Shown here piece by piece: positions 1-64,000 of a stretch of DNA of 64,000 nucleotides (its first letter is position 1; each line of letters begins with the position of its first letter). This DNA is from Skermanella mucosa (GTDB taxonomy: Bacteria > Pseudomonadota > Alphaproteobacteria > Azospirillales > Azospirillaceae). A program made the position numbers and the translations under genes. The notes beneath the pieces are model-generated. The model saw only the letters and a program-made list of their open reading frames with translations, was not told the origin of the DNA and did not search any database. The DNA lies in the NCBI RefSeq assembly GCF_016765655.2, contig NZ_CP086106.1, forward strand, positions 4,515,001-4,579,000, in the 5' to 3' direction.

Positions 1-254
1 GTAACCCCGACCTCGATCCCGTCGCCCTCCAGGCGGTCCACCAGCCGCAGCAACAGGAGCGCCCCCACGGTATCCACGGCGGCAAGGCCGGAGAGATCCA
101 GGCCGAGGCGCGCGCCCGGCCGCGGACGCACCGCAGCGATATCCCGGGCAAGGCCGCCGGCGGTCGCGATCACCCAGGGTCCGGTCGCGGCAAGCACGCC
201 GCCCGCACCCTCACCATCCCCGGCCCACGCCAGCCCGGCCCGATGATCCGTCAA
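1..254 (-). CDS. N-terminal part of an ABC transporter permease with STAS domain (MlaE-like), partial
   Basis: The gene runs off the left edge, so only about 84 N-terminal residues are visible. A TTG start at 254-252 is preceded by GGGAGA at a good distance. The residues [18 protein letters not shown] resemble the core of a STAS domain with its D-x-x-G turn. A STAS domain of this kind stands in front of the MlaE permease domain in many alphaproteobacterial lipid-transport ABC systems. The permease domain itself would lie outside the window, so the family assignment rests on the STAS-like segment only. A free-standing STAS anti-sigma-factor antagonist is the main alternative. It is transcribed away from apt; the two starts are about 110 bases apart. 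Confidence 0.5.
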
Positions 255-361
255 GAAGGGTCTCCCGTTTGCAAGTGGGGCGCGGGGCGACTAGGATGCC
301 GGCTCTTCAGCCTTCGACGGCGTCAGGCCCAAGGCAAGTCACGGGAACGCGCAGGACAGCG

Positions 362-877
362 ATGAACATCAAGGACCATATCCGAAGCATCCCGGATTTT
401 CCCAAGCCGGGCATCCTGTTCTACGATATTTCGACCCTGCTCGCCCACGCCGATGCCTGGCAGGAAACCGTCCGCCAGCTTTCCGACGCGGTGAGGCCGC
501 ACAAGCCCGACTTGCTGGTCGGCATCGAATCCCGGGGATTCCTGGTCGCCGCCCCGCTGGCCCTCTCGCTCGGGCTGGGGTTCGTGATGATCCGGAAGCG
601 CGGCAAGCTGCCGGGCGACATCATCACCCACAGCTACGACCTGGAATACGGGACCGACACCATCGAGATCCAGGCCGACTCCATCAAGCCCGGCTCCCGC
701 GTGGTCGTCCTCGACGACCTGCTGGCGACCGGCGGGACCATGGCGGCCGCGGTCAGCCTGCTGCGCCGGATGGGCGCCGAAGTGGCCGCCGCGCAATTCA
801 TCATCGAACTCGGCTTTCTGAACGGCGCCGCCAAGCTCGACGTGCCGGCCCAGGCGCTGGTGACCTACGAGTCCTGA
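362..877 (+). CDS. apt: adenine phosphoribosyltransferase
   Basis: This 171-residue cytosolic enzyme salvages adenine: adenine plus PRPP gives AMP and pyrophosphate. The start [14 protein letters not shown] and GILFYDIS are typical of bacterial Apt. GIESRGF (about residues 59-65) and the PRPP-binding loop [13 protein letters not shown] (about 117-129) are intact, and the length is normal for the family. The ATG at 362 is chosen because homologues begin at this MxxK/IRxIPDFP point; an open frame continues upstream without family similarity. The 3' end overlaps the convergent neighbour by 13 bases. Confidence 0.97.
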
Positions 878-1869
878 CGCCGTTCCTCGTCCGCGAAAAC
901 GTCGTCGGGCGACGCCGCGGTCAGCGAACGCCTCAGAAGCGTGTCGAGCCGATCGGGCGAGGCCTGGAGCAGGCGGGCCTCAACCTCGGGCGGCACCAAG
1001 CCGAACCGAGTCTCCAGGGCCAGCCGGATGCTCTCCAGCTTTCCTTCCGCCCTGCCCTCCGCCTTGCCTTCCGCCCGGCCTTCGGCCTTGCCCTCGATCA
1101 CACCCCTGGCATGACCCTCGTTCAGCCACTGCTGCGCAGCGAGCGATACCATGTCCTGCTCCCGGTTCGGCCTGACCCTGCCGTTCACCATCCTCATCAT
1201 GTCGACGGAGATCCGCGGGTACATCTCCAGCATATAGTACAGCACTTTCTCCGCCAGGGGCGAGCCCTCGCGCAGGCCGGACAGCACCGCCTCCAGCAGC
1301 ATCTCCGGGTCGGGCTGGCGGTAGACGTATTTCAGCGGCAGCAGCGCCGCCCGGACTTCCGGATCGGAGGACAGCTGGTCGTCGGGGATGGGCACGATGT
1401 TGCAGACGAGGTAGCGGAAGTCGCGCAGCAGGTCCCGCAGGCCCTCGTCGGCACCGATGACGTCGATGACGGAGGTCGGCACCGTCCAGGCGCTGCGCCC
1501 GTGATAGAACACCAGCGGGATGACCGGGGGCAGCCGGCGCATCCTGGAAGCGTCGTCGCCGACGAAGCTCTCCCAGATGTCGACCAGGTAGCCCAGCACC
1601 TGGAGCGGCGTCCGGGGATCGGGGTGGCTCTTGTGCTCCAGCAGCACATAGATCAGCAGGGTGCCGCCGTCGCGCAGGCGGACCGAGAACAGCCGGTCGA
1701 CCCAGCTCGGCGTCAGCGTCCGGTCGACGAAGCTGCCGTCCAGCGGCACCGGCGGCTCGTCGCCCAGGCGGGCCGCGATATCGGCCGGCAGGTAATCGCG
1801 GATCAGGATGCCGGCCCGGACCGGATCGTCCAGCAAGGCGCGGAACAGAAGGTCGTGCTGCTGGCCCAT
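865..1869 (-). CDS. Rpn/YhgA-family putative PD-(D/E)XK nuclease (transposase_31 type)
   Basis: The 334-residue protein begins [15 protein letters not shown] and contains [15 protein letters not shown] near residue 90, the E-x-K core of the PD-(D/E)XK fold in the Rpn (recombination-promoting nuclease) family, followed by the usual [11 protein letters not shown]. Characterised Rpn proteins are DNA endonucleases that raise RecA-independent recombination, and many members are now linked to phage defence. Near residues 255-275 a short tandem repeat encodes [18 protein letters not shown], a hallmark of this family in which repeat number varies between strains. No IS ends are visible around it. The start is the ATG at 1869. 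Confidence 0.8.
1037..1094 (-). repeat. in-frame tandem repeat encoding GKAEGRAE units
   Basis: Two near-identical units of about 24 bases encode EGKAEGRA, followed by a partial third unit. They lie inside the Rpn-family gene before its C-terminal segment. Unit length is a multiple of three, so copy-number change by slippage would keep the frame. Confidence 0.7.
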
Positions 1870-1976
1870 CGGAAGGCGACCGTCCGCATGCGGTGGAATG
1901 AGGACGGCACAAGACAGCCGTCGGGTCCGATCGGCAATGCGGCATCTCGCCCCGACGCCCGTCCCGGGATCGAATC

Positions 1977-3182
1977 CTACAGCGCCGCCGCGGCCCGCTT
2001 CGCCGAGGCCAGCAGCATGGCGTCCTCGCCCCGGCGGGCGACCAGGGAGAGGCCGACCGGGCAGCCGTCGACTTCGGCCGCCGGAATGCTGACCTGCGGA
2101 AGGCGCGCCAATCCGGCGATGCAGGTCATGCTGAGGACGCGGGCGCGGAACTGGTCCAGATCGGCCTGCGGGGTGTCCCTCAGCGGCGCCACGGTGGGCG
2201 AGGTCGGCATCAGCAGCAGGTCGCCGGTGCCGAGCAGGCTGTCCATCTGCTCGGTCACGCGGCGCCGGAAATTGTCGGCCTTCGCCGCCGCCTCCCCGGT
2301 GACGGTGGACGCGGCCTTGAACCGCTCCGCCACTCCCGGCCCGAAATGCGGCCTGTGCCCGGTGATCCAGGCGCCGTGGGTGCTCCAGACCTCGTGCATC
2401 TGGAGTGTCCTGAAGGCGTCCAGCCAGCCGTCGGCCAAACCCTTGCGGCTGAGGGTGACGTCGCGCGGCGATCCCAGCGCCGCGGTCACCGCGTCGATCG
2501 CGGGTCCCAGCGCCTGCCGCACCGGGCCGTCGGTGAGCGCGAAGGCGTCCTCGACCAGCAGGATGTTGCGCGGCCGGCCGCCTTCTTCCCGCAGGCCCAG
2601 CAGCACCTGCCCCAGCTGTTCCAGCAGGCCGGCGTCGGGCGCGAACCAGCCGACCGTGTCGAAGCTGGGCGCCAGCGGCGTCACGCCGTCGATCGGAATG
2701 CGGCCGTGGGTCGGGCGGAAGCCGTAGATGCCGCAGAAGGAGGCCGGAACCCGGACGGAGCCTCCCGTATCGGTGCCGAGCGCCAGCGGAACGGCGCCGC
2801 CCGCCACGGCGGAAGCCGACCCGCTGGACGAGCCGCCGGGGATCCGTTGGGGCGCCCTGGGATTCAGCGGCGTGCCGTAATGGGCGTTCTCGCCGTTGAT
2901 GCTGAAGGCCAGCTCGTCGGTAACGGTCTTGCCCACCAGCCGTGCGCCGGCGTCGAGCACCGCCTGCACCGCCGGCGCGGTGCTCGACGGCACGGGATGG
3001 GAGGCGAGCCAGGTGGGATTTCCGGCGCAGGTCGCGTGGCCGGCGACGTCGTAGAGATCCTTGGCCGCGAAAGTCAGCCCGGACAGGGGACCGTCGGCAG
3101 CTCCCGCGACGTCCAGATCGACATGGCGGCAGAAGGCTCCGAGCTTTTCCCTCGCGAGATGTTCCCGTTCGGCAGATCCCAT
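1977..3182 (-). CDS. amidase signature enzyme
   Basis: A 401-residue amidase-signature hydrolase, cytosolic, without signal peptide. The Ser-cisSer-Lys triad is readable: Lys41 in FAAKDLYDV, Ser118 in PGGSSSGSA and Ser142 in DTGGSVR, with the 24-residue Ser-Ser spacing seen in GatA. At about 400 residues it is shorter than GatA and resembles the short amidases used in catabolism, such as indoleacetamide or allophanate-type hydrolases. It diverges from the RutB-like/CocE/oxidoreductase genes with about 230 bases between, which suggests a shared promoter region. The start is uncertain: ATG 3182 is used, with an in-frame GTG shortly upstream. The substrate cannot be inferred. Confidence 0.85.
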   Translation of the reverse strand: MGSAEREHLAREKLGAFCRHVDLDVAGAADGPLSGLTFAAKDLYDVAGHATCAGNPTWLASHPVPSSTAPAVQAVLDAGARLVGKTVTDELAFSINGENAHYGTPLNPRAPQRIPGGSSSGSASAVAGGAVPLALGTDTGGSVRVPASFCGIYGFRPTHGRIPIDGVTPLAPSFDTVGWFAPDAGLLEQLGQVLLGLREEGGRPRNILLVEDAFALTDGPVRQALGPAIDAVTAALGSPRDVTLSRKGLADGWLDAFRTLQMHEVWSTHGAWITGHRPHFGPGVAERFKAASTVTGEAAAKADNFRRRVTEQMDSLLGTGDLLLMPTSPTVAPLRDTPQADLDQFRARVLSMTCIAGLARLPQVSIPAAEVDGCPVGLSLVARRGEDAMLLASAKRAAAAL

Positions 3183-3414
3183 TTGTCCCGATCCATCTTC
3201 CGCCTGTGACACTTTCCCATACGATAGCCCGCTTCCCCCGCGCATCAAGCCCATAAGGCGGGCAGAACCCCGCACAAATCCTGTGCAGGAGAGCGCCCTC
3301 CGGCGCGCCGGCCACGGCCATGCCGCGGTACGTCCGCTCCCGTCCCGTTTGGCACGGCATATGCGACTCGTGGCTACCACGGCGACCCCCGACCCTGGGA
3401 GGGATAACTTGACC

Positions 3415-4200
3415 ATGACCCCGCTCGGCTCCGCACCGGCCAACCGGTGGAGGGTATCCAGGGAAACCGTGGACATGGTGCGGCCGCCGGCGACGCCTTA
3501 CCCGCTCGCCGCCAGGGCCGAGCCGCAGAACCTGGTGATCGACCTGGTGCGGACCGCCATCGTCGTGATCGACATGCAGAACGACTTCTGCTCGCCCCGG
3601 GGCTGGCTTGCCCGGGTCGGCGTCGATGTGACGCCCGCACGCACGCCGATCGCGCCGCTGGCGGCGCTGCTGCCCAGGCTGCGCTCGAAGGGAGTGCCGG
3701 TGCTGTGGGTGAACTGGGGCAACCGGCCGGACCGGCTGAATCTCAGCCCGTCGCTGCTCCATGCCTGCGACCCGGCCGGCGAGGGATCGGGACCGGGCGA
3801 TCCCCTGCCCGGCCCCCCGAGCCCCGCCGCCGGGGCCGGAGTGCTGGAACGCGACGGCTGGGGGACGGCGATCGTCGACGGGCTGGATGCGGCGCCGACC
3901 GACATCCATGTGGCCAAATACCGGATGAGCGGCTTCTGGGATACCGAGCTGGACAGCATCCTGCGGAATCTCGGCGTCCGGACGCTGCTGTTCGCCGGCG
4001 TCAACCTGGACCAGTGCGTGATGTGCACCCTGCAGGACGCCAGTTTCCTGGGTTACGACTGCATCCTGGTCAACGACTGCTGCGCCACCACGTCGCCGAG
4101 CTATTGCCTCGAAGCGACGCTGTACAATGTCAAGCAATGCTTCGGCTTCGTGACGACCTCCGATCACCTGCTGAACGGCCTGAAGGACCGAGCGACATGA
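3415..4200 (+). CDS. isochorismatase-family cysteine hydrolase, RutB-like
   Basis: The 261-residue protein has the isochorismatase-like fold with all three catalytic residues: Asp53 in VVIDMQNDF, Lys158 in VAKYRMSGFWDT and Cys191 in NLDQCVMCT. The phrase FWDTELDSILRNLGVRTLLFAG and the C-terminal NVKQCFGFV resemble RutB, the ureidoacrylate amidohydrolase of the pyrimidine-degrading Rut pathway. None of the other rut genes is visible, so a ureido- or carbamoyl-amide substrate is a family-based guess. GGGAGG lies about 13 bases ahead of the ATG, and an in-frame TTG occurs six bases upstream of it. The gene is followed after about 60 bases by the CocE-like gene. Confidence 0.85.
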   Translation: MTPLGSAPANRWRVSRETVDMVRPPATPYPLAARAEPQNLVIDLVRTAIVVIDMQNDFCSPRGWLARVGVDVTPARTPIAPLAALLPRLRSKGVPVLWVNWGNRPDRLNLSPSLLHACDPAGEGSGPGDPLPGPPSPAAGAGVLERDGWGTAIVDGLDAAPTDIHVAKYRMSGFWDTELDSILRNLGVRTLLFAGVNLDQCVMCTLQDASFLGYDCILVNDCCATTSPSYCLEATLYNVKQCFGFVTTSDHLLNGLKDRAT

Positions 4201-4258
4201 ACCCCATGGTCAAGACCGTCGCCGACGACAGGACCACCCCGCCGGAGCCACGGTCGCC

Positions 4259-5929
4259 ATGACCTCGGCTCGGGCCGCCCAGGACCGCACGACGCCTCCG
4301 CTGCCGGTGCGGCCCCCCCGTACCGTCTCCATGACCACGCGCGACGGGGTCCGGCTGGATGCCGACATCCACGAGCCTGACGCCGCCGGTCCCTTCCCGG
4401 TGCTTCTGATGCGCCAGCCCTATGGAAGGGCGATCGCCTCGACGGTCGTCTACGCGCATCCCGCCTGGTACGCGGCGCACGGCTACATCGTGGTGATCCA
4501 GGACGTCCGGGGCTGCGGCACGTCTGCCGGCGACTTCCGGCTGTTCGAGCACGAGGCGGAGGACGGCGCCGACGCGGTCGCCTGGGCCGCTGGATTGCCG
4601 GGTTCGACCGGGGCGGTCGGCATGTACGGCTTCTCCTACCAGGGCAACACGCAGTTGCTGGCGCTGGCCGGCGGCTCCCCGGCGCTGAAGGCGCTGTGCC
4701 CGGCCATGGTCGGCTGGGACATGCATGGCGACTGGGCCTACGAGGGGGGAGCTTTCCGGCTGGCCGACAACCTGGGCTGGGGGATCCAGATGGCGGCCGA
4801 GGCCGCGCGGCGGCGCCAGGACTTCATCGCCCACCAGGCGCTCTACGCCGCCTCCCGCGCGCTGCCGCTGGACGAGGAATTGCCGACCCATCCGCGGGTG
4901 CTGCGGGGCTATGCCCGCTACACCCACTACGACGACTGGCTGGGCAATCCGCTGCCCGGCGGCTACTGGGACGCGATCTCGCCGCGCGCCGCACTGGCCG
5001 GCAGGGATGTGGACGTGCCGATGCTCCATATCGGCGGCTGGTTCGACCAGATGCTGACCGGCACGCTGGCGGCTTTCCGGGAAATCGGCGCCCGGACGGT
5101 GGCGCCGCAACGCCTGATCGTCGGTCCCTGGCCCCATCTGCCCTGGGGGCGCCGGGCCGGCACGGTCGATTTCGGGCCGGAGGCGGCACGCTCCATCGAC
5201 CGCGAGCAGCTCGCCTGGTTCGACCGCTTCCTCAAGGGCGCGGCGGTGCCCGACGCCCCGGCGGTCGAGCTGTTCGACCTGTGCGCCGGGTGCTGGCGGA
5301 GCTTCGACGCCGTTCCGGACCCGGAACCAGCTTCGCTCCATATCTCCAGCTCGGGCTTGGCGGCGGCCACGACGGAGGACGGCGTGCTGGCCGAGCGGCC
5401 CGGCGCTTCCGGGACCGACCGGATCGTGCATGATCCATGGCGGCCCGTGCCGACCTTCGGCGGCCACGCCTCCAGCCTCGGCGGCATGCGCGACCGTTGG
5501 GAGATCGACCAGCGCGCCGACGTCGCCTGCTATACCACGGACCCGCTGTCGTCGGCGGTGCTGCTGGCCGGGGCGGTCACCCTCGAACTGACGGTGGAGG
5601 CCGACGCACCCAGCTTCGACGTATCCGCCGTATTGTCCAAGGTGGAGCCCGACGGGCGGGCATTCAATCTGACGCAGGGCCATGTCCGGGCCGAGGAAGG
5701 TGCGGCCACCCGGCCGCTGCGGATCCCGATGCGCGCGCTGTGCGCCACGGTGCCGGCCGGCAGCCGGCTTCGCCTCAGCCTGGCCGGCGCTTGCTTTCCC
5801 GCGTTTCCGGTCAATCCCGGCACCGGGGCGGAGCCGGCCGAGACCCGGCTGGTCGACTGCCGGACGATCACGCTGGCCTTCCATGCCGCTGGAACCCGCC
5901 TGCTCGTTCCGCTAGTCAGAACGGCATGA
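4259..5929 (+). CDS. CocE/NonD-family alpha/beta hydrolase
   Basis: A 556-residue hydrolase of the CocE/NonD (X-Pro dipeptidyl-peptidase, S15) family. The N-terminal half carries DVRGCGTSAGDF and the nucleophile elbow GFSYQG with Ser126. The C-terminal part (about 330-556) matches the jelly-roll cap domain, including EIDQRADVACYTT-like phrasing and a final RLSLAGACFPAFPVNPGTG. Members hydrolyse esters or amides such as cocaine or beta-lactam side chains. No signal peptide is evident. The stop overlaps the next start (ATGA), indicating translational coupling with the oxidoreductase, and both follow the RutB-like gene in the same direction. Confidence 0.9.
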   Translation: MTSARAAQDRTTPPLPVRPPRTVSMTTRDGVRLDADIHEPDAAGPFPVLLMRQPYGRAIASTVVYAHPAWYAAHGYIVVIQDVRGCGTSAGDFRLFEHEAEDGADAVAWAAGLPGSTGAVGMYGFSYQGNTQLLALAGGSPALKALCPAMVGWDMHGDWAYEGGAFRLADNLGWGIQMAAEAARRRQDFIAHQALYAASRALPLDEELPTHPRVLRGYARYTHYDDWLGNPLPGGYWDAISPRAALAGRDVDVPMLHIGGWFDQMLTGTLAAFREIGARTVAPQRLIVGPWPHLPWGRRAGTVDFGPEAARSIDREQLAWFDRFLKGAAVPDAPAVELFDLCAGCWRSFDAVPDPEPASLHISSSGLAAATTEDGVLAERPGASGTDRIVHDPWRPVPTFGGHASSLGGMRDRWEIDQRADVACYTTDPLSSAVLLAGAVTLELTVEADAPSFDVSAVLSKVEPDGRAFNLTQGHVRAEEGAATRPLRIPMRALCATVPAGSRLRLSLAGACFPAFPVNPGTGAEPAETRLVDCRTITLAFHAAGTRLLVPLVRTA

Positions 5930-6516
5930 AAGTAAAAGTCATCTATGCCCACCCCGCCGACGGCAGCTTCAATGCCGCGATCCACCGCACCGTGGTCGAT
6001 GCCCTGGCCAGGGCCGGCCACGAGGTTCGCGACTTCGACCTCTATGCCCGAGGGTTCGAGCCCCGGCTGAGCGCCGCCGAACATGGAGCCCACTACGCCC
6101 AGGGCGAGAACGAGGGGCCGGTCCAGGAGTATGTGGACGCCCTGCGCTGGGCCGAGGCGCTGGTCTTCGTCTTTCCGACCTGGTGGTACGGCGTGCCGGC
6201 GATCCTGAAGGGTTACCTGGACCGCGTCTGGCTTCCGGGCGTGGCCTTCCACCTGCCGGCGGACGGCGGGCGGATCCGGCCCGGCCTGACCAACATCCGG
6301 AAGCTTGCGGTGGTGACCACCCACGGAGCGCCCTGGTGGTTCATGAAGTTCTGGATGCGCGAGCCGGGCAAGGCGGTGTTCATGCGCGGGCTGAAGCCGT
6401 TGCTGGCGCGCGGCTGCCGGACCGTCCACATCGCCCACCCGTCCATGGACAAATCCACCCCGGAGAGCCGCGCCCGGTTCCTGCGGAAAGTCGAGAGGAC
6501 CCTCGCGAGCTTCTGA
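5926..6516 (+). CDS. NAD(P)H-dependent oxidoreductase, flavodoxin-like fold (NQO1/KefF type)
   Basis: The 196-residue protein starts VKVIYAHPADGSFNAAI, the FMN/FAD phosphate-binding start of the NQO1/MdaB/KefF flavodoxin-like family, and has VFVFPTWWYGVPAILKGYLDRVW, the signature of the same family. It should be a cytosolic two-electron quinone or nitro-compound reductase. It is coupled to the CocE-like hydrolase by an ATGA overlap, so it is probably part of the same catabolic or detoxifying operon. Confidence 0.87.
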   Translation: MKVKVIYAHPADGSFNAAIHRTVVDALARAGHEVRDFDLYARGFEPRLSAAEHGAHYAQGENEGPVQEYVDALRWAEALVFVFPTWWYGVPAILKGYLDRVWLPGVAFHLPADGGRIRPGLTNIRKLAVVTTHGAPWWFMKFWMREPGKAVFMRGLKPLLARGCRTVHIAHPSMDKSTPESRARFLRKVERTLASF

Positions 6517-6625
6517 CCCCGTCGCCCAAGGACGATGCCGGGAAGTTCGACACATTCGCATTGAAAATTTTCATAAAGGGCCAGTAAATTCGAGTTTCGG
6601 TCCACTCGGTTCAAGCGGTGTCCCA

Positions 6626-7000
6626 ATGCAGATCCTGATCGCCGAGGACAATGTCATCAATCAAAAGTTGGTGGACCTGATCTGCCGGAAAGCCGGTTAC
6701 CAGACCCGCATCGTCCCGGACGGCGAGGCGGCGGTCGAGGCGATGAAGGACGGCGGCATCCAGCTGGTCCTGATGGACGTGATGATGCCGCGTATGGACG
6801 GAATCCAGGCGACGCGCCTGATCCGGGCCATGCCGGGGGATACCGGCCGGATTCCCATCGTGGCCGTCACGGCCCATACCGACGGCGACAACCGGGAGGC
6901 CTGCCACTCCGCCGGCATGGACGCCTTCATCGGCAAGCCGGTGCGCCCCGCGGAACTTCTGACCGTCATGGCCGACCTGCTGACCCGGGGATCGGCCTGA
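6626..7000 (+). CDS. single-domain response regulator (CheY/DivK-like receiver)
   Basis: This 124-residue protein is a lone receiver domain. It starts ILIAEDNVINQKL with the acidic ED pair, has LVLMDVMMPRMDG with the phospho-accepting Asp near residue 51, the conserved VAVTAH segment, and FIGKPVRP with the switch Lys near position 106. There is no output domain, so it would signal by protein contact, as CheY, DivK or histidine-kinase-linked receivers do. No histidine kinase is nearby. The AT-rich stretch ahead includes the palindrome GAAAATTTTC at 6563-6572. Confidence 0.92.
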   Translation: MQILIAEDNVINQKLVDLICRKAGYQTRIVPDGEAAVEAMKDGGIQLVLMDVMMPRMDGIQATRLIRAMPGDTGRIPIVAVTAHTDGDNREACHSAGMDAFIGKPVRPAELLTVMADLLTRGSA

Positions 7001-7006
7001 CGGCGG

Positions 7007-10000
7007 CTACTCCGCCGGGTGGGGCTGGGCGCCGGCCGGCGCCGCATCCTCGAACGGCTTCTTGCGCGCGATGTAGGTATAGACCGTCGGTACGACGAAC
7101 AGCGTCAGCAGGGTTCCCAGCAGCATGCCGCCAACGATCACCGCGCCGATCGCCTGCCGGCTTTCCGCCCCCGCGCCGGTCGCCAGGGCCAGCGGCACGG
7201 CGCCCAGAACCATGGCGCCCGTCGTCATCAGGATCGGCCGCAGGCGCAGCACGGCGGAGCGGACGACGGCGTCGCGCACGTCCACCCCCTGGCGCTGGAG
7301 CTGATTGGCGAACTCGACGATCAGGATACCGTGCTTGGTGATCAGGCCGACCAGGGTCACCAGCCCGATCTGGCTGTAGACGTTCATGGTGGCCCCGGTC
7401 AGCTTCAGCGCCAGCAGGGCGCCGGTCATCGACAGCGGAACGGTCAGCATGATCACGAAGGGATCGACGAAACTCTCGAACTGGGCCGCCAGCACCAGAT
7501 AAATGAAGGCCAGCGCCAGCACGAAGGTGACGTAGAGGCTGCTGCTCGACTCGCGGAACTCCCGGCTCTGCCCGGCATAGTCGACCTGGGCCGCCGCCGG
7601 CAGCGACCGCTCGGCGGCCGCGGTCAGGAAGGCCAGCCCCTCCCCCAGGGTATAGTTCGGCCCCAGGGTCGCGGTGATCGTGGCCGAGCGAAGCTTGTTG
7701 AAATGGTTCAGCTCCTTGGGCGAGACCCGCTCCTCGACCTTGAGCAGGTTGGCGAGGCTGACCATCTCGCCCTGCTTGCCGCGCACATAGATCCGGGCGA
7801 TGTCGTCCGGGTTGGTGCGGTCGATGTCGGCGACCTGGACCACCACGTCGTACTGCTTGCCGTTCTGCTTGAACCGGGTGACCTGCCGGCCGCCCAGCAG
7901 GGTTTCCAGCGTGCGGCCGATGGTGTCGATCTCCAGCCCCAGGTCGGCCGCCTTGTCGCGGTCGAGCGAAACCTTCAGCTCCGGCTTGTTCAGCTTCAGG
8001 TCGGTGTCGACGTTGACCAGGCCGGGATTGGCCCGGGCCTCCGCCAGCATCCTGTCCACCATGCCCTGGAGCTCGGCATAGGGGAGCGATGTCTGGATGA
8101 CGAACTGGATCGGCTTCTCGGTCGGGCTCTGCCCCAGCGACGGCGGGTTGGCCGGGAACGCCAGGGTGCCGGGCACGCCGAAGAATTTCGGCGCGAGCTG
8201 CTGGACGACCTGCTGCTGCTTGACCTCGCGGTCATCCCAGTCGGTCAGCCGGACGAAGGTGATCCCTTGGTTGACCACCGGGAAGCCCACGACCATGAAG
8301 AACTTCTCGACCACCGGGACCTGCTTGATGAAACCCTCGATCGCCCGGGCATAGCGGTCGGTGTAGTCGATGGTCGATCCTTCGGGGGCGATGATGATCC
8401 CGACGATCGTGCCGCGGTCCTCGGTCGGGGCCAGTTCCGACTTGATCTGGCCGAACAGGACGTAGCTCGCCGCGGCGACGCCGATCCCGACCAGCAGGAT
8501 CAGCGGCCGGGCTTTCAGCGAGACGCGGAGAAGCCAGCGGTAGCCGTTGGTCAGGCCGTTCAGCAGCGCCTCGATCGCGTTGTAGAAGAAGCCGTGGCGC
8601 GTCTGGTGCTTCAGCAGCTTGGAGCACATCATCGGCGACAGGGTCAGCGCCACGAAGCCCGAGACCAGCACGGCACCCGCCAGGGTCAGCGCGAACTCGG
8701 TGAAAAGCCGCCCCGTACGCCCGGTCTGGAAGCCGATCGGCGCGTACACCGCCGCCAGCGTGATGGTCATCGCGACGACGGCGAAACCGATCTCCTTTGA
8801 TCCCTGGATCGCCGCGCGGAACGGCGGCATGCCTTCTTCCACGTGCCGGTAGATGTTCTCCAGCATAACGATGGCGTCGTCCACCACCAGCCCGATCGCC
8901 AGCACCATGGCCAGCAGGGTCAGCGTGTTGATGCTGAAATCGAACACGTACATGATCGCGAAGGCGCCGATCAGGGACACCGGGATCGTGACCAGCGGGA
9001 TCAGGGTGGCGCGCAGCGAGCGCAGGAAGAAGAAGATCACCAGCACGACAAGCACGATCGCTTCCAGGATCGTGTGGAACACGGCGTCGATCGATTCGGC
9101 GATGAAGACGGAGCTGTCGTAGCCGATATCGACGCTCATCCCCTCGGGCAGGCCGGCCCGGATCACCGGCAGCGTCCGCTGCACCGCCCCGGAGACTTCC
9201 AGCGGGTTGGCGGTGGACTGCTTGACGACGCCCATGGCGACGGCGTTGCGCCCGTTGAATCGGGCGTTGACCCGCTCGTCCCGGGCGCCGAGCTCCGCCC
9301 GGCCGACGTCGCGCAAGCGGACCAGATAGCCCGCTTCGTCCCGCAGGATGACGTTCTCGAACTCGGCCGGAGTCCGCATGTCGGTCTCGGACACGACGGT
9401 GAACTCGCGCTGGGCGCTCTCCACCCGGCCCGCCGGGATCTCGATGTTCTGCCGCCGCAGCGCCGTCTCGACGTCCTGGGGCGTGACCTTGTAGGCGGCC
9501 ATGCGGGTCGGGTCGAGCCAGATCCGCATGGCGTACTTGCGCTCGCCGAAGATCCGGACGTCGGCGACGCCCGGCAGGTTCTGAAGCCGGTCCTTGACGA
9601 ACCGGTCGGCATAGTCGGTCACCTCCAGCGGCGTGTTCCGGTCGCTGGAGAAGGCGAGGTAGATGATCGGCTGGGCGTCCGCCTCGACCTTGGCGATCAC
9701 CGGCTCGTCGATCTCGTCCGGCAGCGAGCCGCGCACCCGGCCGACCCGGTCGCGCACGTCGTTGGCCGCCACGTCGGGGTCGCGGGTGATCCGGAAGCGC
9801 ACGGTGATCTGGCTGGTCTCCGACCGGCTGATGGAGGACATCACGTCGATGCCCTCGATGCCGGACAGGCTCTCCTCCAGCGGCTGGGTGACCTGGCTCT
9901 CGACGATCTCCGCGCTGGCGCCCTGGTACTTGGTGGTGACGGTGACCACCGGCTCGTCGATCTTGGGATATTCGCGCACCGCCAGCCGCTGGTAGGCGAC

Positions 10001-10078
10001 GATGCCGATCAGCAGCACGGTCAGGCTCATGACCGTGGCGAGCACCGGGCGGCGGACGCTCAATTCGGATAGTTGCAT
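7007..10078 (-). CDS. RND efflux transporter permease (HAE1 family)
   Basis: A 1023-residue inner-membrane proton/drug antiporter. The start MQLSELSVRRPVLATVMSLTVLLIG, the periplasmic loop phrases, SFVALTLSPMMCSKLL and the repeated 12-helix layout are classic for the AcrB/MexK-like HAE1 group. The charged transmembrane residues in the region GLVVDDAIVMLENIYRH are present. Only four bases separate it from the upstream adaptor gene in the same direction, so the two form an operon. No outer-membrane TolC-like gene follows, so an unlinked one is presumably shared. Substrate unknown. Confidence 0.96.
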   Translation of the reverse strand: MQLSELSVRRPVLATVMSLTVLLIGIVAYQRLAVREYPKIDEPVVTVTTKYQGASAEIVESQVTQPLEESLSGIEGIDVMSSISRSETSQITVRFRITRDPDVAANDVRDRVGRVRGSLPDEIDEPVIAKVEADAQPIIYLAFSSDRNTPLEVTDYADRFVKDRLQNLPGVADVRIFGERKYAMRIWLDPTRMAAYKVTPQDVETALRRQNIEIPAGRVESAQREFTVVSETDMRTPAEFENVILRDEAGYLVRLRDVGRAELGARDERVNARFNGRNAVAMGVVKQSTANPLEVSGAVQRTLPVIRAGLPEGMSVDIGYDSSVFIAESIDAVFHTILEAIVLVVLVIFFFLRSLRATLIPLVTIPVSLIGAFAIMYVFDFSINTLTLLAMVLAIGLVVDDAIVMLENIYRHVEEGMPPFRAAIQGSKEIGFAVVAMTITLAAVYAPIGFQTGRTGRLFTEFALTLAGAVLVSGFVALTLSPMMCSKLLKHQTRHGFFYNAIEALLNGLTNGYRWLLRVSLKARPLILLVGIGVAAASYVLFGQIKSELAPTEDRGTIVGIIIAPEGSTIDYTDRYARAIEGFIKQVPVVEKFFMVVGFPVVNQGITFVRLTDWDDREVKQQQVVQQLAPKFFGVPGTLAFPANPPSLGQSPTEKPIQFVIQTSLPYAELQGMVDRMLAEARANPGLVNVDTDLKLNKPELKVSLDRDKAADLGLEIDTIGRTLETLLGGRQVTRFKQNGKQYDVVVQVADIDRTNPDDIARIYVRGKQGEMVSLANLLKVEERVSPKELNHFNKLRSATITATLGPNYTLGEGLAFLTAAAERSLPAAAQVDYAGQSREFRESSSSLYVTFVLALAFIYLVLAAQFESFVDPFVIMLTVPLSMTGALLALKLTGATMNVYSQIGLVTLVGLITKHGILIVEFANQLQRQGVDVRDAVVRSAVLRLRPILMTTGAMVLGAVPLALATGAGAESRQAIGAVIVGGMLLGTLLTLFVVPTVYTYIARKKPFEDAAPAGAQPHPAE

Positions 10079-10082
10079 GGCG

Positions 10083-11177
10083 TCAGCTCCCGACCGGGGG
10101 AACCACGGTGACCGGCGCGCCGTCGCGGATCTTCAGATGGCCGGCGGTGACCACCGTGTCGCCCGGCAGGAGCCCGTCCAGGATCTCGACCTTGGCGGCG
10201 CGGCGCTCCCCGGTGCGGACCTTGACCCGCTGCACCTTCCCCTCCGCCACCTTGAAGACGAACTGGTCGGTCCCGACCGCGACCAGGGCCTGCTCCGGCA
10301 CGAGGATCGAGTCCTTGCGGGTCGTCAGGGCCAGGGTGACTCGGGCGAACAGGCCGGGGCGCAGCGCGTCGTCGCCGTTGGGCACCCGGGCGCGGACATT
10401 GATGCTCCGACCGTTGACATCGACCAGCGGGTCGATCGCATAGACGGTACCGGCGAAAGCCCGTCCCGGCACGGCATCGACCGTAACCGCCAGGTTCTGG
10501 CCGACCCGGACCGAGGGCAGGTAGAGCTCGGGCACGCGGAAATCCAGCTTCAGCGTGTCGATGGCTTCCAGGTTGACGATGTCCTTGCCGGACTGGACCA
10601 CGTCGCCGACGCTGACCCGGCGCAGGCCGAGCACTCCGTCGAACGGCGCCGTCAGGTCCAGCTTGGCCAACTGGGCCCGCGCCAGCGACACCGAAGCCCC
10701 GTCCGCCAGCAGCTTGGCGCGCGCCTGGTCGCGGGCGCGGGCGCTGCCCGACCCTTGGCGGAACAGTTCGTCGGCCCGGTCCGCCTCGGTCCTGCTCAGG
10801 TTGAGGCTGGCCATGGCCTGCTCCAGCGTCGCCCGGGCGATGGCGTCGTCGAGCTTGAGCAGGACGGTGCCCTTGCTGACCCGCTCCCCCTCGTTGAACC
10901 GGATTTCCGTGATGCGTCCCGCGACCTCCGGCCGGATCACCACCGACTCGTCCGAGAGCAGCGTCCCGACCGAGGTCACCGTGCGCGACACGTCGCCGAC
11001 CTCGACCTGCTCGGCCTCCACCGGGATGCCGCCGGGCGGCCCGCCGCCACCGCCGCCGGCCGGCGCCTGGGCGGCCGCCGGCATGTCGGCGCCCTGGTGG
11101 ACGGTGAAGTACCACCAGGCCCCGCCGCCGAGACCCAGCAGGGCAACAAGGATGAACAGGCGAGCAAGCAGCTTCAT
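10083..11177 (-). CDS. RND efflux periplasmic adaptor (membrane fusion protein)
   Basis: A 364-residue HlyD/AcrA-like adaptor with one N-terminal hydrophobic anchor (about residues 5-28), then a Gly/Pro-rich linker. The paired barrel-sandwich segments are visible, with GRITEIRFNEGERVSKGTVLLKLDD before a helical hairpin (about 130-185) and LTAPFDGVLGLRRVSVGDVV after it. It links the permease encoded downstream to an outer-membrane channel. It is the first gene of the pair, so the promoter should lie between it and 11359. Confidence 0.95.
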   Translation of the reverse strand: MKLLARLFILVALLGLGGGAWWYFTVHQGADMPAAAQAPAGGGGGGPPGGIPVEAEQVEVGDVSRTVTSVGTLLSDESVVIRPEVAGRITEIRFNEGERVSKGTVLLKLDDAIARATLEQAMASLNLSRTEADRADELFRQGSGSARARDQARAKLLADGASVSLARAQLAKLDLTAPFDGVLGLRRVSVGDVVQSGKDIVNLEAIDTLKLDFRVPELYLPSVRVGQNLAVTVDAVPGRAFAGTVYAIDPLVDVNGRSINVRARVPNGDDALRPGLFARVTLALTTRKDSILVPEQALVAVGTDQFVFKVAEGKVQRVKVRTGERRAAKVEILDGLLPGDTVVTAGHLKIRDGAPVTVVPPVGS

Positions 11178-11358
11178 GAATCGTTCCGGCCGCGACCGGC
11201 CCGGCCTCTCTAGGGAGGAGCTTCGACAGGTGCATAAGAAACCATCCGCACCCCTTTACTAAAATGATCATGGCTTTGTCGGCACGCAAAGTCGAGCCTG
11301 CCGAGCGGCGCGGCATGCATGCAAGGCATGCGGGCAAAGCGGCTCGGCGGCAGGCGGC

Positions 11359-12693
11359 TTACGCGAACAGTTCGTCCAGCTCCCGGTAGTCGGGCACCTT
11401 CGCCTCCAGCGGAACGCCGGCCCGCAGGACGGTGCGGTCGGACTGCGGCCGCGACAGCAACTCGCTGTAGGTGCGCGCCCGGAACGCCACCAGGTCGGCG
11501 GTCCGGCCGGCCCCGATCAGGCCGGCGTCGGGCAGCCGCATCACATGGGCCGGAACCGGCGCCGTGGTCAGGGGCCAGTCGCCGAACGGTCGGTCCAGGT
11601 GCAGGATGCGGGTCGCCTCGCGGTAGACCTCCACCATGTCGTGGTCGCCATAGCCGTAGAACGGGTCGCGGCAATTGTCGGAGGCGACCGCCACCGGGAT
11701 GCCGCGCGCCCGCATCTCGTGCAACAGGGTGACGCCACGCCAGCGCGGGGTCCGGCCCGGCGTCCGGTCCTGGAGATAGAGGTTGCACATCGGCAGCGTC
11801 ACCACGCAGAGCCCCGCTTCGGCCACTAGGTCCAGGGTGGCGAGCGCCCGGTCCGGCTCCTGGGTGGCGAGGCTGCAGCAGTGGCCGCACAGCACCCTGC
11901 CCTTGAAGCCGGTGCGCAGCACGGCCCGGGCGATGTGATGCAGGCTTTCGGCGGCGGGGTCGCCGGTCTCGTCCACGTGGAAATCCACGTCGAGCCCGCG
12001 TTCAGCCGCCAGCGCGAACAGCCGGTCGAGCGCCGCGTCCAGGTCGGGGATCATGTAGCTGACGCAGCCCAGCACGCCGCCGTGGCGCTGCACCAGGTCG
12101 GCGATCCGGACGGCCTCGTCGGTCAGGTAGGTTTCCACCATGATCAGCGAGACCGCCTGGAGGGTGATGCGGCCGGCCCAGCGCTCGCGCGCCTCGGCGA
12201 ATACCGGCCAGGAGATTTCGGCCTGCTTGCCCAGCGAATCCAAGTGTGTGCGGACCGCGGCGGTGCCGTGGGCGTAGCTGCATTTCAGACCGAACTCCAT
12301 CCGGGCGGCCACGTCCCGGGCGTTCCACTTGGCCTCCCGGTCGCTCTCGACGGCGGCGAGCGCCCCCGCGAAGGTGCCGTCCGGGTTCTCCCGGCGCGGC
12401 CAGATATGCCCCTTGTCCAGATGGGTGTGGAGATCCACCGGGCACGGCCAGACGATACCGTTCTCCAGGTTGACGCCCGGGCCGCAGCAGGGCGCCGTTC
12501 CGCCGGGCAGGACCGCCGCGACCTTGCCGTGCTCGATCCGCAGATCGACCGCGACAAGGTCGTCGCCGCCCGCTCGGGCCGCCACCTCGGGCGGCGGGTC
12601 CGCGAGCAGGGACAGGGGAACGGTGGCTTTCTTCAGCCAGAACTTCGCGCCCAGGGAGGCGCCGGCGAAGGACTTCTGGAAAGGAATCGGCAT
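11359..12693 (-). CDS. cytosine deaminase-like amidohydrolase
   Basis: A 444-residue metal-dependent amidohydrolase of the cytosine deaminase/TrzA branch. Metal-binding motifs are visible: PVDLHTHLDKGH (HxH), DFHVDETGD, LCGHCCSL and SDNCRDPFYGYGDHDMVEV, the last equivalent to the HDDVFDPWYPLG segment of CodA. The C-terminal AGRTADLVAFRARTYSELLSRPQSDRTVLRAG is typical of the group. Deamination of cytosine or of a related ring is the family expectation; the exact substrate is not given by sequence. No transporter is adjacent. It is about 485 bases downstream of the creatininase-family gene in the same direction. Confidence 0.85.
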   Translation of the reverse strand: MPIPFQKSFAGASLGAKFWLKKATVPLSLLADPPPEVAARAGGDDLVAVDLRIEHGKVAAVLPGGTAPCCGPGVNLENGIVWPCPVDLHTHLDKGHIWPRRENPDGTFAGALAAVESDREAKWNARDVAARMEFGLKCSYAHGTAAVRTHLDSLGKQAEISWPVFAEARERWAGRITLQAVSLIMVETYLTDEAVRIADLVQRHGGVLGCVSYMIPDLDAALDRLFALAAERGLDVDFHVDETGDPAAESLHHIARAVLRTGFKGRVLCGHCCSLATQEPDRALATLDLVAEAGLCVVTLPMCNLYLQDRTPGRTPRWRGVTLLHEMRARGIPVAVASDNCRDPFYGYGDHDMVEVYREATRILHLDRPFGDWPLTTAPVPAHVMRLPDAGLIGAGRTADLVAFRARTYSELLSRPQSDRTVLRAGVPLEAKVPDYRELDELFA

Positions 12694-13178
12694 GATCTGC
12701 GACCGGTCTCTCGGCTACGGATACGGTTCTCTCGGATGGTCCCGCTTGTCGGTTTTCCCGTCTGGCGGTGCTCTTGAGCCAGCGCCTCGGCCTGGAGCGC
12801 CGGAGCGCCCTCGGCAGCATGAATAACACGATATCCAAAGCGGAGAGCATAATCAGCGCCGCGAACGGCTCGTCCCCCAGCGGCGGGCGTTGCCGATGGC
12901 GCCGGCACGGCGGCGCCCGGGATCGGGAAAAGAGGGGGGCGAGGTCCAATGCGGAGGGGACCATGACCCCGCCCCCCTTGAGTGAACTGTGGACGGATGA
13001 TCCGGCCAGCCGTCGGCGCCCGATCGAAACCGCCATTTGACAGGTTGAGCTTTGAGCAAAATCCATACCAACATGGAAGTGTTGAAGCTCCGCCCGGTGC
13101 GGCATCTTCGTTGCCTGGAAAAGCGCCACGCGAGCGGCACTTGTGTAAAATTCAGGCAAGCAGCCGCCGCACCGGCGC
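12694..13178. other. intergenic stretch without a recognisable gene
   Basis: About 485 bases between the amidohydrolase and the creatininase-family gene. Short open frames exist on both strands, the best being a minus-strand frame from about 12963 with a hydrophobic segment, but none has family similarity, convincing codon use and an exclusive frame. No terminator with a T-run, repeat or RNA gene was seen. Confidence 0.5.
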
Positions 13179-13985
13179 TCACACCCGGTCGCGCAACGCG
13201 TCGAGCGGGAAGCGGTCCACCTCCCCCAGCAGTTCGACGAGGCAACGGGCGGCGTGGTCCACCAGCTTGGCGCCCCGGCCGGCATCGGCGTCCGTCGCGT
13301 CGCCGCAGGCGCCGAACAGGTTGAGATCCTGGGTCTGCCAGCCGAACCCGACCTTCCCCTCCGGGGTCAGGTACTTGAATTCCTGCTCCATCTCGATGCT
13401 CAGGGAGTCGAATTTCCGCCGTTCCGCCGGCCGGACCAGATCGGGGCGCAGGTGGAGCATCATCGATGTCTCGATGCCGCCGCCGTGGATGCCGTGGACG
13501 ACCTCCGACGGCGGGAACAGCCCGTCCGGAAGGCCGGGGCTGAACCAGTTGCAGGTCACCACGAACATCTTGAGGCGGACGCGCAGGTCGCGCGCCACGA
13601 TGTCCATGATCTGCGGCTGGCCGCCATGGCTGTTGTACAGGACCAGCTTGCGGATGCCCGCGCGGTGGACGCTCTCGCCCACCTCGGTCCAGACGCGGAT
13701 CAGGGTTTCGGCCGACAGCGACAGGGTCCCGGGAAAGGCTTCGTGCTCGTCGGACTTGCCGATGGGGAGCATCGGCAGGATCAGCACCGGCAGATGCTCC
13801 GGGATCAGCGGCACGGCGCGGGCGACGATCCCGGCATTGATCGCGCTGTCCACCCAGACCGACAGGTGCGGCCCGTGCTGCTCCACCGCGCCGACCGGAA
13901 GCACGGCGATGGTCCGTTCGGCATCCAGCCCCGCGAACTCCTTGGTGGTCAAATCCTGCCAGAATCGGCTGTGCGGCACCGGCAT
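13179..13985 (-). CDS. creatininase-family protein
   Basis: A 268-residue protein of the creatininase fold. Metal-ligand motifs of the family are present: PVGAVEQHGPHLSVWVD near residues 31-47, KSDEHEAFPGTLSL, LYNSHGGQ and the HGGGIETS loop. Family members include creatinine amidohydrolase, the FAPy deformylase ArfB and the mycofactocin peptidase MftE. No mycofactocin genes are present, so an amidohydrolase role on a small ring is more likely. GGGGAGG stands at a good distance from the ATG at 13985. Its neighbour downstream is the cytosine-deaminase-like gene. Confidence 0.88.
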   Translation of the reverse strand: MPVPHSRFWQDLTTKEFAGLDAERTIAVLPVGAVEQHGPHLSVWVDSAINAGIVARAVPLIPEHLPVLILPMLPIGKSDEHEAFPGTLSLSAETLIRVWTEVGESVHRAGIRKLVLYNSHGGQPQIMDIVARDLRVRLKMFVVTCNWFSPGLPDGLFPPSEVVHGIHGGGIETSMMLHLRPDLVRPAERRKFDSLSIEMEQEFKYLTPEGKVGFGWQTQDLNLFGACGDATDADAGRGAKLVDHAARCLVELLGEVDRFPLDALRDRV

Positions 13986-14107
13986 CCAGTTTTCCTCCCC
14001 GCGTGATCGGGCGGACAGCCCGATCGAAACCCCGTTTGAGATAGTTTTGCCGGCCGGTCGTCTTCAAGTAGCATGCCACACGACGAACCCTACGAAGAGT
14101 GGCCGCG

Positions 14108-14881
14108 ATGCTGATTGCCCAGATCACGGATCTTCATGTGACCGAACCAGGCGCGCTCGCCGCGGGCCGGATCGATACCGGCGCTGCCCTGGCCGCCGCC
14201 GTGGCGCACCTCAACCGCCTGCGTCCCCGGCCGGACCTGGTCGTGATCACCGGCGACCTGGCCAACGGCCCCCGGCCGGCCGAGTACGAGGCGCTGGCCC
14301 GTCTGCTGGCCCCGCTGGAGCTGCCCTGGTGCGCCATCCCGGGCAACCATGACGACCGGGACGCGCTCCGCGCGCTGTGCGCCGGCCAGCCCTGGCTGCC
14401 GGACCCCGGACCGTTCTTCCACTATGCCATCGACCACCTGCCGGTGCGGCTGATCGCCCTGGACACGGTGGTGCCCGGCGAGACGCCGGGGCTGCTGTGC
14501 GACCGGCGGAGCGACTGGCTGGCCGACCGGCTGGCCGAGGCGCCGGGGCGGCCGACCATCCTGCTGATGCACCATCCGCCCCATGAGGTCGGGATCGGCT
14601 TCATGGACGCGCTTCGCTGCTTCGGGACGGAGCGGCTGGCCCGGCTGGTGGAGGACCACCCCGCGATCGAGCGGATCCTGTGCGGCCATGTCCACCGGCA
14701 CACCCTGGCCCGCTGGCACGGCACCGCCGTCAGCACCGCGCCCAGCGCCGCCTTCCAGTTCGCCCTCGACCTGGCGCCCGACGCGCCGCCGGCGGTTTCC
14801 GACGAGCCGCCGGCCCTGGTCCTCCATCTGTGGCGGGCCGGACAGGGGCTGGTCAGCCATCTCCAGGCCGTCGGCGCGTGA
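14108..14881 (+). CDS. metallophosphoesterase, CpdA-like cyclic nucleotide phosphodiesterase
   Basis: The 257-residue protein begins MLIAQITDLHV and shows the calcineurin-like dimetal motifs in order: QITDLH (D-x-H), VVITGDLAN (GDxx), IPGNHDD (GNHD/E), LLMHHPP and CGHVHRHT (GHxH). This layout matches class III 3',5'-cAMP phosphodiesterases of the CpdA/GpdQ group, about 250-270 residues. GAAGAG lies nine bases before the ATG at 14108; a GTG three codons upstream is a weaker start. It precedes the SDR gene by about 40 bases in the same direction. Confidence 0.88.
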   Translation: MLIAQITDLHVTEPGALAAGRIDTGAALAAAVAHLNRLRPRPDLVVITGDLANGPRPAEYEALARLLAPLELPWCAIPGNHDDRDALRALCAGQPWLPDPGPFFHYAIDHLPVRLIALDTVVPGETPGLLCDRRSDWLADRLAEAPGRPTILLMHHPPHEVGIGFMDALRCFGTERLARLVEDHPAIERILCGHVHRHTLARWHGTAVSTAPSAAFQFALDLAPDAPPAVSDEPPALVLHLWRAGQGLVSHLQAVGA

Positions 14882-14921
14882 AGCCGCTTGCCAGCCAAGC
14901 GGGGCGGGTTAGAGTGGCGCC

Positions 14922-15692
14922 ATGGTAAAGATCAAGAAGAAAGCCGTGTTGATCACGGGGGCCGGCAAACGCATCGGCCGGGCCATGGCGCTGGACCTCG
15001 CCTCCCACGGCTGGGGCGTCGCCGTCCATTATTTCACATCGAAGGACGACGCCGACGAGGTGGTGAACGAGATCACCCGCGCCGGCGGCCGGGCCGCGGC
15101 GGTGCAGGCCAATCTCGGCAACGAGGCCGACGCGATCGGCTTGGTCCCGGCGGCGGTCGAGCGGCTGGGGCCACTGACCGCCCTGATCAACAATGCCAGC
15201 GTGTTCGAGCGGGACGAGGCCGGCACCGCCGACCGGGCGAGCTGGGACCGGCACATGGAGGCCAACCTGCGGGCTCCCCTGGTGCTCTCCCAGGCGTTCG
15301 CGAAGCAACTCCCGGCGGAGGAGCGCGGCTGCATCGTCAATATCCTGGACCAGCGGGTCTGGAACCTGACGCCGCACTTCCTCTCCTACACCCTGAGCAA
15401 GGCCGGCCTGTGGACGCTGACCCAGACCCTGGCCATGGCGCTGGCGCCGCGAATCAGGGTCAACGGCATCGGACCGGGACCGACCCTGAAGAACGACCGC
15501 CAGACGGAAGAGCACTTCGCCGCCCAGTGGGAGAACATCCCGCTCCAGCGCCCGACCTCGCCGCAGGAGATCTGCGATGGCGTCCGCTTCATCCTGGACG
15601 CTCCCGCCATGACCGGCCAGATGATCGCGCTGGACGGCGGCGAGCATCTTGGCTGGGCGCAGCCGGGACGCGGATTCGTCGCAGTCGAATAG
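14922..15692 (+). CDS. SDR oxidoreductase, pteridine-reductase/FolM-like
   Basis: A 256-residue Rossmann-fold SDR. The nucleotide-binding motif reads TGAGKRIGRA; the Arg in TGxxxRxG is characteristic of pteridine reductases such as PTR1 and FolM. INNASVF (NNAS) and the catalytic SYTLSKAGL (YxxxK) are intact, and the end ALDGGEHLGW fits the family. The likely reaction is NADPH-dependent reduction of dihydropterin or dihydrofolate, with another small carbonyl as alternative. It follows the phosphodiesterase gene closely and may be co-transcribed with it. Confidence 0.85.
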   Translation: MVKIKKKAVLITGAGKRIGRAMALDLASHGWGVAVHYFTSKDDADEVVNEITRAGGRAAAVQANLGNEADAIGLVPAAVERLGPLTALINNASVFERDEAGTADRASWDRHMEANLRAPLVLSQAFAKQLPAEERGCIVNILDQRVWNLTPHFLSYTLSKAGLWTLTQTLAMALAPRIRVNGIGPGPTLKNDRQTEEHFAAQWENIPLQRPTSPQEICDGVRFILDAPAMTGQMIALDGGEHLGWAQPGRGFVAVE

Positions 15693-16101
15693 GCCGGGAC
15701 GACAGTATCCGCATAACGGAACTGTCATGGTGACAGATCTGGCACCCCTCTCCTTTCGAGTTTTGCACATCCGCCGCACGCGCGGCGGCCCGTGTCTTGT
15801 CAACCCTGAAAAAGCGACCCGCCCCCATGCCGCAGCTGCTTGACAGTAAAATCCATGATTGAAATCAATGGCTTGTATTTTTTGCCTATTTTATGGGCAG
15901 ACGGTGGAAACGCTGAGATATGCTGATTTCCCGGTGAGTCGTCCGCAGGTTATCGACATAGTTATCCACAGTTTCCGTGGATAGTCCCGAAGCGCGCCGG
16001 GATCATGACCGGGACATGAGTGAGTCGGAACCACCATCCCCGCCCGCCGGTTGACGGCAGCGGTTGACCGACAACGGAAAACCGCCAACATACCGCCCAT
16101 C
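15693..16101. other. AT-rich intergenic stretch with DnaA-box-like sequences
   Basis: About 410 bases before uvrC. It holds a short inverted repeat CTGTCA-TGG-TGACAG at 15722-15736, a GC hairpin at 15771-15788, an AT-rich part at 15840-15900 with ATTGA-AA-TCAAT, and a group of DnaA-box-like 9-mers at 15950-15984. The AT-richness contrasts strongly with the surrounding genes. No protein or RNA gene is recognised in it. Confidence 0.55.
15950..15984 (+). promoter_or_regulatory. cluster of DnaA-box-like 9-mers
   Basis: TTATCCACA at 15962-15970 is a perfect consensus DnaA box. TTATCGACA at 15950-15958 differs by one base and lies 12 bases upstream, about one helical turn. CGTGGATAG at 15976-15984 is an inverted copy with two mismatches. 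An AT-rich segment lies directly upstream. Replication origin, DnaA-regulated promoter and chance are all possible. Confidence 0.5.
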
Positions 16102-18063
16102 ATGGCATCAGATCAGATCGTACAGCCCACGCCCGATATCACCGAACCGGATATCGCCGATAAGGCGGAACCCGCAGCGCCCGCCGCTCCGGCGTCCCGT
16201 CGGCGGGTGAGCGCGGGCAATCTGGCGCAGGGGGCGGAGGTGATCCGGGGATATCTCCGGACGCTGCCGAACAGCCCCGGCGTTTACCGGATGATGAACG
16301 AAGCCGGCGACGTGCTGTATGTCGGCAAGGCCAAGAACCTGAAGAAGCGGGTGGTCAACTACACCCACGTGATGAAGCTGCCCAACCGGCTCCAGCGGAT
16401 GGTGGCGGAGACGACGACCATGGAATTCGTCACGACCCACACCGAGGTCGAGGCGCTGCTGCTGGAGTCGAACCTGATCAAGCGGCTGATGCCGCGCTAC
16501 AACGTGCTGCTGAGGGACGACAAGTCCTTTCCCTACATCAAGATCACCCGCGACCACGACTATCCGCAGTTGACCAAGCATCGCGGCGCCCGCGACAAGT
16601 CGGCCGACTATTTCGGCCCGTTCGCGTCGGGCAGCGCGGTCAACCGGACGGTGACCGCCCTCCAGCGCGCCTTCCAGCTCCGCAACTGCGCCGACACGGT
16701 CTATGCGACCCGGACCCGGCCTTGCTTGCAATACCAGATCAAGCGCTGCACGGCGCCCTGCGTCGGCCGGGTGACGCCCGAGGAGTACCAGTCCCAGGTG
16801 GCGCAGGCGCGCGCCTTCCTGTCGGGCAAGAGCCGCGACATCCAGGCGGAGTTCGCCCGCCAGATGCAGGCCGCCGCGGAAGCGCTCGACTTCGAGACCG
16901 CCGCCCGATACCGCGACCGCATCCGCGCCCTGACCGCCACACAGGCGCACCAGGACATCAATGTCGAGGGGGTCGAGGACGCCGACGTGATCGCCTGCCA
17001 CCAGGACGGCGGCTCCACCTGCATCCAGGTGTTCTTCTTCCGGGGCGGCAGCAACTACGGCAACCGCGCCTATTTTCCCAGCCACGACCGGAACCTGGAG
17101 CTGCCGGAGGTGCTGGGCTCCTTCATCAGCCAGTTCTACGACAACAAGCCGGCGCCCCGCCTGATCCTGGTCAGCCAGGAGCCGGCGGAGCAGGAACTGA
17201 TCGCCGAGGCGCTGAGCCTTCGCGCCGGCCACAGGATCGAGCTGGTGGAGCCTAAGCGCGGGGACAAGAAGCGCCTGGTAGACCATGCCCTGGTCAATGC
17301 CAGGGAGGCACTGGGCCGCCGCCTGTCGGAGAGCGCGTCCCAGGCCCGCCTGCTGGAGGGCTTGGCCGAGGCCTTCGGCCTGGATTCGGTGCCGGAGCGG
17401 ATCGAGGTCTACGACAACAGCCACATCCAGGGCACCAACGCGATCGGCGGCATGATCGTCGCCGGGCCGGACGGCCTGATGAAGAACAGCTACCGCAAGT
17501 TCAACATCCGCTCCGACATAGCGCCCGGCGACGACTACGGCATGATGCGGGAGGTGCTGGGCCGCCGCTTCTCCCGCGCGCTGAAGGAGGACCCGGAGCG
17601 CGAACGCGGCATCTGGCCCGACCTGGTGCTGATCGACGGCGGACAGGGACAGCTGAGCGCCGCCTTGGAGGTGTTCGACGAGCTGGGCATCACCGACTTG
17701 GCAGTCGTGTCGATCGCCAAAGGTCCCGACCGCAATGCCGGGCGGGAACGCTTCTTCATGCCCGGCCGGCCGCCGTTCGGGATGGACCCGAAGGACCCGG
17801 TGCTCTATTTCCTGCAGAGACTGCGCGACGAGGCCCACCGTTTCGCCATCGGCACCCACCGGGCGCGGCGGACCAAGGCGATCGGCCAGTCGGTGATCGA
17901 CGAGATCCCGGGGATCGGGCCGTCGCGGAAGAAGGCCCTGCTTCACCATTTCGGATCGGCCCGGGGCGTCGAACGGGCGGGTCTGGCCGATCTGGAGGCA
18001 GTCGAGGGAATCAACCGGACGGTGGCGAAAAAGATTTATGACCACTTCCATCCAGACGGCTAG
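16102..18063 (+). CDS. uvrC: excinuclease ABC subunit C
   Basis: The 653-residue UvrC makes both incisions in nucleotide excision repair together with UvrB. Domains in order: GIY-YIG nuclease (SPGVYRMM...[14 protein letters not shown], about residues 60-140), the Cys-containing region [28 protein letters not shown], the UvrB-binding UVR motif (about 250-285), the RNase H-like endonuclease ([20 protein letters not shown] and [10 protein letters not shown]), and C-terminal helix-hairpin-helix repeats ([18 protein letters not shown]). ATG 16102 gives a normal length; frames open further upstream lack similarity. About 65 bases separate it from pgsA, and uvrC-pgsA-moaDE is a common alphaproteobacterial order. 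Confidence 0.98.
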
Positions 18064-18128
18064 AATGCCGCTCCAGCCGCCGGGCCTATCCAGGTCCGCC
18101 GGAACGCCGCCAATCAGAGCCTTTTGTC

Positions 18129-18758
18129 ATGCTGACCAGCCTGCCCAATCTCCTGACACTCTCGCGGATCATCGTCATCCCGATCATCATCGGGCTGTTC
18201 TTCGTCCGTGAGCACTGGGCGGCCTGGACCGCGTGCGGCCTGTTCGCGCTGGCCGCCATAACCGACTATTTCGACGGCTACCTGGCGCGGAGCTGGTCGC
18301 AGGTGTCGCTCGTCGGCAAGTTCCTCGACCCGATCGCCGACAAACTCCTGGTCGCGGCCGTACTGTTCATGCTGGTGGCGGTGGACAAGCTGAGCGGCAT
18401 CTCGGTGCTGCCGGCCGTCGTGATCCTGCTGCGGGAGGTGCTGGTCTCGGGACTGCGCGAGTTCCTGGCGGGCATCCGCGTCGGCATGCCGGTCAGCAAG
18501 CTCGCCAAATGGAAGACCGCCATCCAGATGGTGGCGCTCGGCATCCTGATCGTGGGCGACGACGGCCCGTCCGGGGTGCCGGTCCAGATGATCGGCGAAG
18601 TGGGCCTGTGGGCCGCCGGGCTGCTGACCCTGATCACCGGCTGGGACTACATGCATGCCGGCTGGAAGCACATGAACGAGGAACGTGAACCCGAGCCGGA
18701 ACCGGTGCCGCGCCCGGCCCAGCCGCACGGCGCCAATACGGCGCGGAGCGCGGGCTGA
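18129..18758 (+). CDS. pgsA: CDP-diacylglycerol--glycerol-3-phosphate 3-phosphatidyltransferase
   Basis: A 209-residue inner-membrane enzyme making phosphatidylglycerol phosphate, the committed step to anionic phospholipids. The CDP-alcohol phosphotransferase motif D-G-x2-A-R-x8-G-x3-D-x3-D is complete in TDYFDGYLARSWSQVSLVGKF followed by LDPIADK. Several hydrophobic segments span the protein. The acidic, proline-rich C-terminal tail after residue 180 is probably cytosolic. It lies between uvrC and moaD in one orientation. Confidence 0.96.
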   Translation: MLTSLPNLLTLSRIIVIPIIIGLFFVREHWAAWTACGLFALAAITDYFDGYLARSWSQVSLVGKFLDPIADKLLVAAVLFMLVAVDKLSGISVLPAVVILLREVLVSGLREFLAGIRVGMPVSKLAKWKTAIQMVALGILIVGDDGPSGVPVQMIGEVGLWAAGLLTLITGWDYMHAGWKHMNEEREPEPEPVPRPAQPHGANTARSAG

Positions 18759-18801
18759 ACCCGGGCCGGAACGGCTTCGGCCATATCAGGAAGCAATCGC
18801 C

Positions 18802-19053
18802 ATGAAGCTGCTCTATTTCGCCTGGCTGCGGACCAAGACCGGGATCACCCAGGAAGAGGTGGCGCCGCCCGAGCATGTGCGCGACGTGGCGTCCCTGGTC
18901 GAGTGGCTGCGCACGCGAGGCCCCGGGTTCGCCGACGCCTTCGGCAACGCGGCGGTGGTCCGCGTGGCGGTCAATCAGGAATATGCCCGCCCCGACCATC
19001 CGCTCCGCGCGGGGGACGAGGTGGCGCTTTTCCCGCCCGTCACGGGGGGCTGA
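18802..19053 (+). CDS. moaD: molybdopterin synthase small subunit
   Basis: An 83-residue ubiquitin-like protein ending VALFPPVTGG. The C-terminal Gly-Gly is the site adenylated by MoeB and thiocarboxylated for sulfur transfer to precursor Z (cPMP). Length and the AGDEVALFPPV motif are typical. It lies 4 bases before moaE, consistent with stoichiometric production of the two subunits. Confidence 0.96.
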   Translation: MKLLYFAWLRTKTGITQEEVAPPEHVRDVASLVEWLRTRGPGFADAFGNAAVVRVAVNQEYARPDHPLRAGDEVALFPPVTGG

Positions 19054-19057
19054 GCGC

Positions 19058-19531
19058 ATGGCGATCCGCGTCCAGCGGGAGGACTTCGACATCGGCGCCG
19101 AGCTGGCGGCCCTCACCGATGGCAACCACGCCGTCGGCGGCGTCACCAGCTTCGTCGGCCTGGTGCGGGAGATGGGCGGCGGGCCGAGCGCCATGACGCT
19201 GGAGCACTATCCGGGCATGACCGAGCGCCAGCTGGCCGAAATCGAGGCCGAGGCGCGGCGGCGCTGGCCGCTCCAGGCGACCCTGATCATCCACCGCTAC
19301 GGCCGCCTGGAACCGGGCGACAGGATCGTGCTGGTCGCCACCGCCAGCGCCCACCGCGAGGCGGCCTTCGAGAGCTGCCATTTCCTGATCGACTGGCTGA
19401 AGACCCGTGCGCCCTTCTGGAAGCTGGAGGAGACCTCCGAGGGCAGCCGCTGGGTCGAGGCCAAGGAGGACGACGATGCCGCGGCGGCCCGGTGGGCACC
19501 TCGGCCGCCGACGGGGGATGTCTCGCCCTGA
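19058..19531 (+). CDS. moaE: molybdopterin synthase catalytic subunit
   Basis: A 157-residue large subunit of molybdopterin synthase, which converts cPMP to molybdopterin using sulfur from MoaD. Family motifs are visible: GGVTSFVGLVRE, LEHYPGMTERQL, IIHRYGRLEPGD, VATASAHREAAFESC, and the active-site lysines in LKTRAPFWKLEE. The tail after about residue 135 is an Asp/Ala/Pro-rich extension. Start ATG 19058 follows moaD directly. Confidence 0.97.
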   Translation: MAIRVQREDFDIGAELAALTDGNHAVGGVTSFVGLVREMGGGPSAMTLEHYPGMTERQLAEIEAEARRRWPLQATLIIHRYGRLEPGDRIVLVATASAHREAAFESCHFLIDWLKTRAPFWKLEETSEGSRWVEAKEDDDAAAARWAPRPPTGDVSP

Positions 19532-19745
19532 GACTTCGGCATACAATATTCAGCTGCCCCACAATTACATAAGATAGTATTCACTCCGCAACGTTAACCA
19601 AGTTCATTCATTAGAATGCACCGAACACTTCGTATGACTTGGTAATTTTGCCGCACCCGCGGCATTTTAATTAAGCGATAACCATTTCAATTGACTATCC
19701 ATCGCGACTAATCGGGAACTTACAACGAATCGAAAGGGATCCCCC

Positions 19746-20516
19746 ATGTTCCAGCGCGATGGTGCGGTCAACAAGAGCAGCTTTTTCAGCAAGGCCATCC
19801 AAACCGCCGCAGCCCTGGTCCTGAGCGCCGGGCTGTTCGCCGCTGGTACGGCCCAGGCGCAGATCCGGATCGTCACCGGCGTCTTTCCCCCCTTGACCGA
19901 TGATTCGGGAAGCGACAAGGGCTTCCTGTACGACGTCGTCGAGGAGATCAAGAAGCTGGTCAAGGTTTCGGCCCCGATCGAGATGATGCTCTGGACCGAC
20001 GCGTCGAAGATCGCCCAGAACGAATCCAACATCGTGATCTTCCCGCTGACCCGGACCCCGCAGCGCGAGAACAGCTTCCGCTGGATCACCAAGATGTTCG
20101 ACATGAAGCGATCGTTCACCACCCTGCCGGGTGCGGCTCCGATCAACACTCCGGAAGACGCCAAGAAGATCGCCTCGATCGGCGTGCTGGAGCGCAGCTC
20201 CTCCCAGACCTTCATGAAGGAATACGGGCTGACCAACACCGTCGAGTTCCCGTCCAACAAGGCCCTGGTCGAAGGGCTGGCCGCCGGCAAGGTCGCTTCG
20301 ATCTACGGCATCAACGCGATGACCGTCAGCGAGTGGCGCGGCATCGGCCGCAAGGACCAGTTGGTGTTCGGCACCCCGGTCGAGGTCACCGGTTCCTTCA
20401 TCGGCACGAGCCTGAAGGGCGACTTGGTCAAGATGGAAGAGTGGCAGTCGGCCTTCGAGGTGATCCAGCAGGACGGAACCTTCGACCGGCTGCTCGCCAA
20501 GTACGGCCTGAACTGA
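19746..20516 (+). CDS. periplasmic amino-acid-type solute-binding protein (SBP family 3)
   Basis: A 256-residue exported protein. A Sec signal peptide covers about residues 1-38 with a hydrophobic stretch (AAALVLSAGLFAAG) and a cleavage site after AQA. The mature part has the SBP_bac_3 pattern: IRIVTGVFPPLT, GFLYDVVEEI, IVIFPLTRTPQRENSFRW, and a C-terminal AFEVIQQDGTFDRLLAKYGLN. No permease or ATPase is adjacent, so it may serve a distant transporter or sense ligands. A Rho-independent terminator follows directly, so it is probably monocistronic. GAAAGGGA precedes the ATG. Confidence 0.9.
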   Translation: MFQRDGAVNKSSFFSKAIQTAAALVLSAGLFAAGTAQAQIRIVTGVFPPLTDDSGSDKGFLYDVVEEIKKLVKVSAPIEMMLWTDASKIAQNESNIVIFPLTRTPQRENSFRWITKMFDMKRSFTTLPGAAPINTPEDAKKIASIGVLERSSSQTFMKEYGLTNTVEFPSNKALVEGLAAGKVASIYGINAMTVSEWRGIGRKDQLVFGTPVEVTGSFIGTSLKGDLVKMEEWQSAFEVIQQDGTFDRLLAKYGLN

Positions 20517-20539
20517 CCACGCGCAACGACGATATCGAT

Positions 20540-20575
20540 CCGGTCCCCGCTCGCGCGGGGGCCGGTTTCGTTTTT
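20540..20575 (+). terminator. Rho-independent terminator of the solute-binding-protein gene
   Basis: A GC-rich hairpin with arms CCGGTCCCCGC and GCGGGGGCCGG around a short loop is followed by TTTCGTTTTT. It begins 24 bases after the stop codon. Confidence 0.88.
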
Positions 20576-20598
20576 AAAGCTGCACCGACGTAGTCTGC

Positions 20599-20625
20599 CG
20601 TAGGTCGGCCGAAGGCCGACCTACG
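20599..20625. repeat. REP-like palindromic element, copy 1
   Basis: A perfect inverted repeat with 12-base arms CGTAGGTCGGCC and GGCCGACCTACG around GAA. The right arm GGCCGACCTAC recurs exactly in the second palindrome at 35803-35829, which suggests a dispersed repetitive extragenic palindrome. Confidence 0.6.
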
Positions 20626-20709
20626 ATGCTCCGGACCGCCACACCATCAAGATCCCCGTGCCGGTTCCCTGGACCCTGCCGCCATGGGCAGCGCACATCG
20701 GGACCCCGT

Positions 20710-20979
20710 TCAGCAGAGACCGCCGTCTTGGTGGGTGTCCATGAAATGCCGGAGCACCAGCTTCAGGCGGGCGACGTGCCGCATGTCGCCACGGTCCTGC
20801 GCGTGCCTGATGTCATCGAGGATGATCCCCTTGATGCAGGTCTCGCCGTCGGGACGGTGCAGAAGATAGTTCCCCATTTCCAGGGCGATCATCTCCGGCA
20901 CGTGCTCATGCTCGGCGATGGCCAGGATCTCGTTTTCGGTCAGTTCACTGAGAGCGATGCAGTCCTCTATCGTGATCAT
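20710..20979 (-). CDS. small conserved hypothetical protein
   Basis: An 89-residue soluble, acidic protein, MITIEDCIALSELTENEIL onward, with predicted helices and no membrane segment or known enzyme motif. It looks like a small protein found in several alphaproteobacteria, but I cannot assign a function. The ATG at 20979 has a strong GGAGGAG ribosome-binding site. It lies 90 bases downstream of the universal stress protein gene in the same direction and may be read from the same promoter, which carries an FNR-type box. Confidence 0.75.
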   Translation of the reverse strand: MITIEDCIALSELTENEILAIAEHEHVPEMIALEMGNYLLHRPDGETCIKGIILDDIRHAQDRGDMRHVARLKLVLRHFMDTHQDGGLC

Positions 20980-21069
20980 GTCTTGGTACTCCTCCGGGAT
21001 GTCGCCCCTGTTGACCGGGGCTTTTGATTTAGTCGCGTCCGCCTCGCTGTTCCCGTCCGCCGGTCCCCC

Positions 21070-21933
21070 TCAGTGCGCCATCAGGACCGGCAATCCGGGA
21101 TGGGAGAGGATATGGCGGGTCACGCCGCCGAGGATCATTTCGCGGACCCGGCTGTGGCCGTAGCCGCCCATTACCAGCAGGTCGGCGCCCAGTTCGGTGA
21201 CGCGGCCGGCCAGGGCGCTGCCCACGGACTCCTTCGTTGGCCGGATCGTGTCGACGGTGGGCTGGATGCCGTGCCAGGCGAGATAATCCGCCAGGCGGGC
21301 CGCCTCGTCGGCCGAGGTGACGGCGGTGTCCGCAGTGACGATGAAGACGGATGCGGCACGGATCAGGAAGGGCATGGCCGCCGCCACCGCCCGAGCGCAT
21401 TCGGCCCCGCCGTTCCAGGCGATCGCGACCGTGCCGCCGATCTTGGCCGGCGGCCGTTCCGGGGCCAGCAGCAGCGGCCGGGCCGAACCGAGCAGCGTCG
21501 CTTCCAGCGTCACCGAAAGCCGGCTGTCGCCGACTCCCACGGCCTGCGGGAAGACGACCAGGTCGGCCAGCCTGACCTCGTGGGGGATCACGTCCTCCAT
21601 CACGCCGGTCACCGACCGTATCCGGCCCGACGCCATGCCCGGCCCGGGAGCGGACTGCACGAGGGCCGCCTGGGCGGCGGCGCGCGCCGCCTCGAAATGC
21701 TTGCGGGCGATCTCGGCGTCGGCGGCGAATTCCTGCTCCGCCGCCTTCATGATCTCTTCGATCATGGCACCCGACAAGCCGTCGCCCAGCATGGGGACCA
21801 TGTCGCGCGGATCGCCGCCGACATGCAGCGCCTCCACATGGGCATCGAATGTCTTGGCGACGGCGAAGCCCATCGCGAGGACCGAGCGGTCGCAATCGCG
21901 ACCGATCAACGGCACCAGGATTTTTCGGAGCAT
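21070..21933 (-). CDS. universal stress protein, tandem UspA domains
   Basis: A 287-residue protein with two UspA folds: one from MLRKILVPLIGRD to about residue 145, and one from about 150 to the end. The second has the ATP-binding signature G-x2-G-x9-G-S/T as GGYGHSRVREMILGGVTRHIL-like; the first lacks it, the usual asymmetry in tandem Usp proteins. The role is probably survival under energy or oxygen limitation. Upstream at 22004-22017 is an FNR/FixK-type site, which fits the known Anr/FNR control of Usp genes. GGGAGAGA precedes the ATG. Confidence 0.93.
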   Translation of the reverse strand: MLRKILVPLIGRDCDRSVLAMGFAVAKTFDAHVEALHVGGDPRDMVPMLGDGLSGAMIEEIMKAAEQEFAADAEIARKHFEAARAAAQAALVQSAPGPGMASGRIRSVTGVMEDVIPHEVRLADLVVFPQAVGVGDSRLSVTLEATLLGSARPLLLAPERPPAKIGGTVAIAWNGGAECARAVAAAMPFLIRAASVFIVTADTAVTSADEAARLADYLAWHGIQPTVDTIRPTKESVGSALAGRVTELGADLLVMGGYGHSRVREMILGGVTRHILSHPGLPVLMAH

Positions 21934-22003
21934 TCCAGTCTCTCCCTCGATCGGGGAACCCTTATGGTTAGCATCAGCCTAAGACCGTCGGCCACGCTCC
22001 ACA

Positions 22004-22017
22004 ATGATGCACATCAA
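22004..22017 (-). promoter_or_regulatory. FNR/FixK-type (Crp-Fnr family) binding site
   Basis: Read on the minus strand the site is TTGATGTGCATCAT, nine of ten matches to the anaerobox TTGAT-N4-ATCAA. Its centre is about 78 bases upstream of the universal stress protein start codon, which allows the classical -41.5 position with a 5' leader of about 36 bases. Confidence 0.6.
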
Positions 22018-22077
22018 TTCGAGCAGATAATCTTGCTGCCGGTGACTGTATGCGAACCGCCTTCAACTAAGGCGTAA

Positions 22078-23631
22078 TTACAAAGTAATTTTCTCTATAT
22101 TCGATATGATTGAAGCGGTATCGCCAACCGAAGGCACGCGCGACCAGCCGAGCGGTTCAATTTTATAAAGAAGCTGACGGCGCACCACATCCTCATCGGC
22201 GTCGGACGCGTCGCCGGTCCGCAACCGCACCCGGGCGATCAGGGTATCGGCGTCCGCCTCCAGCCAGACGCCCCGGAACGGCACGCCGGCGCTCCGCGCC
22301 ATCTCCTCCAGGTCGGCCCGCTCCTCCGGCCGGGCATTGACGGCATCGACCACGACGGCGTGCCCGGCCCGGACGATGCGGCCCGCGCGCTCCAGCAGCT
22401 CGGCATAGACCCGGCGGGTCATCTCCCCGGAATAGGCATCGGGCGGCAGCCGCTCGACCTCCTCCACGCCGAGGAGCCGCTTCCGCAGCACGTCGCTGCG
22501 CAGGATCACCGCTCCCGGTGCCGGACCGATGCGGGGCGCCAGGGCGCGCGCGACCGTCGTCTTGCCCGTTCCGGAGAGGCCGCCGAGCGCCACCATCACG
22601 GGTCCGGGAGGCCGGATCGCGGCCACGGCATGGTCCAGGTAGGCCGCGGCTTCCGCCCGGGCCGCCGCCGGATCGGGCTGCGCCGCGGCGCCGCTCGCCA
22701 GCACCTTGGCCCGGACGGCGGCGCGGGCGGACAGGAACAGCGGCAGCAGCGCCAGCCCATCGCAGTCGCCCGTCAGCTCCAGCATCCGGTTCAGCAGCGT
22801 GTTGGCGAGCGGACGGAGCCCGCGATGCTCCAGGTCCATCAGCAGGAATGCCAAGTCGTACAGCACGTCGATGACGGCGATGTCGTCGTTGAACTCGACG
22901 CAATCGAACAGCGTGGGCCGCCCGTCGACCAGGCAGATGTTCCGCAGGTGCAGGTCGCCGTGGCAGAACCGGACGAACCCGCCGTCGCGGCGGCGGTCCA
23001 GCAGCCCCCCGAACCGGTCGAGCGCGGCGGCCGAGGACTCGCCGAGGGTTCGGACCCGATCGGGCGGAAAGACGTCCGGCCGTTCCGCCAATTCCGCGAC
23101 GTTGTCCTCGACCACCCAGCGCATGGCGTCGGCCCCGCCGCGGTCGGTCACCACCTCGGCCCCGCCATGGAAGGACGCGATGGTCTCGGCGAGGTCGCGC
23201 ATCAGGCCGGCGTCGAGGGCGCCGCGATCGGCCATGCGGTCGAACAGGGTGTCCTGGTCCAGCCGCGACATCACCACGACCCAGTCGACCGGGACGCCGC
23301 CGGCATCCGAACGGGGCGTCCCGATCCCGCCCAGCGCCAGGGAACCGTCGGGCCGGCGCAGCACGGGGGCGGCCCCGAGATAGACCGCCGGCGCCGTGCG
23401 CCGGTTCAGCCGAACCTCCGCCTCGCAGGCGATGCGTCGGCGCTCGACCGTGCCGTAGTCCATGTAGGGGAAGCGCACCGCGCGCTTCAGCTTGTAGACG
23501 CGGTCGCCGGCCAGGAAGACGATGCTTCCGTGGGTATCGACGCGCTCGACCGCGGCGCCCCCGTGGGTGTCCGGGGCGGACAGGAAGGCAACGACGCCGG
23601 CCTGGTCCGAAGGATCGGGATGATCGGTCAT
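22078..23631 (-). CDS. aminoglycoside-phosphotransferase-like / P-loop kinase fusion protein
   Basis: A 517-residue protein with two parts. The N-terminal part (about 1-340) is an APH-like kinase fold: FCHGDLHLRNICL carries the catalytic HGDxHxxN and LFDCVEFND the metal-binding DxxE. The C-terminal part (about 345-517) is a P-loop kinase with Walker A GGLSGTGKTT and VVVDAVNARPEERADLEEMA, similar to zeta-toxin or gluconate-kinase-like AAA_33 domains. Such fusions are widespread in proteobacteria and uncharacterised; antibiotic phosphorylation is not implied. It is divergent from the PEP carboxylase-like gene with about 240 bases between. Confidence 0.85.
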   Translation of the reverse strand: MTDHPDPSDQAGVVAFLSAPDTHGGAAVERVDTHGSIVFLAGDRVYKLKRAVRFPYMDYGTVERRRIACEAEVRLNRRTAPAVYLGAAPVLRRPDGSLALGGIGTPRSDAGGVPVDWVVVMSRLDQDTLFDRMADRGALDAGLMRDLAETIASFHGGAEVVTDRGGADAMRWVVEDNVAELAERPDVFPPDRVRTLGESSAAALDRFGGLLDRRRDGGFVRFCHGDLHLRNICLVDGRPTLFDCVEFNDDIAVIDVLYDLAFLLMDLEHRGLRPLANTLLNRMLELTGDCDGLALLPLFLSARAAVRAKVLASGAAAQPDPAAARAEAAAYLDHAVAAIRPPGPVMVALGGLSGTGKTTVARALAPRIGPAPGAVILRSDVLRKRLLGVEEVERLPPDAYSGEMTRRVYAELLERAGRIVRAGHAVVVDAVNARPEERADLEEMARSAGVPFRGVWLEADADTLIARVRLRTGDASDADEDVVRRQLLYKIEPLGWSRVPSVGDTASIISNIEKITL

Positions 23632-23872
23632 GCTGCAGTCTAGCAGCCGCCTCGCCCACCATGGAAGGCGCAGGCGGAGGGAAGGCGCCCATCCTTGCCG
23701 CACCGCGGCGGACATTTCCATAAAACGCGACCCTAAATCGTTGACAGCCGAATCGGTCCGACGCATCGTTCCCGCACCGCGGCGCAGCACCTCCGGCGCG
23801 CCGTCCCGCCTGGACCAAAGCTTCCCCGGAAGCCCCGACCCCGGAAGCCTCGACAAGGGAGAGACCGACGCC

Positions 23873-26800
23873 ATGCCACGGCGCCCCCTCGCACCCGTTG
23901 CCGGCGCCGCCCCGGGCCGCAACCGCCCCACGAAAGCCCGCAAGATGCCCCAGGACGCCCCGGTCTCCGCCCCCGCCCCCATGCCGACCGCCCCCGGCCC
24001 GGCATCTGAACCCGCACGGCCCCCGATGGCGGACCTGCGCTGGCCGCTGCTGACCGGTGACGCCTGCTTCCCCGCGGGAAGCGCGCCGCCCGCCGATCTC
24101 GCCGCCCTGACGGCGGAACTGGGCGAAGCCTTGAGGCGGTTCTCCGCCGCGACCGACGACGATCCGTTCAGCAACCCGGTGCAGCGGGTGGCGCTGGAGC
24201 TGTGGCGCAGGATCGAGGACGGCTCGGTCTCCTACGCGACGCTGGAGCAGCTGATCCAGTACCTGTCCGCCGACGGCTTCATCGGCCGCGCCGCCCGCCT
24301 GTCGCGCTATGTCGGGGAGATGGACCCGGAGGCCAACGCCGCGTCCCTGGCCGCCCGGATCCGCGCGCTGGCCGTGCCGCCCGGCGCCGAGGCCCCCGTG
24401 CCGTTCGAGGCGTTCCGCGTCCAGGTGGAGCGCGAGCTGTTCGGCATCGTCATGACCGCGCACCCGACCTTCAACCTGTCGGGCGAGCTGATGGAGCTGC
24501 TGACCACCCTGGCGTCGGGCCGGGCCGGCGACGGCACGCCGCTGTCGGACTCGACCCGGGCCGAACTGGTCGAGCATATGGCCGGGCTGGTCCACCGCCC
24601 CGACGACGACCTGAGCCTGACCCGCGAGCACACCCTGTCGCTGATCGCGATCGGCAACGTCCAGGCGGCGCTGCGCCGGCTCTACGGGATCGTCTACGCC
24701 GTCGCGGAGGAGGTCTATCCCGAGCTCTGGACCGAACTGACGCCCAAGATGATCACGGTGGCGAGCTGGGTCGGCTACGACCTGGACGGGCGGTCGGACA
24801 TCAAGTGGACCGACACGCTGCGCAAGCGCCTGATCGTCCAGGCCGGCCAGCTCCGCCATTACCGGGAGGAGGTGCGCGCGGTGCGCGGCCTCGCGTCGGC
24901 CGGGGAGGAGATCCGCCACACCCTGGACCTGCTCGAATCGCGGCTGGCGCTGGCGATCAACGAGGTGACCGACGAGATCGGCGTGTTCGGCCAGGACCCC
25001 GGGGAAGCCGGCGCCCTGCCCCACATCCAGCGGATCGCCCAGCGCATGCATGACGGCATCTCGCTGCGGCTGATCGACAATTCCCAGGCGATCGGCCTGA
25101 TCGACCGGATCATCCGGCTGGCGACCTCGGGCGGCACCGACCGCGATCCGGCGATCCGCCGGCTGTGCACCCTGCGCGCGGAGCTGGCGAACTACGGCCT
25201 GGGCATGGCGCACACCCATGTCCGGATCAACGCGACCCAGTTGCACAACGCGATCCGCAAGACCGTCGGCATGGAGACGGCGCCCGACGACCCGCGCTAC
25301 CGCCAGTCCTACCTGGCGTCGCTGAACGACCTGCTGGACAAGGTCAGGCCGCAGACGATCAATTTCGGCTCGATCATGTCGGAGCGGACCTCCGCCAAGC
25401 GGCTGTTCATGATCGTGGCGCAGATGCTGAAATATGCCGACGCCACCACTCCCGTGCGGTTCCTGATCGCCGAGTGCGAGTCCGCCTTCACGCCGCTGAC
25501 GGCGCTCTACTACGCCCGCCTGTTCGGGGTCGCCGACAAGATCGACATCAGCCCGCTGTTCGAGACGGAGAAGGCGCTGGAACTGGGCAGCCGGGTGATC
25601 GACCAGCTGCTGGAGAACCCGCATTACCGGGCCTATGTCCAGGCGCGCGGGCGGCTCTGCATCCAGACCGGCTTCTCCGACGCGGGGCGCTACCTGGGGC
25701 AGACACCGGCCTCCGCCTCGATCGAGCGGCTCCGGCTGCGCATCGCGCGGCTGTTCCCCAAGCACGGCCTGACCGGCGTGCAGCTGGTGATCTTCGACAC
25801 CCATGGCGAGTCGATCGGCCGCGGCGCCCATCCCGCGGGCTTCGAGGAACGGCTGAGCTATACCGCCACGCCCTATTCGCTTGAATTCCTGGCCGACAGC
25901 AAGGTGGACTTCAAGCAGGAGGTCAGCTTTCAGGGCGGCGACGGCTTCCTCTATTTCGTGACGCCGGCCGGCGCCCTCGCGGTGGTCACCCGGATCCTGG
26001 AGCATATGTTCGGCGACCGGGGCGACGCCCGGGGGGACCCGTTCTACGAGGACCCGGACTACATCACCGAGTTCTTCACCACGGTGAAGGAGTTCCAGGT
26101 CTCGCTGGTGAAGAGCCCGGACTACGCGACGCTGCTCGGGGCCTTCGGCACCAACCTGCTGTTCCCGTCGGGCAGCCGGGCGATCAAGCGCCAGCACGAC
26201 AGCGCCGACGACAGCGAGCAGGCCTCGGTCAGCCAGATCCGGGCGATCCCGCACAACGCGATCCTCCAGCAGCTGGGCTTGCCGGCCAACACGATCAGCG
26301 GCGTCGGCGAGGCGATCGGCAAGGACCCGGAACGGTTCCGCCAGCTCTATGCCCGGTCCAGCCGGTTCCGCCAGCTGATCGGCATGGTCGAGTACGGCGC
26401 CGCGATCTCGTCGCCCGACGCGCTGCGGGCCTATGTGGACACGCTCGATCCCGGGCTGTGGCTGCTGCGCGCGGCCAAGACGCCGGACAAGGCGCGGGCG
26501 GAAGAGATGCGGCGTCTGGCGCGGTACCTGGAGGATACCCAGCTTCACGCCCGCCAGACCAAGGTGGGCCGCAGGCTGTTCGCCGACTATTGCCTGCTGC
26601 GCGACGGGCTGGCCCTGGTCGAGGGCGGCGGCTGCGGGGCGCTGGTGACCCCGGCCGCGCGCGAGCAGCTGGCCATCCTGCATGCGGTCCGGATCGCGCT
26701 GATCCACGAGATCTTCCTGCTGGCGACCCACATCCCGCAGTTCAGCAGCCAGCACAACACGACCCACGCCCGGCTGCTGATGCGGGTGCTCCACCTGGAT

Positions 26801-27016
26801 ATCCCGACCGCCGTCAGCCAGCTGGAACGCATCTTCCCCGCGACCACCGACGCCGCCGTGACCGGAGATTTCGGCGAGCGGGCGACCTATGCCAGCGACG
26901 AGAGCCAGAACTATCAGCGGGAGAACGAGGACATCTTCAAGCCGATGAACGGCCTGTACGAACTGATGCGCCGGGTCAGCGTCGGCGTCGTCCACCGCAT
27001 CGGCTTCTTCGGCTGA
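23873..27016 (+). CDS. divergent phosphoenolpyruvate carboxylase
   Basis: This 1047-residue protein belongs to an atypical branch of PEP carboxylase, which adds bicarbonate to PEP to give oxaloacetate. The active-site His is kept in MTAHPT (His197), the metal-ligand region ends DISPLFET, and GFSDAGR (600-606) corresponds to the usual GYSDSAKDAG. The phosphate loop normally written HGRGGxxGRGG reads HGESIGRG (644-651): it is two residues shorter and lacks the first Arg, while Arg650 fits the second. The first about 70 residues are Pro/Ala-rich and probably disordered. GGGAGA precedes the ATG at 23873; shorter versions from later ATGs are possible. Activity should be regarded as unproven. Confidence 0.75.
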   Translation: MPRRPLAPVAGAAPGRNRPTKARKMPQDAPVSAPAPMPTAPGPASEPARPPMADLRWPLLTGDACFPAGSAPPADLAALTAELGEALRRFSAATDDDPFSNPVQRVALELWRRIEDGSVSYATLEQLIQYLSADGFIGRAARLSRYVGEMDPEANAASLAARIRALAVPPGAEAPVPFEAFRVQVERELFGIVMTAHPTFNLSGELMELLTTLASGRAGDGTPLSDSTRAELVEHMAGLVHRPDDDLSLTREHTLSLIAIGNVQAALRRLYGIVYAVAEEVYPELWTELTPKMITVASWVGYDLDGRSDIKWTDTLRKRLIVQAGQLRHYREEVRAVRGLASAGEEIRHTLDLLESRLALAINEVTDEIGVFGQDPGEAGALPHIQRIAQRMHDGISLRLIDNSQAIGLIDRIIRLATSGGTDRDPAIRRLCTLRAELANYGLGMAHTHVRINATQLHNAIRKTVGMETAPDDPRYRQSYLASLNDLLDKVRPQTINFGSIMSERTSAKRLFMIVAQMLKYADATTPVRFLIAECESAFTPLTALYYARLFGVADKIDISPLFETEKALELGSRVIDQLLENPHYRAYVQARGRLCIQTGFSDAGRYLGQTPASASIERLRLRIARLFPKHGLTGVQLVIFDTHGESIGRGAHPAGFEERLSYTATPYSLEFLADSKVDFKQEVSFQGGDGFLYFVTPAGALAVVTRILEHMFGDRGDARGDPFYEDPDYITEFFTTVKEFQVSLVKSPDYATLLGAFGTNLLFPSGSRAIKRQHDSADDSEQASVSQIRAIPHNAILQQLGLPANTISGVGEAIGKDPERFRQLYARSSRFRQLIGMVEYGAAISSPDALRAYVDTLDPGLWLLRAAKTPDKARAEEMRRLARYLEDTQLHARQTKVGRRLFADYCLLRDGLALVEGGGCGALVTPAAREQLAILHAVRIALIHEIFLLATHIPQFSSQHNTTHARLLMRVLHLDIPTAVSQLERIFPATTDAAVTGDFGERATYASDESQNYQRENEDIFKPMNGLYELMRRVSVGVVHRIGFFG

Positions 27017-27055
27017 GGCGATCCGGCCGGCAACTTCGCAGGTCCGCCGGCGTTG

Positions 27056-28033
27056 ATGCGGCATCTGGTCAGCGTCGGGAGGTCCGTCATTTCCACCTTG
27101 AATCTACTGCTCGCCGTGGCGCTCCTGGCCGCCGGGCTGGCGATCCTCTACGGGCTGGCGCGCGGACTGCTGTGGCTGGTCAATCGGGGGGCGGAGCGCC
27201 TCCAGGGTCCCGTGAAGATGTCGCGGCACTGGGTGCGCGACCGGCCGGTGGTGGCGCTGTTCGAAAGCCGCTTCCCGCGGGCGTTCCGATTCCTCAAGGC
27301 GCGGCTGAGCACCCGCCCGTTCACCGGGCTGCCCCTGACGCTGATGGTGATCTTCACGGTCTATCTGGTGGCCCTGTTCGGCGGGATGGTGCAGGAACTG
27401 CACGAGGCCGAGGACTTGGTGGCGCTGGACAACGCCGTGGACCGCTGGTTCGACGCCCACCGGGTCGAGCCCTTCATCGGGGCCATGGTCTGGCTGACCC
27501 TGTGGGGCCAGGGACCGACCATCACCATCGTCGGGCTGGTCGCCTCCCTGCTGTGGTGGAGCAGCAGCCGAGGCCATCTGGTCGTCCCGTTCTGGATCTG
27601 CCTGATCGGGGCCCAGGCGACGACCTGGACCGCCAAATACGTGATCGCGCGCGAGCGGCCCGGGGCCTGGGACCTGCTGGACGAGCACAGCCCGGCCTTT
27701 CCCAGCGGCCACGCCACCGCCGCCATCTCCGTGTACGGGTTCATCGCCTACAGCGTCTGGCGGACCATCCAGACCCAGCCCCGCGCCCGCTTCGAGGTGC
27801 TGTTCTGGGGAGCGGTGGCGATCATGCTGATCGGCTTCAGCCGGATCTACCTGAGCGTCCACTTCGTCAGCGACGTCGCCAGCGGCTATCTGGTCGGCGG
27901 CTTCTGGCTGGCGGTCGCCGTGACGGTGACGGAGTGGCGCACAGCCCGGCGCGACGGCAGGCGGAACCCGAATGGTCATGGCACCGATCGGGGATCCGAT
28001 AGGGGGCCTCCCCTTGACCTGATCGGCACTTAG
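27056..28033 (+). CDS. PAP2-family phosphatase, membrane-bound
   Basis: A 325-residue integral membrane protein. The three type 2 phosphatidic acid phosphatase motifs are present: KYVIARERPG (K-x6-RP), PSGHATAA (PSGH), and SRIYLSVHFVSDVASG (SR-x5-H-x3-D). About six membrane segments flank them, with one N-terminal segment near residues 14-38. It probably dephosphorylates a lipid such as phosphatidic acid, phosphatidylglycerol phosphate or undecaprenyl pyrophosphate. It ends about 110 bases before pqqA in the same direction. Confidence 0.92.
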   Translation: MRHLVSVGRSVISTLNLLLAVALLAAGLAILYGLARGLLWLVNRGAERLQGPVKMSRHWVRDRPVVALFESRFPRAFRFLKARLSTRPFTGLPLTLMVIFTVYLVALFGGMVQELHEAEDLVALDNAVDRWFDAHRVEPFIGAMVWLTLWGQGPTITIVGLVASLLWWSSSRGHLVVPFWICLIGAQATTWTAKYVIARERPGAWDLLDEHSPAFPSGHATAAISVYGFIAYSVWRTIQTQPRARFEVLFWGAVAIMLIGFSRIYLSVHFVSDVASGYLVGGFWLAVAVTVTEWRTARRDGRRNPNGHGTDRGSDRGPPLDLIGT

Positions 28034-28141
28034 ACCAAAGTACAGCGTTACAGTCTCGTCCGGAACGCTATTATGGCGTTCCTTACCGCGAAAAGGTGAG
28101 GCGAGTGCTGCTCGTAACATCAACCTGGAGAGGATCACGCT

Positions 28142-28219
28142 ATGAAGTGGAAGACCCCCCGCATCGTCGAGATCGCCGTCGGCATGGAAATCAACTGCTA
28201 CGCCTGCGCTGAGATCTAA
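28142..28219 (+). CDS. pqqA: PQQ precursor peptide
   Basis: A 25-codon gene, MKWKTPRIVEIAVGMEINC then YACAEI. Glu16 and Tyr20, the residues crosslinked by PqqE to form the PQQ skeleton, fall at the canonical positions of the E-x3-Y motif. GGAGAGG lies about ten bases ahead of the ATG. It stands first in a complete pqqABCDE run, 40 bases before pqqB. Confidence 0.97.
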   Translation: MKWKTPRIVEIAVGMEINCYACAEI

Positions 28220-28259
28220 GCTATCCGCCCCCGCCTGCGGTTGAAGACTGGATACGGCC

Positions 28260-29174
28260 GTGAAAATAGTTGTGCTGGGCTCGGCCGCCGGCGGTGGCTA
28301 CCCTCAATGGAACTGCAACTGCGACACCTGCCGGCGCGCCCGCACCGGTGATCCGGCGGCCAAGCCCCGGACGCAGTCGTCGCTCGCGATCAGCGCCGAC
28401 GGCGAGCGCTGGTTCCTGCTGAACGCGTCGCCCGACCTGCGCCAGCAGATCCTGAACACTCCCCTGCTCCACCCGCGCCACGGAAGGCGGCACAGCCCGA
28501 TCGCCGGGGTCGTCCTGACCAACGGCGACGTGGACCATATCGCGGGACTGATTAACCTGCGCGAAAGCCAGCCGCTGTCGCTCTACGCGACCTCGCGCAT
28601 CCATGCGGTGCTGGCCGCCAACAGCATCTTCCAGGTTCTCAACCCGGACCTCGTCGAGCGCCGCACCCTGGCGCTGAACGATCCGGTCGAGCTGGTCGGC
28701 CCCGACGGCCCCAGCGGCATCCGCGTCGAGATGTTCGCCGTGCCGGGCAAGGTGGCCCTTTATCTGGAAGACGCCGCCCCCGTGCTGGACGGCGAGACCG
28801 AGGACACCGTGGGATTGCGGATCAGCGGCGGCGGCAAGAGCTTCTTCTACATTCCCGGCTGCGCGAAGCTGACCCCGGCATTGGCCGACCGCCTGCGCGG
28901 GGCCGACCTGCTGCTGTTCGACGGCACCCTGTGGCGGGACGACGAGATGGTCCTGAACGGCGTCGGTACCAAGACCGGCCGGCGCATGGGCCACATGAGC
29001 GTGTCCGGCGCCGACGGGTCGCTGGCCGCCTTCGCCGACCTGGGCATCCGGCGCAAGATCTTCATCCACATCAACAACACCAACCCCATCCTGCTGGATG
29101 ACAGCCCGGAACGCGCCGCCGTCGAAGAGGCCGGCTGGGAAGTGGGGGAAGACGGACGGGAAGTTTCGCCATGA
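28260..29174 (+). CDS. pqqB: PQQ biosynthesis protein B (metallo-beta-lactamase-fold oxygenase)
   Basis: A 304-residue PqqB, starting with GTG: VKIVVLGSAAGGGYPQWNC. The Cys-rich NCNCDTCRRAR binds the structural zinc, and TNGDVDHIAG plus MGHMSVSG mark the metallo-hydrolase core. PqqB hydroxylates the tyrosine of the PqqA-derived dipeptide. Its stop overlaps the pqqC start (ATGA). Confidence 0.97.
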   Translation: MKIVVLGSAAGGGYPQWNCNCDTCRRARTGDPAAKPRTQSSLAISADGERWFLLNASPDLRQQILNTPLLHPRHGRRHSPIAGVVLTNGDVDHIAGLINLRESQPLSLYATSRIHAVLAANSIFQVLNPDLVERRTLALNDPVELVGPDGPSGIRVEMFAVPGKVALYLEDAAPVLDGETEDTVGLRISGGGKSFFYIPGCAKLTPALADRLRGADLLLFDGTLWRDDEMVLNGVGTKTGRRMGHMSVSGADGSLAAFADLGIRRKIFIHINNTNPILLDDSPERAAVEEAGWEVGEDGREVSP

Positions 29175-29905
29175 CCGAACTGCTGAGCCAGGACCAGCTC
29201 GAAGAACGCCTCCGCGCCATCGGCGCCGCGCGCTACCACAGCCTCCATCCGTTCCACCAGCTGCTGCACACCGGCAAGCTGGATTTCGGCCAGGTGCAGG
29301 CCTGGGCGCTGAACCGCTACTATTACCAGTGCAACATCCCGATCAAGGACTCGGTCGTGCTGTCGCGCCTGACCAGCGTCGAGGACCGGCGGGCCTGGCG
29401 CCAGCGCATCATCGACCATGACGGCAGCCAGCCCGGGGAAGGCGGCATCGCCCGTTGGCTGAAGCTGACCGAGGGTCTGAAGCTCGACACCGCCTACGTG
29501 GAAAGCTGCGCTGGAATCCTGCCCGCGACCAAGTTCGCGGTGGAGGCCTATGTCCATTTCGTGCGCGACCGGACCGTGCTGGAAGCGGTCGCTTCGTCGC
29601 TGACCGAGCTGTTCTCGCCCGGCATCATCCAGAACCGGGTCTCCGGCATGCTGGCGAACTACGACTTCGTCAGCAAGGAGACGCTGGCCTATTTCAACAA
29701 CCGCCTGACCGAGGCGCCGCGCGACGCCGACTTCGCGCTGGCCTACGTCAAGCGGGAGGCCCGCCGCCCCGACCAGCAGCAGGCGGTGCTGGCGGCGCTG
29801 GAGTTCAAGTGCGACGTGCTGTGGGCTCAGCTCGACGCGCTGTACCACGCCTATGTCTCCCCCGGCCACATCCCCCCTGGCGCCTTCGTGCCCGAGCGGC
29901 GCTGA
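29171..29905 (+). CDS. pqqC: pyrroloquinoline-quinone synthase
   Basis: A 244-residue all-helical oxidase catalysing ring closure and the eight-electron oxidation in the last step of PQQ formation, without a metal or cofactor. [32 protein letters not shown] and RIIDHDG are conserved family segments, and the length is normal. The start overlaps pqqB by four bases; pqqD follows after three. Confidence 0.97.
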
Positions 29906-29908
29906 GCC

Positions 29909-30187
29909 ATGGCGACGATCACCGAGGAAAACGTGCCGCGCCTGCCGCGGCACGTGAAGTTCCGGTTCGACCAGGCCCGGGAGGCCTGGGTCGTCCTGGC
30001 CCCGGAAAAAGTCTTCATGCCCGACGAAATCGCGGTCGAGGTCCTGAAACGCTGCGACGGGGACACCACCTTGAAGGACATCATCGACGATCTGGCAAAG
30101 ACCTTCGAGGCGGAACGCGACGTGGTCGCCGCCGACGTGGTCGCCATGCTCCAGGACCTGTCCGACAAGGGGATCATCACGATATGA
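29909..30187 (+). CDS. pqqD: PqqA-binding chaperone
   Basis: A 92-residue RiPP recognition element. It holds the PqqA leader and presents it to PqqE. The sequence [27 protein letters not shown]-like strand and [18 protein letters not shown] show the winged-helix PqqD fold. It overlaps pqqE by four bases, in line with the need for a PqqD-PqqE complex. Confidence 0.96.
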
Positions 30188-31317
30188 ACGCCCTCTCGCC
30201 GTCTCCCGCGAAGGACAGCACAGGCAAGGCTTCTCCTGCGCCGCCGCTGGCGCTGCTGGCCGAGCTGACCCACCGCTGCCCGCTGCAGTGCCCCTACTGC
30301 TCCAACCCGGTCGAGCTGGAACGCTCCGGCGCGGAGTTGGACACGGCGACCTGGAAGCGGGTGCTGACCGAGGCGGCCGAGCTGGGCATCCTTCAGGTCC
30401 ACTTCTCCGGCGGCGAGCCGACCGTTCGGAAGGACCTGGCGGAACTGATCCGGCACGCGGCCAAGCTCGGCTGCTACACCAACCTGATCACCTCCGGCGT
30501 GCTGCTCGATGCGGCCCGGCTGAAGGAACTGTACGACGCCGGGCTGGACCATGTGCAGCTCAGCTTCCAGGACACCGATATCGAAAGCGCCGAGCGGATC
30601 GGCAATTTCGCGGGCGCCCAGGCCCGGAAGCTGGAAGTAGCGCGCCTGATCCGCGAAGCGGACCTGCCGCTGACCGTCAACGCCGTCGTCCATCGGCACA
30701 ATCTCGGCCGTCTGGAGGAGATGATCCAGCTCGCGCTCGACCTGGGAGCGGAGCGGCTGGAGGTCGCCCATGTCCAGTATTATGGCTGGGCGCTGAAGAA
30801 CCGGGCGGCGCTGCTGCCGACCCGCGAGCAGCTCGACCGGGCGACCGAGGTGGTAACCGAGGCGCGGGACCGGCTCAAGGGCCGGCTGATGATCGACTAT
30901 GTCATCCCGGACTATTACGCCAAGCGCCCGAAATCCTGCATGGGCGGCTGGGGCCGCCAGTTCCTCAACGTCTCGCCGGCCGGCAAGGTGCTGCCCTGCC
31001 ACGCCGCCGAGAGCATCACCGGGCTGGAATTCGACCGCGTCCAGGACCGGCCCCTGGGAGAGATCTGGCGGAACTCCGCCGCTTTCCAGGCCTATCGGGG
31101 CACCGACTGGATGCCCGAGACCTGCCGGACCTGCGACCGCCGCGAGATCGACTGGGGCGGCTGCCGCTGCCAGGCCTTCGCGCTGACCGGCAAGGCCGAC
31201 GCGGTCGATCCCGCCTGCGGACTGTCGCCGTTCCACGACGAGATCTTCGCCCTCGCGGAACGGGAAGCGGGCGCGGCTCCCCCGCCCTTCGTCTATCGCC
31301 GGATCGGCGGGGCGTAA
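30184..31317 (+). CDS. pqqE: PQQ biosynthesis radical SAM enzyme
   Basis: A 377-residue radical SAM enzyme that forms the Glu-Tyr carbon-carbon crosslink in PqqA. The SAM cluster motif C-x3-C-x2-C is Cys32, Cys36 and Cys39 in [12 protein letters not shown]. The C-terminal SPASM region supplies auxiliary cluster cysteines in [40 protein letters not shown] and DPACGLSP. It is the last gene of the operon and ends one base before the stop of a convergent unknown gene. Confidence 0.98.
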
Positions 31318-31318
31318 G

Positions 31319-32689
31319 TCACGACTCCGTCGGCACCGGGCAACGCCGCCCGGTCCAGGGCGGCGGCGCCGGGTCGGTCATGACGCCTTGGGCGCCGACA
31401 CCGGCCAGCACGATCTGGTCCTCGGCGACGAGGTCGTAGAACTGGGTATAGCCCCCCTCGAACACGATGGTGAAGCGGGTGCCCAGTTCCTTGTAGGCCG
31501 ATATCGCGCGCTTCTCGGTGCCGCCGAAGGTGCTCCACGAGGTCTGGACGCCGTCCTCCCATTGCAGGTAGCCGATGTCGCACCGGGCGCCCCACCGCCC
31601 GCGCAGCGGCGCCGGGACGGACGGCGAGCCCGCCACCGCGCGGGCGGCCTCGAAGCGGGACCGCGCGTCGGCCAGCCGCAAAAGCGCGGTCTCGCGGTCG
31701 ATCGGGTTCGGCGTCCACTCCACGTGGGGCGGCGGCTCGGCGTCGGGACAGCGGACCAGCGTCGGCCCGCCCTCGTGCGGCCCGGTGCGGCTGCTGAAAT
31801 AGGAGACCTGCCGGATCCTGTCCGGGGCCGCCGGGCGGTAGCGCGACTCGGTGACCCCGTCGAAAGCCGTGATGTCCCCTCCCTCCGCGCCGTAGAAGAC
31901 CGGCCCGCCCGACGCGAGCGCCAGCCGCGCATCGACCAGGACGCTGCGATCGGGCAGGAAGATCAGGTAATCGCTCGCGCAGGCCTGCGCGTCCTTCGCC
32001 CATTTGCCCAGGATCGCCGATGTGTCCGCCGCCTGCTCCGGGGGAACGGGCTCGGCGGGGGGAACCTGCGCCGGAGCGGGGGGAACTGCGGCCGGCGGCG
32101 CGGGCGCCATGTCGGCGAGACGCGGGGGCTGTTCCGGCGGACGGGGCGGCGGCCGTTCGGGCAGGTTCAGCAGGGCGGCGCCGAAGATGCCCGAGATGAC
32201 CAGCCCCGCGCCGATCGCCCGCCCGGCAAGCCGCCGGCTGGGCGGCCAAAGGCGAGGCGCCGCTGCCGCCGCCGGCCTGCCGCGGGAGAGCTTCCGCCTG
32301 GCGACCGCCCCCGGATCGTCGATTTCCGGCTCGGAACCCAGGCGGAAGGAGCGCGGGCCGTCCTCGTCCTCGCGGTCCAGCGGATGCCCGTCCGGCAGCG
32401 GGGTCAGGTCGAGGATGTCGGCGTCATCGGTGGCGTCGTCCGTGGCGTCGCCCGTGGCATCGTTTACCGTTTCTTCCGCCGGCGCCTTCAGGTGTTCCCA
32501 GATCACCCGCTCGGGACTGTCGCCCAGCGCCGGGTCGAACAGCGCCAGCCGTATGCCGTCATACGGATAGAGCGTCATCAGGGAATAGGCCATGCGCGCG
32601 GCGGCGATGTCGTCGGCCATCAGGCACAGCACCGACCATCTGCCTTTTTCCAGCGTCTCGACCGCGAATCTGAACCCGGCGACATCCAT
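31319..32689 (-). CDS. membrane-anchored hypothetical protein
   Basis: A 456-residue protein I do not recognise. Residues 1-70 look like a compact domain (VAGFRFAVETLEKGRWSVLC, DDIAAARMAYSLMTLYP), followed by an Asp/Thr repeat (NDATGDATDDATDDAD), a single membrane segment near residues 157-177 (AIGAGLVISGIFGAALLNL), a long Pro-rich stretch, then a globular C-terminal region with many Trp/Gly residues that resembles two lipocalin-like or small beta modules (SAILGKWAKDAQAC and PAPLRGRWGARCDIG). The latter would be periplasmic. AGGTGGAAA precedes the ATG at 32689; an upstream in-frame start is possible. Confidence 0.7.
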   Translation of the reverse strand: MDVAGFRFAVETLEKGRWSVLCLMADDIAAARMAYSLMTLYPYDGIRLALFDPALGDSPERVIWEHLKAPAEETVNDATGDATDDATDDADILDLTPLPDGHPLDREDEDGPRSFRLGSEPEIDDPGAVARRKLSRGRPAAAAAPRLWPPSRRLAGRAIGAGLVISGIFGAALLNLPERPPPRPPEQPPRLADMAPAPPAAVPPAPAQVPPAEPVPPEQAADTSAILGKWAKDAQACASDYLIFLPDRSVLVDARLALASGGPVFYGAEGGDITAFDGVTESRYRPAAPDRIRQVSYFSSRTGPHEGGPTLVRCPDAEPPPHVEWTPNPIDRETALLRLADARSRFEAARAVAGSPSVPAPLRGRWGARCDIGYLQWEDGVQTSWSTFGGTEKRAISAYKELGTRFTIVFEGGYTQFYDLVAEDQIVLAGVGAQGVMTDPAPPPWTGRRCPVPTES

Positions 32690-32808
32690 GCCGATTTTCC
32701 ACCTGTGCTTGCGGCAATCCGCATGGCGATTGTCGCACATTACCCCTATCGAACGCGCCGGCAAAATTGGCGCAGCCGTCGGGATGGCGCGCATGCGGCT
32801 CAAATCCA

Positions 32809-32822
32809 CTCTTTATAAAGAG
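32809..32822. promoter_or_regulatory. 14-base perfect palindrome ahead of the GH5 gene
   Basis: CTCTTTATAAAGAG is a perfect palindrome lying 66 bases before the start codon of the modular glycosidase gene, in an AT-rich part of the gap that could also hold the -10 region (TATAAA). It could be an operator; no known regulator is matched. Confidence 0.35.
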
Positions 32823-32887
32823 GTAAATTTTCCGCGAATCCGACTATTTATCGTCCTTGTTCCGGCAGTCGATCAAGGGCGAGTTCC

Positions 32888-35758
32888 ATGGGCATCCGTA
32901 CCGTCTTCAAGCCCGGCAACGTCTGGGACCAGGGATTCTCGGCCGAGATCCTGGTGACCAACGATGGGCCGGAGACCGTGACCGACTGGCGCCTGTCGTT
33001 CGCGGCGCCGTGGGTCATCCAGTCCTGGTGGAACGTCACCGTGCTGCCGTCGCCTACGGGGGTGACCACCTTCGGCAATGTCGGCATGAACGGGACGCTG
33101 GCGCCCGGCCAGAGCGCCAATATCGGCTTCACGGCGCAAGGCACCCCGGCGGAGCCGGTCTTCCTGCCGTCCGCCTCCGGGCAAGCGGACGCGATGCCGT
33201 ACCTGACGGTGACCGACGGCTTCGCGGTCGAGGGCGACTCCGGTACCACGCCGTTGACATTCGACTTCAGCCTGTCCCAGGCTTCGGCGACGCCGATAAC
33301 GGTGCGCTGGGAGACGGCCGCGGGCGGTGCCACCGCCGGGACGGATTACGGGAACGCCGGCGGCACCGTGACCTTTGCCCCGGGCGAGACGAGGGCGACG
33401 GTCCGGCTCGACATCGTCGGCGACACCGGCGCCGAACTGAACGAGACGGTACGGCTGGCGATCAAGTCGGTCGAGGGAGCCGTTCCGGTCCGCTGGCAGG
33501 CGACCGGAACGATCCATGACGACGACGGCCCATCGCCCGCGACTCCTGGCTTGGTGGCCGACGGCTTCCTGTCCACCCGCGGCAACGAGATCGTCGATGC
33601 CGCCGGCACGCCGGTCCGCCTGGCCGCCGTCAACTGGTTCGGCCTGGAGTCCCTGCGCGCCTCGCCGGACGGGCTGAACGCCCGGAACTGGCAGGACATG
33701 ATGAAGCAGATGGCTGATGCCGGCTTCAACGCGATCCGCCTTCCCTTCTCGTCCGAACTGCTGGACGGCAGGGTTCCGGCGAACATCAACGGCACCCTCA
33801 ACCCGGACCTGATCGGGCTCGACGGCCTCGGCATCATCGACAAGATCGTCGAGCATGCCGGGCGGATCGGGCTGCGGATCATCCTCGACCATCACCGCAG
33901 CGCCGCCGGCGACGGACCGAACCAGAACGGCCTGTGGTACGAGGGCACCCATACCGAACGGGAGTGGATCGACGACTGGGTGATGCTGGCCCAGCGCTAC
34001 AAGGGCAACAGCACTGTCGTCGCCGCCGACCTGCACAACGAGCCCCACGGCCAGGCGACCTGGGGCGACGAAAACCCCGCCACCGACTGGGAAGCCGCGG
34101 CCGAACGCGCCGGAGCGGCGATCCAGGCGGTCAACCCCGACTGGCTGATCCTGGTCGAGGGGATCGAGACCTACAAGGGAAGCTGGTACTGGTGGGGCGG
34201 CAACCTCCAGGGCGTCGCCGACGACCCGGTCGAACTGCCCGTCGCCGGCAAGCTCGTCTATTCGCCCCACGACTATCCCAACTCCGTCTATCCCCAGCCG
34301 TGGTTCCAGGGCGACGGCTACGCCGCGGATCTCCAGGACCTGTTCGACACCCAATGGGGTTTCATCGCGCGGCAGAACATCGCCCCCGTCCTGCTGGGGG
34401 AGTTCGGCACCAAATTGAACGACCCCAAGGACCTGGTCTGGCTGTCGAAGCTCACGGCCACGCTGAACGGCGACCTGGACGGCGACGGCGCGACCGACGC
34501 CGGACAGCCCACGGCCGGACTGTCCTGGGCCTGGTGGTCGTGGAACCCGAACTCCGTCGATACCGGCGGCATCCTGGCCGACGACTGGCGCACCGTCCTC
34601 CCGGATAAGCTGGCGGCCATCGCGGCCTTGCGCGGCAGCGTCTTCGCCACCGACGACGGCGGCTCCTTCGGCGACGGCCCCGTCGGGCTGACGCTTGCCG
34701 GAGGTGCCGGGCCGGACCTGCTGCGCGGCGCCGCCGGAAAGGACCTGATCCTGGGCGAGGCTGGCGACGACCGGATCTACGGCAGTGACGGCGACGACCG
34801 GATCTACGGCGGCACCGGCGGCGACTGGCTGGAAGGCGGCGCCGGAAGCGACCTGATCGACGGCGGTCCCGGCATCGACACCACCCTGTGGGCGGCACCC
34901 CGCCGGCAATACGCCTTGACCTTCGACACGGGCGGAGACCGCAAGGTTTCAGGCCCCGACGGCATGGACACCGTGCGCGGGGTGGAGCATCTGGTCTTTG
35001 CCGACGGACGCTACGTGACCGATACCGGGGATACCGCCGCACAGGTCTTCCGCCTCTACGGGGCCGCCCTGGGCCGCGCGCCGGAACCCGACGGCCTGCT
35101 CTGGTGGAAGGCGGCCCTGGACGCCGGAGGCCTGACGCTCACCCAGGCGGCCGACGGTTTCGTCGGGTCCGACGAGTTCAAGTTCCGGTACGGCCCGCTG
35201 GACGACCGGGGTTTCGTCGAACAGCTCTACCGCAACGTCCTCCATCGCGAGGGCGAGGAGACGGGCGTGTCCAACTGGACCGGCGCGCTGGGTGCCGGCC
35301 TCACGCGGGCCGAGGCGCTGGTCGGCTTCTCGGAGTCGGCGGAGAACATCCAGCGGACCGCTCCCGCCGTCGAGCAGGGACTTTGGCTGCGCGACGATCA
35401 CGCCGCGGCGGTTGCCCGCCTCTACGACAGCGCGTTCGACCGCCTGCCCGACCCCGGAGGGCTGGTCGGCTGGACGGCGGCGGTCAAGGCCGGCATGACG
35501 CTGCATGAAGCCGCAGGAGGTTTCATCGGCTCCGACGAGTTCCAGCAACGCTACGGCGCCGTGGACAATGCGGGGTTCGTCAACCTTCTGTACCGCAACG
35601 TGCTGGACCGCCAAGGCGATCCGGACGGCCTGCGGAACTGGACCGGCGCCCTGGACGCCGGGATGACCCGGACCGAGGCGCTGGTCGGTTTCTCCGAATC
35701 TGTCGAGCACAAGATGCAGCGGGCGCCGTACATAGACGACGGGATCTGGTTCGCCTGA
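32888..35758 (+). CDS. modular GH5 endoglucanase-like enzyme with CBM2, Calx-beta, RTX and DUF4214 modules
   Basis: A 956-residue multidomain protein. In order: a CBM2-like cellulose-binding module (about 3-88, Trp-rich); a Calx-beta domain (about 105-213); a GH5 catalytic domain (about 224-575) with acid/base Glu385 in DLHNEPHG and nucleophile Glu505 in LLGEFGTK; RTX nonapeptide repeats (about 604-661, GEAGDDRIYG type); then two DUF4214 segments (about 715-820 and 838-943) sharing LYRNVL and NWTGAL. There is no N-terminal signal peptide, and calcium-binding RTX repeats near the C-terminus point to type I secretion. The expected activity is endo-beta-1,4-glucanase or mannanase. No type I transporter lies nearby. 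Confidence 0.9.
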   Translation: MGIRTVFKPGNVWDQGFSAEILVTNDGPETVTDWRLSFAAPWVIQSWWNVTVLPSPTGVTTFGNVGMNGTLAPGQSANIGFTAQGTPAEPVFLPSASGQADAMPYLTVTDGFAVEGDSGTTPLTFDFSLSQASATPITVRWETAAGGATAGTDYGNAGGTVTFAPGETRATVRLDIVGDTGAELNETVRLAIKSVEGAVPVRWQATGTIHDDDGPSPATPGLVADGFLSTRGNEIVDAAGTPVRLAAVNWFGLESLRASPDGLNARNWQDMMKQMADAGFNAIRLPFSSELLDGRVPANINGTLNPDLIGLDGLGIIDKIVEHAGRIGLRIILDHHRSAAGDGPNQNGLWYEGTHTEREWIDDWVMLAQRYKGNSTVVAADLHNEPHGQATWGDENPATDWEAAAERAGAAIQAVNPDWLILVEGIETYKGSWYWWGGNLQGVADDPVELPVAGKLVYSPHDYPNSVYPQPWFQGDGYAADLQDLFDTQWGFIARQNIAPVLLGEFGTKLNDPKDLVWLSKLTATLNGDLDGDGATDAGQPTAGLSWAWWSWNPNSVDTGGILADDWRTVLPDKLAAIAALRGSVFATDDGGSFGDGPVGLTLAGGAGPDLLRGAAGKDLILGEAGDDRIYGSDGDDRIYGGTGGDWLEGGAGSDLIDGGPGIDTTLWAAPRRQYALTFDTGGDRKVSGPDGMDTVRGVEHLVFADGRYVTDTGDTAAQVFRLYGAALGRAPEPDGLLWWKAALDAGGLTLTQAADGFVGSDEFKFRYGPLDDRGFVEQLYRNVLHREGEETGVSNWTGALGAGLTRAEALVGFSESAENIQRTAPAVEQGLWLRDDHAAAVARLYDSAFDRLPDPGGLVGWTAAVKAGMTLHEAAGGFIGSDEFQQRYGAVDNAGFVNLLYRNVLDRQGDPDGLRNWTGALDAGMTRTEALVGFSESVEHKMQRAPYIDDGIWFA

Positions 35759-35802
35759 CTGGAATCAATGGTTTAGAACATTGCGCCGGCCACACCGTCG
35801 GC

Positions 35803-35829
35803 GTCGGCCTCCGGCCGAGGCCGACCTAC
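35803..35829. repeat. REP-like palindromic element, copy 2
   Basis: Arms GTCGGCCTC and GAGGCCGAC flank CGGCC, and the outer end GGCCGACCTAC is identical to the right arm of the palindrome at 20599-20625. It sits between the convergent GH5 and MNT genes, the usual position for REP elements, and may work as a transcription end. Confidence 0.55.
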
Positions 35830-36185
35830 TGGCCGGGTACTGCCGGAAAGACGACCACGCCTTCGCGCATCGCCCGGGTATGGAACGAGTGGCGCTCGGC
35901 GAGGTAGCGGGCCAGGCGATCGTGCGGCACGTTGACGACATCGATCCGCTCGGCGTCCGGCAGCGTCAGCACGTCCAACGTCACGCCTTCATTGTCCGTC
36001 ACCACCAGAAGGTCGATGTCCGACAGGCCGTCGAAGTCGCCGCGAGCCCACGAGCCGAATAGCCTGACCTCCCGCACGCCGGCGGGAGGATGCGCGGACA
36101 TGGCGGCCCGAAGGCCGGCGATCAGGTCGTCCCGCCTGCGGGCGCGCACCGAGTTGGTCCGCGCGGCATACCGCTCATGATCCAA
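35826..36185 (-). CDS. MNT-domain nucleotidyltransferase (antitoxin-like)
   Basis: A 119-residue minimal nucleotidyltransferase. The polymerase-beta-type motif GSWARGDFDGLSDIDLLVV contains GS and D-x-D. In MNT/HEPN modules this protein acts as antitoxin, in characterised cases by AMPylating the HEPN toxin. The apparent start is TTG at 36185, overlapping the HEPN gene end by 11 bases; no ATG lies in frame before the conserved motif. Translation is therefore probably coupled to the HEPN gene. Confidence 0.85.
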   Translation of the reverse strand: MDHERYAARTNSVRARRRDDLIAGLRAAMSAHPPAGVREVRLFGSWARGDFDGLSDIDLLVVTDNEGVTLDVLTLPDAERIDVVNVPHDRLARYLAERHSFHTRAMREGVVVFPAVPGQ

Positions 36186-36579
36186 GGACGTGCATCCTCA
36201 GGAACTCGCGGATCCGCTCGGCCGAAGCGATGGCTCCCTCCGCCTGCGCCCGGGTGAACAGTTCGGCGGGCGCGATCGCTTCGTCTCCCATCGGATACCG
36301 CGCGAGCACATTGTATTGCGTGAGCATCCGGGCGTCGTCCATCAGGTCGGCAGCGACGGCCATTCCACCCATCTTCTGAACACGATCCAGCAAGGCTACG
36401 AGATTGTGGCCCCAAACCGAATCGGCGCCGAGAGACAGGAGAGCGGCCTTGAGGGACTTTTCCGCGGATTGGGAGGCCGCATAGCAGACCCAGTCGAAGC
36501 CGCCCGCCGCCAGGGAGTCGTGGGCATGCTTCAGATCATGATCCGCCTGCCTTATCCAGGCTGCCACCCGTTGGGACAT
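36175..36579 (-). CDS. HEPN-domain protein (toxin-like partner of MNT)
   Basis: A 134-residue helical HEPN protein: WIRQADHDLKHAHDSLAAG, CYAASQSAEKSLKAALLSLG and WGHNLVALLDRV match the PF05168-type HEPN fold. Near the C-terminus Arg124-x5-His130 fits the R-x4-6-H RNase motif, though members of this subgroup are not all active. A strong GGAGG lies five bases before the ATG at 36579. It precedes and overlaps the MNT gene; the pair sits between a secreted glycosidase and glnE without mobile-element traces. Confidence 0.82.
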   Translation of the reverse strand: MSQRVAAWIRQADHDLKHAHDSLAAGGFDWVCYAASQSAEKSLKAALLSLGADSVWGHNLVALLDRVQKMGGMAVAADLMDDARMLTQYNVLARYPMGDEAIAPAELFTRAQAEGAIASAERIREFLRMHVLGS

Positions 36580-36641
36580 ACCAACCTCCGATTCCGCATC
36601 AAAGGCACCGCTTGCAGGGTCGATTGTCAAGCGGCGTCGCA

Positions 36642-39632
36642 TTACCCCTCGTCGGCCAGCCGCGCCGCCGGTTCGTCCACCAGCTCGATGAAATGGCGGT
36701 GCGCCCGGGCGGCGATGCCGCGGGCCTTGGATTCCAGCGCGTCGAAACCGAAGCCGGCGTCATCGGCGCTTTCCGGGAAGGCGGCACGGATCAAGGCATG
36801 CCGCAGTCCGGCGGGAGCCTTCTCGGCGACGAACCGTCCCTCCGTGGTCAGGCGAAGGAAGCCCTGGATGCGGCGCCACAGGGACAGCGCCGCGCACAAA
36901 TCATCCGCGATCCTGCCGTCCAGCAGGCCGGCGCGGGCCGCGGCGCGCAGGGACGCCGCGGCGTCGCCGCTGAGGATTTCCGGGTGCTCCGAGGCGTGGC
37001 GGAGCATCAGGTACTGGGCGACGAACTCCACGTCGATGGTGCCGCCGCGGACATACTTGACGTCCCAGATGTCCGTCGTGCCGAACTCCTTGTCGATCCG
37101 GGCGCGCATCTCGGACACGTCGCGCAGCAGCTTGCCGGAGTCGCGGGGGCGGGTCAGCACCGCGCGAACGGCGGCCTCCAGCCGCTCGACCAGTTCCGGC
37201 GGTCCGTGGATCACCCGGGCTCGGGTCAGCGCCATGTGCTCCCAGGTCCAGGCGTCGTTCGCCTGATAGCGGGAGAAGCTCTCCAGGCTGATCGCCAGGG
37301 GTCCGGCGTTGCCGCTGGGGCGAAGCCGCATGTCAACCTCGTAGAGGCGCCCCTCGCCGGTCGGCGCCGTCACGGCGTTGATCATGCGCTGGGTCAGCCG
37401 GATGAAATACTCGTTCGGCGCCAGCGGCTTCTCGCCGTCGGACGCGCCCAGGTCCGGCGGCACGTCGTAGACCATGATCAGGTCCAGGTCGGAGCGCAGG
37501 GTCATCTGGCGGCTGCCCAGCTTGCCCAGCGCCAGGATCGCCACCCCGTGCCCGTCGAACCGGCCGTGGCGGCGGGCGAACTCCTCCGTCACCCGCGGCT
37601 CCAGGGCCGCCAGCCCCAGGTCCGCGACGTCGGACAGGAAGGGACCGCAGTGCTCGCCATCGGTGATGTTGCGCAGGATATGGATGCCGGCCCAGACGAT
37701 CTGGTCGTTGGTCCAGCGCCGGGTGATGTTCAGCACGTCCTCGAAATCCCGCGCCTGACGCAGCAGCAGGCCGAGCTGCTCGGCCAGCGCCTCGCGGGAC
37801 GGCAGCGCGTCGAAGAAACCCGGCGTCAGGACAGCGTCGAGCCGGTTGGGGTTGCGGCTGAGCACTCCCGCGAGGCGTGGGGCGCTGCCCATGATCTCCG
37901 CCACCAGGTTCAGCAGGTTGGGGTTGCTGTAGAACATCGAGAAGAGCTGGACGCCGGCTGGCAGCCTTGCCAGGAACTCGTCGAAGCGGTTGAAGGCGTC
38001 GTCGGGATTGGCCGTGTCGCCCAGCGCCCGCAGCAGGGTCGGCGCCAGTTCGGTCAGCAGTTCCCGCGACCGGGTGCTTCGGGTCGCCCGGTAGCGACCG
38101 TGATGCCAGGCGCGCACCGCGGCGGCGATAGAGGACGGGTTGCCGAAGCCCATGGCGCGGAGCGTCGCCAGGGTATCCGGGTCGTCCTCCGTCCCGGTGA
38201 ACACGAGGTTGCCCGCGCCGGCCAGGGGCGGCGCCTCCTCGAACAGGGCGGCGTAATGGTCCTCGACCAGGTCCAGCGTGCCCAGTAGGTCGGCGCGGAA
38301 CGGCTCCGGCGCGTCGTAGCCCATGAAGGCGGCCAGCGCCGCGACACCGGCATCGTCGGTCGGAAGCGTATGGGTCTGACGGTCGTCCTTCATCTGGACG
38401 CGGTGCTCGACCTTGCGCAGGAAGGCATAGGCCCGGATCAGGTCGTCGGCGACCGAACGATCGATCCGTCCGGCCGCGACCAGGGCCAGCAGGCTCTCCA
38501 CCGTGCCCGATGTCCGGAGGGTCGGGTCGCGGCCGCCGAAGATCAGCTGCTGGGTCTGGGCGAAGAACTCGATCTCCCGGATGCCGCCCCGGCCCAGCTT
38601 GACATTGTGGCCGTTGACCGCCGTCGTCCGGTAGCCCCGGTGGGCATTGATCTGGCGCTTGATCGAGTGGATGTCCTGGATCGCCGCGAAATCCAGGCTG
38701 CGCCGCCAGATGAAGGGAACCAGGAAGCGCAGGAAATGCGCCCCCGCCTCCAGGTCGCCGGCGACCGCGCGGGCCTTGATCATGGCCGCACGCTCCCAGT
38801 TCTGGCCCAGGCTGCCGTAATAGGACTCGGCGGCCGAGATGGAGACCGCCAGCGGCGTCGCGCCCGGATCGGGGCGCAAACGGAGATCCGTGCGGAAGAC
38901 GTAGCCGTCCCGCGTACGTTCCTCCATAATGCGGACAAGATCGCGGGCGAGACGTACGAAGGTCCGGGCCATGTTGTCCGGCTGGGTGGTCTGGACGACA
39001 TGGTCGTCGTAGAGGACGATCAGATCGATATCACTGGAATAATTGAGCTCCCGCGCCCCGAACTTGCCCATGGCCAGAATGATCAGACCGCTCCCGACCG
39101 AGGGCCGCTCCGGCTCGGGAAGGATCAGCGCCCCGCCCGCCGCCGCTTTCGACAGCAGATGGTCGCAGGCCAGCCGCAACGCGTCCTCGGCGAAGGTACT
39201 GAGCGCCCCGGTGACGCGGGCCAGGTCCCAGCCCCCGGCCATGTCGGCCAGCGCGGTGACCAGGGATACCCGGCGCTTGGCGACCCGCAGCCTCGCCATC
39301 AGGCGCGCCATGTCGCGTTCCCCGGCCAGATCGGCGCGGACTGCCTCCAGCTCGGCGTCGAAACTGGCGTCCCATCCCTCCGTCAGCATGCGCCGGGCGA
39401 AGGGCAGGTCCATCACCATGGCCTGGGTCAGGAAGGGCGAGTTCCCGAACACCGATTCCAGCAGCCGGCGGCCGGCCGGGTCCTCGGCATATGCGCGGGC
39501 GAACGCGGCGGCCTCGGCGTCGGGGCAGCGGGCGGCCTGCTCCGCCCAGCGCTCCAGCCCGAGGGCGGTCGCGTTGGGGTCGGCCGGCTTCGGCAGGGAT
39601 GCTGGGTCGAAAAGGGCGTCGGCGGCTGTCAT
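36642..39632 (-). CDS. glnE: bifunctional glutamine synthetase adenylyltransferase/deadenylase
   Basis: A 996-residue GlnE, which adenylylates glutamine synthetase when nitrogen is ample and removes the AMP when it is scarce, under PII control. Two nucleotidyltransferase halves are seen: the N-terminal deadenylase with LNYSSDIDLIVLYDDH near residue 195 and the C-terminal adenylylase with LRSDLDLIMVYDV near residue 730, each with its following helical domain (GRGGIREIEFF and GTIDVEFVAQYL). ATG 39632 gives normal length; a longer start at 39761 is open but has no better ribosome-binding site. It is divergent from the AsmA-like gene. Confidence 0.97.
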   Translation of the reverse strand: MTAADALFDPASLPKPADPNATALGLERWAEQAARCPDAEAAAFARAYAEDPAGRRLLESVFGNSPFLTQAMVMDLPFARRMLTEGWDASFDAELEAVRADLAGERDMARLMARLRVAKRRVSLVTALADMAGGWDLARVTGALSTFAEDALRLACDHLLSKAAAGGALILPEPERPSVGSGLIILAMGKFGARELNYSSDIDLIVLYDDHVVQTTQPDNMARTFVRLARDLVRIMEERTRDGYVFRTDLRLRPDPGATPLAVSISAAESYYGSLGQNWERAAMIKARAVAGDLEAGAHFLRFLVPFIWRRSLDFAAIQDIHSIKRQINAHRGYRTTAVNGHNVKLGRGGIREIEFFAQTQQLIFGGRDPTLRTSGTVESLLALVAAGRIDRSVADDLIRAYAFLRKVEHRVQMKDDRQTHTLPTDDAGVAALAAFMGYDAPEPFRADLLGTLDLVEDHYAALFEEAPPLAGAGNLVFTGTEDDPDTLATLRAMGFGNPSSIAAAVRAWHHGRYRATRSTRSRELLTELAPTLLRALGDTANPDDAFNRFDEFLARLPAGVQLFSMFYSNPNLLNLVAEIMGSAPRLAGVLSRNPNRLDAVLTPGFFDALPSREALAEQLGLLLRQARDFEDVLNITRRWTNDQIVWAGIHILRNITDGEHCGPFLSDVADLGLAALEPRVTEEFARRHGRFDGHGVAILALGKLGSRQMTLRSDLDLIMVYDVPPDLGASDGEKPLAPNEYFIRLTQRMINAVTAPTGEGRLYEVDMRLRPSGNAGPLAISLESFSRYQANDAWTWEHMALTRARVIHGPPELVERLEAAVRAVLTRPRDSGKLLRDVSEMRARIDKEFGTTDIWDVKYVRGGTIDVEFVAQYLMLRHASEHPEILSGDAAASLRAAARAGLLDGRIADDLCAALSLWRRIQGFLRLTTEGRFVAEKAPAGLRHALIRAAFPESADDAGFGFDALESKARGIAARAHRHFIELVDEPAARLADEG

Positions 39633-39779
39633 GGCGGCTGAACTGTTCGCTGCGGAGGTCCGGCTGGGGCCGGCGGTGGGGTCGAGACTGCGCGCCGGAG
39701 CCGTGCGGGTCAACCATGGCGCCGGCCATGGTGCCTCTATTTTCGCCAAGGGGACCGTCATCGGGATGGACGTGTCGAG

Positions 39780-42700
39780 GTGATCCGGAAGGCGGGACGA
39801 TTTACCGGCCTCGTGCTGATCGAAGCCGTCAGCGCCGTCCTGATCGGCTTGACGGTCCTGGTGGCGCTGTTCCTGTGGCGGCTGTCCAGCGGCCCGATCC
39901 AGGTCGATTTCCTGACGCCGGTGATCGAGCAGACGCTGAACGACTCACGGATGGGCGTCCGGGTCGACATCGCCGAGACCGTGCTGAACTGGGGCGGCAC
40001 GGGAGCCGAGGACGGGGAGAGCCCCTTCGACTTCCAGGCGTTCGACGTCCGCGCCCGCGACGCCCGGATCTACGGTCCGACCGGCGCGCTGATCGCGGCG
40101 GTGCCGGCGCTGGGCATCAGCTTCGATATGCGCGAACTGGTCCAGGGCCATGTCCAGCCGACCGTGCTGCGGGTTTTCCAGCCGGACATCCAGCTCCAGC
40201 GCGGGGAGGACGGCTCGATCGACGTCGACGTGCGCACCGGCGACCTGCCGGTCGAGCATGGCGAGGTCGACGTGGTGGAGGAGGTGCTGGAAGCGCTGCA
40301 ACTGCCGCCCGGCAGCCGGCCCGGCCCGCTGTCGCGCCTGTCCGAGGTGCGGATTTCCGGCGCGCGCCTGACCTTGGACGACCGGCTGCTCGGCCAGGTC
40401 TGGCAGGCGCCCCGGGGCGACGTCACCCTGCGGCGCGACCAGGCGGGCCTGAGCGGGACCGCCCGGCTCGACCTGGAGATGGGCAACCGCGTCGCCCGGC
40501 TCGATACCCGGCTCCGGTTCCGAAGCGCCGACGGGGTCACCGAGGTCACGGGACGCTTCGCCGACGTGTCGCCGGCCGACCTTGCGGACCGGGCGCCCGC
40601 GCTCGGGCCGCTGTCCGCCGTCGCCATGGTGCTGGACGGCGAGGTGGAGCTTCGCCTGGACCGCGCCTTCATCCCGATGGAGGCGAATATCGACGTCTCC
40701 GGGCGCGACGGCGCCGTCACCCTGCCCGATTTCTACGCCGAGCCGCTGAAACTGGCGCAGGCGCGGCTGCGCGCCTCGTTCGACAGCCTGAAGCGCCGAG
40801 TCGTGGTGGACGAGCTCACCGCCGACCTGGGCGCGGAACCGGGAGGCCCGACGGTCTCGCTGAACGCCGTCGCGGTCGACCTCGGCAGCCGCAGGCTGGA
40901 CGTGACCGGAACCGTCGAGGCCGCCGGCGTGCCGATCGACGAGCTGAACCGGCTGTGGCCGCAGGGCGTCGCCGGCAACCCGCGGAACTGGATCACCGCG
41001 AACCTGTCGGCCGGGCGCGCCGAGCAGGCCCGCGCGGCGGCCCATGCGGTGATCGACCTGGACGCGCCAGACGAGTCCACGCTGGAGTCCCTGGACAGCG
41101 AAATCCGGGTCAAGGGCGTGCAGGTCCGCTATTTCAAGGAGTTGCCGCCGGTCACCGGGGTGGACGGCGTGGTCCGGATCTCCCCGACCACGCTGACGGT
41201 GGACGCCGAAGGCGGGCAGCTCCGCGACATGGCCGTGGGAGCGTCGAAGGTCGTGATCACCGGGCTGGACCGCAAGGACCAGGCGATCGACATCGCGACA
41301 CCGGTTTCCGGCCCGCTGCGGACCGCGCTGGAGGTGCTGAACCACAAGCCGCTGGGCTTCCCCGACAAGCTGGGACTGAAACCCTCCTCGGTCGGCGGAT
41401 CGGCCAGCGCGCGGCTGACCTTCAAGTTCCCGCTGGTCAACCGCCTGACGGTGGACGACGTCGTGTTCGGCGCGAAGGGCAAGCTGTCGGACGTGTCGGT
41501 CAGCGGCCTGCTGCCGCGCCTGCCGGTGACCAAGGCCGACGGTGAACTGACGCTCGACCCGCAGAAGCTGGTCATCACCGGCAAGGCACGGGTCAACGGC
41601 ATTCCGGCCGACATCAGCTGGATGGAAAGCTTCTCGTCCAAGGCCGACATCCTGACCCGGATCACCGCGCGCGGCGAGGTGGGGGACGCCGACCGCGAGC
41701 GGCTGGGCTTTCCCACCCGGCCCTATGTGACCGGTCCGGTCGGCCTGGACGCCGTCTATACCGTCGCCAAGCCGGGCCAGGGCAGGCTCGAGGCCAACCT
41801 GGATCTGCGGGACGCCGGCATGGCGGTGGAACTCCTGGACTGGACCAAGCGGCCGGGCGCTCCCGGCACCGCCCGCGCGACGCTGGAACTGGCCAGGGGC
41901 GACGCCGTCCGCCTCTCCGACATCGCCCTGGACACGTCGGGGCTCAAGGCGACCGGCGCCGTGGACCTGGCGCCGGACGGCGCGGTCCGGGGCGTGACCG
42001 TGGCCGGCCTGTCGCTTGGGGCGACGCGCCTTGCGGGCGACGCGGCGCCGATGGCGGGGGGCGGCTGGAAGGTGAACCTTTCCGGGCAGAGCCTGGACCT
42101 GCGCCCGCTCCGCGGCGGGGACAAGGTCAAGCCCGCGGACGGAGAGGACAAGGTCCCGCTCGAAGTGACGGCGGCACTGGGCCAGGTCGTCCTGGGCGAA
42201 GGGCGGAGCCTGGGCGAGGTCTCGGCCAATCTCCAGCGCGACCGGAAAGGATGGAACGCGGCCCAGGTCAATGCCCGGGTCGGCCAATCCGGTTCCCATC
42301 TGGTTCTCCAGTACGCGCCCGACGCGGCTGGCCGCCGGCTGGTGCTGGAGACCGGCGACGCCGGCGCGATGCTGTACGCCCTGGACCTGTTCGACAATAT
42401 CCGCGGCGGCAGCCTGACCATCGTCGGACATACCGACCCGTCCAAACCGGGCAGCCCGCTGGCCGGACGGATCGAGATGAACGATTATTCCATGGTCAAC
42501 GCGCCGGTGCTGGCCAGGCTGCTCAACGCGGTGTCACCCAGCGGCTTCGCCGAGCTCGTGGAGGGCCGGGGCCTGAACTTCGCCAAGCTGAACGGCGAGT
42601 TCAGCTGGGAACAGCGGCAGGAGAAGGTGCGCTTCAACGAGGTGCGCACCTCCGGATCGGCGCTGGGCCTGACCATGGAGGGAACCGTCGACGTCGGAGC

Positions 42701-42980
42701 CGAGCAGGCGGACCTTCAGGGCACCATCGTGCCGATCTATGGTCTCAACCGCCTGCTCGGCTCCATTCCCGTGCTGGGCGACATCCTGACCGGCGGCGAG
42801 GGCCAGGGAATCTTCGCCGCCACCTACCAGATCCAGGGGCCGCTGAACGACCCGTCGGTCCGCGTCAATCCGCTGGCCGTGCTGGCACCGGGGTTCCTGC
42901 GCAACCTGTTCTTCCTGGACCACGATGCCGGCTCGGACAAGAAGAGCCCGTGGGTCTACGAGTATCCCGAGAGCGACTGA
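39780..42980 (+). CDS. large AsmA/YhdP-like envelope protein (DUF3971)
   Basis: A 1066-residue protein with one N-terminal membrane helix (about 9-33, VLIEAVSAVLIGLTVLVALFLW) and an otherwise long beta-strand-rich periplasmic body, typical of the AsmA-like/YhdP group that carries phospholipids from inner to outer membrane. The C-terminal part (about 880-1030) with GGSLTIVGHTDPSKPGSPL, YSMVNAPVLARLLNAVSP and GTIVPIYGLNRLLGSIPVLG matches the AsmA_C-type end. Translation appears to start at GTG 39780; no clear ribosome-binding site is seen. It converges on tyrS. Confidence 0.9.
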   Translation: MIRKAGRFTGLVLIEAVSAVLIGLTVLVALFLWRLSSGPIQVDFLTPVIEQTLNDSRMGVRVDIAETVLNWGGTGAEDGESPFDFQAFDVRARDARIYGPTGALIAAVPALGISFDMRELVQGHVQPTVLRVFQPDIQLQRGEDGSIDVDVRTGDLPVEHGEVDVVEEVLEALQLPPGSRPGPLSRLSEVRISGARLTLDDRLLGQVWQAPRGDVTLRRDQAGLSGTARLDLEMGNRVARLDTRLRFRSADGVTEVTGRFADVSPADLADRAPALGPLSAVAMVLDGEVELRLDRAFIPMEANIDVSGRDGAVTLPDFYAEPLKLAQARLRASFDSLKRRVVVDELTADLGAEPGGPTVSLNAVAVDLGSRRLDVTGTVEAAGVPIDELNRLWPQGVAGNPRNWITANLSAGRAEQARAAAHAVIDLDAPDESTLESLDSEIRVKGVQVRYFKELPPVTGVDGVVRISPTTLTVDAEGGQLRDMAVGASKVVITGLDRKDQAIDIATPVSGPLRTALEVLNHKPLGFPDKLGLKPSSVGGSASARLTFKFPLVNRLTVDDVVFGAKGKLSDVSVSGLLPRLPVTKADGELTLDPQKLVITGKARVNGIPADISWMESFSSKADILTRITARGEVGDADRERLGFPTRPYVTGPVGLDAVYTVAKPGQGRLEANLDLRDAGMAVELLDWTKRPGAPGTARATLELARGDAVRLSDIALDTSGLKATGAVDLAPDGAVRGVTVAGLSLGATRLAGDAAPMAGGGWKVNLSGQSLDLRPLRGGDKVKPADGEDKVPLEVTAALGQVVLGEGRSLGEVSANLQRDRKGWNAAQVNARVGQSGSHLVLQYAPDAAGRRLVLETGDAGAMLYALDLFDNIRGGSLTIVGHTDPSKPGSPLAGRIEMNDYSMVNAPVLARLLNAVSPSGFAELVEGRGLNFAKLNGEFSWEQRQEKVRFNEVRTSGSALGLTMEGTVDVGAEQADLQGTIVPIYGLNRLLGSIPVLGDILTGGEGQGIFAATYQIQGPLNDPSVRVNPLAVLAPGFLRNLFFLDHDAGSDKKSPWVYEYPESD

Positions 42981-43007
42981 GCCGAAGGGGACGAGCCGGC
43001 CGCCGGC

Positions 43008-44261
43008 TCACACCGCCTTGACCAGGGCGTGGCGCTTCTTGCCGGCCGACAGCTTCAGCACGCCCTCGGCGTTGAGATCGCCCGTGCCGGTCACCTGCGT
43101 CTCCTCGACCACCACGGCGTCGTTCAGGCGGGCGCCTCCGCCCTTGATCAGGCGCTTTGCCTCGCCCTTCGATGCCGCGAGGTCGGCGCGGACCAGCAGG
43201 TCGATCACCGGGATGCCGGCGTCGAGTTCGGCGCGGGCGATCCCGACCGTCGGCAGGCCCTCGGCCAACCCGCCCTGCTCGAAGGTGCGCCGGGCGGTCT
43301 CGGCCGCTTCCTGCGCCGCGGCCTCGCCATGGCACATCCGGGTCGTCTCGAACGCCAGGCGCTTCTTGGCCTCGTTGATCCCGGCCCCTTCCAGCCGCTC
43401 CAGCTCGGCGACCTCTTCCAGCGGCAGTTCGGTGAAGAGTCGCAGGAACCGTCCGACGTCGGCGTCCTCGGTGTTGCGCCAGAACTGCCAGTAGTCGTAC
43501 GGCGACAGCCGGTCGGCGTTGAGCCAGACGGCTCCGCCCAGGCTCTTGCCCATCTTGGTGCCCGACGCGGTCGTCATCAGCGGGGTGGTCAGGCCGAACA
43601 GGCCGGCCTGATCGACCCGGCGGCCCAGCTCGACGCCGTTGACGATGTTGCCCCACTGGTCGGAGCCGCCCATCTGGAGCCGGCAGCCGACGCGGCGGTG
43701 CAGCTCCAGGAAATCGTAGGCCTGGAGGATCATGTAGTTGAATTCCAGGAAGGTCATGGGCTGCTCACGCTCCAGCCGCAGCTTGACGCTGTCGAAGGTC
43801 AGCATGCGGTTGACCGTGAAATGCACGCCCATGTCGCGCAGGAACGTGATGTAGCCGAGCTTCTCCAGCCAGTCCGCGTTGTTGACCATGACGGCGTCGG
43901 TGGGACCGTCGCCGAAGGTCAGGAACTGCCCGAACACCCGCTTGATGCCGTCCATGTTGGCCGAGATCTGCTCGTCGGTCAGCATCTTGCGGCTCTCGTC
44001 GCGGCCGGTCGGATCGCCGATCTTGGTGGTTCCGCCGCCCATCAGGACGATCGGCTTGTGTCCGCAGCGCTGCAGCCAGCGCAGCATCATGATCGACACC
44101 AGATGACCGACATGCAGGCTGTCCGCCGTGCAGTCGAAGCCGATATAGGCGGTCACGATCCCCTCGGAGGCCAGCGCATCCAGGCCTTCCAGATCGGTGC
44201 ATTGATGGATGAATCCGCGCGTGGTCAGGATGCGCAGGAATTCCGAACGGAGATCGCTCAT
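43008..44261 (-). CDS. tyrS: tyrosyl-tRNA synthetase
   Basis: A 417-residue class I aminoacyl-tRNA synthetase, cytosolic. The HIGH motif appears as LHVGHL and the KMSKS loop as [24 protein letters not shown] and GGSDQWGNI are TyrRS-specific. A C-terminal S4 RNA-binding domain (about 350-417) ends the protein. Its anmK neighbour is divergent, an arrangement common in Alphaproteobacteria. Confidence 0.98.
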
Positions 44262-44415
44262 CGCTAGGGTCCTGGTCTTGAAGGATGGTACCGAGGGCGG
44301 CGTCTGTTAGCACAAACCCCGGGACCGGGCCAGCGGGGCTTGCGCGCCCGAGCCTTCCCATGGGAAACAGGACCTGATCTGACCAGCCCTGTTCTTCAGC
44401 ACCATAGCAGCCATC

Positions 44416-45486
44416 ATGACGCTTAATCCCGTTCGGACCGCCCTGGGCCTGATGAGCGGCACGTCGCTCGACGGCATCGACGCCGCAGTGGTCCGCACCG
44501 ACGGCCTCACCTATGTCGAAACCGGCGATTTCATCACCGTTCCCTACGAGGACGGTTTCCGCGAGCGGCTGCGCAGCTGCCTGGGCGGCCGCGGCCCCGT
44601 CGAGGCGGTCGAGCGCGAGTTGACCGAACTGCATGCCGGCGTGGTCCGCCGGCTGGCGGAACGGGCCGGCCCGATCGATCTGATCGGGTTCCACGGCCAC
44701 ACCATCCTGCACGCCCCCGAGCGCCGCCGCACTTGGCAGATCGGCGACGGCGCGCTGCTGGCCTCGCTGACCGGCATTCCCGTGGTCCACGACTTCCGGA
44801 GCGCCGACGTGGCCGCCGGCGGCCAAGGGGCTCCCCTGGTCCCGCTGTACCATCAGGCGCTGTCGGCTGACCTGGACAGGCCGCTGGCGGTGCTGAACAT
44901 CGGCGGCGTGGCGAACGTGACGTGGCTGGGCCGACGCGGCGGCAAGGACGTGCTCGCCTTCGACACCGGCCCCGGCAACGCCCTGATCGACGACTGGGTT
45001 CTGTCCCGCACCGGACGGCCCTTCGACGCCGACGGCGCGCTGGCGGCATCCGGCACCATCGACCGGAGTATCCTGGACCGCCTTTTGGCGGCGCCCTATT
45101 TCAAGAAGCAGCCGCCGAAATCGCTCGACCGCGACGGCTTCGACATCTCCCCGGTCAAGGCGCTGAACACCGCCGACGGCGCCGCCACCCTGACCGCCTT
45201 CACCGCGGGCGCGGTCGCCGGCGCGGCGGCGCTGCTGCCCCAGCCGCCGCTGCGCTGGCTGGTGACCGGCGGCGGGCGGCTCAACGGGTTCCTGATGGAG
45301 CTGCTGCGGGACATGCTGGGCGTGCCGGTCGAGCCCGTGGACAGCGTCGGCTGGCAGGGCGACGCGCTGGAAGCGCAGGCCTTCGCCTATCTGGCGGTCC
45401 GAAGCCGCGCCGGCCTGCCGCTCAGCGTGCCGGGCACCACGGGCGTTCCCCGCCCCATCACCGGCGGGCTCTTCAACAAGCCTTGA
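44416..45486 (+). CDS. anmK: anhydro-N-acetylmuramic acid kinase
   Basis: A 356-residue kinase that cleaves and phosphorylates 1,6-anhydro-MurNAc to MurNAc-6-phosphate in peptidoglycan recycling. Family motifs: ALGLMSGTSLDGIDAAVV, GFHGHTILH, LNIGGVANVT, FDTGPGNALIDDW and a C-terminal VTGGGRLNGFLM. The length is normal. It is divergent from tyrS with about 155 bases between, and followed by the hipA-type gene after an operator-rich gap. Confidence 0.97.
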   Translation: MTLNPVRTALGLMSGTSLDGIDAAVVRTDGLTYVETGDFITVPYEDGFRERLRSCLGGRGPVEAVERELTELHAGVVRRLAERAGPIDLIGFHGHTILHAPERRRTWQIGDGALLASLTGIPVVHDFRSADVAAGGQGAPLVPLYHQALSADLDRPLAVLNIGGVANVTWLGRRGGKDVLAFDTGPGNALIDDWVLSRTGRPFDADGALAASGTIDRSILDRLLAAPYFKKQPPKSLDRDGFDISPVKALNTADGAATLTAFTAGAVAGAAALLPQPPLRWLVTGGGRLNGFLMELLRDMLGVPVEPVDSVGWQGDALEAQAFAYLAVRSRAGLPLSVPGTTGVPRPITGGLFNKP

Positions 45487-45493
45487 GCGGGAC

Positions 45494-45573
45494 GGTTTTC
45501 CGTACCAAACTCCGGTCTGGTATGGTTTGATGTACCGAAGTCGCCCCGAGAAGGTGAGCGAGTACGGAAAACC
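45494..45573. promoter_or_regulatory. three copies of a 13-base operator-like motif upstream of hipA
   Basis: The motif GGTTT-N3-GTACY occurs at 45494-45506 (GGTTTTCCGTACC), 45524-45536 (GGTTTGATGTACC) and inverted at 45573-45561 (GGTTTTCCGTACT). The last copy ends five bases before the hipA start codon. Copies two and three are also both preceded by GGTAT, giving an inverted repeat GGTATGGTTT/AAACCATACC at 45519-45528 and 45569-45578. This is a plausible binding site set for the XRE protein encoded after hipA. Confidence 0.6.
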
Positions 45574-45578
45574 ATACC

Positions 45579-46763
45579 ATGGCTACCCTTCGATACGGGA
45601 TCGTTACCTACAAGGGCACCCCCGCCGGAACCCTGACCGAGGAACCGGCGGGCGGAACGCGTTTCCAGTACGCCGACGGGTTCGGCGAAACCATCGGCTG
45701 CGCCCTTCCGGTTGCCCGGCGGAGCCACGATGATCCCCATGGCCTGATCCCGTTCTTCGCCCACCTGGGTCCGGAAGGATGGTTGAGGCAGCGCCAGAGC
45801 GCCTATGCGGAAATCGACAGTGCGGACGATTTCGGACTCCTCCTGGCCTACGGCCGCGACTGCGTCGGCGCGGTCGGCATGGAAGACCCCGCCGGACATC
45901 CAGCGAGCCACGCTCCCAGGATGGCGGCCTCCTCCCTGGACCGTGCCGCGACGGCGGTCGAGCGGACGATCAGCGGAGTCCAGGCCAAGATCCTCTGCAC
46001 CGACCGGAACGGCCTGATCTTTCCGGCCGGCGCGACCGGGCCGGCGCCCTTCATCGCCAAATATCCCGACCGCATGCTGCCCGGCATGATCCGCAACGAA
46101 GCGACCACCCTGGAGCTGTGCCGGATCCTGCTGGGAAGCGGCGAGGTCTGCGAGGCCCGCGTGGGAACCGTCGAGGGGGTGGACGGGGTCGGCCTGATCG
46201 TCCGGCGGTTCGACCGGCATGGAGAGGACAAGCTGCGCTGCGAGGATTTCATGCAGGTGCTGAACCGCCGGCCCGGCCGGGATCACCAGGGAAAGTACGA
46301 TGCGGCCTATGAGGACCTGGCCGCCGCCTTGCGCCACTCGGCGGCTCCGCTGCTCGACGCCCGGCGCGTGTTCCGCAGGCTGACGGCTTACGTGCTGCTC
46401 GGCAACGTCGATTGCCACATGAAGAACTGGAGCCTCCTGGAAACGCCTTCGGGAATGAGGCTCGCTCCGGTCTATGACGCGCTGAACGGATACATCTACG
46501 CGGCGCAAGGCTACACCACGCGCTTCGGCCTGGAGTTCGACGGCGAGCGCCGCCAGTGGGACGTCTACGACCGGGACTTGCTGTTGGAAATCGCCGCCAG
46601 GCTAGGGCTCGGGCGGCCCGCCGCCGAAACCGCGCTCGCCTCGCTGGCGCGCGGAGGCGACCGGCTGTTCAGCCGCCTGGACCAGCCGCTCGGCCTGCCG
46701 GAGGAGCAGTCCCTGGCATATCGCGGGGCGGTGCGCGAAGCCTGGAGGAGGCTTTATGGATAA
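45579..46763 (+). CDS. hipA: HipA-type serine/threonine kinase toxin
   Basis: A 394-residue HipA-like kinase. The N-terminal subdomain has GTLTEEPAGGTRFQYADG and PFFAHLGPEGWL; TISGVQAKIL matches the ejectable P-loop (SGxQxK) with its regulatory Ser; GNVDCHMKNWSL holds the catalytic D-x-H-x2-N; APVYDALN supplies the metal-binding Asp. E. coli HipA phosphorylates GltX and induces persistence; targets vary elsewhere. The gene overlaps the downstream XRE gene by eight bases. The order, kinase first and regulator second, is reversed compared with E. coli hipBA. No good ribosome-binding site precedes the ATG. Confidence 0.9.
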   Translation: MATLRYGIVTYKGTPAGTLTEEPAGGTRFQYADGFGETIGCALPVARRSHDDPHGLIPFFAHLGPEGWLRQRQSAYAEIDSADDFGLLLAYGRDCVGAVGMEDPAGHPASHAPRMAASSLDRAATAVERTISGVQAKILCTDRNGLIFPAGATGPAPFIAKYPDRMLPGMIRNEATTLELCRILLGSGEVCEARVGTVEGVDGVGLIVRRFDRHGEDKLRCEDFMQVLNRRPGRDHQGKYDAAYEDLAAALRHSAAPLLDARRVFRRLTAYVLLGNVDCHMKNWSLLETPSGMRLAPVYDALNGYIYAAQGYTTRFGLEFDGERRQWDVYDRDLLLEIAARLGLGRPAAETALASLARGGDRLFSRLDQPLGLPEEQSLAYRGAVREAWRRLYG

Positions 46764-46983
46764 GCTTCCCTCGCTGCGCGAGATCGGCCGGATGGCGAGG
46801 GAGCGCCGGGTCGCCGAGCGGCTGTCGCAGAAGGAGCTCGCCGAGCTGGCCGGCGTCCACCACGCCACCATCGTGGCGCTGGAGAAGGGCGAAGGCACCC
46901 TGCGCCTGGTCAACGCCTGGCGCGTGCTCGGGGTCCTGGGGCTGGCGGAGTCCGATACCGGCGGGGAAGGCCCGGAACGGTGA
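46756..46983 (+). CDS. XRE-family helix-turn-helix regulator (HipB-like antitoxin)
   Basis: A 75-residue protein that is essentially one XRE helix-turn-helix: MARERRVAERLSQKELAEL, AGVHHATIVALEKGEGTL. It starts inside the end of hipA with GGAGGAGGC ahead of the ATG, so translation is coupled. By position it should be the antitoxin and autorepressor of the kinase, probably binding the repeated motif upstream of hipA. It lacks the beta-lid of some larger HipB proteins and has a short Gly/Glu tail. Confidence 0.85.
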   Translation: MDKLPSLREIGRMARERRVAERLSQKELAELAGVHHATIVALEKGEGTLRLVNAWRVLGVLGLAESDTGGEGPER

Positions 46984-46990
46984 CGCCCGC

Positions 46991-47653
46991 CTATTCGGCG
47001 ACCGCCGCCATGCGGCTTCCCAACGCGTTGTCGAGATAGTCGTCGACATGCTTGTCCAGCGCTTCCACGTGGGTCGAGAACAGGTGGGTGGCACCATCGA
47101 CGACCTTGTACTCGATCCGGATGTCGCGCTGGTGCGACAGCTTGTTGACCAGCTTGTGGACCGAGTTCTCCGGCACCAGCTCGTCCTTGGTGCCGTGGAC
47201 GATCAGGCCCGACGACGGGCACGGCGCCAGGAAGCTGAAGTCGAACGAGTTGGCCGGCGGGGCGACCGAGATGAACCCGTCGATCTCCGGCCGGCGCATC
47301 AGGAGCTGCATGCCGATCCAGGCGCCGAACGAGTGCCCGGCGATCCAGCAGGCCGACGCGTTGGGGTTGAAGGTCTGGAGCCAGTCCAGCGCCGAGGCCG
47401 CGTCGCTCAGTTCTCCCTCGCCCCGGTCGTAGCTGCCCTGGCTGCGCCCGACGCCCCGGAAATTGAACCGCAGCGTCGAGAAGCCGCGCCGGCCGAACGC
47501 ATGAAACAGGGTGTAGACCACCTTGTTGTTCATGGTTCCGCCATGATGGGGATGGGGATGCAGGAACAGCGCGACGGGAGCGTTGGGCTGCTTGCCGTGA
47601 ACATACCGGCCTTCGATCCGTCCGGCCGGTCCATTGATCATTACTTCGGGCAT
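46991..47653 (-). CDS. alpha/beta hydrolase, dienelactone-hydrolase-like
   Basis: A 220-residue serine hydrolase with FLHPHPHHGGTMNNKVV (oxyanion region), NFRGVGRSQGSYDRGEGELSDA, nucleophile elbow GHSFGAW, the acid VHGTKDELVP and catalytic His in GATHLF. It belongs to the small COG2945-type hydrolases common in proteobacteria, whose substrate is unknown. It converges on the XRE gene with seven bases between and is divergent from iscR. Confidence 0.9.
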   Translation of the reverse strand: MPEVMINGPAGRIEGRYVHGKQPNAPVALFLHPHPHHGGTMNNKVVYTLFHAFGRRGFSTLRFNFRGVGRSQGSYDRGEGELSDAASALDWLQTFNPNASACWIAGHSFGAWIGMQLLMRRPEIDGFISVAPPANSFDFSFLAPCPSSGLIVHGTKDELVPENSVHKLVNKLSHQRDIRIEYKVVDGATHLFSTHVEALDKHVDDYLDNALGSRMAAVAE

Positions 47654-48020
47654 TGCGGTGTGGGTCCCGGCGAAAACAGGTTGGCCCATACCTGACGGCA
47701 TGGGCGGCGGGGCTCGGGAGAAATCCCGACCAGGGAAAAACCGAGGCGGAAGGTAGGACATTCACCAAAGCATGAGAAGATCCCGCCGTTGCAATACTTG
47801 ACCACTGCACTAGGTCATCATATATCGGATGCCACCTCCAACGTCATCAGGCGGGAACCGCCCCGACGTTGGTCATACCAGTCCGACAAGACCGCCGACT
47901 ATATCACAGCGAGCAACCGAGTGATCAAGCATCTTCGCAAGCAAATCCATGGCGAGATCACCGGAAAATCGCGAGGGTAGTGCCGATGCACCGCCCGGGA
48001 ACAGGAACAGGGAGGCCGAC
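47654..48020. other. intergenic region between the hydrolase and iscR
   Basis: This 367-base gap contains the candidate iscR promoter and IscR-like site at 47794-47826 and then a leader of roughly 190 bases. A short open frame through the leader lacks similarity to any protein. The leader could hold RNA structure, but no known riboswitch pattern is seen. Confidence 0.5.
47794..47826 (+). promoter_or_regulatory. candidate iscR promoter with overlapping IscR-type site
   Basis: TTGACC at 47798-47803 and TATATC at 47821-47826 are separated by 17 bases, a good sigma-70 promoter. Over it lies ATACTTGACC-N9-GGTCA (47794-47817), an inverted repeat similar to the type 1 IscR site that represses the E. 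coli isc promoter. Confidence 0.6.
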
Positions 48021-48497
48021 GTGAGACTGAGCACCAAGGGGCGGTACGCCGTGATGGCGATGGTCGATCTCGCAAGCAGCAGCCGAGGCGGCCCGATAGC
48101 GCTCGCGGACATCGCCGAGCGCCAGGAAATCTCGCTCTCATACCTGGAGCAGCTGTTCGCAAAGCTGCGCAAAGGCGGCCTGGTCAAGAGCGTGCGCGGT
48201 CCCGGCGGCGGCTACCTCCTGGCCCACCCGGCCGACGCCATGCGGATCTCCGACATCATCCTGGCGGTGGACGAGCCGATCCGCGCCACTCGCTGCGCCG
48301 CCGGGTCGCCGGCCGGCTGCAGGACCAACCGCAGCCGATGCCTGACCCACGACCTGTGGGAGGAGCTGGGCAACCAGATCCACCTCTATCTCAGCAGCGT
48401 CACCGTCGCCGACGTGTGCGAGCGCCGCATCCTCGGATCGTCCCACGTCATGCTGCCGGAAGCGGTCAGCGAGCCCCGGGCTGCGGCGGCCGAGTAG
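48021..48497 (+). CDS. iscR: Rrf2-family Fe-S cluster regulator IscR
   Basis: A 158-residue winged-helix regulator. It starts RLSTKGRYAVMAMVDLA with a GTG codon preceded by GGGAGG. The three cluster-binding cysteines and the ligand His lie in RCAAGSPAGCRTNRSRCLTHDLW, the same arrangement as E. coli IscR, so it should bind a 2Fe-2S cluster and repress its own promoter when the cluster is loaded. It is followed by a cysteine desulfurase gene after about 30 bases. Confidence 0.93.
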   Translation: MRLSTKGRYAVMAMVDLASSSRGGPIALADIAERQEISLSYLEQLFAKLRKGGLVKSVRGPGGGYLLAHPADAMRISDIILAVDEPIRATRCAAGSPAGCRTNRSRCLTHDLWEELGNQIHLYLSSVTVADVCERRILGSSHVMLPEAVSEPRAAAAE

Positions 48498-48526
48498 GAA
48501 CCCGCTACGCGAAGAACCCGATCCCG

Positions 48527-49669
48527 ATGTCCGGCACCGCCTATCTCGACTACAACGCGACCGCCCCGACCCTGCCCGCCGTGCGCGACGCGGTGATGGC
48601 GGCGCTGGAGGTCGCCGGCAACCCCTCCTCCGTCCACGGCTTCGGCCGGCGCGCGCGCCGGCTGGTCGAGGATGCCCGGGCCGAGGTGGCGGCGCTGGCC
48701 GGGGTCGTGCCGGCCCGGATCGTGTTCACGTCCGGCGGGACCGAGGCGAACGCGTCAGCGTTGGCCACGGGAGCCTCCGGGAGGACCGGCCGCCGCATCC
48801 TGGTGTCGGCGATCGAGCATGACTCGGTGCTGGAGACCGTTCCCGACGCGGAGCGGATCCCGGTCATGCCGGACGGCACGGTGGACCTCGCGGCGCTCGA
48901 CCGGATGCTGGCGCGGGGAGACGGGCCGGCCCTGGTCTCGGTCATGCTGGTCAACAACGAGACCGGGGTGATCCAGCCGGTCGCCGAGGCGTCGCGCCTC
49001 GCCCATGCCCATGGCGCGCTGTTCCATTGCGACGCCGTCCAGGGAGCCGGCCGCGTCGCGATGGACGCCGATTCCCTGGGCATCGACCTGATGACCCTGT
49101 CGGCCCACAAGCTGGGCGGGCCCCACGGCGTGGGCGCCCTGGTGGTGCGGGAAGGCATCCCGATAGCACCCGTGCTGCGCGGCGGCGGACAGGAACAGCG
49201 CCGCCGGGCCGGAACGGAGAACGTCGCCGGGATCGCCGGGTTCGGCGCCGCCGCCAGGCTCGCCCGGAGCGCCGCGGACGAGGCCGTCCGGATCGGCCGG
49301 CTGCGCGACGGGCTGGAACGGCGCATCGCCGAAGCGGCCGAAGCCGCCGGCGTCGCCGTCACGATCCACGGCAGGGCCGCGCGCCGGGTGGCCAACACCA
49401 CCTGCGTATCGATGCCCGGGGTTTCCAGCGAAACGCAGATCATGGCCCTGGACTTGGCCGGCGTGGCGGTCAGCGCCGGTTCGGCCTGCTCCAGCGGCAA
49501 GGTGAAGCCGTCCCACGTGCTGACGGCCATGGGAGTCGACGCAGGCGAGGCTTCCTCCGCCATCCGGGTCAGCCTGGGCTGGGCGACGGGGCCGGAGGAC
49601 GTCGACCGCTTCGTGGACGCCTGGAGCACGCTGTGCCGCCGCCGGGCGCGGGCGACGGCCGGCCCCTGA
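48527..49669 (+). CDS. cysteine desulfurase (NifS/IscS-like)
   Basis: A 380-residue PLP enzyme that takes sulfur from cysteine to form a persulfide. The PLP Lys is in LSAHKLGGPHG, the active Cys in SAGSACSSGKVKPSHVL, and YLDYNATAP starts the protein. The loop containing the Cys fits group I desulfurases. In related genomes this gene is normally followed by a second desulfurase, iscU and iscA; here the hscB relative follows after about 130 bases. Confidence 0.94.
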   Translation: MSGTAYLDYNATAPTLPAVRDAVMAALEVAGNPSSVHGFGRRARRLVEDARAEVAALAGVVPARIVFTSGGTEANASALATGASGRTGRRILVSAIEHDSVLETVPDAERIPVMPDGTVDLAALDRMLARGDGPALVSVMLVNNETGVIQPVAEASRLAHAHGALFHCDAVQGAGRVAMDADSLGIDLMTLSAHKLGGPHGVGALVVREGIPIAPVLRGGGQEQRRRAGTENVAGIAGFGAAARLARSAADEAVRIGRLRDGLERRIAEAAEAAGVAVTIHGRAARRVANTTCVSMPGVSSETQIMALDLAGVAVSAGSACSSGKVKPSHVLTAMGVDAGEASSAIRVSLGWATGPEDVDRFVDAWSTLCRRRARATAGP

Positions 49670-49799
49670 AGGCCTGCTCAAAGGTCTGGCCGCGACGTAT
49701 GGCGTTGCCCGGGCGGCACCTTATCTGTAAAGACGCGGGGGAGCGGGCACGGGTCCGGGCACCGGGCGGGGGCTCCACAACATTCAAAAGCGATGCGGC

Positions 49800-50468
49800 A
49801 TGAGTGAACGCAAAGGCGGCGGGCCGCGGGGCGGCTCGGGAAAAGGCGGGATCGGCGGCGGGCCGGGAACGGTGGCGGGAGACCTGGTCCCTTGCTGGCT
49901 GTGCTCCCATTCTGTCTCGCCGCGCGCCCTGTTCTGCCACAACTGCGGCACGGTGCAGCCGCCGCGCTCGATCGATCCCTTCACGCGGCTGGGGCTGCCG
50001 ATCCGTTTCGACCTGGACCCCGCCGGACTGGAGCGCCAGTTCGCCGGCTTCCGCCGGACGCTCGCCCCGGAACGGTTCGAAAGCAAGGGCCCGCGGGAGA
50101 AATCCAACGCGCGGGCGCAGCTCGACACCTTCAAGCATGCCTATGACACGCTGCGCGACCCGATCCGCCGCGCCCGCCTCCTGCTCGACGCCGCCCACGG
50201 CGCCGGCGCCCGGCAACCGCTCCCCGCCGACCCGGAGCTTGACGCCCTGGAGGGGGCCCTGGCGGATGCCGGCGACACGGCGGAACTGGACCGGGTGGCC
50301 AACCAGGCGGTGCGCGGCACGGAACAGTGCATCCACGACCTGGCGTCCGCGTTCCGCGCCGGGGATCTGGACGCCGCGGCGCGCATCGTCGATCGGCTGG
50401 AGCGGCTGGAAGCGCTCGCCGGCGCGGCGCGGCAGCGGCGTCCCGGCCTGCGCGGCGACGCTCCCTGA
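49800..50468 (+). CDS. HscB-like co-chaperone with zinc ribbon and lost HPD motif
   Basis: A 222-residue HscB homologue. The first about 35 residues are Gly/Arg-rich; then a zinc ribbon C-x2-C...C-x2-C (PCWLCSHS, LFCHNCGTVQPP), as in many HscB proteins; then a J-like domain (about 60-125), DPFTRLGLPIRFDLD to FKHAYDTLRDPIRRARLLL, and the C-terminal three-helix HscB domain. The J-domain loop that should read HPD reads LAPERF: both His and Asp are replaced in an otherwise intact frame. HPD is needed to stimulate HscA ATPase, and no hscA is present here. It may keep an IscU- or desulfurase-binding role. Confidence 0.85.
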   Translation: MSERKGGGPRGGSGKGGIGGGPGTVAGDLVPCWLCSHSVSPRALFCHNCGTVQPPRSIDPFTRLGLPIRFDLDPAGLERQFAGFRRTLAPERFESKGPREKSNARAQLDTFKHAYDTLRDPIRRARLLLDAAHGAGARQPLPADPELDALEGALADAGDTAELDRVANQAVRGTEQCIHDLASAFRAGDLDAAARIVDRLERLEALAGAARQRRPGLRGDAP

Positions 50469-50619
50469 GATGGCCCGCTGCAAGGGCGTACCGGAAGGAC
50501 ACGCCGGGGAATTCTGTGGAAATGATGAAGGATTCGCTTGACGGGGCGTTGGAGCGAACCTTTAGTCCCGCGTTTCGGGTTTAGGACCGGTAAGAGAAGA
50601 ACGACGGAGTTGTGGCATC

Positions 50620-50949
50620 ATGCCGAAGATCACATTCATCGACACCGAGGGCAACAAGCGCGACGTGGATGCGCCCTTGGGCCTGTCGGTGCTGGAAATC
50701 GCCCATCGCAACGACATCGACCTGGAAGGGGCGTGCGAGGGCTCGCTGGCCTGCTCGACCTGCCACGTGATCGTCGAACCCGAATGGTACGACCTGCTGA
50801 CCGACGCGTCCGAGGACGAGGAGGACATGCTGGACCTCGCGTTCGGCCTGACCAAGACCTCCCGCCTGGGCTGCCAGATCATCATGTCCGAGGAGCTTGA
50901 CGGCCTGACCGTCCGGCTGCCGTCCGGCACGCGCAACATGATGGGCTGA
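50620..50949 (+). CDS. fdx: ISC-type 2Fe-2S ferredoxin
   Basis: A 109-residue adrenodoxin-type ferredoxin. Cluster ligands follow the pattern C-x5-C-x2-C in [15 protein letters not shown] and a fourth Cys in RLGCQI. The acidic stretch [13 protein letters not shown] is the usual partner-binding helix. In ISC systems it supplies electrons for cluster assembly. hscA, which usually stands before it, is missing; about 150 bases separate it from the HscB relative. tenA follows after six bases. Confidence 0.96.
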
Positions 50950-50955
50950 CGCCCG

Positions 50956-51627
50956 ATGGCCGCACGCCTGTTCGACCGCCTGAAGGAGGCGGCGGGACCG
51001 GAATGGACGGGCTATACCCGCCACGAGTTCGTCCGCCGGCTGGGCGACGGCAGCCTGCCCGAAGCCTCGTTCCGCCATTACCTGATCCAGGATTACCTGT
51101 TCCTGATCCATTTCGCCCGCGCCTACGCGCTGGCGGTCTACAAGAGCGACACCCTGGCCGACATGCGGCAGGCGGGAGCCTCGCTCTCGGCGATCCTGGA
51201 CCTGGAAATGGGGCTTCACGTCGGGTTCTGCGCCGGCTGGGGCCTGGACGAGGCGGCCATGGCGGCCTCCCCCGAGGCGGCGGGCACCCTGGCCTACACC
51301 CGCTACGTGCTGGAGCGCGGGACGGCCGGCGACCTGCTCGACCTGCATGTGGCTCTGGCGCCCTGCATCGTCGGCTATGCGGAGATCGCGGCGGAACTGA
51401 CGGCCGACCCGGCGACGCGGCTGGAGGGAAATCCCTACCGGGCCTGGATCGAGATGTATGCCGGCGAGGAGTACCGGGCGGTCGCGGCGGCCGAGGTGGC
51501 CCAGCTCGACAGCCTGTACGGCCGGCGCGGCGGGGAGGCGCGGTTCCCCGACCTTGCCCGCACCTTCACGACCGCGAGCCGGCTGGAAGCCGGGTTCTGG
51601 GAGATGGGCCTGAAGCTGCTTCCCTGA
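50956..51627 (+). CDS. tenA: TenA-family thiaminase II / aminopyrimidine aminohydrolase
   Basis: A 223-residue all-helical TenA protein. TRHEFVRRLGDGSLPEASFRHYL-like start, YLFLIHFARAYALAVYK and LAPCIVGYAEI, whose Cys (near 137) is the catalytic nucleophile, match the family. It hydrolyses the amino group of aminomethyl-pyrimidine salvaged from degraded thiamin. Only six bases separate it from fdx, so it is probably co-transcribed with the Fe-S genes. Confidence 0.92.
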   Translation: MAARLFDRLKEAAGPEWTGYTRHEFVRRLGDGSLPEASFRHYLIQDYLFLIHFARAYALAVYKSDTLADMRQAGASLSAILDLEMGLHVGFCAGWGLDEAAMAASPEAAGTLAYTRYVLERGTAGDLLDLHVALAPCIVGYAEIAAELTADPATRLEGNPYRAWIEMYAGEEYRAVAAAEVAQLDSLYGRRGGEARFPDLARTFTTASRLEAGFWEMGLKLLP

Positions 51628-51743
51628 GCCTGGCTTCCCTGAGCCCTCCCCGATTTGGCGGCAGACGTGATTAACCGCGTCTTCACCATATTGGCCCAGG
51701 GTCGGGGCATCCTTTCCCCTGGCCCTCCCTCCGGTGAGTCTCC

Positions 51744-52628
51744 ATGACCTTCCATGACCGGCCGATCGGCATCTTCGACAGCGGGGTCGGCGGCCTGACC
51801 GTGCTGCGGGCACTCCGCGAGCGGCTGCCGACCGAGCCGCTGCTCTACCTGGGCGATACCGCCCGCCTGCCCTACGGCACCAAGAGCCCCGAGACGATCG
51901 CCCGCTACGCGGTCCAGGCGGCGGGATTGCTGGTCGAGCGCGGCATCAAGCTGCTGGTGGTCGCCTGCAACACGGCGTCGGCCCACGCGCTGGACGCGCT
52001 GCGCGACGCCTATCCCCAGATCGAGGTGACCGGCGTGATCGAGCCGGGCGCCGAGGCGGCCTGCGCCGCGTCGGCCAGCGGACGGATCGCGGTGATCGCG
52101 ACCGAGAGCACCGCGCGGGCCGGCGCCTACGAGGCGGCGATCCGCCGGATCCGCGGCGACGCCGAGGTCGCGACCCGGGCCTGCTCGGTGTTCGTGGCGC
52201 TGGCCGAGGAAGGCTGGCTCGACGGGCCGGTGGCGGAAGCCGCGGCGCGGCGCTATCTGGCGCCGCTGTTCGCCGATCCGGAACCCGGCTCCAAGCCGGA
52301 TACCCTGGTGCTGGGCTGCACCCATTTCCCGCTTCTGAGCCCCGTGCTGGAGACGGTCGTCGGGCCCGGCGTGACCCTGGTGGACAGCGCCCGCACCACC
52401 GCCGACCAGGTCGCCCTGATGCTGGACCGCGCCGGGGTCGCCTCCCGCAACGTGCATTTCCCGGCGGAGATCCGGCTGCTGGCGACCGACGCCCCGGACC
52501 GCTTCGCCCGCGTGGCCGCGAACTTCCTGCCCTTCCCGATCACGCCGGCCATGGTCGAGCTGGTCGATCTCCAGCAGGCTTCCCATAGAGCCGTGCCCGC
52601 CCTGCCGGCGCGGCCGCTGGAAGTTTGA
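51744..52628 (+). CDS. murI: glutamate racemase
   Basis: A 294-residue racemase making D-glutamate for peptidoglycan. Both catalytic cysteines are seen, in [12 protein letters not shown] and LGCTHFPLL, with [25 protein letters not shown] and the second acidic motif around them. Length is usual. A gap of about 115 bases separates it from tenA; rpmB follows with its own promoter. Confidence 0.97.
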
Positions 52629-52647
52629 TTTCCGGGCGCCCTCGGCT

Positions 52648-52676
52648 TGACTTCTCCGGACGGCCTGCCTATAAAC
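52648..52676 (+). promoter_or_regulatory. sigma-70 promoter of rpmB
   Basis: TTGACT, 17 bases, then TATAAA, about 70 bases ahead of the rpmB start codon. This is the clearest housekeeping promoter in the window and fits a highly expressed ribosomal gene. Confidence 0.8.
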
Positions 52677-52744
52677 CCGCTTCCGCCGGGCGGAGGTGCC
52701 GTCCGGACCTGGTTTTTGTGTTCACAGAGTTAAGGACCTGTCCG

Positions 52745-53044
52745 ATGGCACGACGTTGCGCCGTGACCGGCAAGGGCGTGATGTTTGGCAACAACGTCAG
52801 CCACGCCAACAACAAGAATCGCCGCCGCTTTCATCCGAACCTGCAGGAAACCTCGCTGCTGAGCGACGCTCTGGGCGGCATGGTGCGCCTGCGCCTGTCG
52901 ACCAACGCGATCCGCACGATCGAGCACAAGGGCGGCCTCGACGCCTTCCTGCTCGACACCAAGGACGCGACCCTGAGCCTCGAAGCGCGCCGCATCAAGC
53001 GCCGCATCGCCGCCAAGGTCGAGCAGAAGCAGGCCGCCGCCTGA
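52745..53044 (+). CDS. rpmB: 50S ribosomal protein L28
   Basis: A 99-residue basic protein: [24 protein letters not shown] and [11 protein letters not shown] are the L28 signature, and the C-terminal [19 protein letters not shown] extension is typical of Alphaproteobacteria. It has its own promoter and a strong hairpin terminator about 65 bases after the stop. Confidence 0.98.
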
Positions 53045-53074
53045 CCTGCCCGGGCCCGGTCGACCGGAAAGCAT

Positions 53075-54385
53075 TCACCGGGGATCGGTGCCGTAAAGTT
53101 CGATGGATTGGAGCCGGCCGCGCAAGCGTGCCGGCTCCAATCTTTTCCAGCCGCACGCTTCCGGGCTTTCGCCCGCCGCATCGATGACCTGACGCGAGGC
53201 CACGAGCGGCAGGCCCGCGGTCTTGCAGGTTTCCTCAAGCCGGGCGGCGACGTTGACGGTGTCGCCGAGCACGGTGAATTCCAGGCGGGCATCGTCCCCG
53301 ATGGCGCCGCAGAACACCTCTCCCCAATGGACCCCGACGCCGACGGCCACCGCGTCCCGCCCGGCGGCAAGGCGCTCCCGGTTCCAGTTACATATCTCCG
53401 CCAGGATGGTCCGGGCCGCCGATAAGGCCTCGGCGGCGTCCCGCGGCCCGGGATCGGGCACGCCGAACAGCACCATGACGGCGTCGCCGATGAACTTGTC
53501 GATCACCCCGCCATGGGCGGCCACGGCGGTCGAGACGCGGGCGCGGAACTCGCCGACGAAGCGGCCCAACTCGACCGGGTCCAGCGACTCGGCACGCTGC
53601 GTGAAGCCCCGGATGTCGGTGAAAAGCACCGCGACCGTCTGGCGCCTGCCCCGCCGGGCCTCTTCGGATCCGGCCTCGGCCAGGCGCGCCGCGATCTGGG
53701 GCGGCAGGTAGCGGGTCAGGTTGGCGCGCCGCCGGGTCTCCTCGACCGCCTGGCGCAGGAGGCTCCGGGCCCTGGCCGCCGCGAGCGCCAGCACTGCGCC
53801 GGCCGCGACCAGCATGACCAGCCTCATGATGTTCGGCGGAACGCTGAAGAAAAGGCCCAACTGCTCCGGAACGCCGATGCGGGTCACGCTGTCCGGAGAG
53901 CCGCTGGTGGCCGCCGCCGCCGCGAGGCCCGCGGCCAGGAGCGCGGTCACATAGGCCTGGAGAACGGGATTGTAGCGCAACGCGCCGAACGCCAGGACCA
54001 GGGGTGACAGCCAGACTGCCGGAAAGCCCGCCAGATAGTCCGCCTCGATGCCGGTGTTCAGGATCGCGACCGCGACGCTTGCCAGGATGAAACCGACGTC
54101 CAGGGTGACGAAGACCCACGACATCCAGGGCCGGAAACGCCCGCTTCCGGTGACGGACCAGGCCAGCAGCCCGACCGCGGCATAGCCGCCGAGCGTGACG
54201 GCCACCATGGCCGCCTGCCGGTCCAGCACGCCGCCCAGCACCCCGTCCCCGTCTGGCCTCCTGCCGGAGACCGCGATGACGAACGCCAGGGCGAGGATGG
54301 CCGCCACGAGGATACGCAGCACGCCGACCGTGCGCTCGGCCCGCCTGTCGGCCTCGGCGAACAGATGCTCCGCGATGATGTTCAC
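53075..54385 (-). CDS. membrane-bound class III adenylate/guanylate cyclase
   Basis: A 436-residue protein. About six hydrophobic segments occupy residues 20-205, then a short linker ([27 protein letters not shown]) leads to a CHD cyclase domain (about 245-420). [12 protein letters not shown] and [16 protein letters not shown] carry the two metal-binding Asp; [16 protein letters not shown] carries the purine/transition-state region. The product is presumably cAMP, which the CpdA-like enzyme at 14.1 kb could degrade. Translation starts at GTG 54385 behind AAAGGGCGG. Confidence 0.93.
53108..53146 (+). terminator. strong Rho-independent terminator of rpmB, inside the convergent cyclase gene
   Basis: Perfect 11-base arms TTGGAGCCGGC and GCCGGCTCCAA around CGCGCAAGCGT are followed by TCTTTT in the rpmB direction. 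The whole hairpin lies within the C-terminal codons of the convergent cyclase gene. Confidence 0.8.
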
Positions 54386-54475
54386 GACCGCCCTTTCTCA
54401 CTCCGTCTCCGCGCGCTATCCTGCCGCGGTCGATTCGATCGCTTCGTCCCAACAGCTTCGGAAAAAAGCCCGCCC

Positions 54476-55126
54476 ATGCAGACTCATCCCGATTTTCCGA
54501 ACCTGTTTATCCTGAGCCATCCGCTGATCCAGCACAAACTCAGCCACATGCGCGACCGGAACCGCTCGACCATGGGGTTCCGCGCCCTCCTGAAGGAGAT
54601 CGCGCTGCTGATGGGCTACGAGATCACCCGCGACCTCCCCATGACGACGGAGCGGATCGAGACTCCGCTGGCGCCGATGGACGCGCCGGTGCTGGCCGGC
54701 AAGAAGCTCGCCATCGTGCCGATCCTGCGCGCCGGCCTGGGCATGGCCCAGGGGCTGCACGAGCTGGTGCCGTCCGCGCGGGAGGGCCATATCGGCCTCT
54801 ACCGCGACCACGAGACCAAGCAGCCGGTGGAGTACCTGGTCAAGCTGCCGGAGCCCGAGGGCCGCATCTTCGTCCTGGTCGACCCCATGCTGGCGACCGG
54901 CAACTCCGCCGCCTATGCCTGCGACGTGCTGAACCGCCACGGCGTGGAGGACCGCAACATCCGATTCATGGCCCTGGTCGCGGCGCCGGAAGGAGTTCGG
55001 GTCTTCCAGAAATCGCATCCCGACGTGGCGGTCTTCACCGCGGCGCTGGACAGCCACCTGGACGAGAACGCCTATATCGTCCCCGGCCTGGGCGACGCCG
55101 GCGACCGGATGTTCGGCACCAAGTAG
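54476..55126 (+). CDS. upp: uracil phosphoribosyltransferase
   Basis: A 216-residue pyrimidine salvage enzyme: uracil plus PRPP gives UMP. The PRPP loop is [13 protein letters not shown] (about residues 136-148), with [11 protein letters not shown] and the C-terminal [17 protein letters not shown] binding uracil. Length and ends are normal. It is divergent from the cyclase gene. Confidence 0.98.
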
Positions 55127-55182
55127 CCCCGCTCCGGGCGCGCATCTGCCCCGAGCCGCGGCGGGTGCGGCGATCTTGTCAT

Positions 55183-55197
55183 TGCGACTTATTAGCA
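55183..55197 (+). promoter_or_regulatory. Fur-box-like 7-1-7 inverted repeat
   Basis: TGCGACTTATTAGCA has the TGCnAnT-n-AnTnGCA form of Fur half-sites, with five of seven paired positions. It lies about 55 bases ahead of the iron-type ABC permease gene and in the gap after upp. Confidence 0.4.
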
Positions 55198-55251
55198 GCA
55201 TGTGGAACGATAGGGATTTCCGGTGAACCCTGTTCCAGCGAAGTCGAATCC

Positions 55252-56937
55252 TTGACCCTTCACGCCCTGAACAACGCCGCCGACCGAGCCCGCCACCGCC
55301 TGATGCCGAGCGGCTGGACGGTCGCCACCCTGCTGATCGCCTGCCTCGTGGCCCTTCCGGTGGCGGTGGTGGTGAGCCGCATCTTCATCCCGACGGACGG
55401 CGTGTGGTCCCATCTCGCCTCGACCGTGCTGCCCTATTACCTGGGCAACACGGTCAAGCTGGTCCTGGGCGTCGGGGCCGGCACGCTGGTGATCGGGGTC
55501 GGGACGGCCTGGCTGGTCACCATGTGCCGTTTTCCCGGAAGCCGCGTGCTGGAATGGGCGCTGCTGCTTCCCATGGCGGTCCCGGCCTATGTGATGGCCT
55601 ATGTCTACACGGACCTGCTTCAGTTCGTCGGGCCGGTGCAGACGACGCTGCGCGAACTGACCGGCTGGACCCGCCACGACTACTGGTTCCCCAACGTCCG
55701 CTCGCTGGGCGGCGCCGTCGCCATGCTGACGCTGGTGCTCTACCCCTATGTCTATCTTCTGTCCCGCGCCGCCTTCCTGGAGCAGTCGGTCTGCGTGCTC
55801 GAAGTCAGCCGGACGCTGGGCCGCGGCCCCTACCGCAGCTTCTTCGGCGTTGCGCTGCCGCTGGCCCGGCCGGCGATCGTCGCCGGGCTGGCGCTGGTCC
55901 TGATGGAGGTGCTGGCCGACTTCGGCACGGTGCAGTATTTCGCCGTGGACACCTTCACGACCGGAATCTACCGGACCTGGTTCGCCATGGGCCAGCCGGT
56001 CGCCGCGGCCCAGCTCGCCTCGGTGCTGATGCTGTTCGTGCTGGTGCTGATGCTGATGGAGCGCTGGTCGCGGGGGTCCGCCAAGTTCCACCACACCACC
56101 AGCCGGTACCGCCGCCTGCCCAGCTATCGCCTGCGTGGCCCGCGCGGCGCCGCGGCGCTGGCCGCCTGCGCGCTGCCGCTGCTGCTGGGCTTCTTCGTGC
56201 CGGCGGCGGCGCTGCTGGACTTCACCTTCGAGGAAGGCGACGCGCTGCTCGGGCGGATGTTCTGGACCCTGGCGACCAACAGCATCGTGCTGGCGGCGCT
56301 GACCTCGGCGCTGGCGGTCACCCTGGCCGTCGTCCTCGCCTACGGGCTGCGGCTCCGCCCCTCCCCCGTCCTGAAGGGCGCCGTGCGGGTCGCCTCCATG
56401 GGCTATGCGGTGCCGGGGTCGGTGATCGCGATCGGCGTGCTGATCCCGTTCGCCCGGCTGGACAACGCGCTCGACGCCTTGATGGTGGAGCATTTCGGCA
56501 TCTCCACCGGCCTGCTGCTGAGCGGCACGATCGCGGCGCTGGTGTTCGCCTATCTGGTCCGCTTTCTGGCGGTGTCGTTCAACACGATCGAGGCCAGCCT
56601 GGGCAAGATCCGGCCCAACATGGACCAGGCCTCCCGCGTGCTGGGCCAGACGCCGTCGCGCACGCTGGTCAAGGTCCACGCGCCGCTGATGCTGGGCAGC
56701 CTGCTGACGGCCGGCCTGCTGGTGTTCGTCGACGTGATGAAGGAGCTGCCCGCGACCCTGATCGTCCGCCCCTTCAACTTCGACACGCTGGCGGTTCGGA
56801 CATACCAGCTCGCCGCCGACGAGCGCCTGGCCGAAGCCTCCGCCCCGGCGCTGGCGATCGTCGCCGTCGGCATCCTGCCGGTGATCCTGCTGAGCATCGC
56901 CATCACCCGCTCCCGGCCCGGCCACGCAGAGGATTGA
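55252..56937 (+). CDS. ABC transporter permease, iron(III) FbpB type
   Basis: A 561-residue inner-membrane permease with two fused binding-protein-dependent transport domains (about 12 helices), the architecture of FbpB/ThiP. Each half has an EAA loop: VSRTLGRGPYRSFFGVALPLA and QASRVLGQTPSRTLVKVHAPL. Iron(III) is the commonest substrate for this subgroup, with thiamin as alternative. Neither the binding protein nor the ATPase is adjacent. The start is uncertain: TTG 55252 is used, with an in-frame ATG at 55303. Confidence 0.88.
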   Translation: MTLHALNNAADRARHRLMPSGWTVATLLIACLVALPVAVVVSRIFIPTDGVWSHLASTVLPYYLGNTVKLVLGVGAGTLVIGVGTAWLVTMCRFPGSRVLEWALLLPMAVPAYVMAYVYTDLLQFVGPVQTTLRELTGWTRHDYWFPNVRSLGGAVAMLTLVLYPYVYLLSRAAFLEQSVCVLEVSRTLGRGPYRSFFGVALPLARPAIVAGLALVLMEVLADFGTVQYFAVDTFTTGIYRTWFAMGQPVAAAQLASVLMLFVLVLMLMERWSRGSAKFHHTTSRYRRLPSYRLRGPRGAAALAACALPLLLGFFVPAAALLDFTFEEGDALLGRMFWTLATNSIVLAALTSALAVTLAVVLAYGLRLRPSPVLKGAVRVASMGYAVPGSVIAIGVLIPFARLDNALDALMVEHFGISTGLLLSGTIAALVFAYLVRFLAVSFNTIEASLGKIRPNMDQASRVLGQTPSRTLVKVHAPLMLGSLLTAGLLVFVDVMKELPATLIVRPFNFDTLAVRTYQLAADERLAEASAPALAIVAVGILPVILLSIAITRSRPGHAED

Positions 56938-56959
56938 GGCGGATCGGACCGCCTCGTCC

Positions 56960-57871
56960 TCAATAAATCCCCGGCACCCACCGCTGATCCGACTTCGCCG
57001 GGCGCTTGTACCCCGTGTCCGCCTGCCGCGGCGGCAGTTCCAGTGCTTCGGGCAGCAGGTCCTTGTAGGGGATCTGGCGCAGCAGATGGGCGATGCAATT
57101 CAATCGGGCGCGCTTCTTGTTGTCGGCGTCCACGATGTACCAAGGTGTGCGTTTCAGGTCGGTATGCTTCAGCATCACGTCCTTGGCCTGGGAGTACTCG
57201 ACCCAGTGCTTGCGCGACTCGAGGTCCATCGGGCTCAGCTTCCAGCGCTTGATCGGGTTGGTGGTGCGCTCGATGAAGCGGCGTTCCTGCTCCTCGTCGC
57301 TGACCGAGAACCAGTACTTGATCAGGATGATGCCGGACTGGACCAGCATCTCCTCGAACAGCGGGCAGGAGCGCAGGAACTCCTTGTATTCGTCGTCGGT
57401 GCAGAAGCCCATCACCTTCTCGACGCCGGCGCGGTTGTACCAGCTGCGGTCGAACAGGACGATCTCCCCCTTGGCGGGCAGCTGGGCGGCGTAGCGCTGG
57501 AAGTACCATTGCCCCCGCTCCTTCTCGGTCGGGGTGCCCAGCGCCACGATCCGGCAGACGCGCGGGTTCAGGCTCTCGGCGATGCGCTTGATCACGCCGC
57601 CCTTGCCGGCCGCGTCCCGTCCCTCGAAGATGATGCAGACCTTCAGCCCCTCGACCCGCACCCATTCCTGGAGCTTGATCAGCTCGAACTGCAGCTTCGC
57701 CAGCTCGTCGACGTACTTGTACTTCTTCACCGGCTTGTCCGGCAGGTGACCGGATGCCAGGCCGTGCCAGTGGGCCTCGACCGCGGCGACCTCCCGGGCG
57801 TCGCGCAGCACCTCCCCCGCCAGTTCCAGGACCGCCTTCTTTTTCTTCCCGCCCGTCTTCCCGTCGCCCAT
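56960..57871 (-). CDS. ppk2: polyphosphate kinase 2
   Basis: A 303-residue PPK2. Walker A is FEGRDAAGKGG and the lid/Walker B region is IVLFDRSWYNRAGVE, with ERTTNPIKRWKLSPMDLESR in between the family's conserved helices. The enzyme moves phosphate between polyphosphate and nucleotides; single-domain class I members mostly make ATP or GTP from ADP or GDP. GGTGGA precedes the ATG at 57871; an upstream in-frame ATG at 57904 lacks one. The Lys-rich start GKTGGKKKKAV is typical. Confidence 0.95.
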   Translation of the reverse strand: MGDGKTGGKKKKAVLELAGEVLRDAREVAAVEAHWHGLASGHLPDKPVKKYKYVDELAKLQFELIKLQEWVRVEGLKVCIIFEGRDAAGKGGVIKRIAESLNPRVCRIVALGTPTEKERGQWYFQRYAAQLPAKGEIVLFDRSWYNRAGVEKVMGFCTDDEYKEFLRSCPLFEEMLVQSGIILIKYWFSVSDEEQERRFIERTTNPIKRWKLSPMDLESRKHWVEYSQAKDVMLKHTDLKRTPWYIVDADNKKRARLNCIAHLLRQIPYKDLLPEALELPPRQADTGYKRPAKSDQRWVPGIY

Positions 57872-58060
57872 GGCCGCATCCACCCGGTGGCTGGTTCTGA
57901 TCATGTCAATAGTATTACAACCGAATCGGCTGGTGGGAGGATGGGACACATTACCGCTGCCGCGGGATCATCCGCAGCTGGACGCTACAGAGTATCTTTA
58001 CCGTTGCCGCGCTATACCCCGTTCATCGGTTATGGGGTGCCTGGGAACTTCACTGTGATC

Positions 58061-58408
58061 ATGAACGTGCTGGAAGTCGCGGTTTTCGCGATGGTCGCCC
58101 TGGGTCCGCACCAGCAGCCCTTCACCTGCGAAGTCTCGATCGGCGGCGTCCGGTGCTCGCATGGGATCGCCGCCTTCCGGGACGGCGCCGACGACATCAT
58201 CATGTCCGACGGCATCAAGGTCGCGAAGTCGCCCAAGGGCGAGCTGCTGTTCTCCAACGGGATCCAAGCCCACATGGATTCCCTCGGCTGGGTCCAGTTC
58301 TCCAACGGGACCGCGGTGCGGCGCGAGGGAACTGAGAAGTTCCGCTTCAGCACCGGCATGGTGTGCCGCTACACGGCGGTGGGCCGGGTCAGCTGCGCCC
58401 GGGAATGA
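58061..58408 (+). CDS. small hypothetical protein with SNG/SDG repeats
   Basis: A 115-residue protein I cannot assign. After a short hydrophobic start (VLEVAVFAMVALG, not a convincing signal peptide) come repeated short strands with an (S/N/D)-G turn: CSHGIAAF, MSDGIKVA, FSNGIQAH, FSNGTAVR, FSTGMVCR. The spacing of about 15-20 residues suggests a small beta-solenoid or beta-sheet. Cys residues near residues 23, 32, 102 and 112 could form disulfides if exported. It overlaps the end of convergent selO by 20 bases. The start could lie further upstream. Confidence 0.55.
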   Translation: MNVLEVAVFAMVALGPHQQPFTCEVSIGGVRCSHGIAAFRDGADDIIMSDGIKVAKSPKGELLFSNGIQAHMDSLGWVQFSNGTAVRREGTEKFRFSTGMVCRYTAVGRVSCARE

Positions 58409-59828
58409 GGGTGCCGAAGGCGTCCGCCGCGGTCGCGATCTCCCTCAGCTTGGCGTGCCAAGCGGACCAATCGTCCGACTGTGCGATCGGCGCCCACAGG
58501 GCTTCGATCTCCTCGATCAGAAGCGTGCAAGGCTCTCCCTTGAAATAGGCGTGGGACAGGTTGGCGGCCGGTGTCGGCCGCCGTTCCATCAGGCCGGCGC
58601 GGACAGGGGCGAAATCGGCCCCGGCGTAAAGCTCCGCGACCGGGCTTTCCCCGGCGCGCCTCTCGCTCTCCGGGCCGCCGCGCCAGTCGAAGAAGAAGCG
58701 TTCGAACGGAACCCCGCTGGACGCCATGAAACCGTACAGGGCGCTGACGAAGTCCAGGTCGGCGGCGGGGTCGCCATGTTCCAGCGCCAGCCGGTCCAGG
58801 GTCGCCCGGGCCAGCGCGCCGGCAAACAGGGCGTCGAACCCGTTGACCGCAAGCTCCAGCTTCGCCGGCGACGTGAAGGGAAGCAGGCATTCGGCCAGCC
58901 GGCACAGGTTCCAGCGCAGCGCGTTGGGCTGCCGGCCGAAGGCATAGAGCCCGACCGGATCGAAATAGGCCGCGACGAACTTGGGATCGTAGACCGGCAG
59001 GAATCGGTAGGGACCGTAGTCGAAGCTCTCGCCCGTGACGGTCACGTTGTCGGTGTTGATGACGCCATGGACGAAACCGGCGGCTGTCCACTCCGCGCCC
59101 ATGCGGGCGACGTTGGCGCAGGCGCGTTCGAAGAACGCCAGGGTCCGGGCGCCCTCGTCCTCGCTCCAGGCTTCCGGCATGTAATGACGGATGCCGTGGT
59201 CCACCAGCCGCCGCAGGCCGTCCTGGTCGCCCAGATAGGCCAGACGCTGGAAGGTGCCGATCCGGATGTGGGAGTGGCTGAGCCGGACCAGGACCGATGA
59301 GCGGGTCGGCGACGGCTCGTCGCCCCGGAACAGGTTCTCGCCGGTCTCGATCAGGCTGAAGCTCTTGGACGTGTTGACCCCGCGGGCCTCGAGCAGTTCG
59401 GTCGCCAGCACTTCCCGGATGCCGCCCTTCAGCGTCAGCCGCCCGTCCGCCCCGCGCGACCAAGGCGTCTCGCCGCTGCCCTTGGTGCCGAGGTCGAGCA
59501 GGCGTCCGTCCACCGGGTCGCGCAACTGGGCGAACAGGAATCCCCGGCCGTCGCCGAGCTGCGGATTGTAGTTGCGGAACTGGTGGCCGTGATAGCGGAG
59601 CGCCAGCGGCCGCTCCAGGCTGCCGGGCAGCGGTTCGAAACGGCCGAAATGCGCGATCCACTCGCTCTCGGTCAGGTTCCCCAGCCCGACCCGGTCGGCC
59701 CAGCGGTCGTTGCGCCAGCGCAGGAGGTGCTTGGGAAAGTCAGCGGGCTCGACCGCGTCGAAGAAGGCGTCACCCAGTTCCGCGTGGTGCCGGGCGGGAA
59801 GAAATCCGGCTGAGTCCGGTTCGGCCAT
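58389..59828 (-). CDS. selO: protein adenylyltransferase SelO (YdiU/UPF0061)
   Basis: A 479-residue pseudokinase-fold enzyme that transfers AMP to protein hydroxyls during redox stress. Family signatures: YHGHQFRNYNPQLGDGRG, DLGTKGSGETPWSRGADGRL (nucleotide-binding Lys), and GVINTDNVTVTGESFDYGP with the metal-binding Asn and Asp. Bacterial SelO often ends in Cys for redox control; this one ends LIPGRS without a Cys. The length is normal. It has its own ATG behind no strong ribosome-binding site. Confidence 0.95.
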   Translation of the reverse strand: MAEPDSAGFLPARHHAELGDAFFDAVEPADFPKHLLRWRNDRWADRVGLGNLTESEWIAHFGRFEPLPGSLERPLALRYHGHQFRNYNPQLGDGRGFLFAQLRDPVDGRLLDLGTKGSGETPWSRGADGRLTLKGGIREVLATELLEARGVNTSKSFSLIETGENLFRGDEPSPTRSSVLVRLSHSHIRIGTFQRLAYLGDQDGLRRLVDHGIRHYMPEAWSEDEGARTLAFFERACANVARMGAEWTAAGFVHGVINTDNVTVTGESFDYGPYRFLPVYDPKFVAAYFDPVGLYAFGRQPNALRWNLCRLAECLLPFTSPAKLELAVNGFDALFAGALARATLDRLALEHGDPAADLDFVSALYGFMASSGVPFERFFFDWRGGPESERRAGESPVAELYAGADFAPVRAGLMERRPTPAANLSHAYFKGEPCTLLIEEIEALWAPIAQSDDWSAWHAKLREIATAADAFGTLIPGRS

Positions 59829-60012
59829 GGGAGTCCCCGATCAGAATGGTTTCGCGAAGTTACCCAGGCCAACACGCGCGGCAGACAACCGTCACGATAC
59901 GTCGATTCCCCGTATAAGTAATAAAATTCGCTCCATTCGGCGAATATATTGTATTAACCCCGATGTGATATTCCGACAGCCGTCGAGCAGTGCGTCCCTG
60001 GAGAGCTTCTGA

Positions 60013-61143
60013 ATGAGTTCGGCCGACTTAATCGGGCAGATCATGGAAAAGCCGGCGGAGTTCGCTCCGTCGACATTCGCCCAGCGGGGGGTGGCGGTCG
60101 ACTTCACCACGCCGCTGCTCGTCCAGGCCCGGATCAGGCAATCCAACGGAGATTCCGTGGAACTGATCCTGCCGAACCTCGCCGGCGGCCGGGGATCCTA
60201 CATCCTGGCATGGCGCTCGCTGGTGCAGTTCGCCACGATCACCATGCACGACCACGCGCTGTACGAAGCCGTGCTGCGCGTCGATCGGATCGATCCGGCC
60301 ACCGTGCGGACCGCGACGCTCGGCGTCGCGGCGGAAGGTCTGGCCGGCCGCGACGCCATGCGCCGCGCCCAAACCCTCCTCGCCCAGGAGAAGGAGGAGG
60401 CGTTGCTGACCAACTTCCTGCTGGTCGTCGACCTGCTGAAGCTGGCCGGCATCTCCGCCCAGGAACTCATGACGGGCCGTCCGGGGGAGGATACTGAAGT
60501 CCGCATGAAGCGGGCGATCTTCCAGGTCGCGGGGGCGCTCAACATCTCGCCGGAGATCCTGTACCAGCGGATCGAGGGCCTGACCAAGTCGGCCTTCTCG
60601 GTCGGGCTGCCCTGGGCTCCGGCGCCCGGCCGGCTCCGGCGCCTGCTGCTCGACCTGGATTCCTTCCAGGAGACGGTGACCCAATGGCAGAGCCGGGACA
60701 TCTCCGGCGCCGCCGAGGTCGGCCGGTTCGCCGCCCAGGTGGCGATCCATACCACCACCATGGCGCGGCTCGCCCTGGCGGAAACCGACGCGATGCTCCG
60801 CAACGTCCTGAGCATCATGCGAAACTGGGATCGCGACTCCCGGATCGTCAGCGGCCAGATGTCACGGCTGGCATGGCTGCTGGACGGATGGTCCTACATC
60901 GTATCACTGTGGAATTCGGTCGAGAACGAGCCGCATGAGCGGCAGCGCGACGCGATCCTGGACCTCGCGAGGCTCATCCCGGTGATGCCCAAGGAGGTTT
61001 CGGAATGGACCGAAAGCGGCCTCGACCATGAGGCCCGGACGATCCAGCGCAAGTGGGTGCGGCTGAACCAGGATTGGCGCACCGGCAGGAACCTCCGCGA
61101 CCAGGTGGTCCGGAACGAGTTGCTGAAGGGAGCCATGCGATGA
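60013..61143 (+). CDS. uncharacterised protein, first gene of a two-gene operon
   Basis: A 376-residue soluble protein I do not recognise. Residues 1-110 appear alpha/beta (LLVQARIRQSNGDSVELILP, GGRGSYILAWRSLVQF); the rest is mostly helical, rich in Leu/Arg/Glu, with VTQWQSRDISGAAEVGRFAA and QMSRLAWLLDGWSYIVSLW. No signal peptide or membrane segment. GGAGAG stands ten bases before the ATG. The stop overlaps the next start (ATGA), so the two proteins are probably made together and may interact. Confidence 0.75.
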   Translation: MSSADLIGQIMEKPAEFAPSTFAQRGVAVDFTTPLLVQARIRQSNGDSVELILPNLAGGRGSYILAWRSLVQFATITMHDHALYEAVLRVDRIDPATVRTATLGVAAEGLAGRDAMRRAQTLLAQEKEEALLTNFLLVVDLLKLAGISAQELMTGRPGEDTEVRMKRAIFQVAGALNISPEILYQRIEGLTKSAFSVGLPWAPAPGRLRRLLLDLDSFQETVTQWQSRDISGAAEVGRFAAQVAIHTTTMARLALAETDAMLRNVLSIMRNWDRDSRIVSGQMSRLAWLLDGWSYIVSLWNSVENEPHERQRDAILDLARLIPVMPKEVSEWTESGLDHEARTIQRKWVRLNQDWRTGRNLRDQVVRNELLKGAMR

Positions 61144-62474
61144 CGCTGAACTGGGCGGAACTGCAGCAGCTGGGCCTGGCGATCGCGCAGGCGTCGGACG
61201 AGAAGCTGGTCCAGATCGTCAGGATGGTGGACATCCTGCCGGAACGCACCCAATTGGACGACGCGATCGCCAAGGTCCGCCACCGGCTGTTCTGGCTGAA
61301 GCCTCCGCGCCCGCTTTCCATGGCCCGGATCCTGTTCTCCCCGGTCGAGGACCTGCTGGACACGCCGCTCCGCTACCGGCGCGGCACCCGGCGGTTCAAC
61401 CGCGCCACCATCCGTCCGGTGGTCGAGCTGGTCGAGGCCGGCCTCGGCGCCCCCAAGGCCGCCGCGATCAGGGCCGAGTTGGCGGGCAAGACGACCCTGG
61501 ACAAGGCCTTCATGCTGGCGCTGGGCGAGCGCCTGTGGCCGGTCGCGGCCGGGATCCTGGCGGATTTCGTCAAGCAGGCCGGGCTGGACGGCCGGCTGCG
61601 GATCGAGCGGATCGGGCGGGACGACGACGTGCTGGTCCAGATCGCCGATCTCAGCGGGTTCCTTCAGCTCGGCGCCAGGATCGAGCGCATGAAGGCCGAC
61701 CTGCCGCCCAAGCCGTTCGACGACCTTCAGGCCCACCATGTGCAGCTGATCGAGGAAGCCTTCATCGCCCTGCCGACCGCCGAGGATGTCTCGCTGCTCA
61801 CCCGCATCCTGCTGTCCCTGTCGGGCGAGCCGGCGAAGATCCTGGAACTGCTGGAGCGGGTCAAGCTCCAGGCGAACCAGCGGCAGCGCGACATGCTGGT
61901 CGGCGACCTGACCCAATCGGTGATCGACCGGCTGGGCGACGATGCGGAACGGCTGATCGACATCCCCGAGACCGACATCCAGGTGGCGGCCAAGGTCGCC
62001 AGCCGGCTGGTCAGCAGCCTGGACAGCCTGGGGCGCAAGCGCCAGTGGGGAACGGTCAGCATCGACAACCGCACGCTCGACCGGACGCGCCGCGCGATCG
62101 GCGACTTCGTGATGGACAACCTGGACCGCACGGCCGGGAAGTCGGAAGCGTCCCGCGCGGCGATCGCGGCCAACCCCGGCTCGTCCAGCGACGCCGAGGT
62201 GGCGGAGGCCGAGGACCGCGCGTCGGCGCTCCGCCAGTTCAGGGACCTGTCGCGCGCACTCAAGATCGAACACCAGACCAAGGCCAAGTTCGACTCCATC
62301 ACCAGGTCGATGGAGGCGGAGGCGATCGAGCAGATCCGGTCCGCGGTCAGGTGCGGGCTGCCGCGCGCCGAGATCAACCAGATCATCGTGGACCGGCTGC
62401 GGCTGTGCGACATCCTCGAAGGTTACGACCGGGTCAAGGAGCTGAAGGCCAAGCTGCTCGCCGCGGCGGGGTGA
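61140..62474 (+). CDS. uncharacterised helical-repeat protein, second gene of the operon
   Basis: A 444-residue, mostly helical protein without recognised domains. PPRPLSMARILFSPVEDLLDTPLRYRRG near residue 55 and repeated helix pairs (for example LTRILLSLSGEPAKILELLE, VAAKVASRLVSSLDSLG) suggest a superhelical scaffold. Near 320-360 an Ala/Ser/Glu-rich stretch is probably disordered. No membrane segment. Translation is coupled to the upstream partner by an ATGA overlap. Confidence 0.75.
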   Translation: MTLNWAELQQLGLAIAQASDEKLVQIVRMVDILPERTQLDDAIAKVRHRLFWLKPPRPLSMARILFSPVEDLLDTPLRYRRGTRRFNRATIRPVVELVEAGLGAPKAAAIRAELAGKTTLDKAFMLALGERLWPVAAGILADFVKQAGLDGRLRIERIGRDDDVLVQIADLSGFLQLGARIERMKADLPPKPFDDLQAHHVQLIEEAFIALPTAEDVSLLTRILLSLSGEPAKILELLERVKLQANQRQRDMLVGDLTQSVIDRLGDDAERLIDIPETDIQVAAKVASRLVSSLDSLGRKRQWGTVSIDNRTLDRTRRAIGDFVMDNLDRTAGKSEASRAAIAANPGSSSDAEVAEAEDRASALRQFRDLSRALKIEHQTKAKFDSITRSMEAEAIEQIRSAVRCGLPRAEINQIIVDRLRLCDILEGYDRVKELKAKLLAAAG

Positions 62475-62504
62475 GCCGGACCGCCTGCCCGCCTCAAGCC
62501 CGCC

Positions 62505-63242
62505 TCACGCCGATGGCCGCGCCGCCTCGGCCTCCGCGTACGGCGCCTGCCTCCGCTGCCCGGTCGGGCAAAGGTCGAGCAGGACGCAGCGGCCGCAGGC
62601 GGGATTGCGGAAATAGCAGCAGCGCTGCCCGTGCAGCATCATGACTTCGTGATTGTCGTAGATCCGCTGCGCGGTCCAGTCCTCCGGCAGCTGCGCCGAC
62701 AGCACGGCGTGCGAAGGTCCCACCGCCAGGGTGGCCGGTATCATGCCGGTGCGGACGGCGACCCGATGGTGATGGCTGTCCACCGGCAGGGCCGGCCGCC
62801 GCAGGGTGCTGAAGCTCAGCACGGCGGCGCTGGTCTTGGGGCCGACGCCGGACAAGGCTTCCAGCCAGGCCCTCGCCTCGGTGACCGGCAGGTCCGCCAG
62901 GAAGTCGAGCGACAGATCACCGCCCCGCCGCTCGGCGATCCCCCGCAGGATCTGCTGGATACGCGGGGCTTTCTGCTCCGGCCAGGTCACCCCCGATATG
63001 ACTTCCTGGATTTCGGCCAACGGCGCGTCGCGCACCGCGGCCCAGTCCGGATAAGCCGTGCGCAACGCCTTGAAAGCCCGCCCCGAATCGGCGTTGCGGG
63101 TCCGGTGGGACAACAGGGACGAGACCAGTTCGCTCAGCGGGTCCAGGCTGTGGAAATAGGCCACCGGACATTCGTAGGCGACGCAGAGCCTGCGGTGGAT
63201 CTCCAGCACCTTCGCGGTCAGATCGTCCAGCTTTCCGGTCAT
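62505..63242 (-). CDS. endonuclease III-type DNA glycosylase with 4Fe-4S cluster
   Basis: A 245-residue HhH-GPD glycosylase. The hairpin LSGVGPKTSAAVL includes the catalytic Lys, and PVDSHHHRVAVRTG the catalytic Asp. The C-terminal cysteines follow the Nth spacing C-x6-C-x2-C-x5-C in CYFRNPACGRCVLLDLC. The central region differs from canonical Nth, so a relative acting on other lesions is possible. AGGAGG precedes the ATG at 63242. The next gene upstream has a LexA box, which fits a DNA-damage setting. Confidence 0.88.
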   Translation of the reverse strand: MTGKLDDLTAKVLEIHRRLCVAYECPVAYFHSLDPLSELVSSLLSHRTRNADSGRAFKALRTAYPDWAAVRDAPLAEIQEVISGVTWPEQKAPRIQQILRGIAERRGGDLSLDFLADLPVTEARAWLEALSGVGPKTSAAVLSFSTLRRPALPVDSHHHRVAVRTGMIPATLAVGPSHAVLSAQLPEDWTAQRIYDNHEVMMLHGQRCCYFRNPACGRCVLLDLCPTGQRRQAPYAEAEAARPSA

Positions 63243-63288
63243 CGGCAACCTCCTGTCGCAGGAACAACGACTTAGGACGATGGGCGGC

Positions 63289-63765
63289 TCAGAAAAGCCC
63301 ATGCAGCAAGGTCCGGCGGGAGTGCCGGACGGTGACGACCAGCCCGGCCGCCCGGCGCTGGATGTCCTGGCAGCGGAAAGGGTCGGCGGCGCGCCCTGAT
63401 TCGGTGAAGTCGCCGCCGCTGACCGCGTCGAACAGGCCGATCAGGTCGGAATCCGCGTCGAACCGGAAGACCCAGCTCTCGCGGTCGAGCAAGTCCAGCC
63501 ACAGCTCGATCCGGCGCTGCAGGCCGAGGATCTCGGCACGCAGGCGGATTCCCTCCGCGCCCAGGTCGGCGGCGGGCAGGCTCCAGATGCGCACGCCCGC
63601 ATCGGCGAAGCGCTCGATGTCCCGGCACAGGTCGTCGATCCTTGCCGAAAGGTCGCCGCTGCGCAGGCCCATGCGGTTCAACGCGGTGTTGGTCAGCGCC
63701 GTGAGCATCGCGCCGCCCAGCGCGCCGCCGAGCAGGCTGCCCAGGAACGCCTTGTCCTCCCACAT
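63289..63765 (-). CDS. small LexA-boxed hypothetical protein with N-terminal hydrophobic segment
   Basis: A 158-residue protein of unknown function. Residues 6-28 (AFLGSLLGGALGGAMLTALTN) form a Gly-rich hydrophobic segment that may be a membrane anchor or a glycine-zipper helix; the rest is a helical Arg/Asp-rich domain (SARIDDLCRDIERFADAGVRIW, LQRRIELWLDLLD) containing Trp residues. GGGGGCGG precedes the ATG at 63765. A GTTC-N7-GTTC LexA site lies 35 bases upstream of the start, so it should be induced by DNA damage. The glycosylase gene follows after 46 bases and may be read through. Confidence 0.7.
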   Translation of the reverse strand: MWEDKAFLGSLLGGALGGAMLTALTNTALNRMGLRSGDLSARIDDLCRDIERFADAGVRIWSLPAADLGAEGIRLRAEILGLQRRIELWLDLLDRESWVFRFDADSDLIGLFDAVSGGDFTESGRAADPFRCQDIQRRAAGLVVTVRHSRRTLLHGLF

Positions 63766-63799
63766 GGATCCGCCCCCGAGCCATAGTTTGCGAACAAAT

Positions 63800-63814
63800 G
63801 TTCTATGTTTGTTC
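63800..63814. promoter_or_regulatory. LexA (SOS) box, alphaproteobacterial type
   Basis: GTTC at 63800-63803, seven bases, GTTC at 63811-63814: the exact direct-repeat consensus bound by alphaproteobacterial LexA. It is embedded in a larger inverted repeat GAACAAA/TTTGTTC (63792-63798 and 63808-63814) and lies just ahead of the small gene read on the minus strand. Confidence 0.75.
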
Positions 63815-63868
63815 ACTATAACCGCGAGTTCGTCCGGAGCCAAGGGGCGGCTCGGCGCTTGGAGGATT

Positions 63869-64000
63869 TTATTCCAGGGAGTCGGAGGGGTGCGGCAGCC
63901 CGAGGATGTAGGATTCGATCGCCAGCTTCGTCCGGCGGTACCCCCCGTCCGCTTCTATGACGATGCGGCGGGCAAGATCCTCGCGGGAGAAACCTGCGGT
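63869..64000 (-). CDS. C-terminal end of an unidentified gene, partial
   Basis: An open frame enters from the right edge and ends at TAA 63869-63871 after 43 visible residues: TAGFSREDLARRIVIEADGG, YRRTKLAIESYILGLPHPSDSLE. The fragment looks like a real, charged helical C-terminus. It is too short to identify. The LexA-boxed gene follows about 100 bases downstream in the same direction. Confidence 0.5.
   Translation of the reverse strand, partial: TAGFSREDLARRIVIEADGGYRRTKLAIESYILGLPHPSDSLE

Follow-up and report, generated by a model that had tools for sequence, protein, structure and literature searches.

The hscB homologue encoded in a 64,000-nucleotide stretch of Skermanella mucosa DNA (hereafter the window) carries APE in place of the HPD motif, and comparison with its relatives points firmly to an old, clade-wide conversion of HscB into an HPD-less protein (hscB'), for which a single event is the best reading. 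HPD loss accompanies collapse of the ISC operon, and hscB' is under purifying selection. Our best guess, which we put at a probability of roughly 40%, is that hscB' may now serve as an adaptor of the NifS-like cysteine desulfurase encoded directly upstream. The features on which the argument draws are as follows, in window coordinates.

47949-48497, plus strand: iscR, Rrf2 family regulator (open reading frame and start as listed)
48527-49669, plus strand: NifS-like cysteine desulfurase with SAHK and SACSSG motifs (HMM matches, motifs)
49800-50468, plus strand: hscB', HPD-less HscB homologue of 222 aa (open reading frame listing, HMM matches, predicted fold)
49893-49946, plus strand: Zn ribbon, C32-x2-C35...C46-x2-C49, all four Cys invariant in 56 aligned rows
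50064-50072, plus strand: APE codons gcc-ccg-gaa at the HPD site, residues 89-91 (sequence, alignment)
50241-50255, plus strand: residues 148-152, at the site where the IscU-binding helix once lay (E. coli L92-E100); HPD-containing relatives have four more residues here
50403-50405, plus strand: R202, aligned with E. coli F153, an IscU hot spot (alignment)
50620-50949, plus strand: fdx, ISC-type [2Fe-2S] ferredoxin (HMM matches, searches)
50956-51627, plus strand: tenA, TENA/THI-4 (HMM matches)

These genes lie on the plus strand in the order iscR, NifS-like desulfurase, hscB', fdx, tenA, and a last gene that we take from its sequence to be murI; in Azospirillum (genus g3) mnmA follows fdx. 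The SAHK and SACSSG motifs of the desulfurase presumably supply the PLP lysine and the catalytic cysteine, respectively, and the desulfurase query used in our searches (48521-49666) begins two codons 5' of the ATG at 48527. Divergent to iscR-nifS-hscB' is an alpha/beta-hydrolase-like gene (46991-47761, minus strand), which stands beside the operon in several HPD-less loci and is kept next to hscB' even where nifS has been lost (L181, L226); its relative in L178 has a weak match to NCBIfam SglT (81 bits against a cut-off of 300). Farther upstream, a plus-strand frame of 394 aa (45579-46763) presumably resembles a HipA-type kinase.

The hscB' frame is open and in frame throughout, and the earlier note, which had called it intact with its zinc ribbon kept and both His and Asp of the HPD motif replaced, was right on each count; it had placed the motif codons near 50071-50079, and their actual site is 50064-50072. 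Three parts make up the protein, the Zn ribbon, a J-like domain, and a helical bundle at the C terminus. Its resemblance to HscB models and structures is weak but clear: it scores under the curated cut-off of the NCBIfam HscB model TIGR00714 (38.6 bits; cut-off 46.75) and of Pfam HSCB_C (19.8 against 22.1), and sequence searches of the PDB matched 4it5 (2e-9), 1fpo (8.5e-9), and human 3bvo (6.7e-8), the last match taking in the Zn ribbon. An AlphaFold2 model built from 56 sequences reached a pLDDT of 89.8, with folded parts mostly at 94-98, and its top Foldseek matches in the PDB were 3bvo, 1fpo, 4it5, and 3uo3, the nearest folds being human HscB, E. coli HscB, V. cholerae HscB, and yeast Jac1. 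The predicted model thus has the HscB fold, a J domain joined to a C-terminal helical bundle, and the claim that the C-terminal HscB domain is kept stands as far as the predicted fold is concerned; the IscU-binding residues within it are gone, as described below.

Scanning of 82 Azospirillaceae genomes identified one hscB homologue each in 77, with no match in the other five (G001, G050, G056, G057, and G073). HPD was absent from all 77, the site reading mostly DPE, DPA, DPD, APE, or APA, and the Pro of the motif and the Arg that follows it were nearly always retained. The HPD-less genera of the family, as judged from named records, include Skermanella, in which all five genus genomes read APE or SPE, Azospirillum, Nitrospirillum, Niveispirillum, Oleisolibacter, and Aerophototrophica. 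DPE was the commonest replacement (63 of 131 HPD-less rows, some species being counted twice), and the His of HPD occurred in none of 89 HPD-less clade rows. Sequencing error as the cause of APE, the obvious concern at a single locus, is ruled out by the loss of HPD in 5/5 genus and 77/77 family homologues. A second, normal HscB in the same genomes was also rejected, with no more than one match in any of the 82 scanned; the second row for G049 is a second piece of the one reading frame.

In a wider alphaproteobacterial sample, matches were found in 100 of 385 genomes, and the 90 loci read comprised 81 with HPD intact, four from Azospirillaceae, and five others without HPD; ten of the weaker matches were not read (G293, G395, G439, G313, G351, G256, G212, G322, G152, and G135), and the search profile (A1) was made from HPD-less proteins, so that distant HscBs were possibly missed. 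The five HPD-less genomes represent four other alphaproteobacterial families (G195, DPQ; G298, NPE; G461, DPQ; G386, NAE; G181, LAE), and DPQ, DPE, DPA, DPT, or NPQ stands at the site in ten more MAG loci that do not belong to genera of the family. A further scan of named genomes used a single peptide pattern in the Zn ribbon and kept 80 of 106 relatives; the family and named sets share species, and their counts are not additive.

In a tree of 109 HscBs computed without five motif columns, the 28 HPD-less rows form one side of one branch with an SH-aLRT of 100, and in the midpoint-rooted drawing they fall within the HPD-containing HscBs; this is a gene tree only, made by a quick method, with some long branches. 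Several independent losses of HPD are not supported by the single clade that this tree recovers. As a separate observation, one genome (G279) has two HPD-containing hscB-hscA loci (L091 and L112) on different branches, either paralogues or a mixed assembly.

The loss of HPD accompanies a collapse of the operon around the gene. HPD-containing relatives (Magnetospirillum, Telmatospirillum) carry iscR-nifS-iscS-iscU-iscA-hscB-hscA-fdx, often with mnmA next, and the HPD-less lineage carries iscR-nifS-hscB'-fdx, followed by mnmA or tenA; the two operons are homologous because the NifS-like genes next to hscB' and those of full ISC operons form one lineage in a tree, distinct from IscS. Neither HscA nor IscU was found at any HPD-less locus (0/77 family, 0/5 class, 0/49 named), and at HPD-containing loci HscA was present in 75/81 class and 31/31 named cases and IscU in 79/81 and 30/31. 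Six HPD-containing loci had no HscA in the piece read: three of the genomes (G382, G402, G186) have an over-cut-off HscA elsewhere, two (G100, G087) have a weaker match elsewhere, and the G231 piece stops at a contig edge. Genome-wide, neither HscA (with a positive control in E. coli) nor IscU exceeded its cut-off in any of the 82 family genomes, and IscU did so in all 14 HPD-containing genomes tested. The best match to the HscA model in the window's genome scored 634 bits, under the cut-off of 708.55, and is read as DnaK. The earlier report of a missing hscA next door therefore extends to the whole of the window's genome, and its suggestion that HPD loss goes with hscA absence holds across the family, class, and named loci compared. 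Along with hscA, iscS, iscU, and iscA left the operon, and the change first read at one locus is real but old and clade-wide. The trio of IscS, IscU, and HscA that marks an ISC system was not found, with IscU and HscA sought genome-wide and IscS and iscA examined at the loci.

One family member without hscB' (G001, L191) has iscR-nifS-iscS-fdx-tenA-mnmA, keeping an IscS-clade gene in the operon, and is perhaps an intermediate of the collapse. A record labelled Stygiobacter (Ignavibacteriota; L255) contains a Magnetospirillum-like full ISC operon, either by contamination or by transfer. The SUF pathway of Fe-S assembly is represented in the window's genome by over-cut-off matches to sufB, sufC, sufD, sufS, and a SUF-associated gene; most alphaproteobacteria having SUF are reported to be without ISC (PMC10631705), and the portion of that source available to us makes no mention of a retained HPD-less hscB. 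Matches of NifU size, read as NifU from frame length and score, occur in 50 of the 82 family genomes and not in the window's own, and NifU was rejected on that distribution as a replacement scaffold.

The residues through which HscB meets its client scaffold have gone as well. Binding of E. coli HscB to IscU is chiefly via L92, L96, and F153 (PMC3040723). With E. coli K-12 HscB as reference, the residue type was kept at all three positions in 78 of 79 HPD-containing rows vs. 0 of 89 HPD-less rows, and a deletion removes the L96 and E97 positions from 88 of the 89. This comparison covers 79 of 112 HPD-containing loci, 33 class loci from L139 up having been excluded as too diverged, and its 89 HPD-less rows exclude the three truncated forms and, among the 49 named rows, 39 that mostly repeat species present elsewhere in the set. 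On this alignment, the IscU-binding residues are firmly judged to be gone from the HPD-less clade. In their place the clade has fixed residues of its own, H47 (93%), G97 (91%), A104 (99%), D164 (84%), R165 (84%), and R186 (91%), while N112 of helix III, present in 100% of HPD-containing rows, is lost; the arginines R86 (helix II) and R92 (following the motif) are retained. Every one of the 12 columns that never vary across 56 aligned rows falls within the Zn ribbon or the J-like domain.

Selection nevertheless persists on hscB'. By the pairwise Nei-Gojobori method, five Skermanella pairs gave dN/dS values of 0.09-0.33, eight pairs from the Azospirillum group 0.12-0.31, and two Nitrospirillum pairs 0.04-0.05; these pairs share branches and are thus non-independent. 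For comparison, nifS gave 0.11-0.30 in the same 15 pairs, and HPD-containing hscB gave 0.05-0.20 in four pairs, overlapping the hscB' range. Values for hscB' were above those of fdx and mnmA in most pairs, and mostly above tenA. No internal stops were found in the five Skermanella genomes. In three genomes of the Azospirillum group (G012, G017, G043; L078, L079, L081) the C-terminal domain has been lost and the motif is AGD or TGD, and their remaining Zn ribbon and J-like part has a dN/dS of about 0.14; no comparable truncation was seen in the other 74 family homologues. Since hscB' is kept under selection without its chaperone and scaffold contacts, it probably has a new job. The proposal of an HscA-independent role is upheld to this extent, with dN/dS well below 1; a role in ISC-type Fe-S assembly is unlikely because the IscU interface is lost too.

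How this might have come about can be outlined as follows. hscB' would descend from a normal HscB, and the ISC operon would have collapsed in an ancestor shared by the Azospirillaceae and a number of alphaproteobacterial lineages with small genomes, with iscS, iscU, iscA, and hscA leaving it and bulk Fe-S assembly presumably taken over by SUF, judging from the SUF genes of the window's genome. hscB' would have stayed, losing the Hsp70-driving HPD and the IscU-binding residues and fixing a new conserved set, all three of which are seen in the comparisons above. It may now act as a Zn-ribbon/J-like adaptor that neither stimulates Hsp70 nor engages IscU, and its likeliest partner in most of the clade would be the NifS-like desulfurase encoded upstream, contacted via a third interface known for HscB, the face of its C-terminal stem to which IscS binds in the E. 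coli protein. There it would steer or restrain sulfur delivery, perhaps to MnmA for tRNA thiolation, which is the weaker part of the proposal. The fuller version, in which a non-chaperone adaptor docks on the NifS-like desulfurase and passes sulfur to MnmA and tRNA thiolation or to other acceptors, a side function in E. coli having become the main one after loss of the ISC core, is correspondingly more tentative.

Linkage and IscS-facing residues both bear on the desulfurase. A nifS-like gene stands at 74 of the 77 family hscB' loci, and also with hscB' in part of genus g12 (where the distances include oddities, one of -699 and two of 590) and at several MAG loci without a nearby iscR or fdx. 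In E. coli, the C-terminal stem of HscB makes direct contact with IscS, HscB having an effect on the reaction with or without HscA, and D110 and E115 are part of the IscS-facing side (PMC5037179). An acidic residue occurs at the D110 position in 80/89 HPD-less vs. 22/79 HPD-containing rows and at the E115 position in 83/89 vs. 24/79; E165/E166, the other pair whose mutation impairs the effect on IscS, align with R/P in hscB'. The nifS linkage, taken with HscB-IscS binding in E. coli, favours the desulfurase as partner. The fdx-mnmA link is less telling: mnmA lies 3' of fdx at 45/45 loci of the largest genus, g3 (once with tenA between), but the link does not single out hscB' because many HPD-containing full ISC operons have it too, and it is therefore older than the collapse.

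Pairing with the desulfurase is not obligate. In G298 and MAG_CA70 hscB' is kept beside the same divergent hydrolase gene, nifS having been cut out from between the two, and neither G298 nor G195, whose hscB' lies at a contig end, has a NifS-like match at E <= 1e-40 anywhere in the genome. Conversely, nifS and fdx are present and hscB' is absent in G001, G056, and G057, which together with G298 contradict obligate pairing; the three truncated forms have lost the C-terminal domain expected to bind the desulfurase while nifS is kept. Obligate pairing with the ISC ferredoxin is likewise weakened, as only distant ferredoxins (40-48%) were found in G195, G298, and six of seven MAG genomes, MAG_CA70 among them. 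With nifS and the ISC ferredoxin missing, hscB' must, at least in G298, have a function needing neither.

The two main alternatives are a Pam16-like regulator and a SUF-linked adaptor. Pam16, in which HPD is replaced by DKE in yeast and DKS in human, is described as inhibiting its J partner (PMC13254874, PMC8605242), and hscB' might similarly stimulate no Hsp70 itself and pair or compete with a true J protein at DnaK. That DPE is the commonest hscB' motif, that all 12 invariant columns map to the Zn ribbon and J-like domain and exactly this part is retained under selection in the truncated forms, and that an Hsp70 match (E <= 1e-100), mostly readable as DnaK, was present in 45/45 genomes searched are consistent with such a regulator; the identified neighbours of hscB' are sulfur genes, however, with no J-protein gene noticed among them, and N112 of helix III is lost, and we regard the idea as rather unlikely. 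A dedicated second Hsp70 as a new partner was rejected, with one match at E <= 1e-100 in G000 and two in just 4 of 29 family genomes searched.

Doubtful, too, is the view that hscB' is a stand-alone adaptor for SUF or another Fe-S recipient, with the nifS link merely an inherited gene order. In G298, and probably in MAG_CA70, hscB' persists after loss of nifS and of the ISC-type fdx, and SufB, SufC, SufD, and SufS are encoded in the window's genome, the one in which SUF was checked, but there hscB' and suf lie ~1 Mb apart.

Slow decay of a relic without partners, drifting toward loss, would account for the five family genomes of 82 without a match, the three further forms without a C-terminal domain, and a dN/dS higher than in fdx and mnmA, and mostly than in tenA, when the same pairs are compared. 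We consider it improbable: the other 74 family homologues are untruncated and the gene recurs in five genomes of four other families, and a dN/dS of 0.04-0.33 (like that of its nifS neighbour, and about 0.14 even in the truncated forms), newly conserved residues, and a confident predicted fold argue against a dying gene. Least credible is that hscB' still works as a J protein for DnaK, for although R86 and R92 are retained and DjlB and DjlC tolerate HPE (PMC13254874), the His is lost in 89/89 rows, and ordinary J function is unlikely because replacement of H or D abolished Hsp70 stimulation in every system tested, according to the part of PMC8215388 available to us.

In fold, in descent, and in its operon place upstream of fdx, hscB' resembles HscB/Hsc20/Jac1, the ISC co-chaperone and class C J-domain protein, and it shares the Zn ribbon with human HSC20; it differs in lacking HPD and the IscU hot spots, in falling under the curated HscB cut-off, and in belonging to family genomes with neither HscA nor IscU over cut-off. 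Its predicted J-domain fold and non-conservative HPD replacement would place it among type IV J-like proteins such as Pam16/Magmas and DnaJB13, but unlike these it is a Zn-ribbon protein of HscB descent with no known J partner, encoded in a sulfur-gene operon and common to a whole bacterial clade. The operon itself shares with the alphaproteobacterial ISC operon of Magnetospirillum and Telmatospirillum the genes iscR, the NifS-like desulfurase, hscB, fdx, and in many cases mnmA, identically ordered, but lacks iscS, iscU, iscA, and hscA. Against this stand statements that HPD is invariant (in a review, PMC9596805) and that hscB accompanies hscA in 328/330 prokaryotic genomes (a 2026 review, PMC13254874); the available part of the latter leaves open whether an altered HPD in J proteins arose by accident or by selection. 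No earlier description of an HPD-less HscB was found in the open-access literature.

Taken together, these results describe a clade that as a whole has lost HPD, the Hsp70 partner, and the client scaffold and yet retains the protein under selection. The HPD-less clade is in this sense a natural experiment on the roles of HscB besides Hsp70 help, and in culturable Azospirillum the HscB-desulfurase contact would be open to a simple test.
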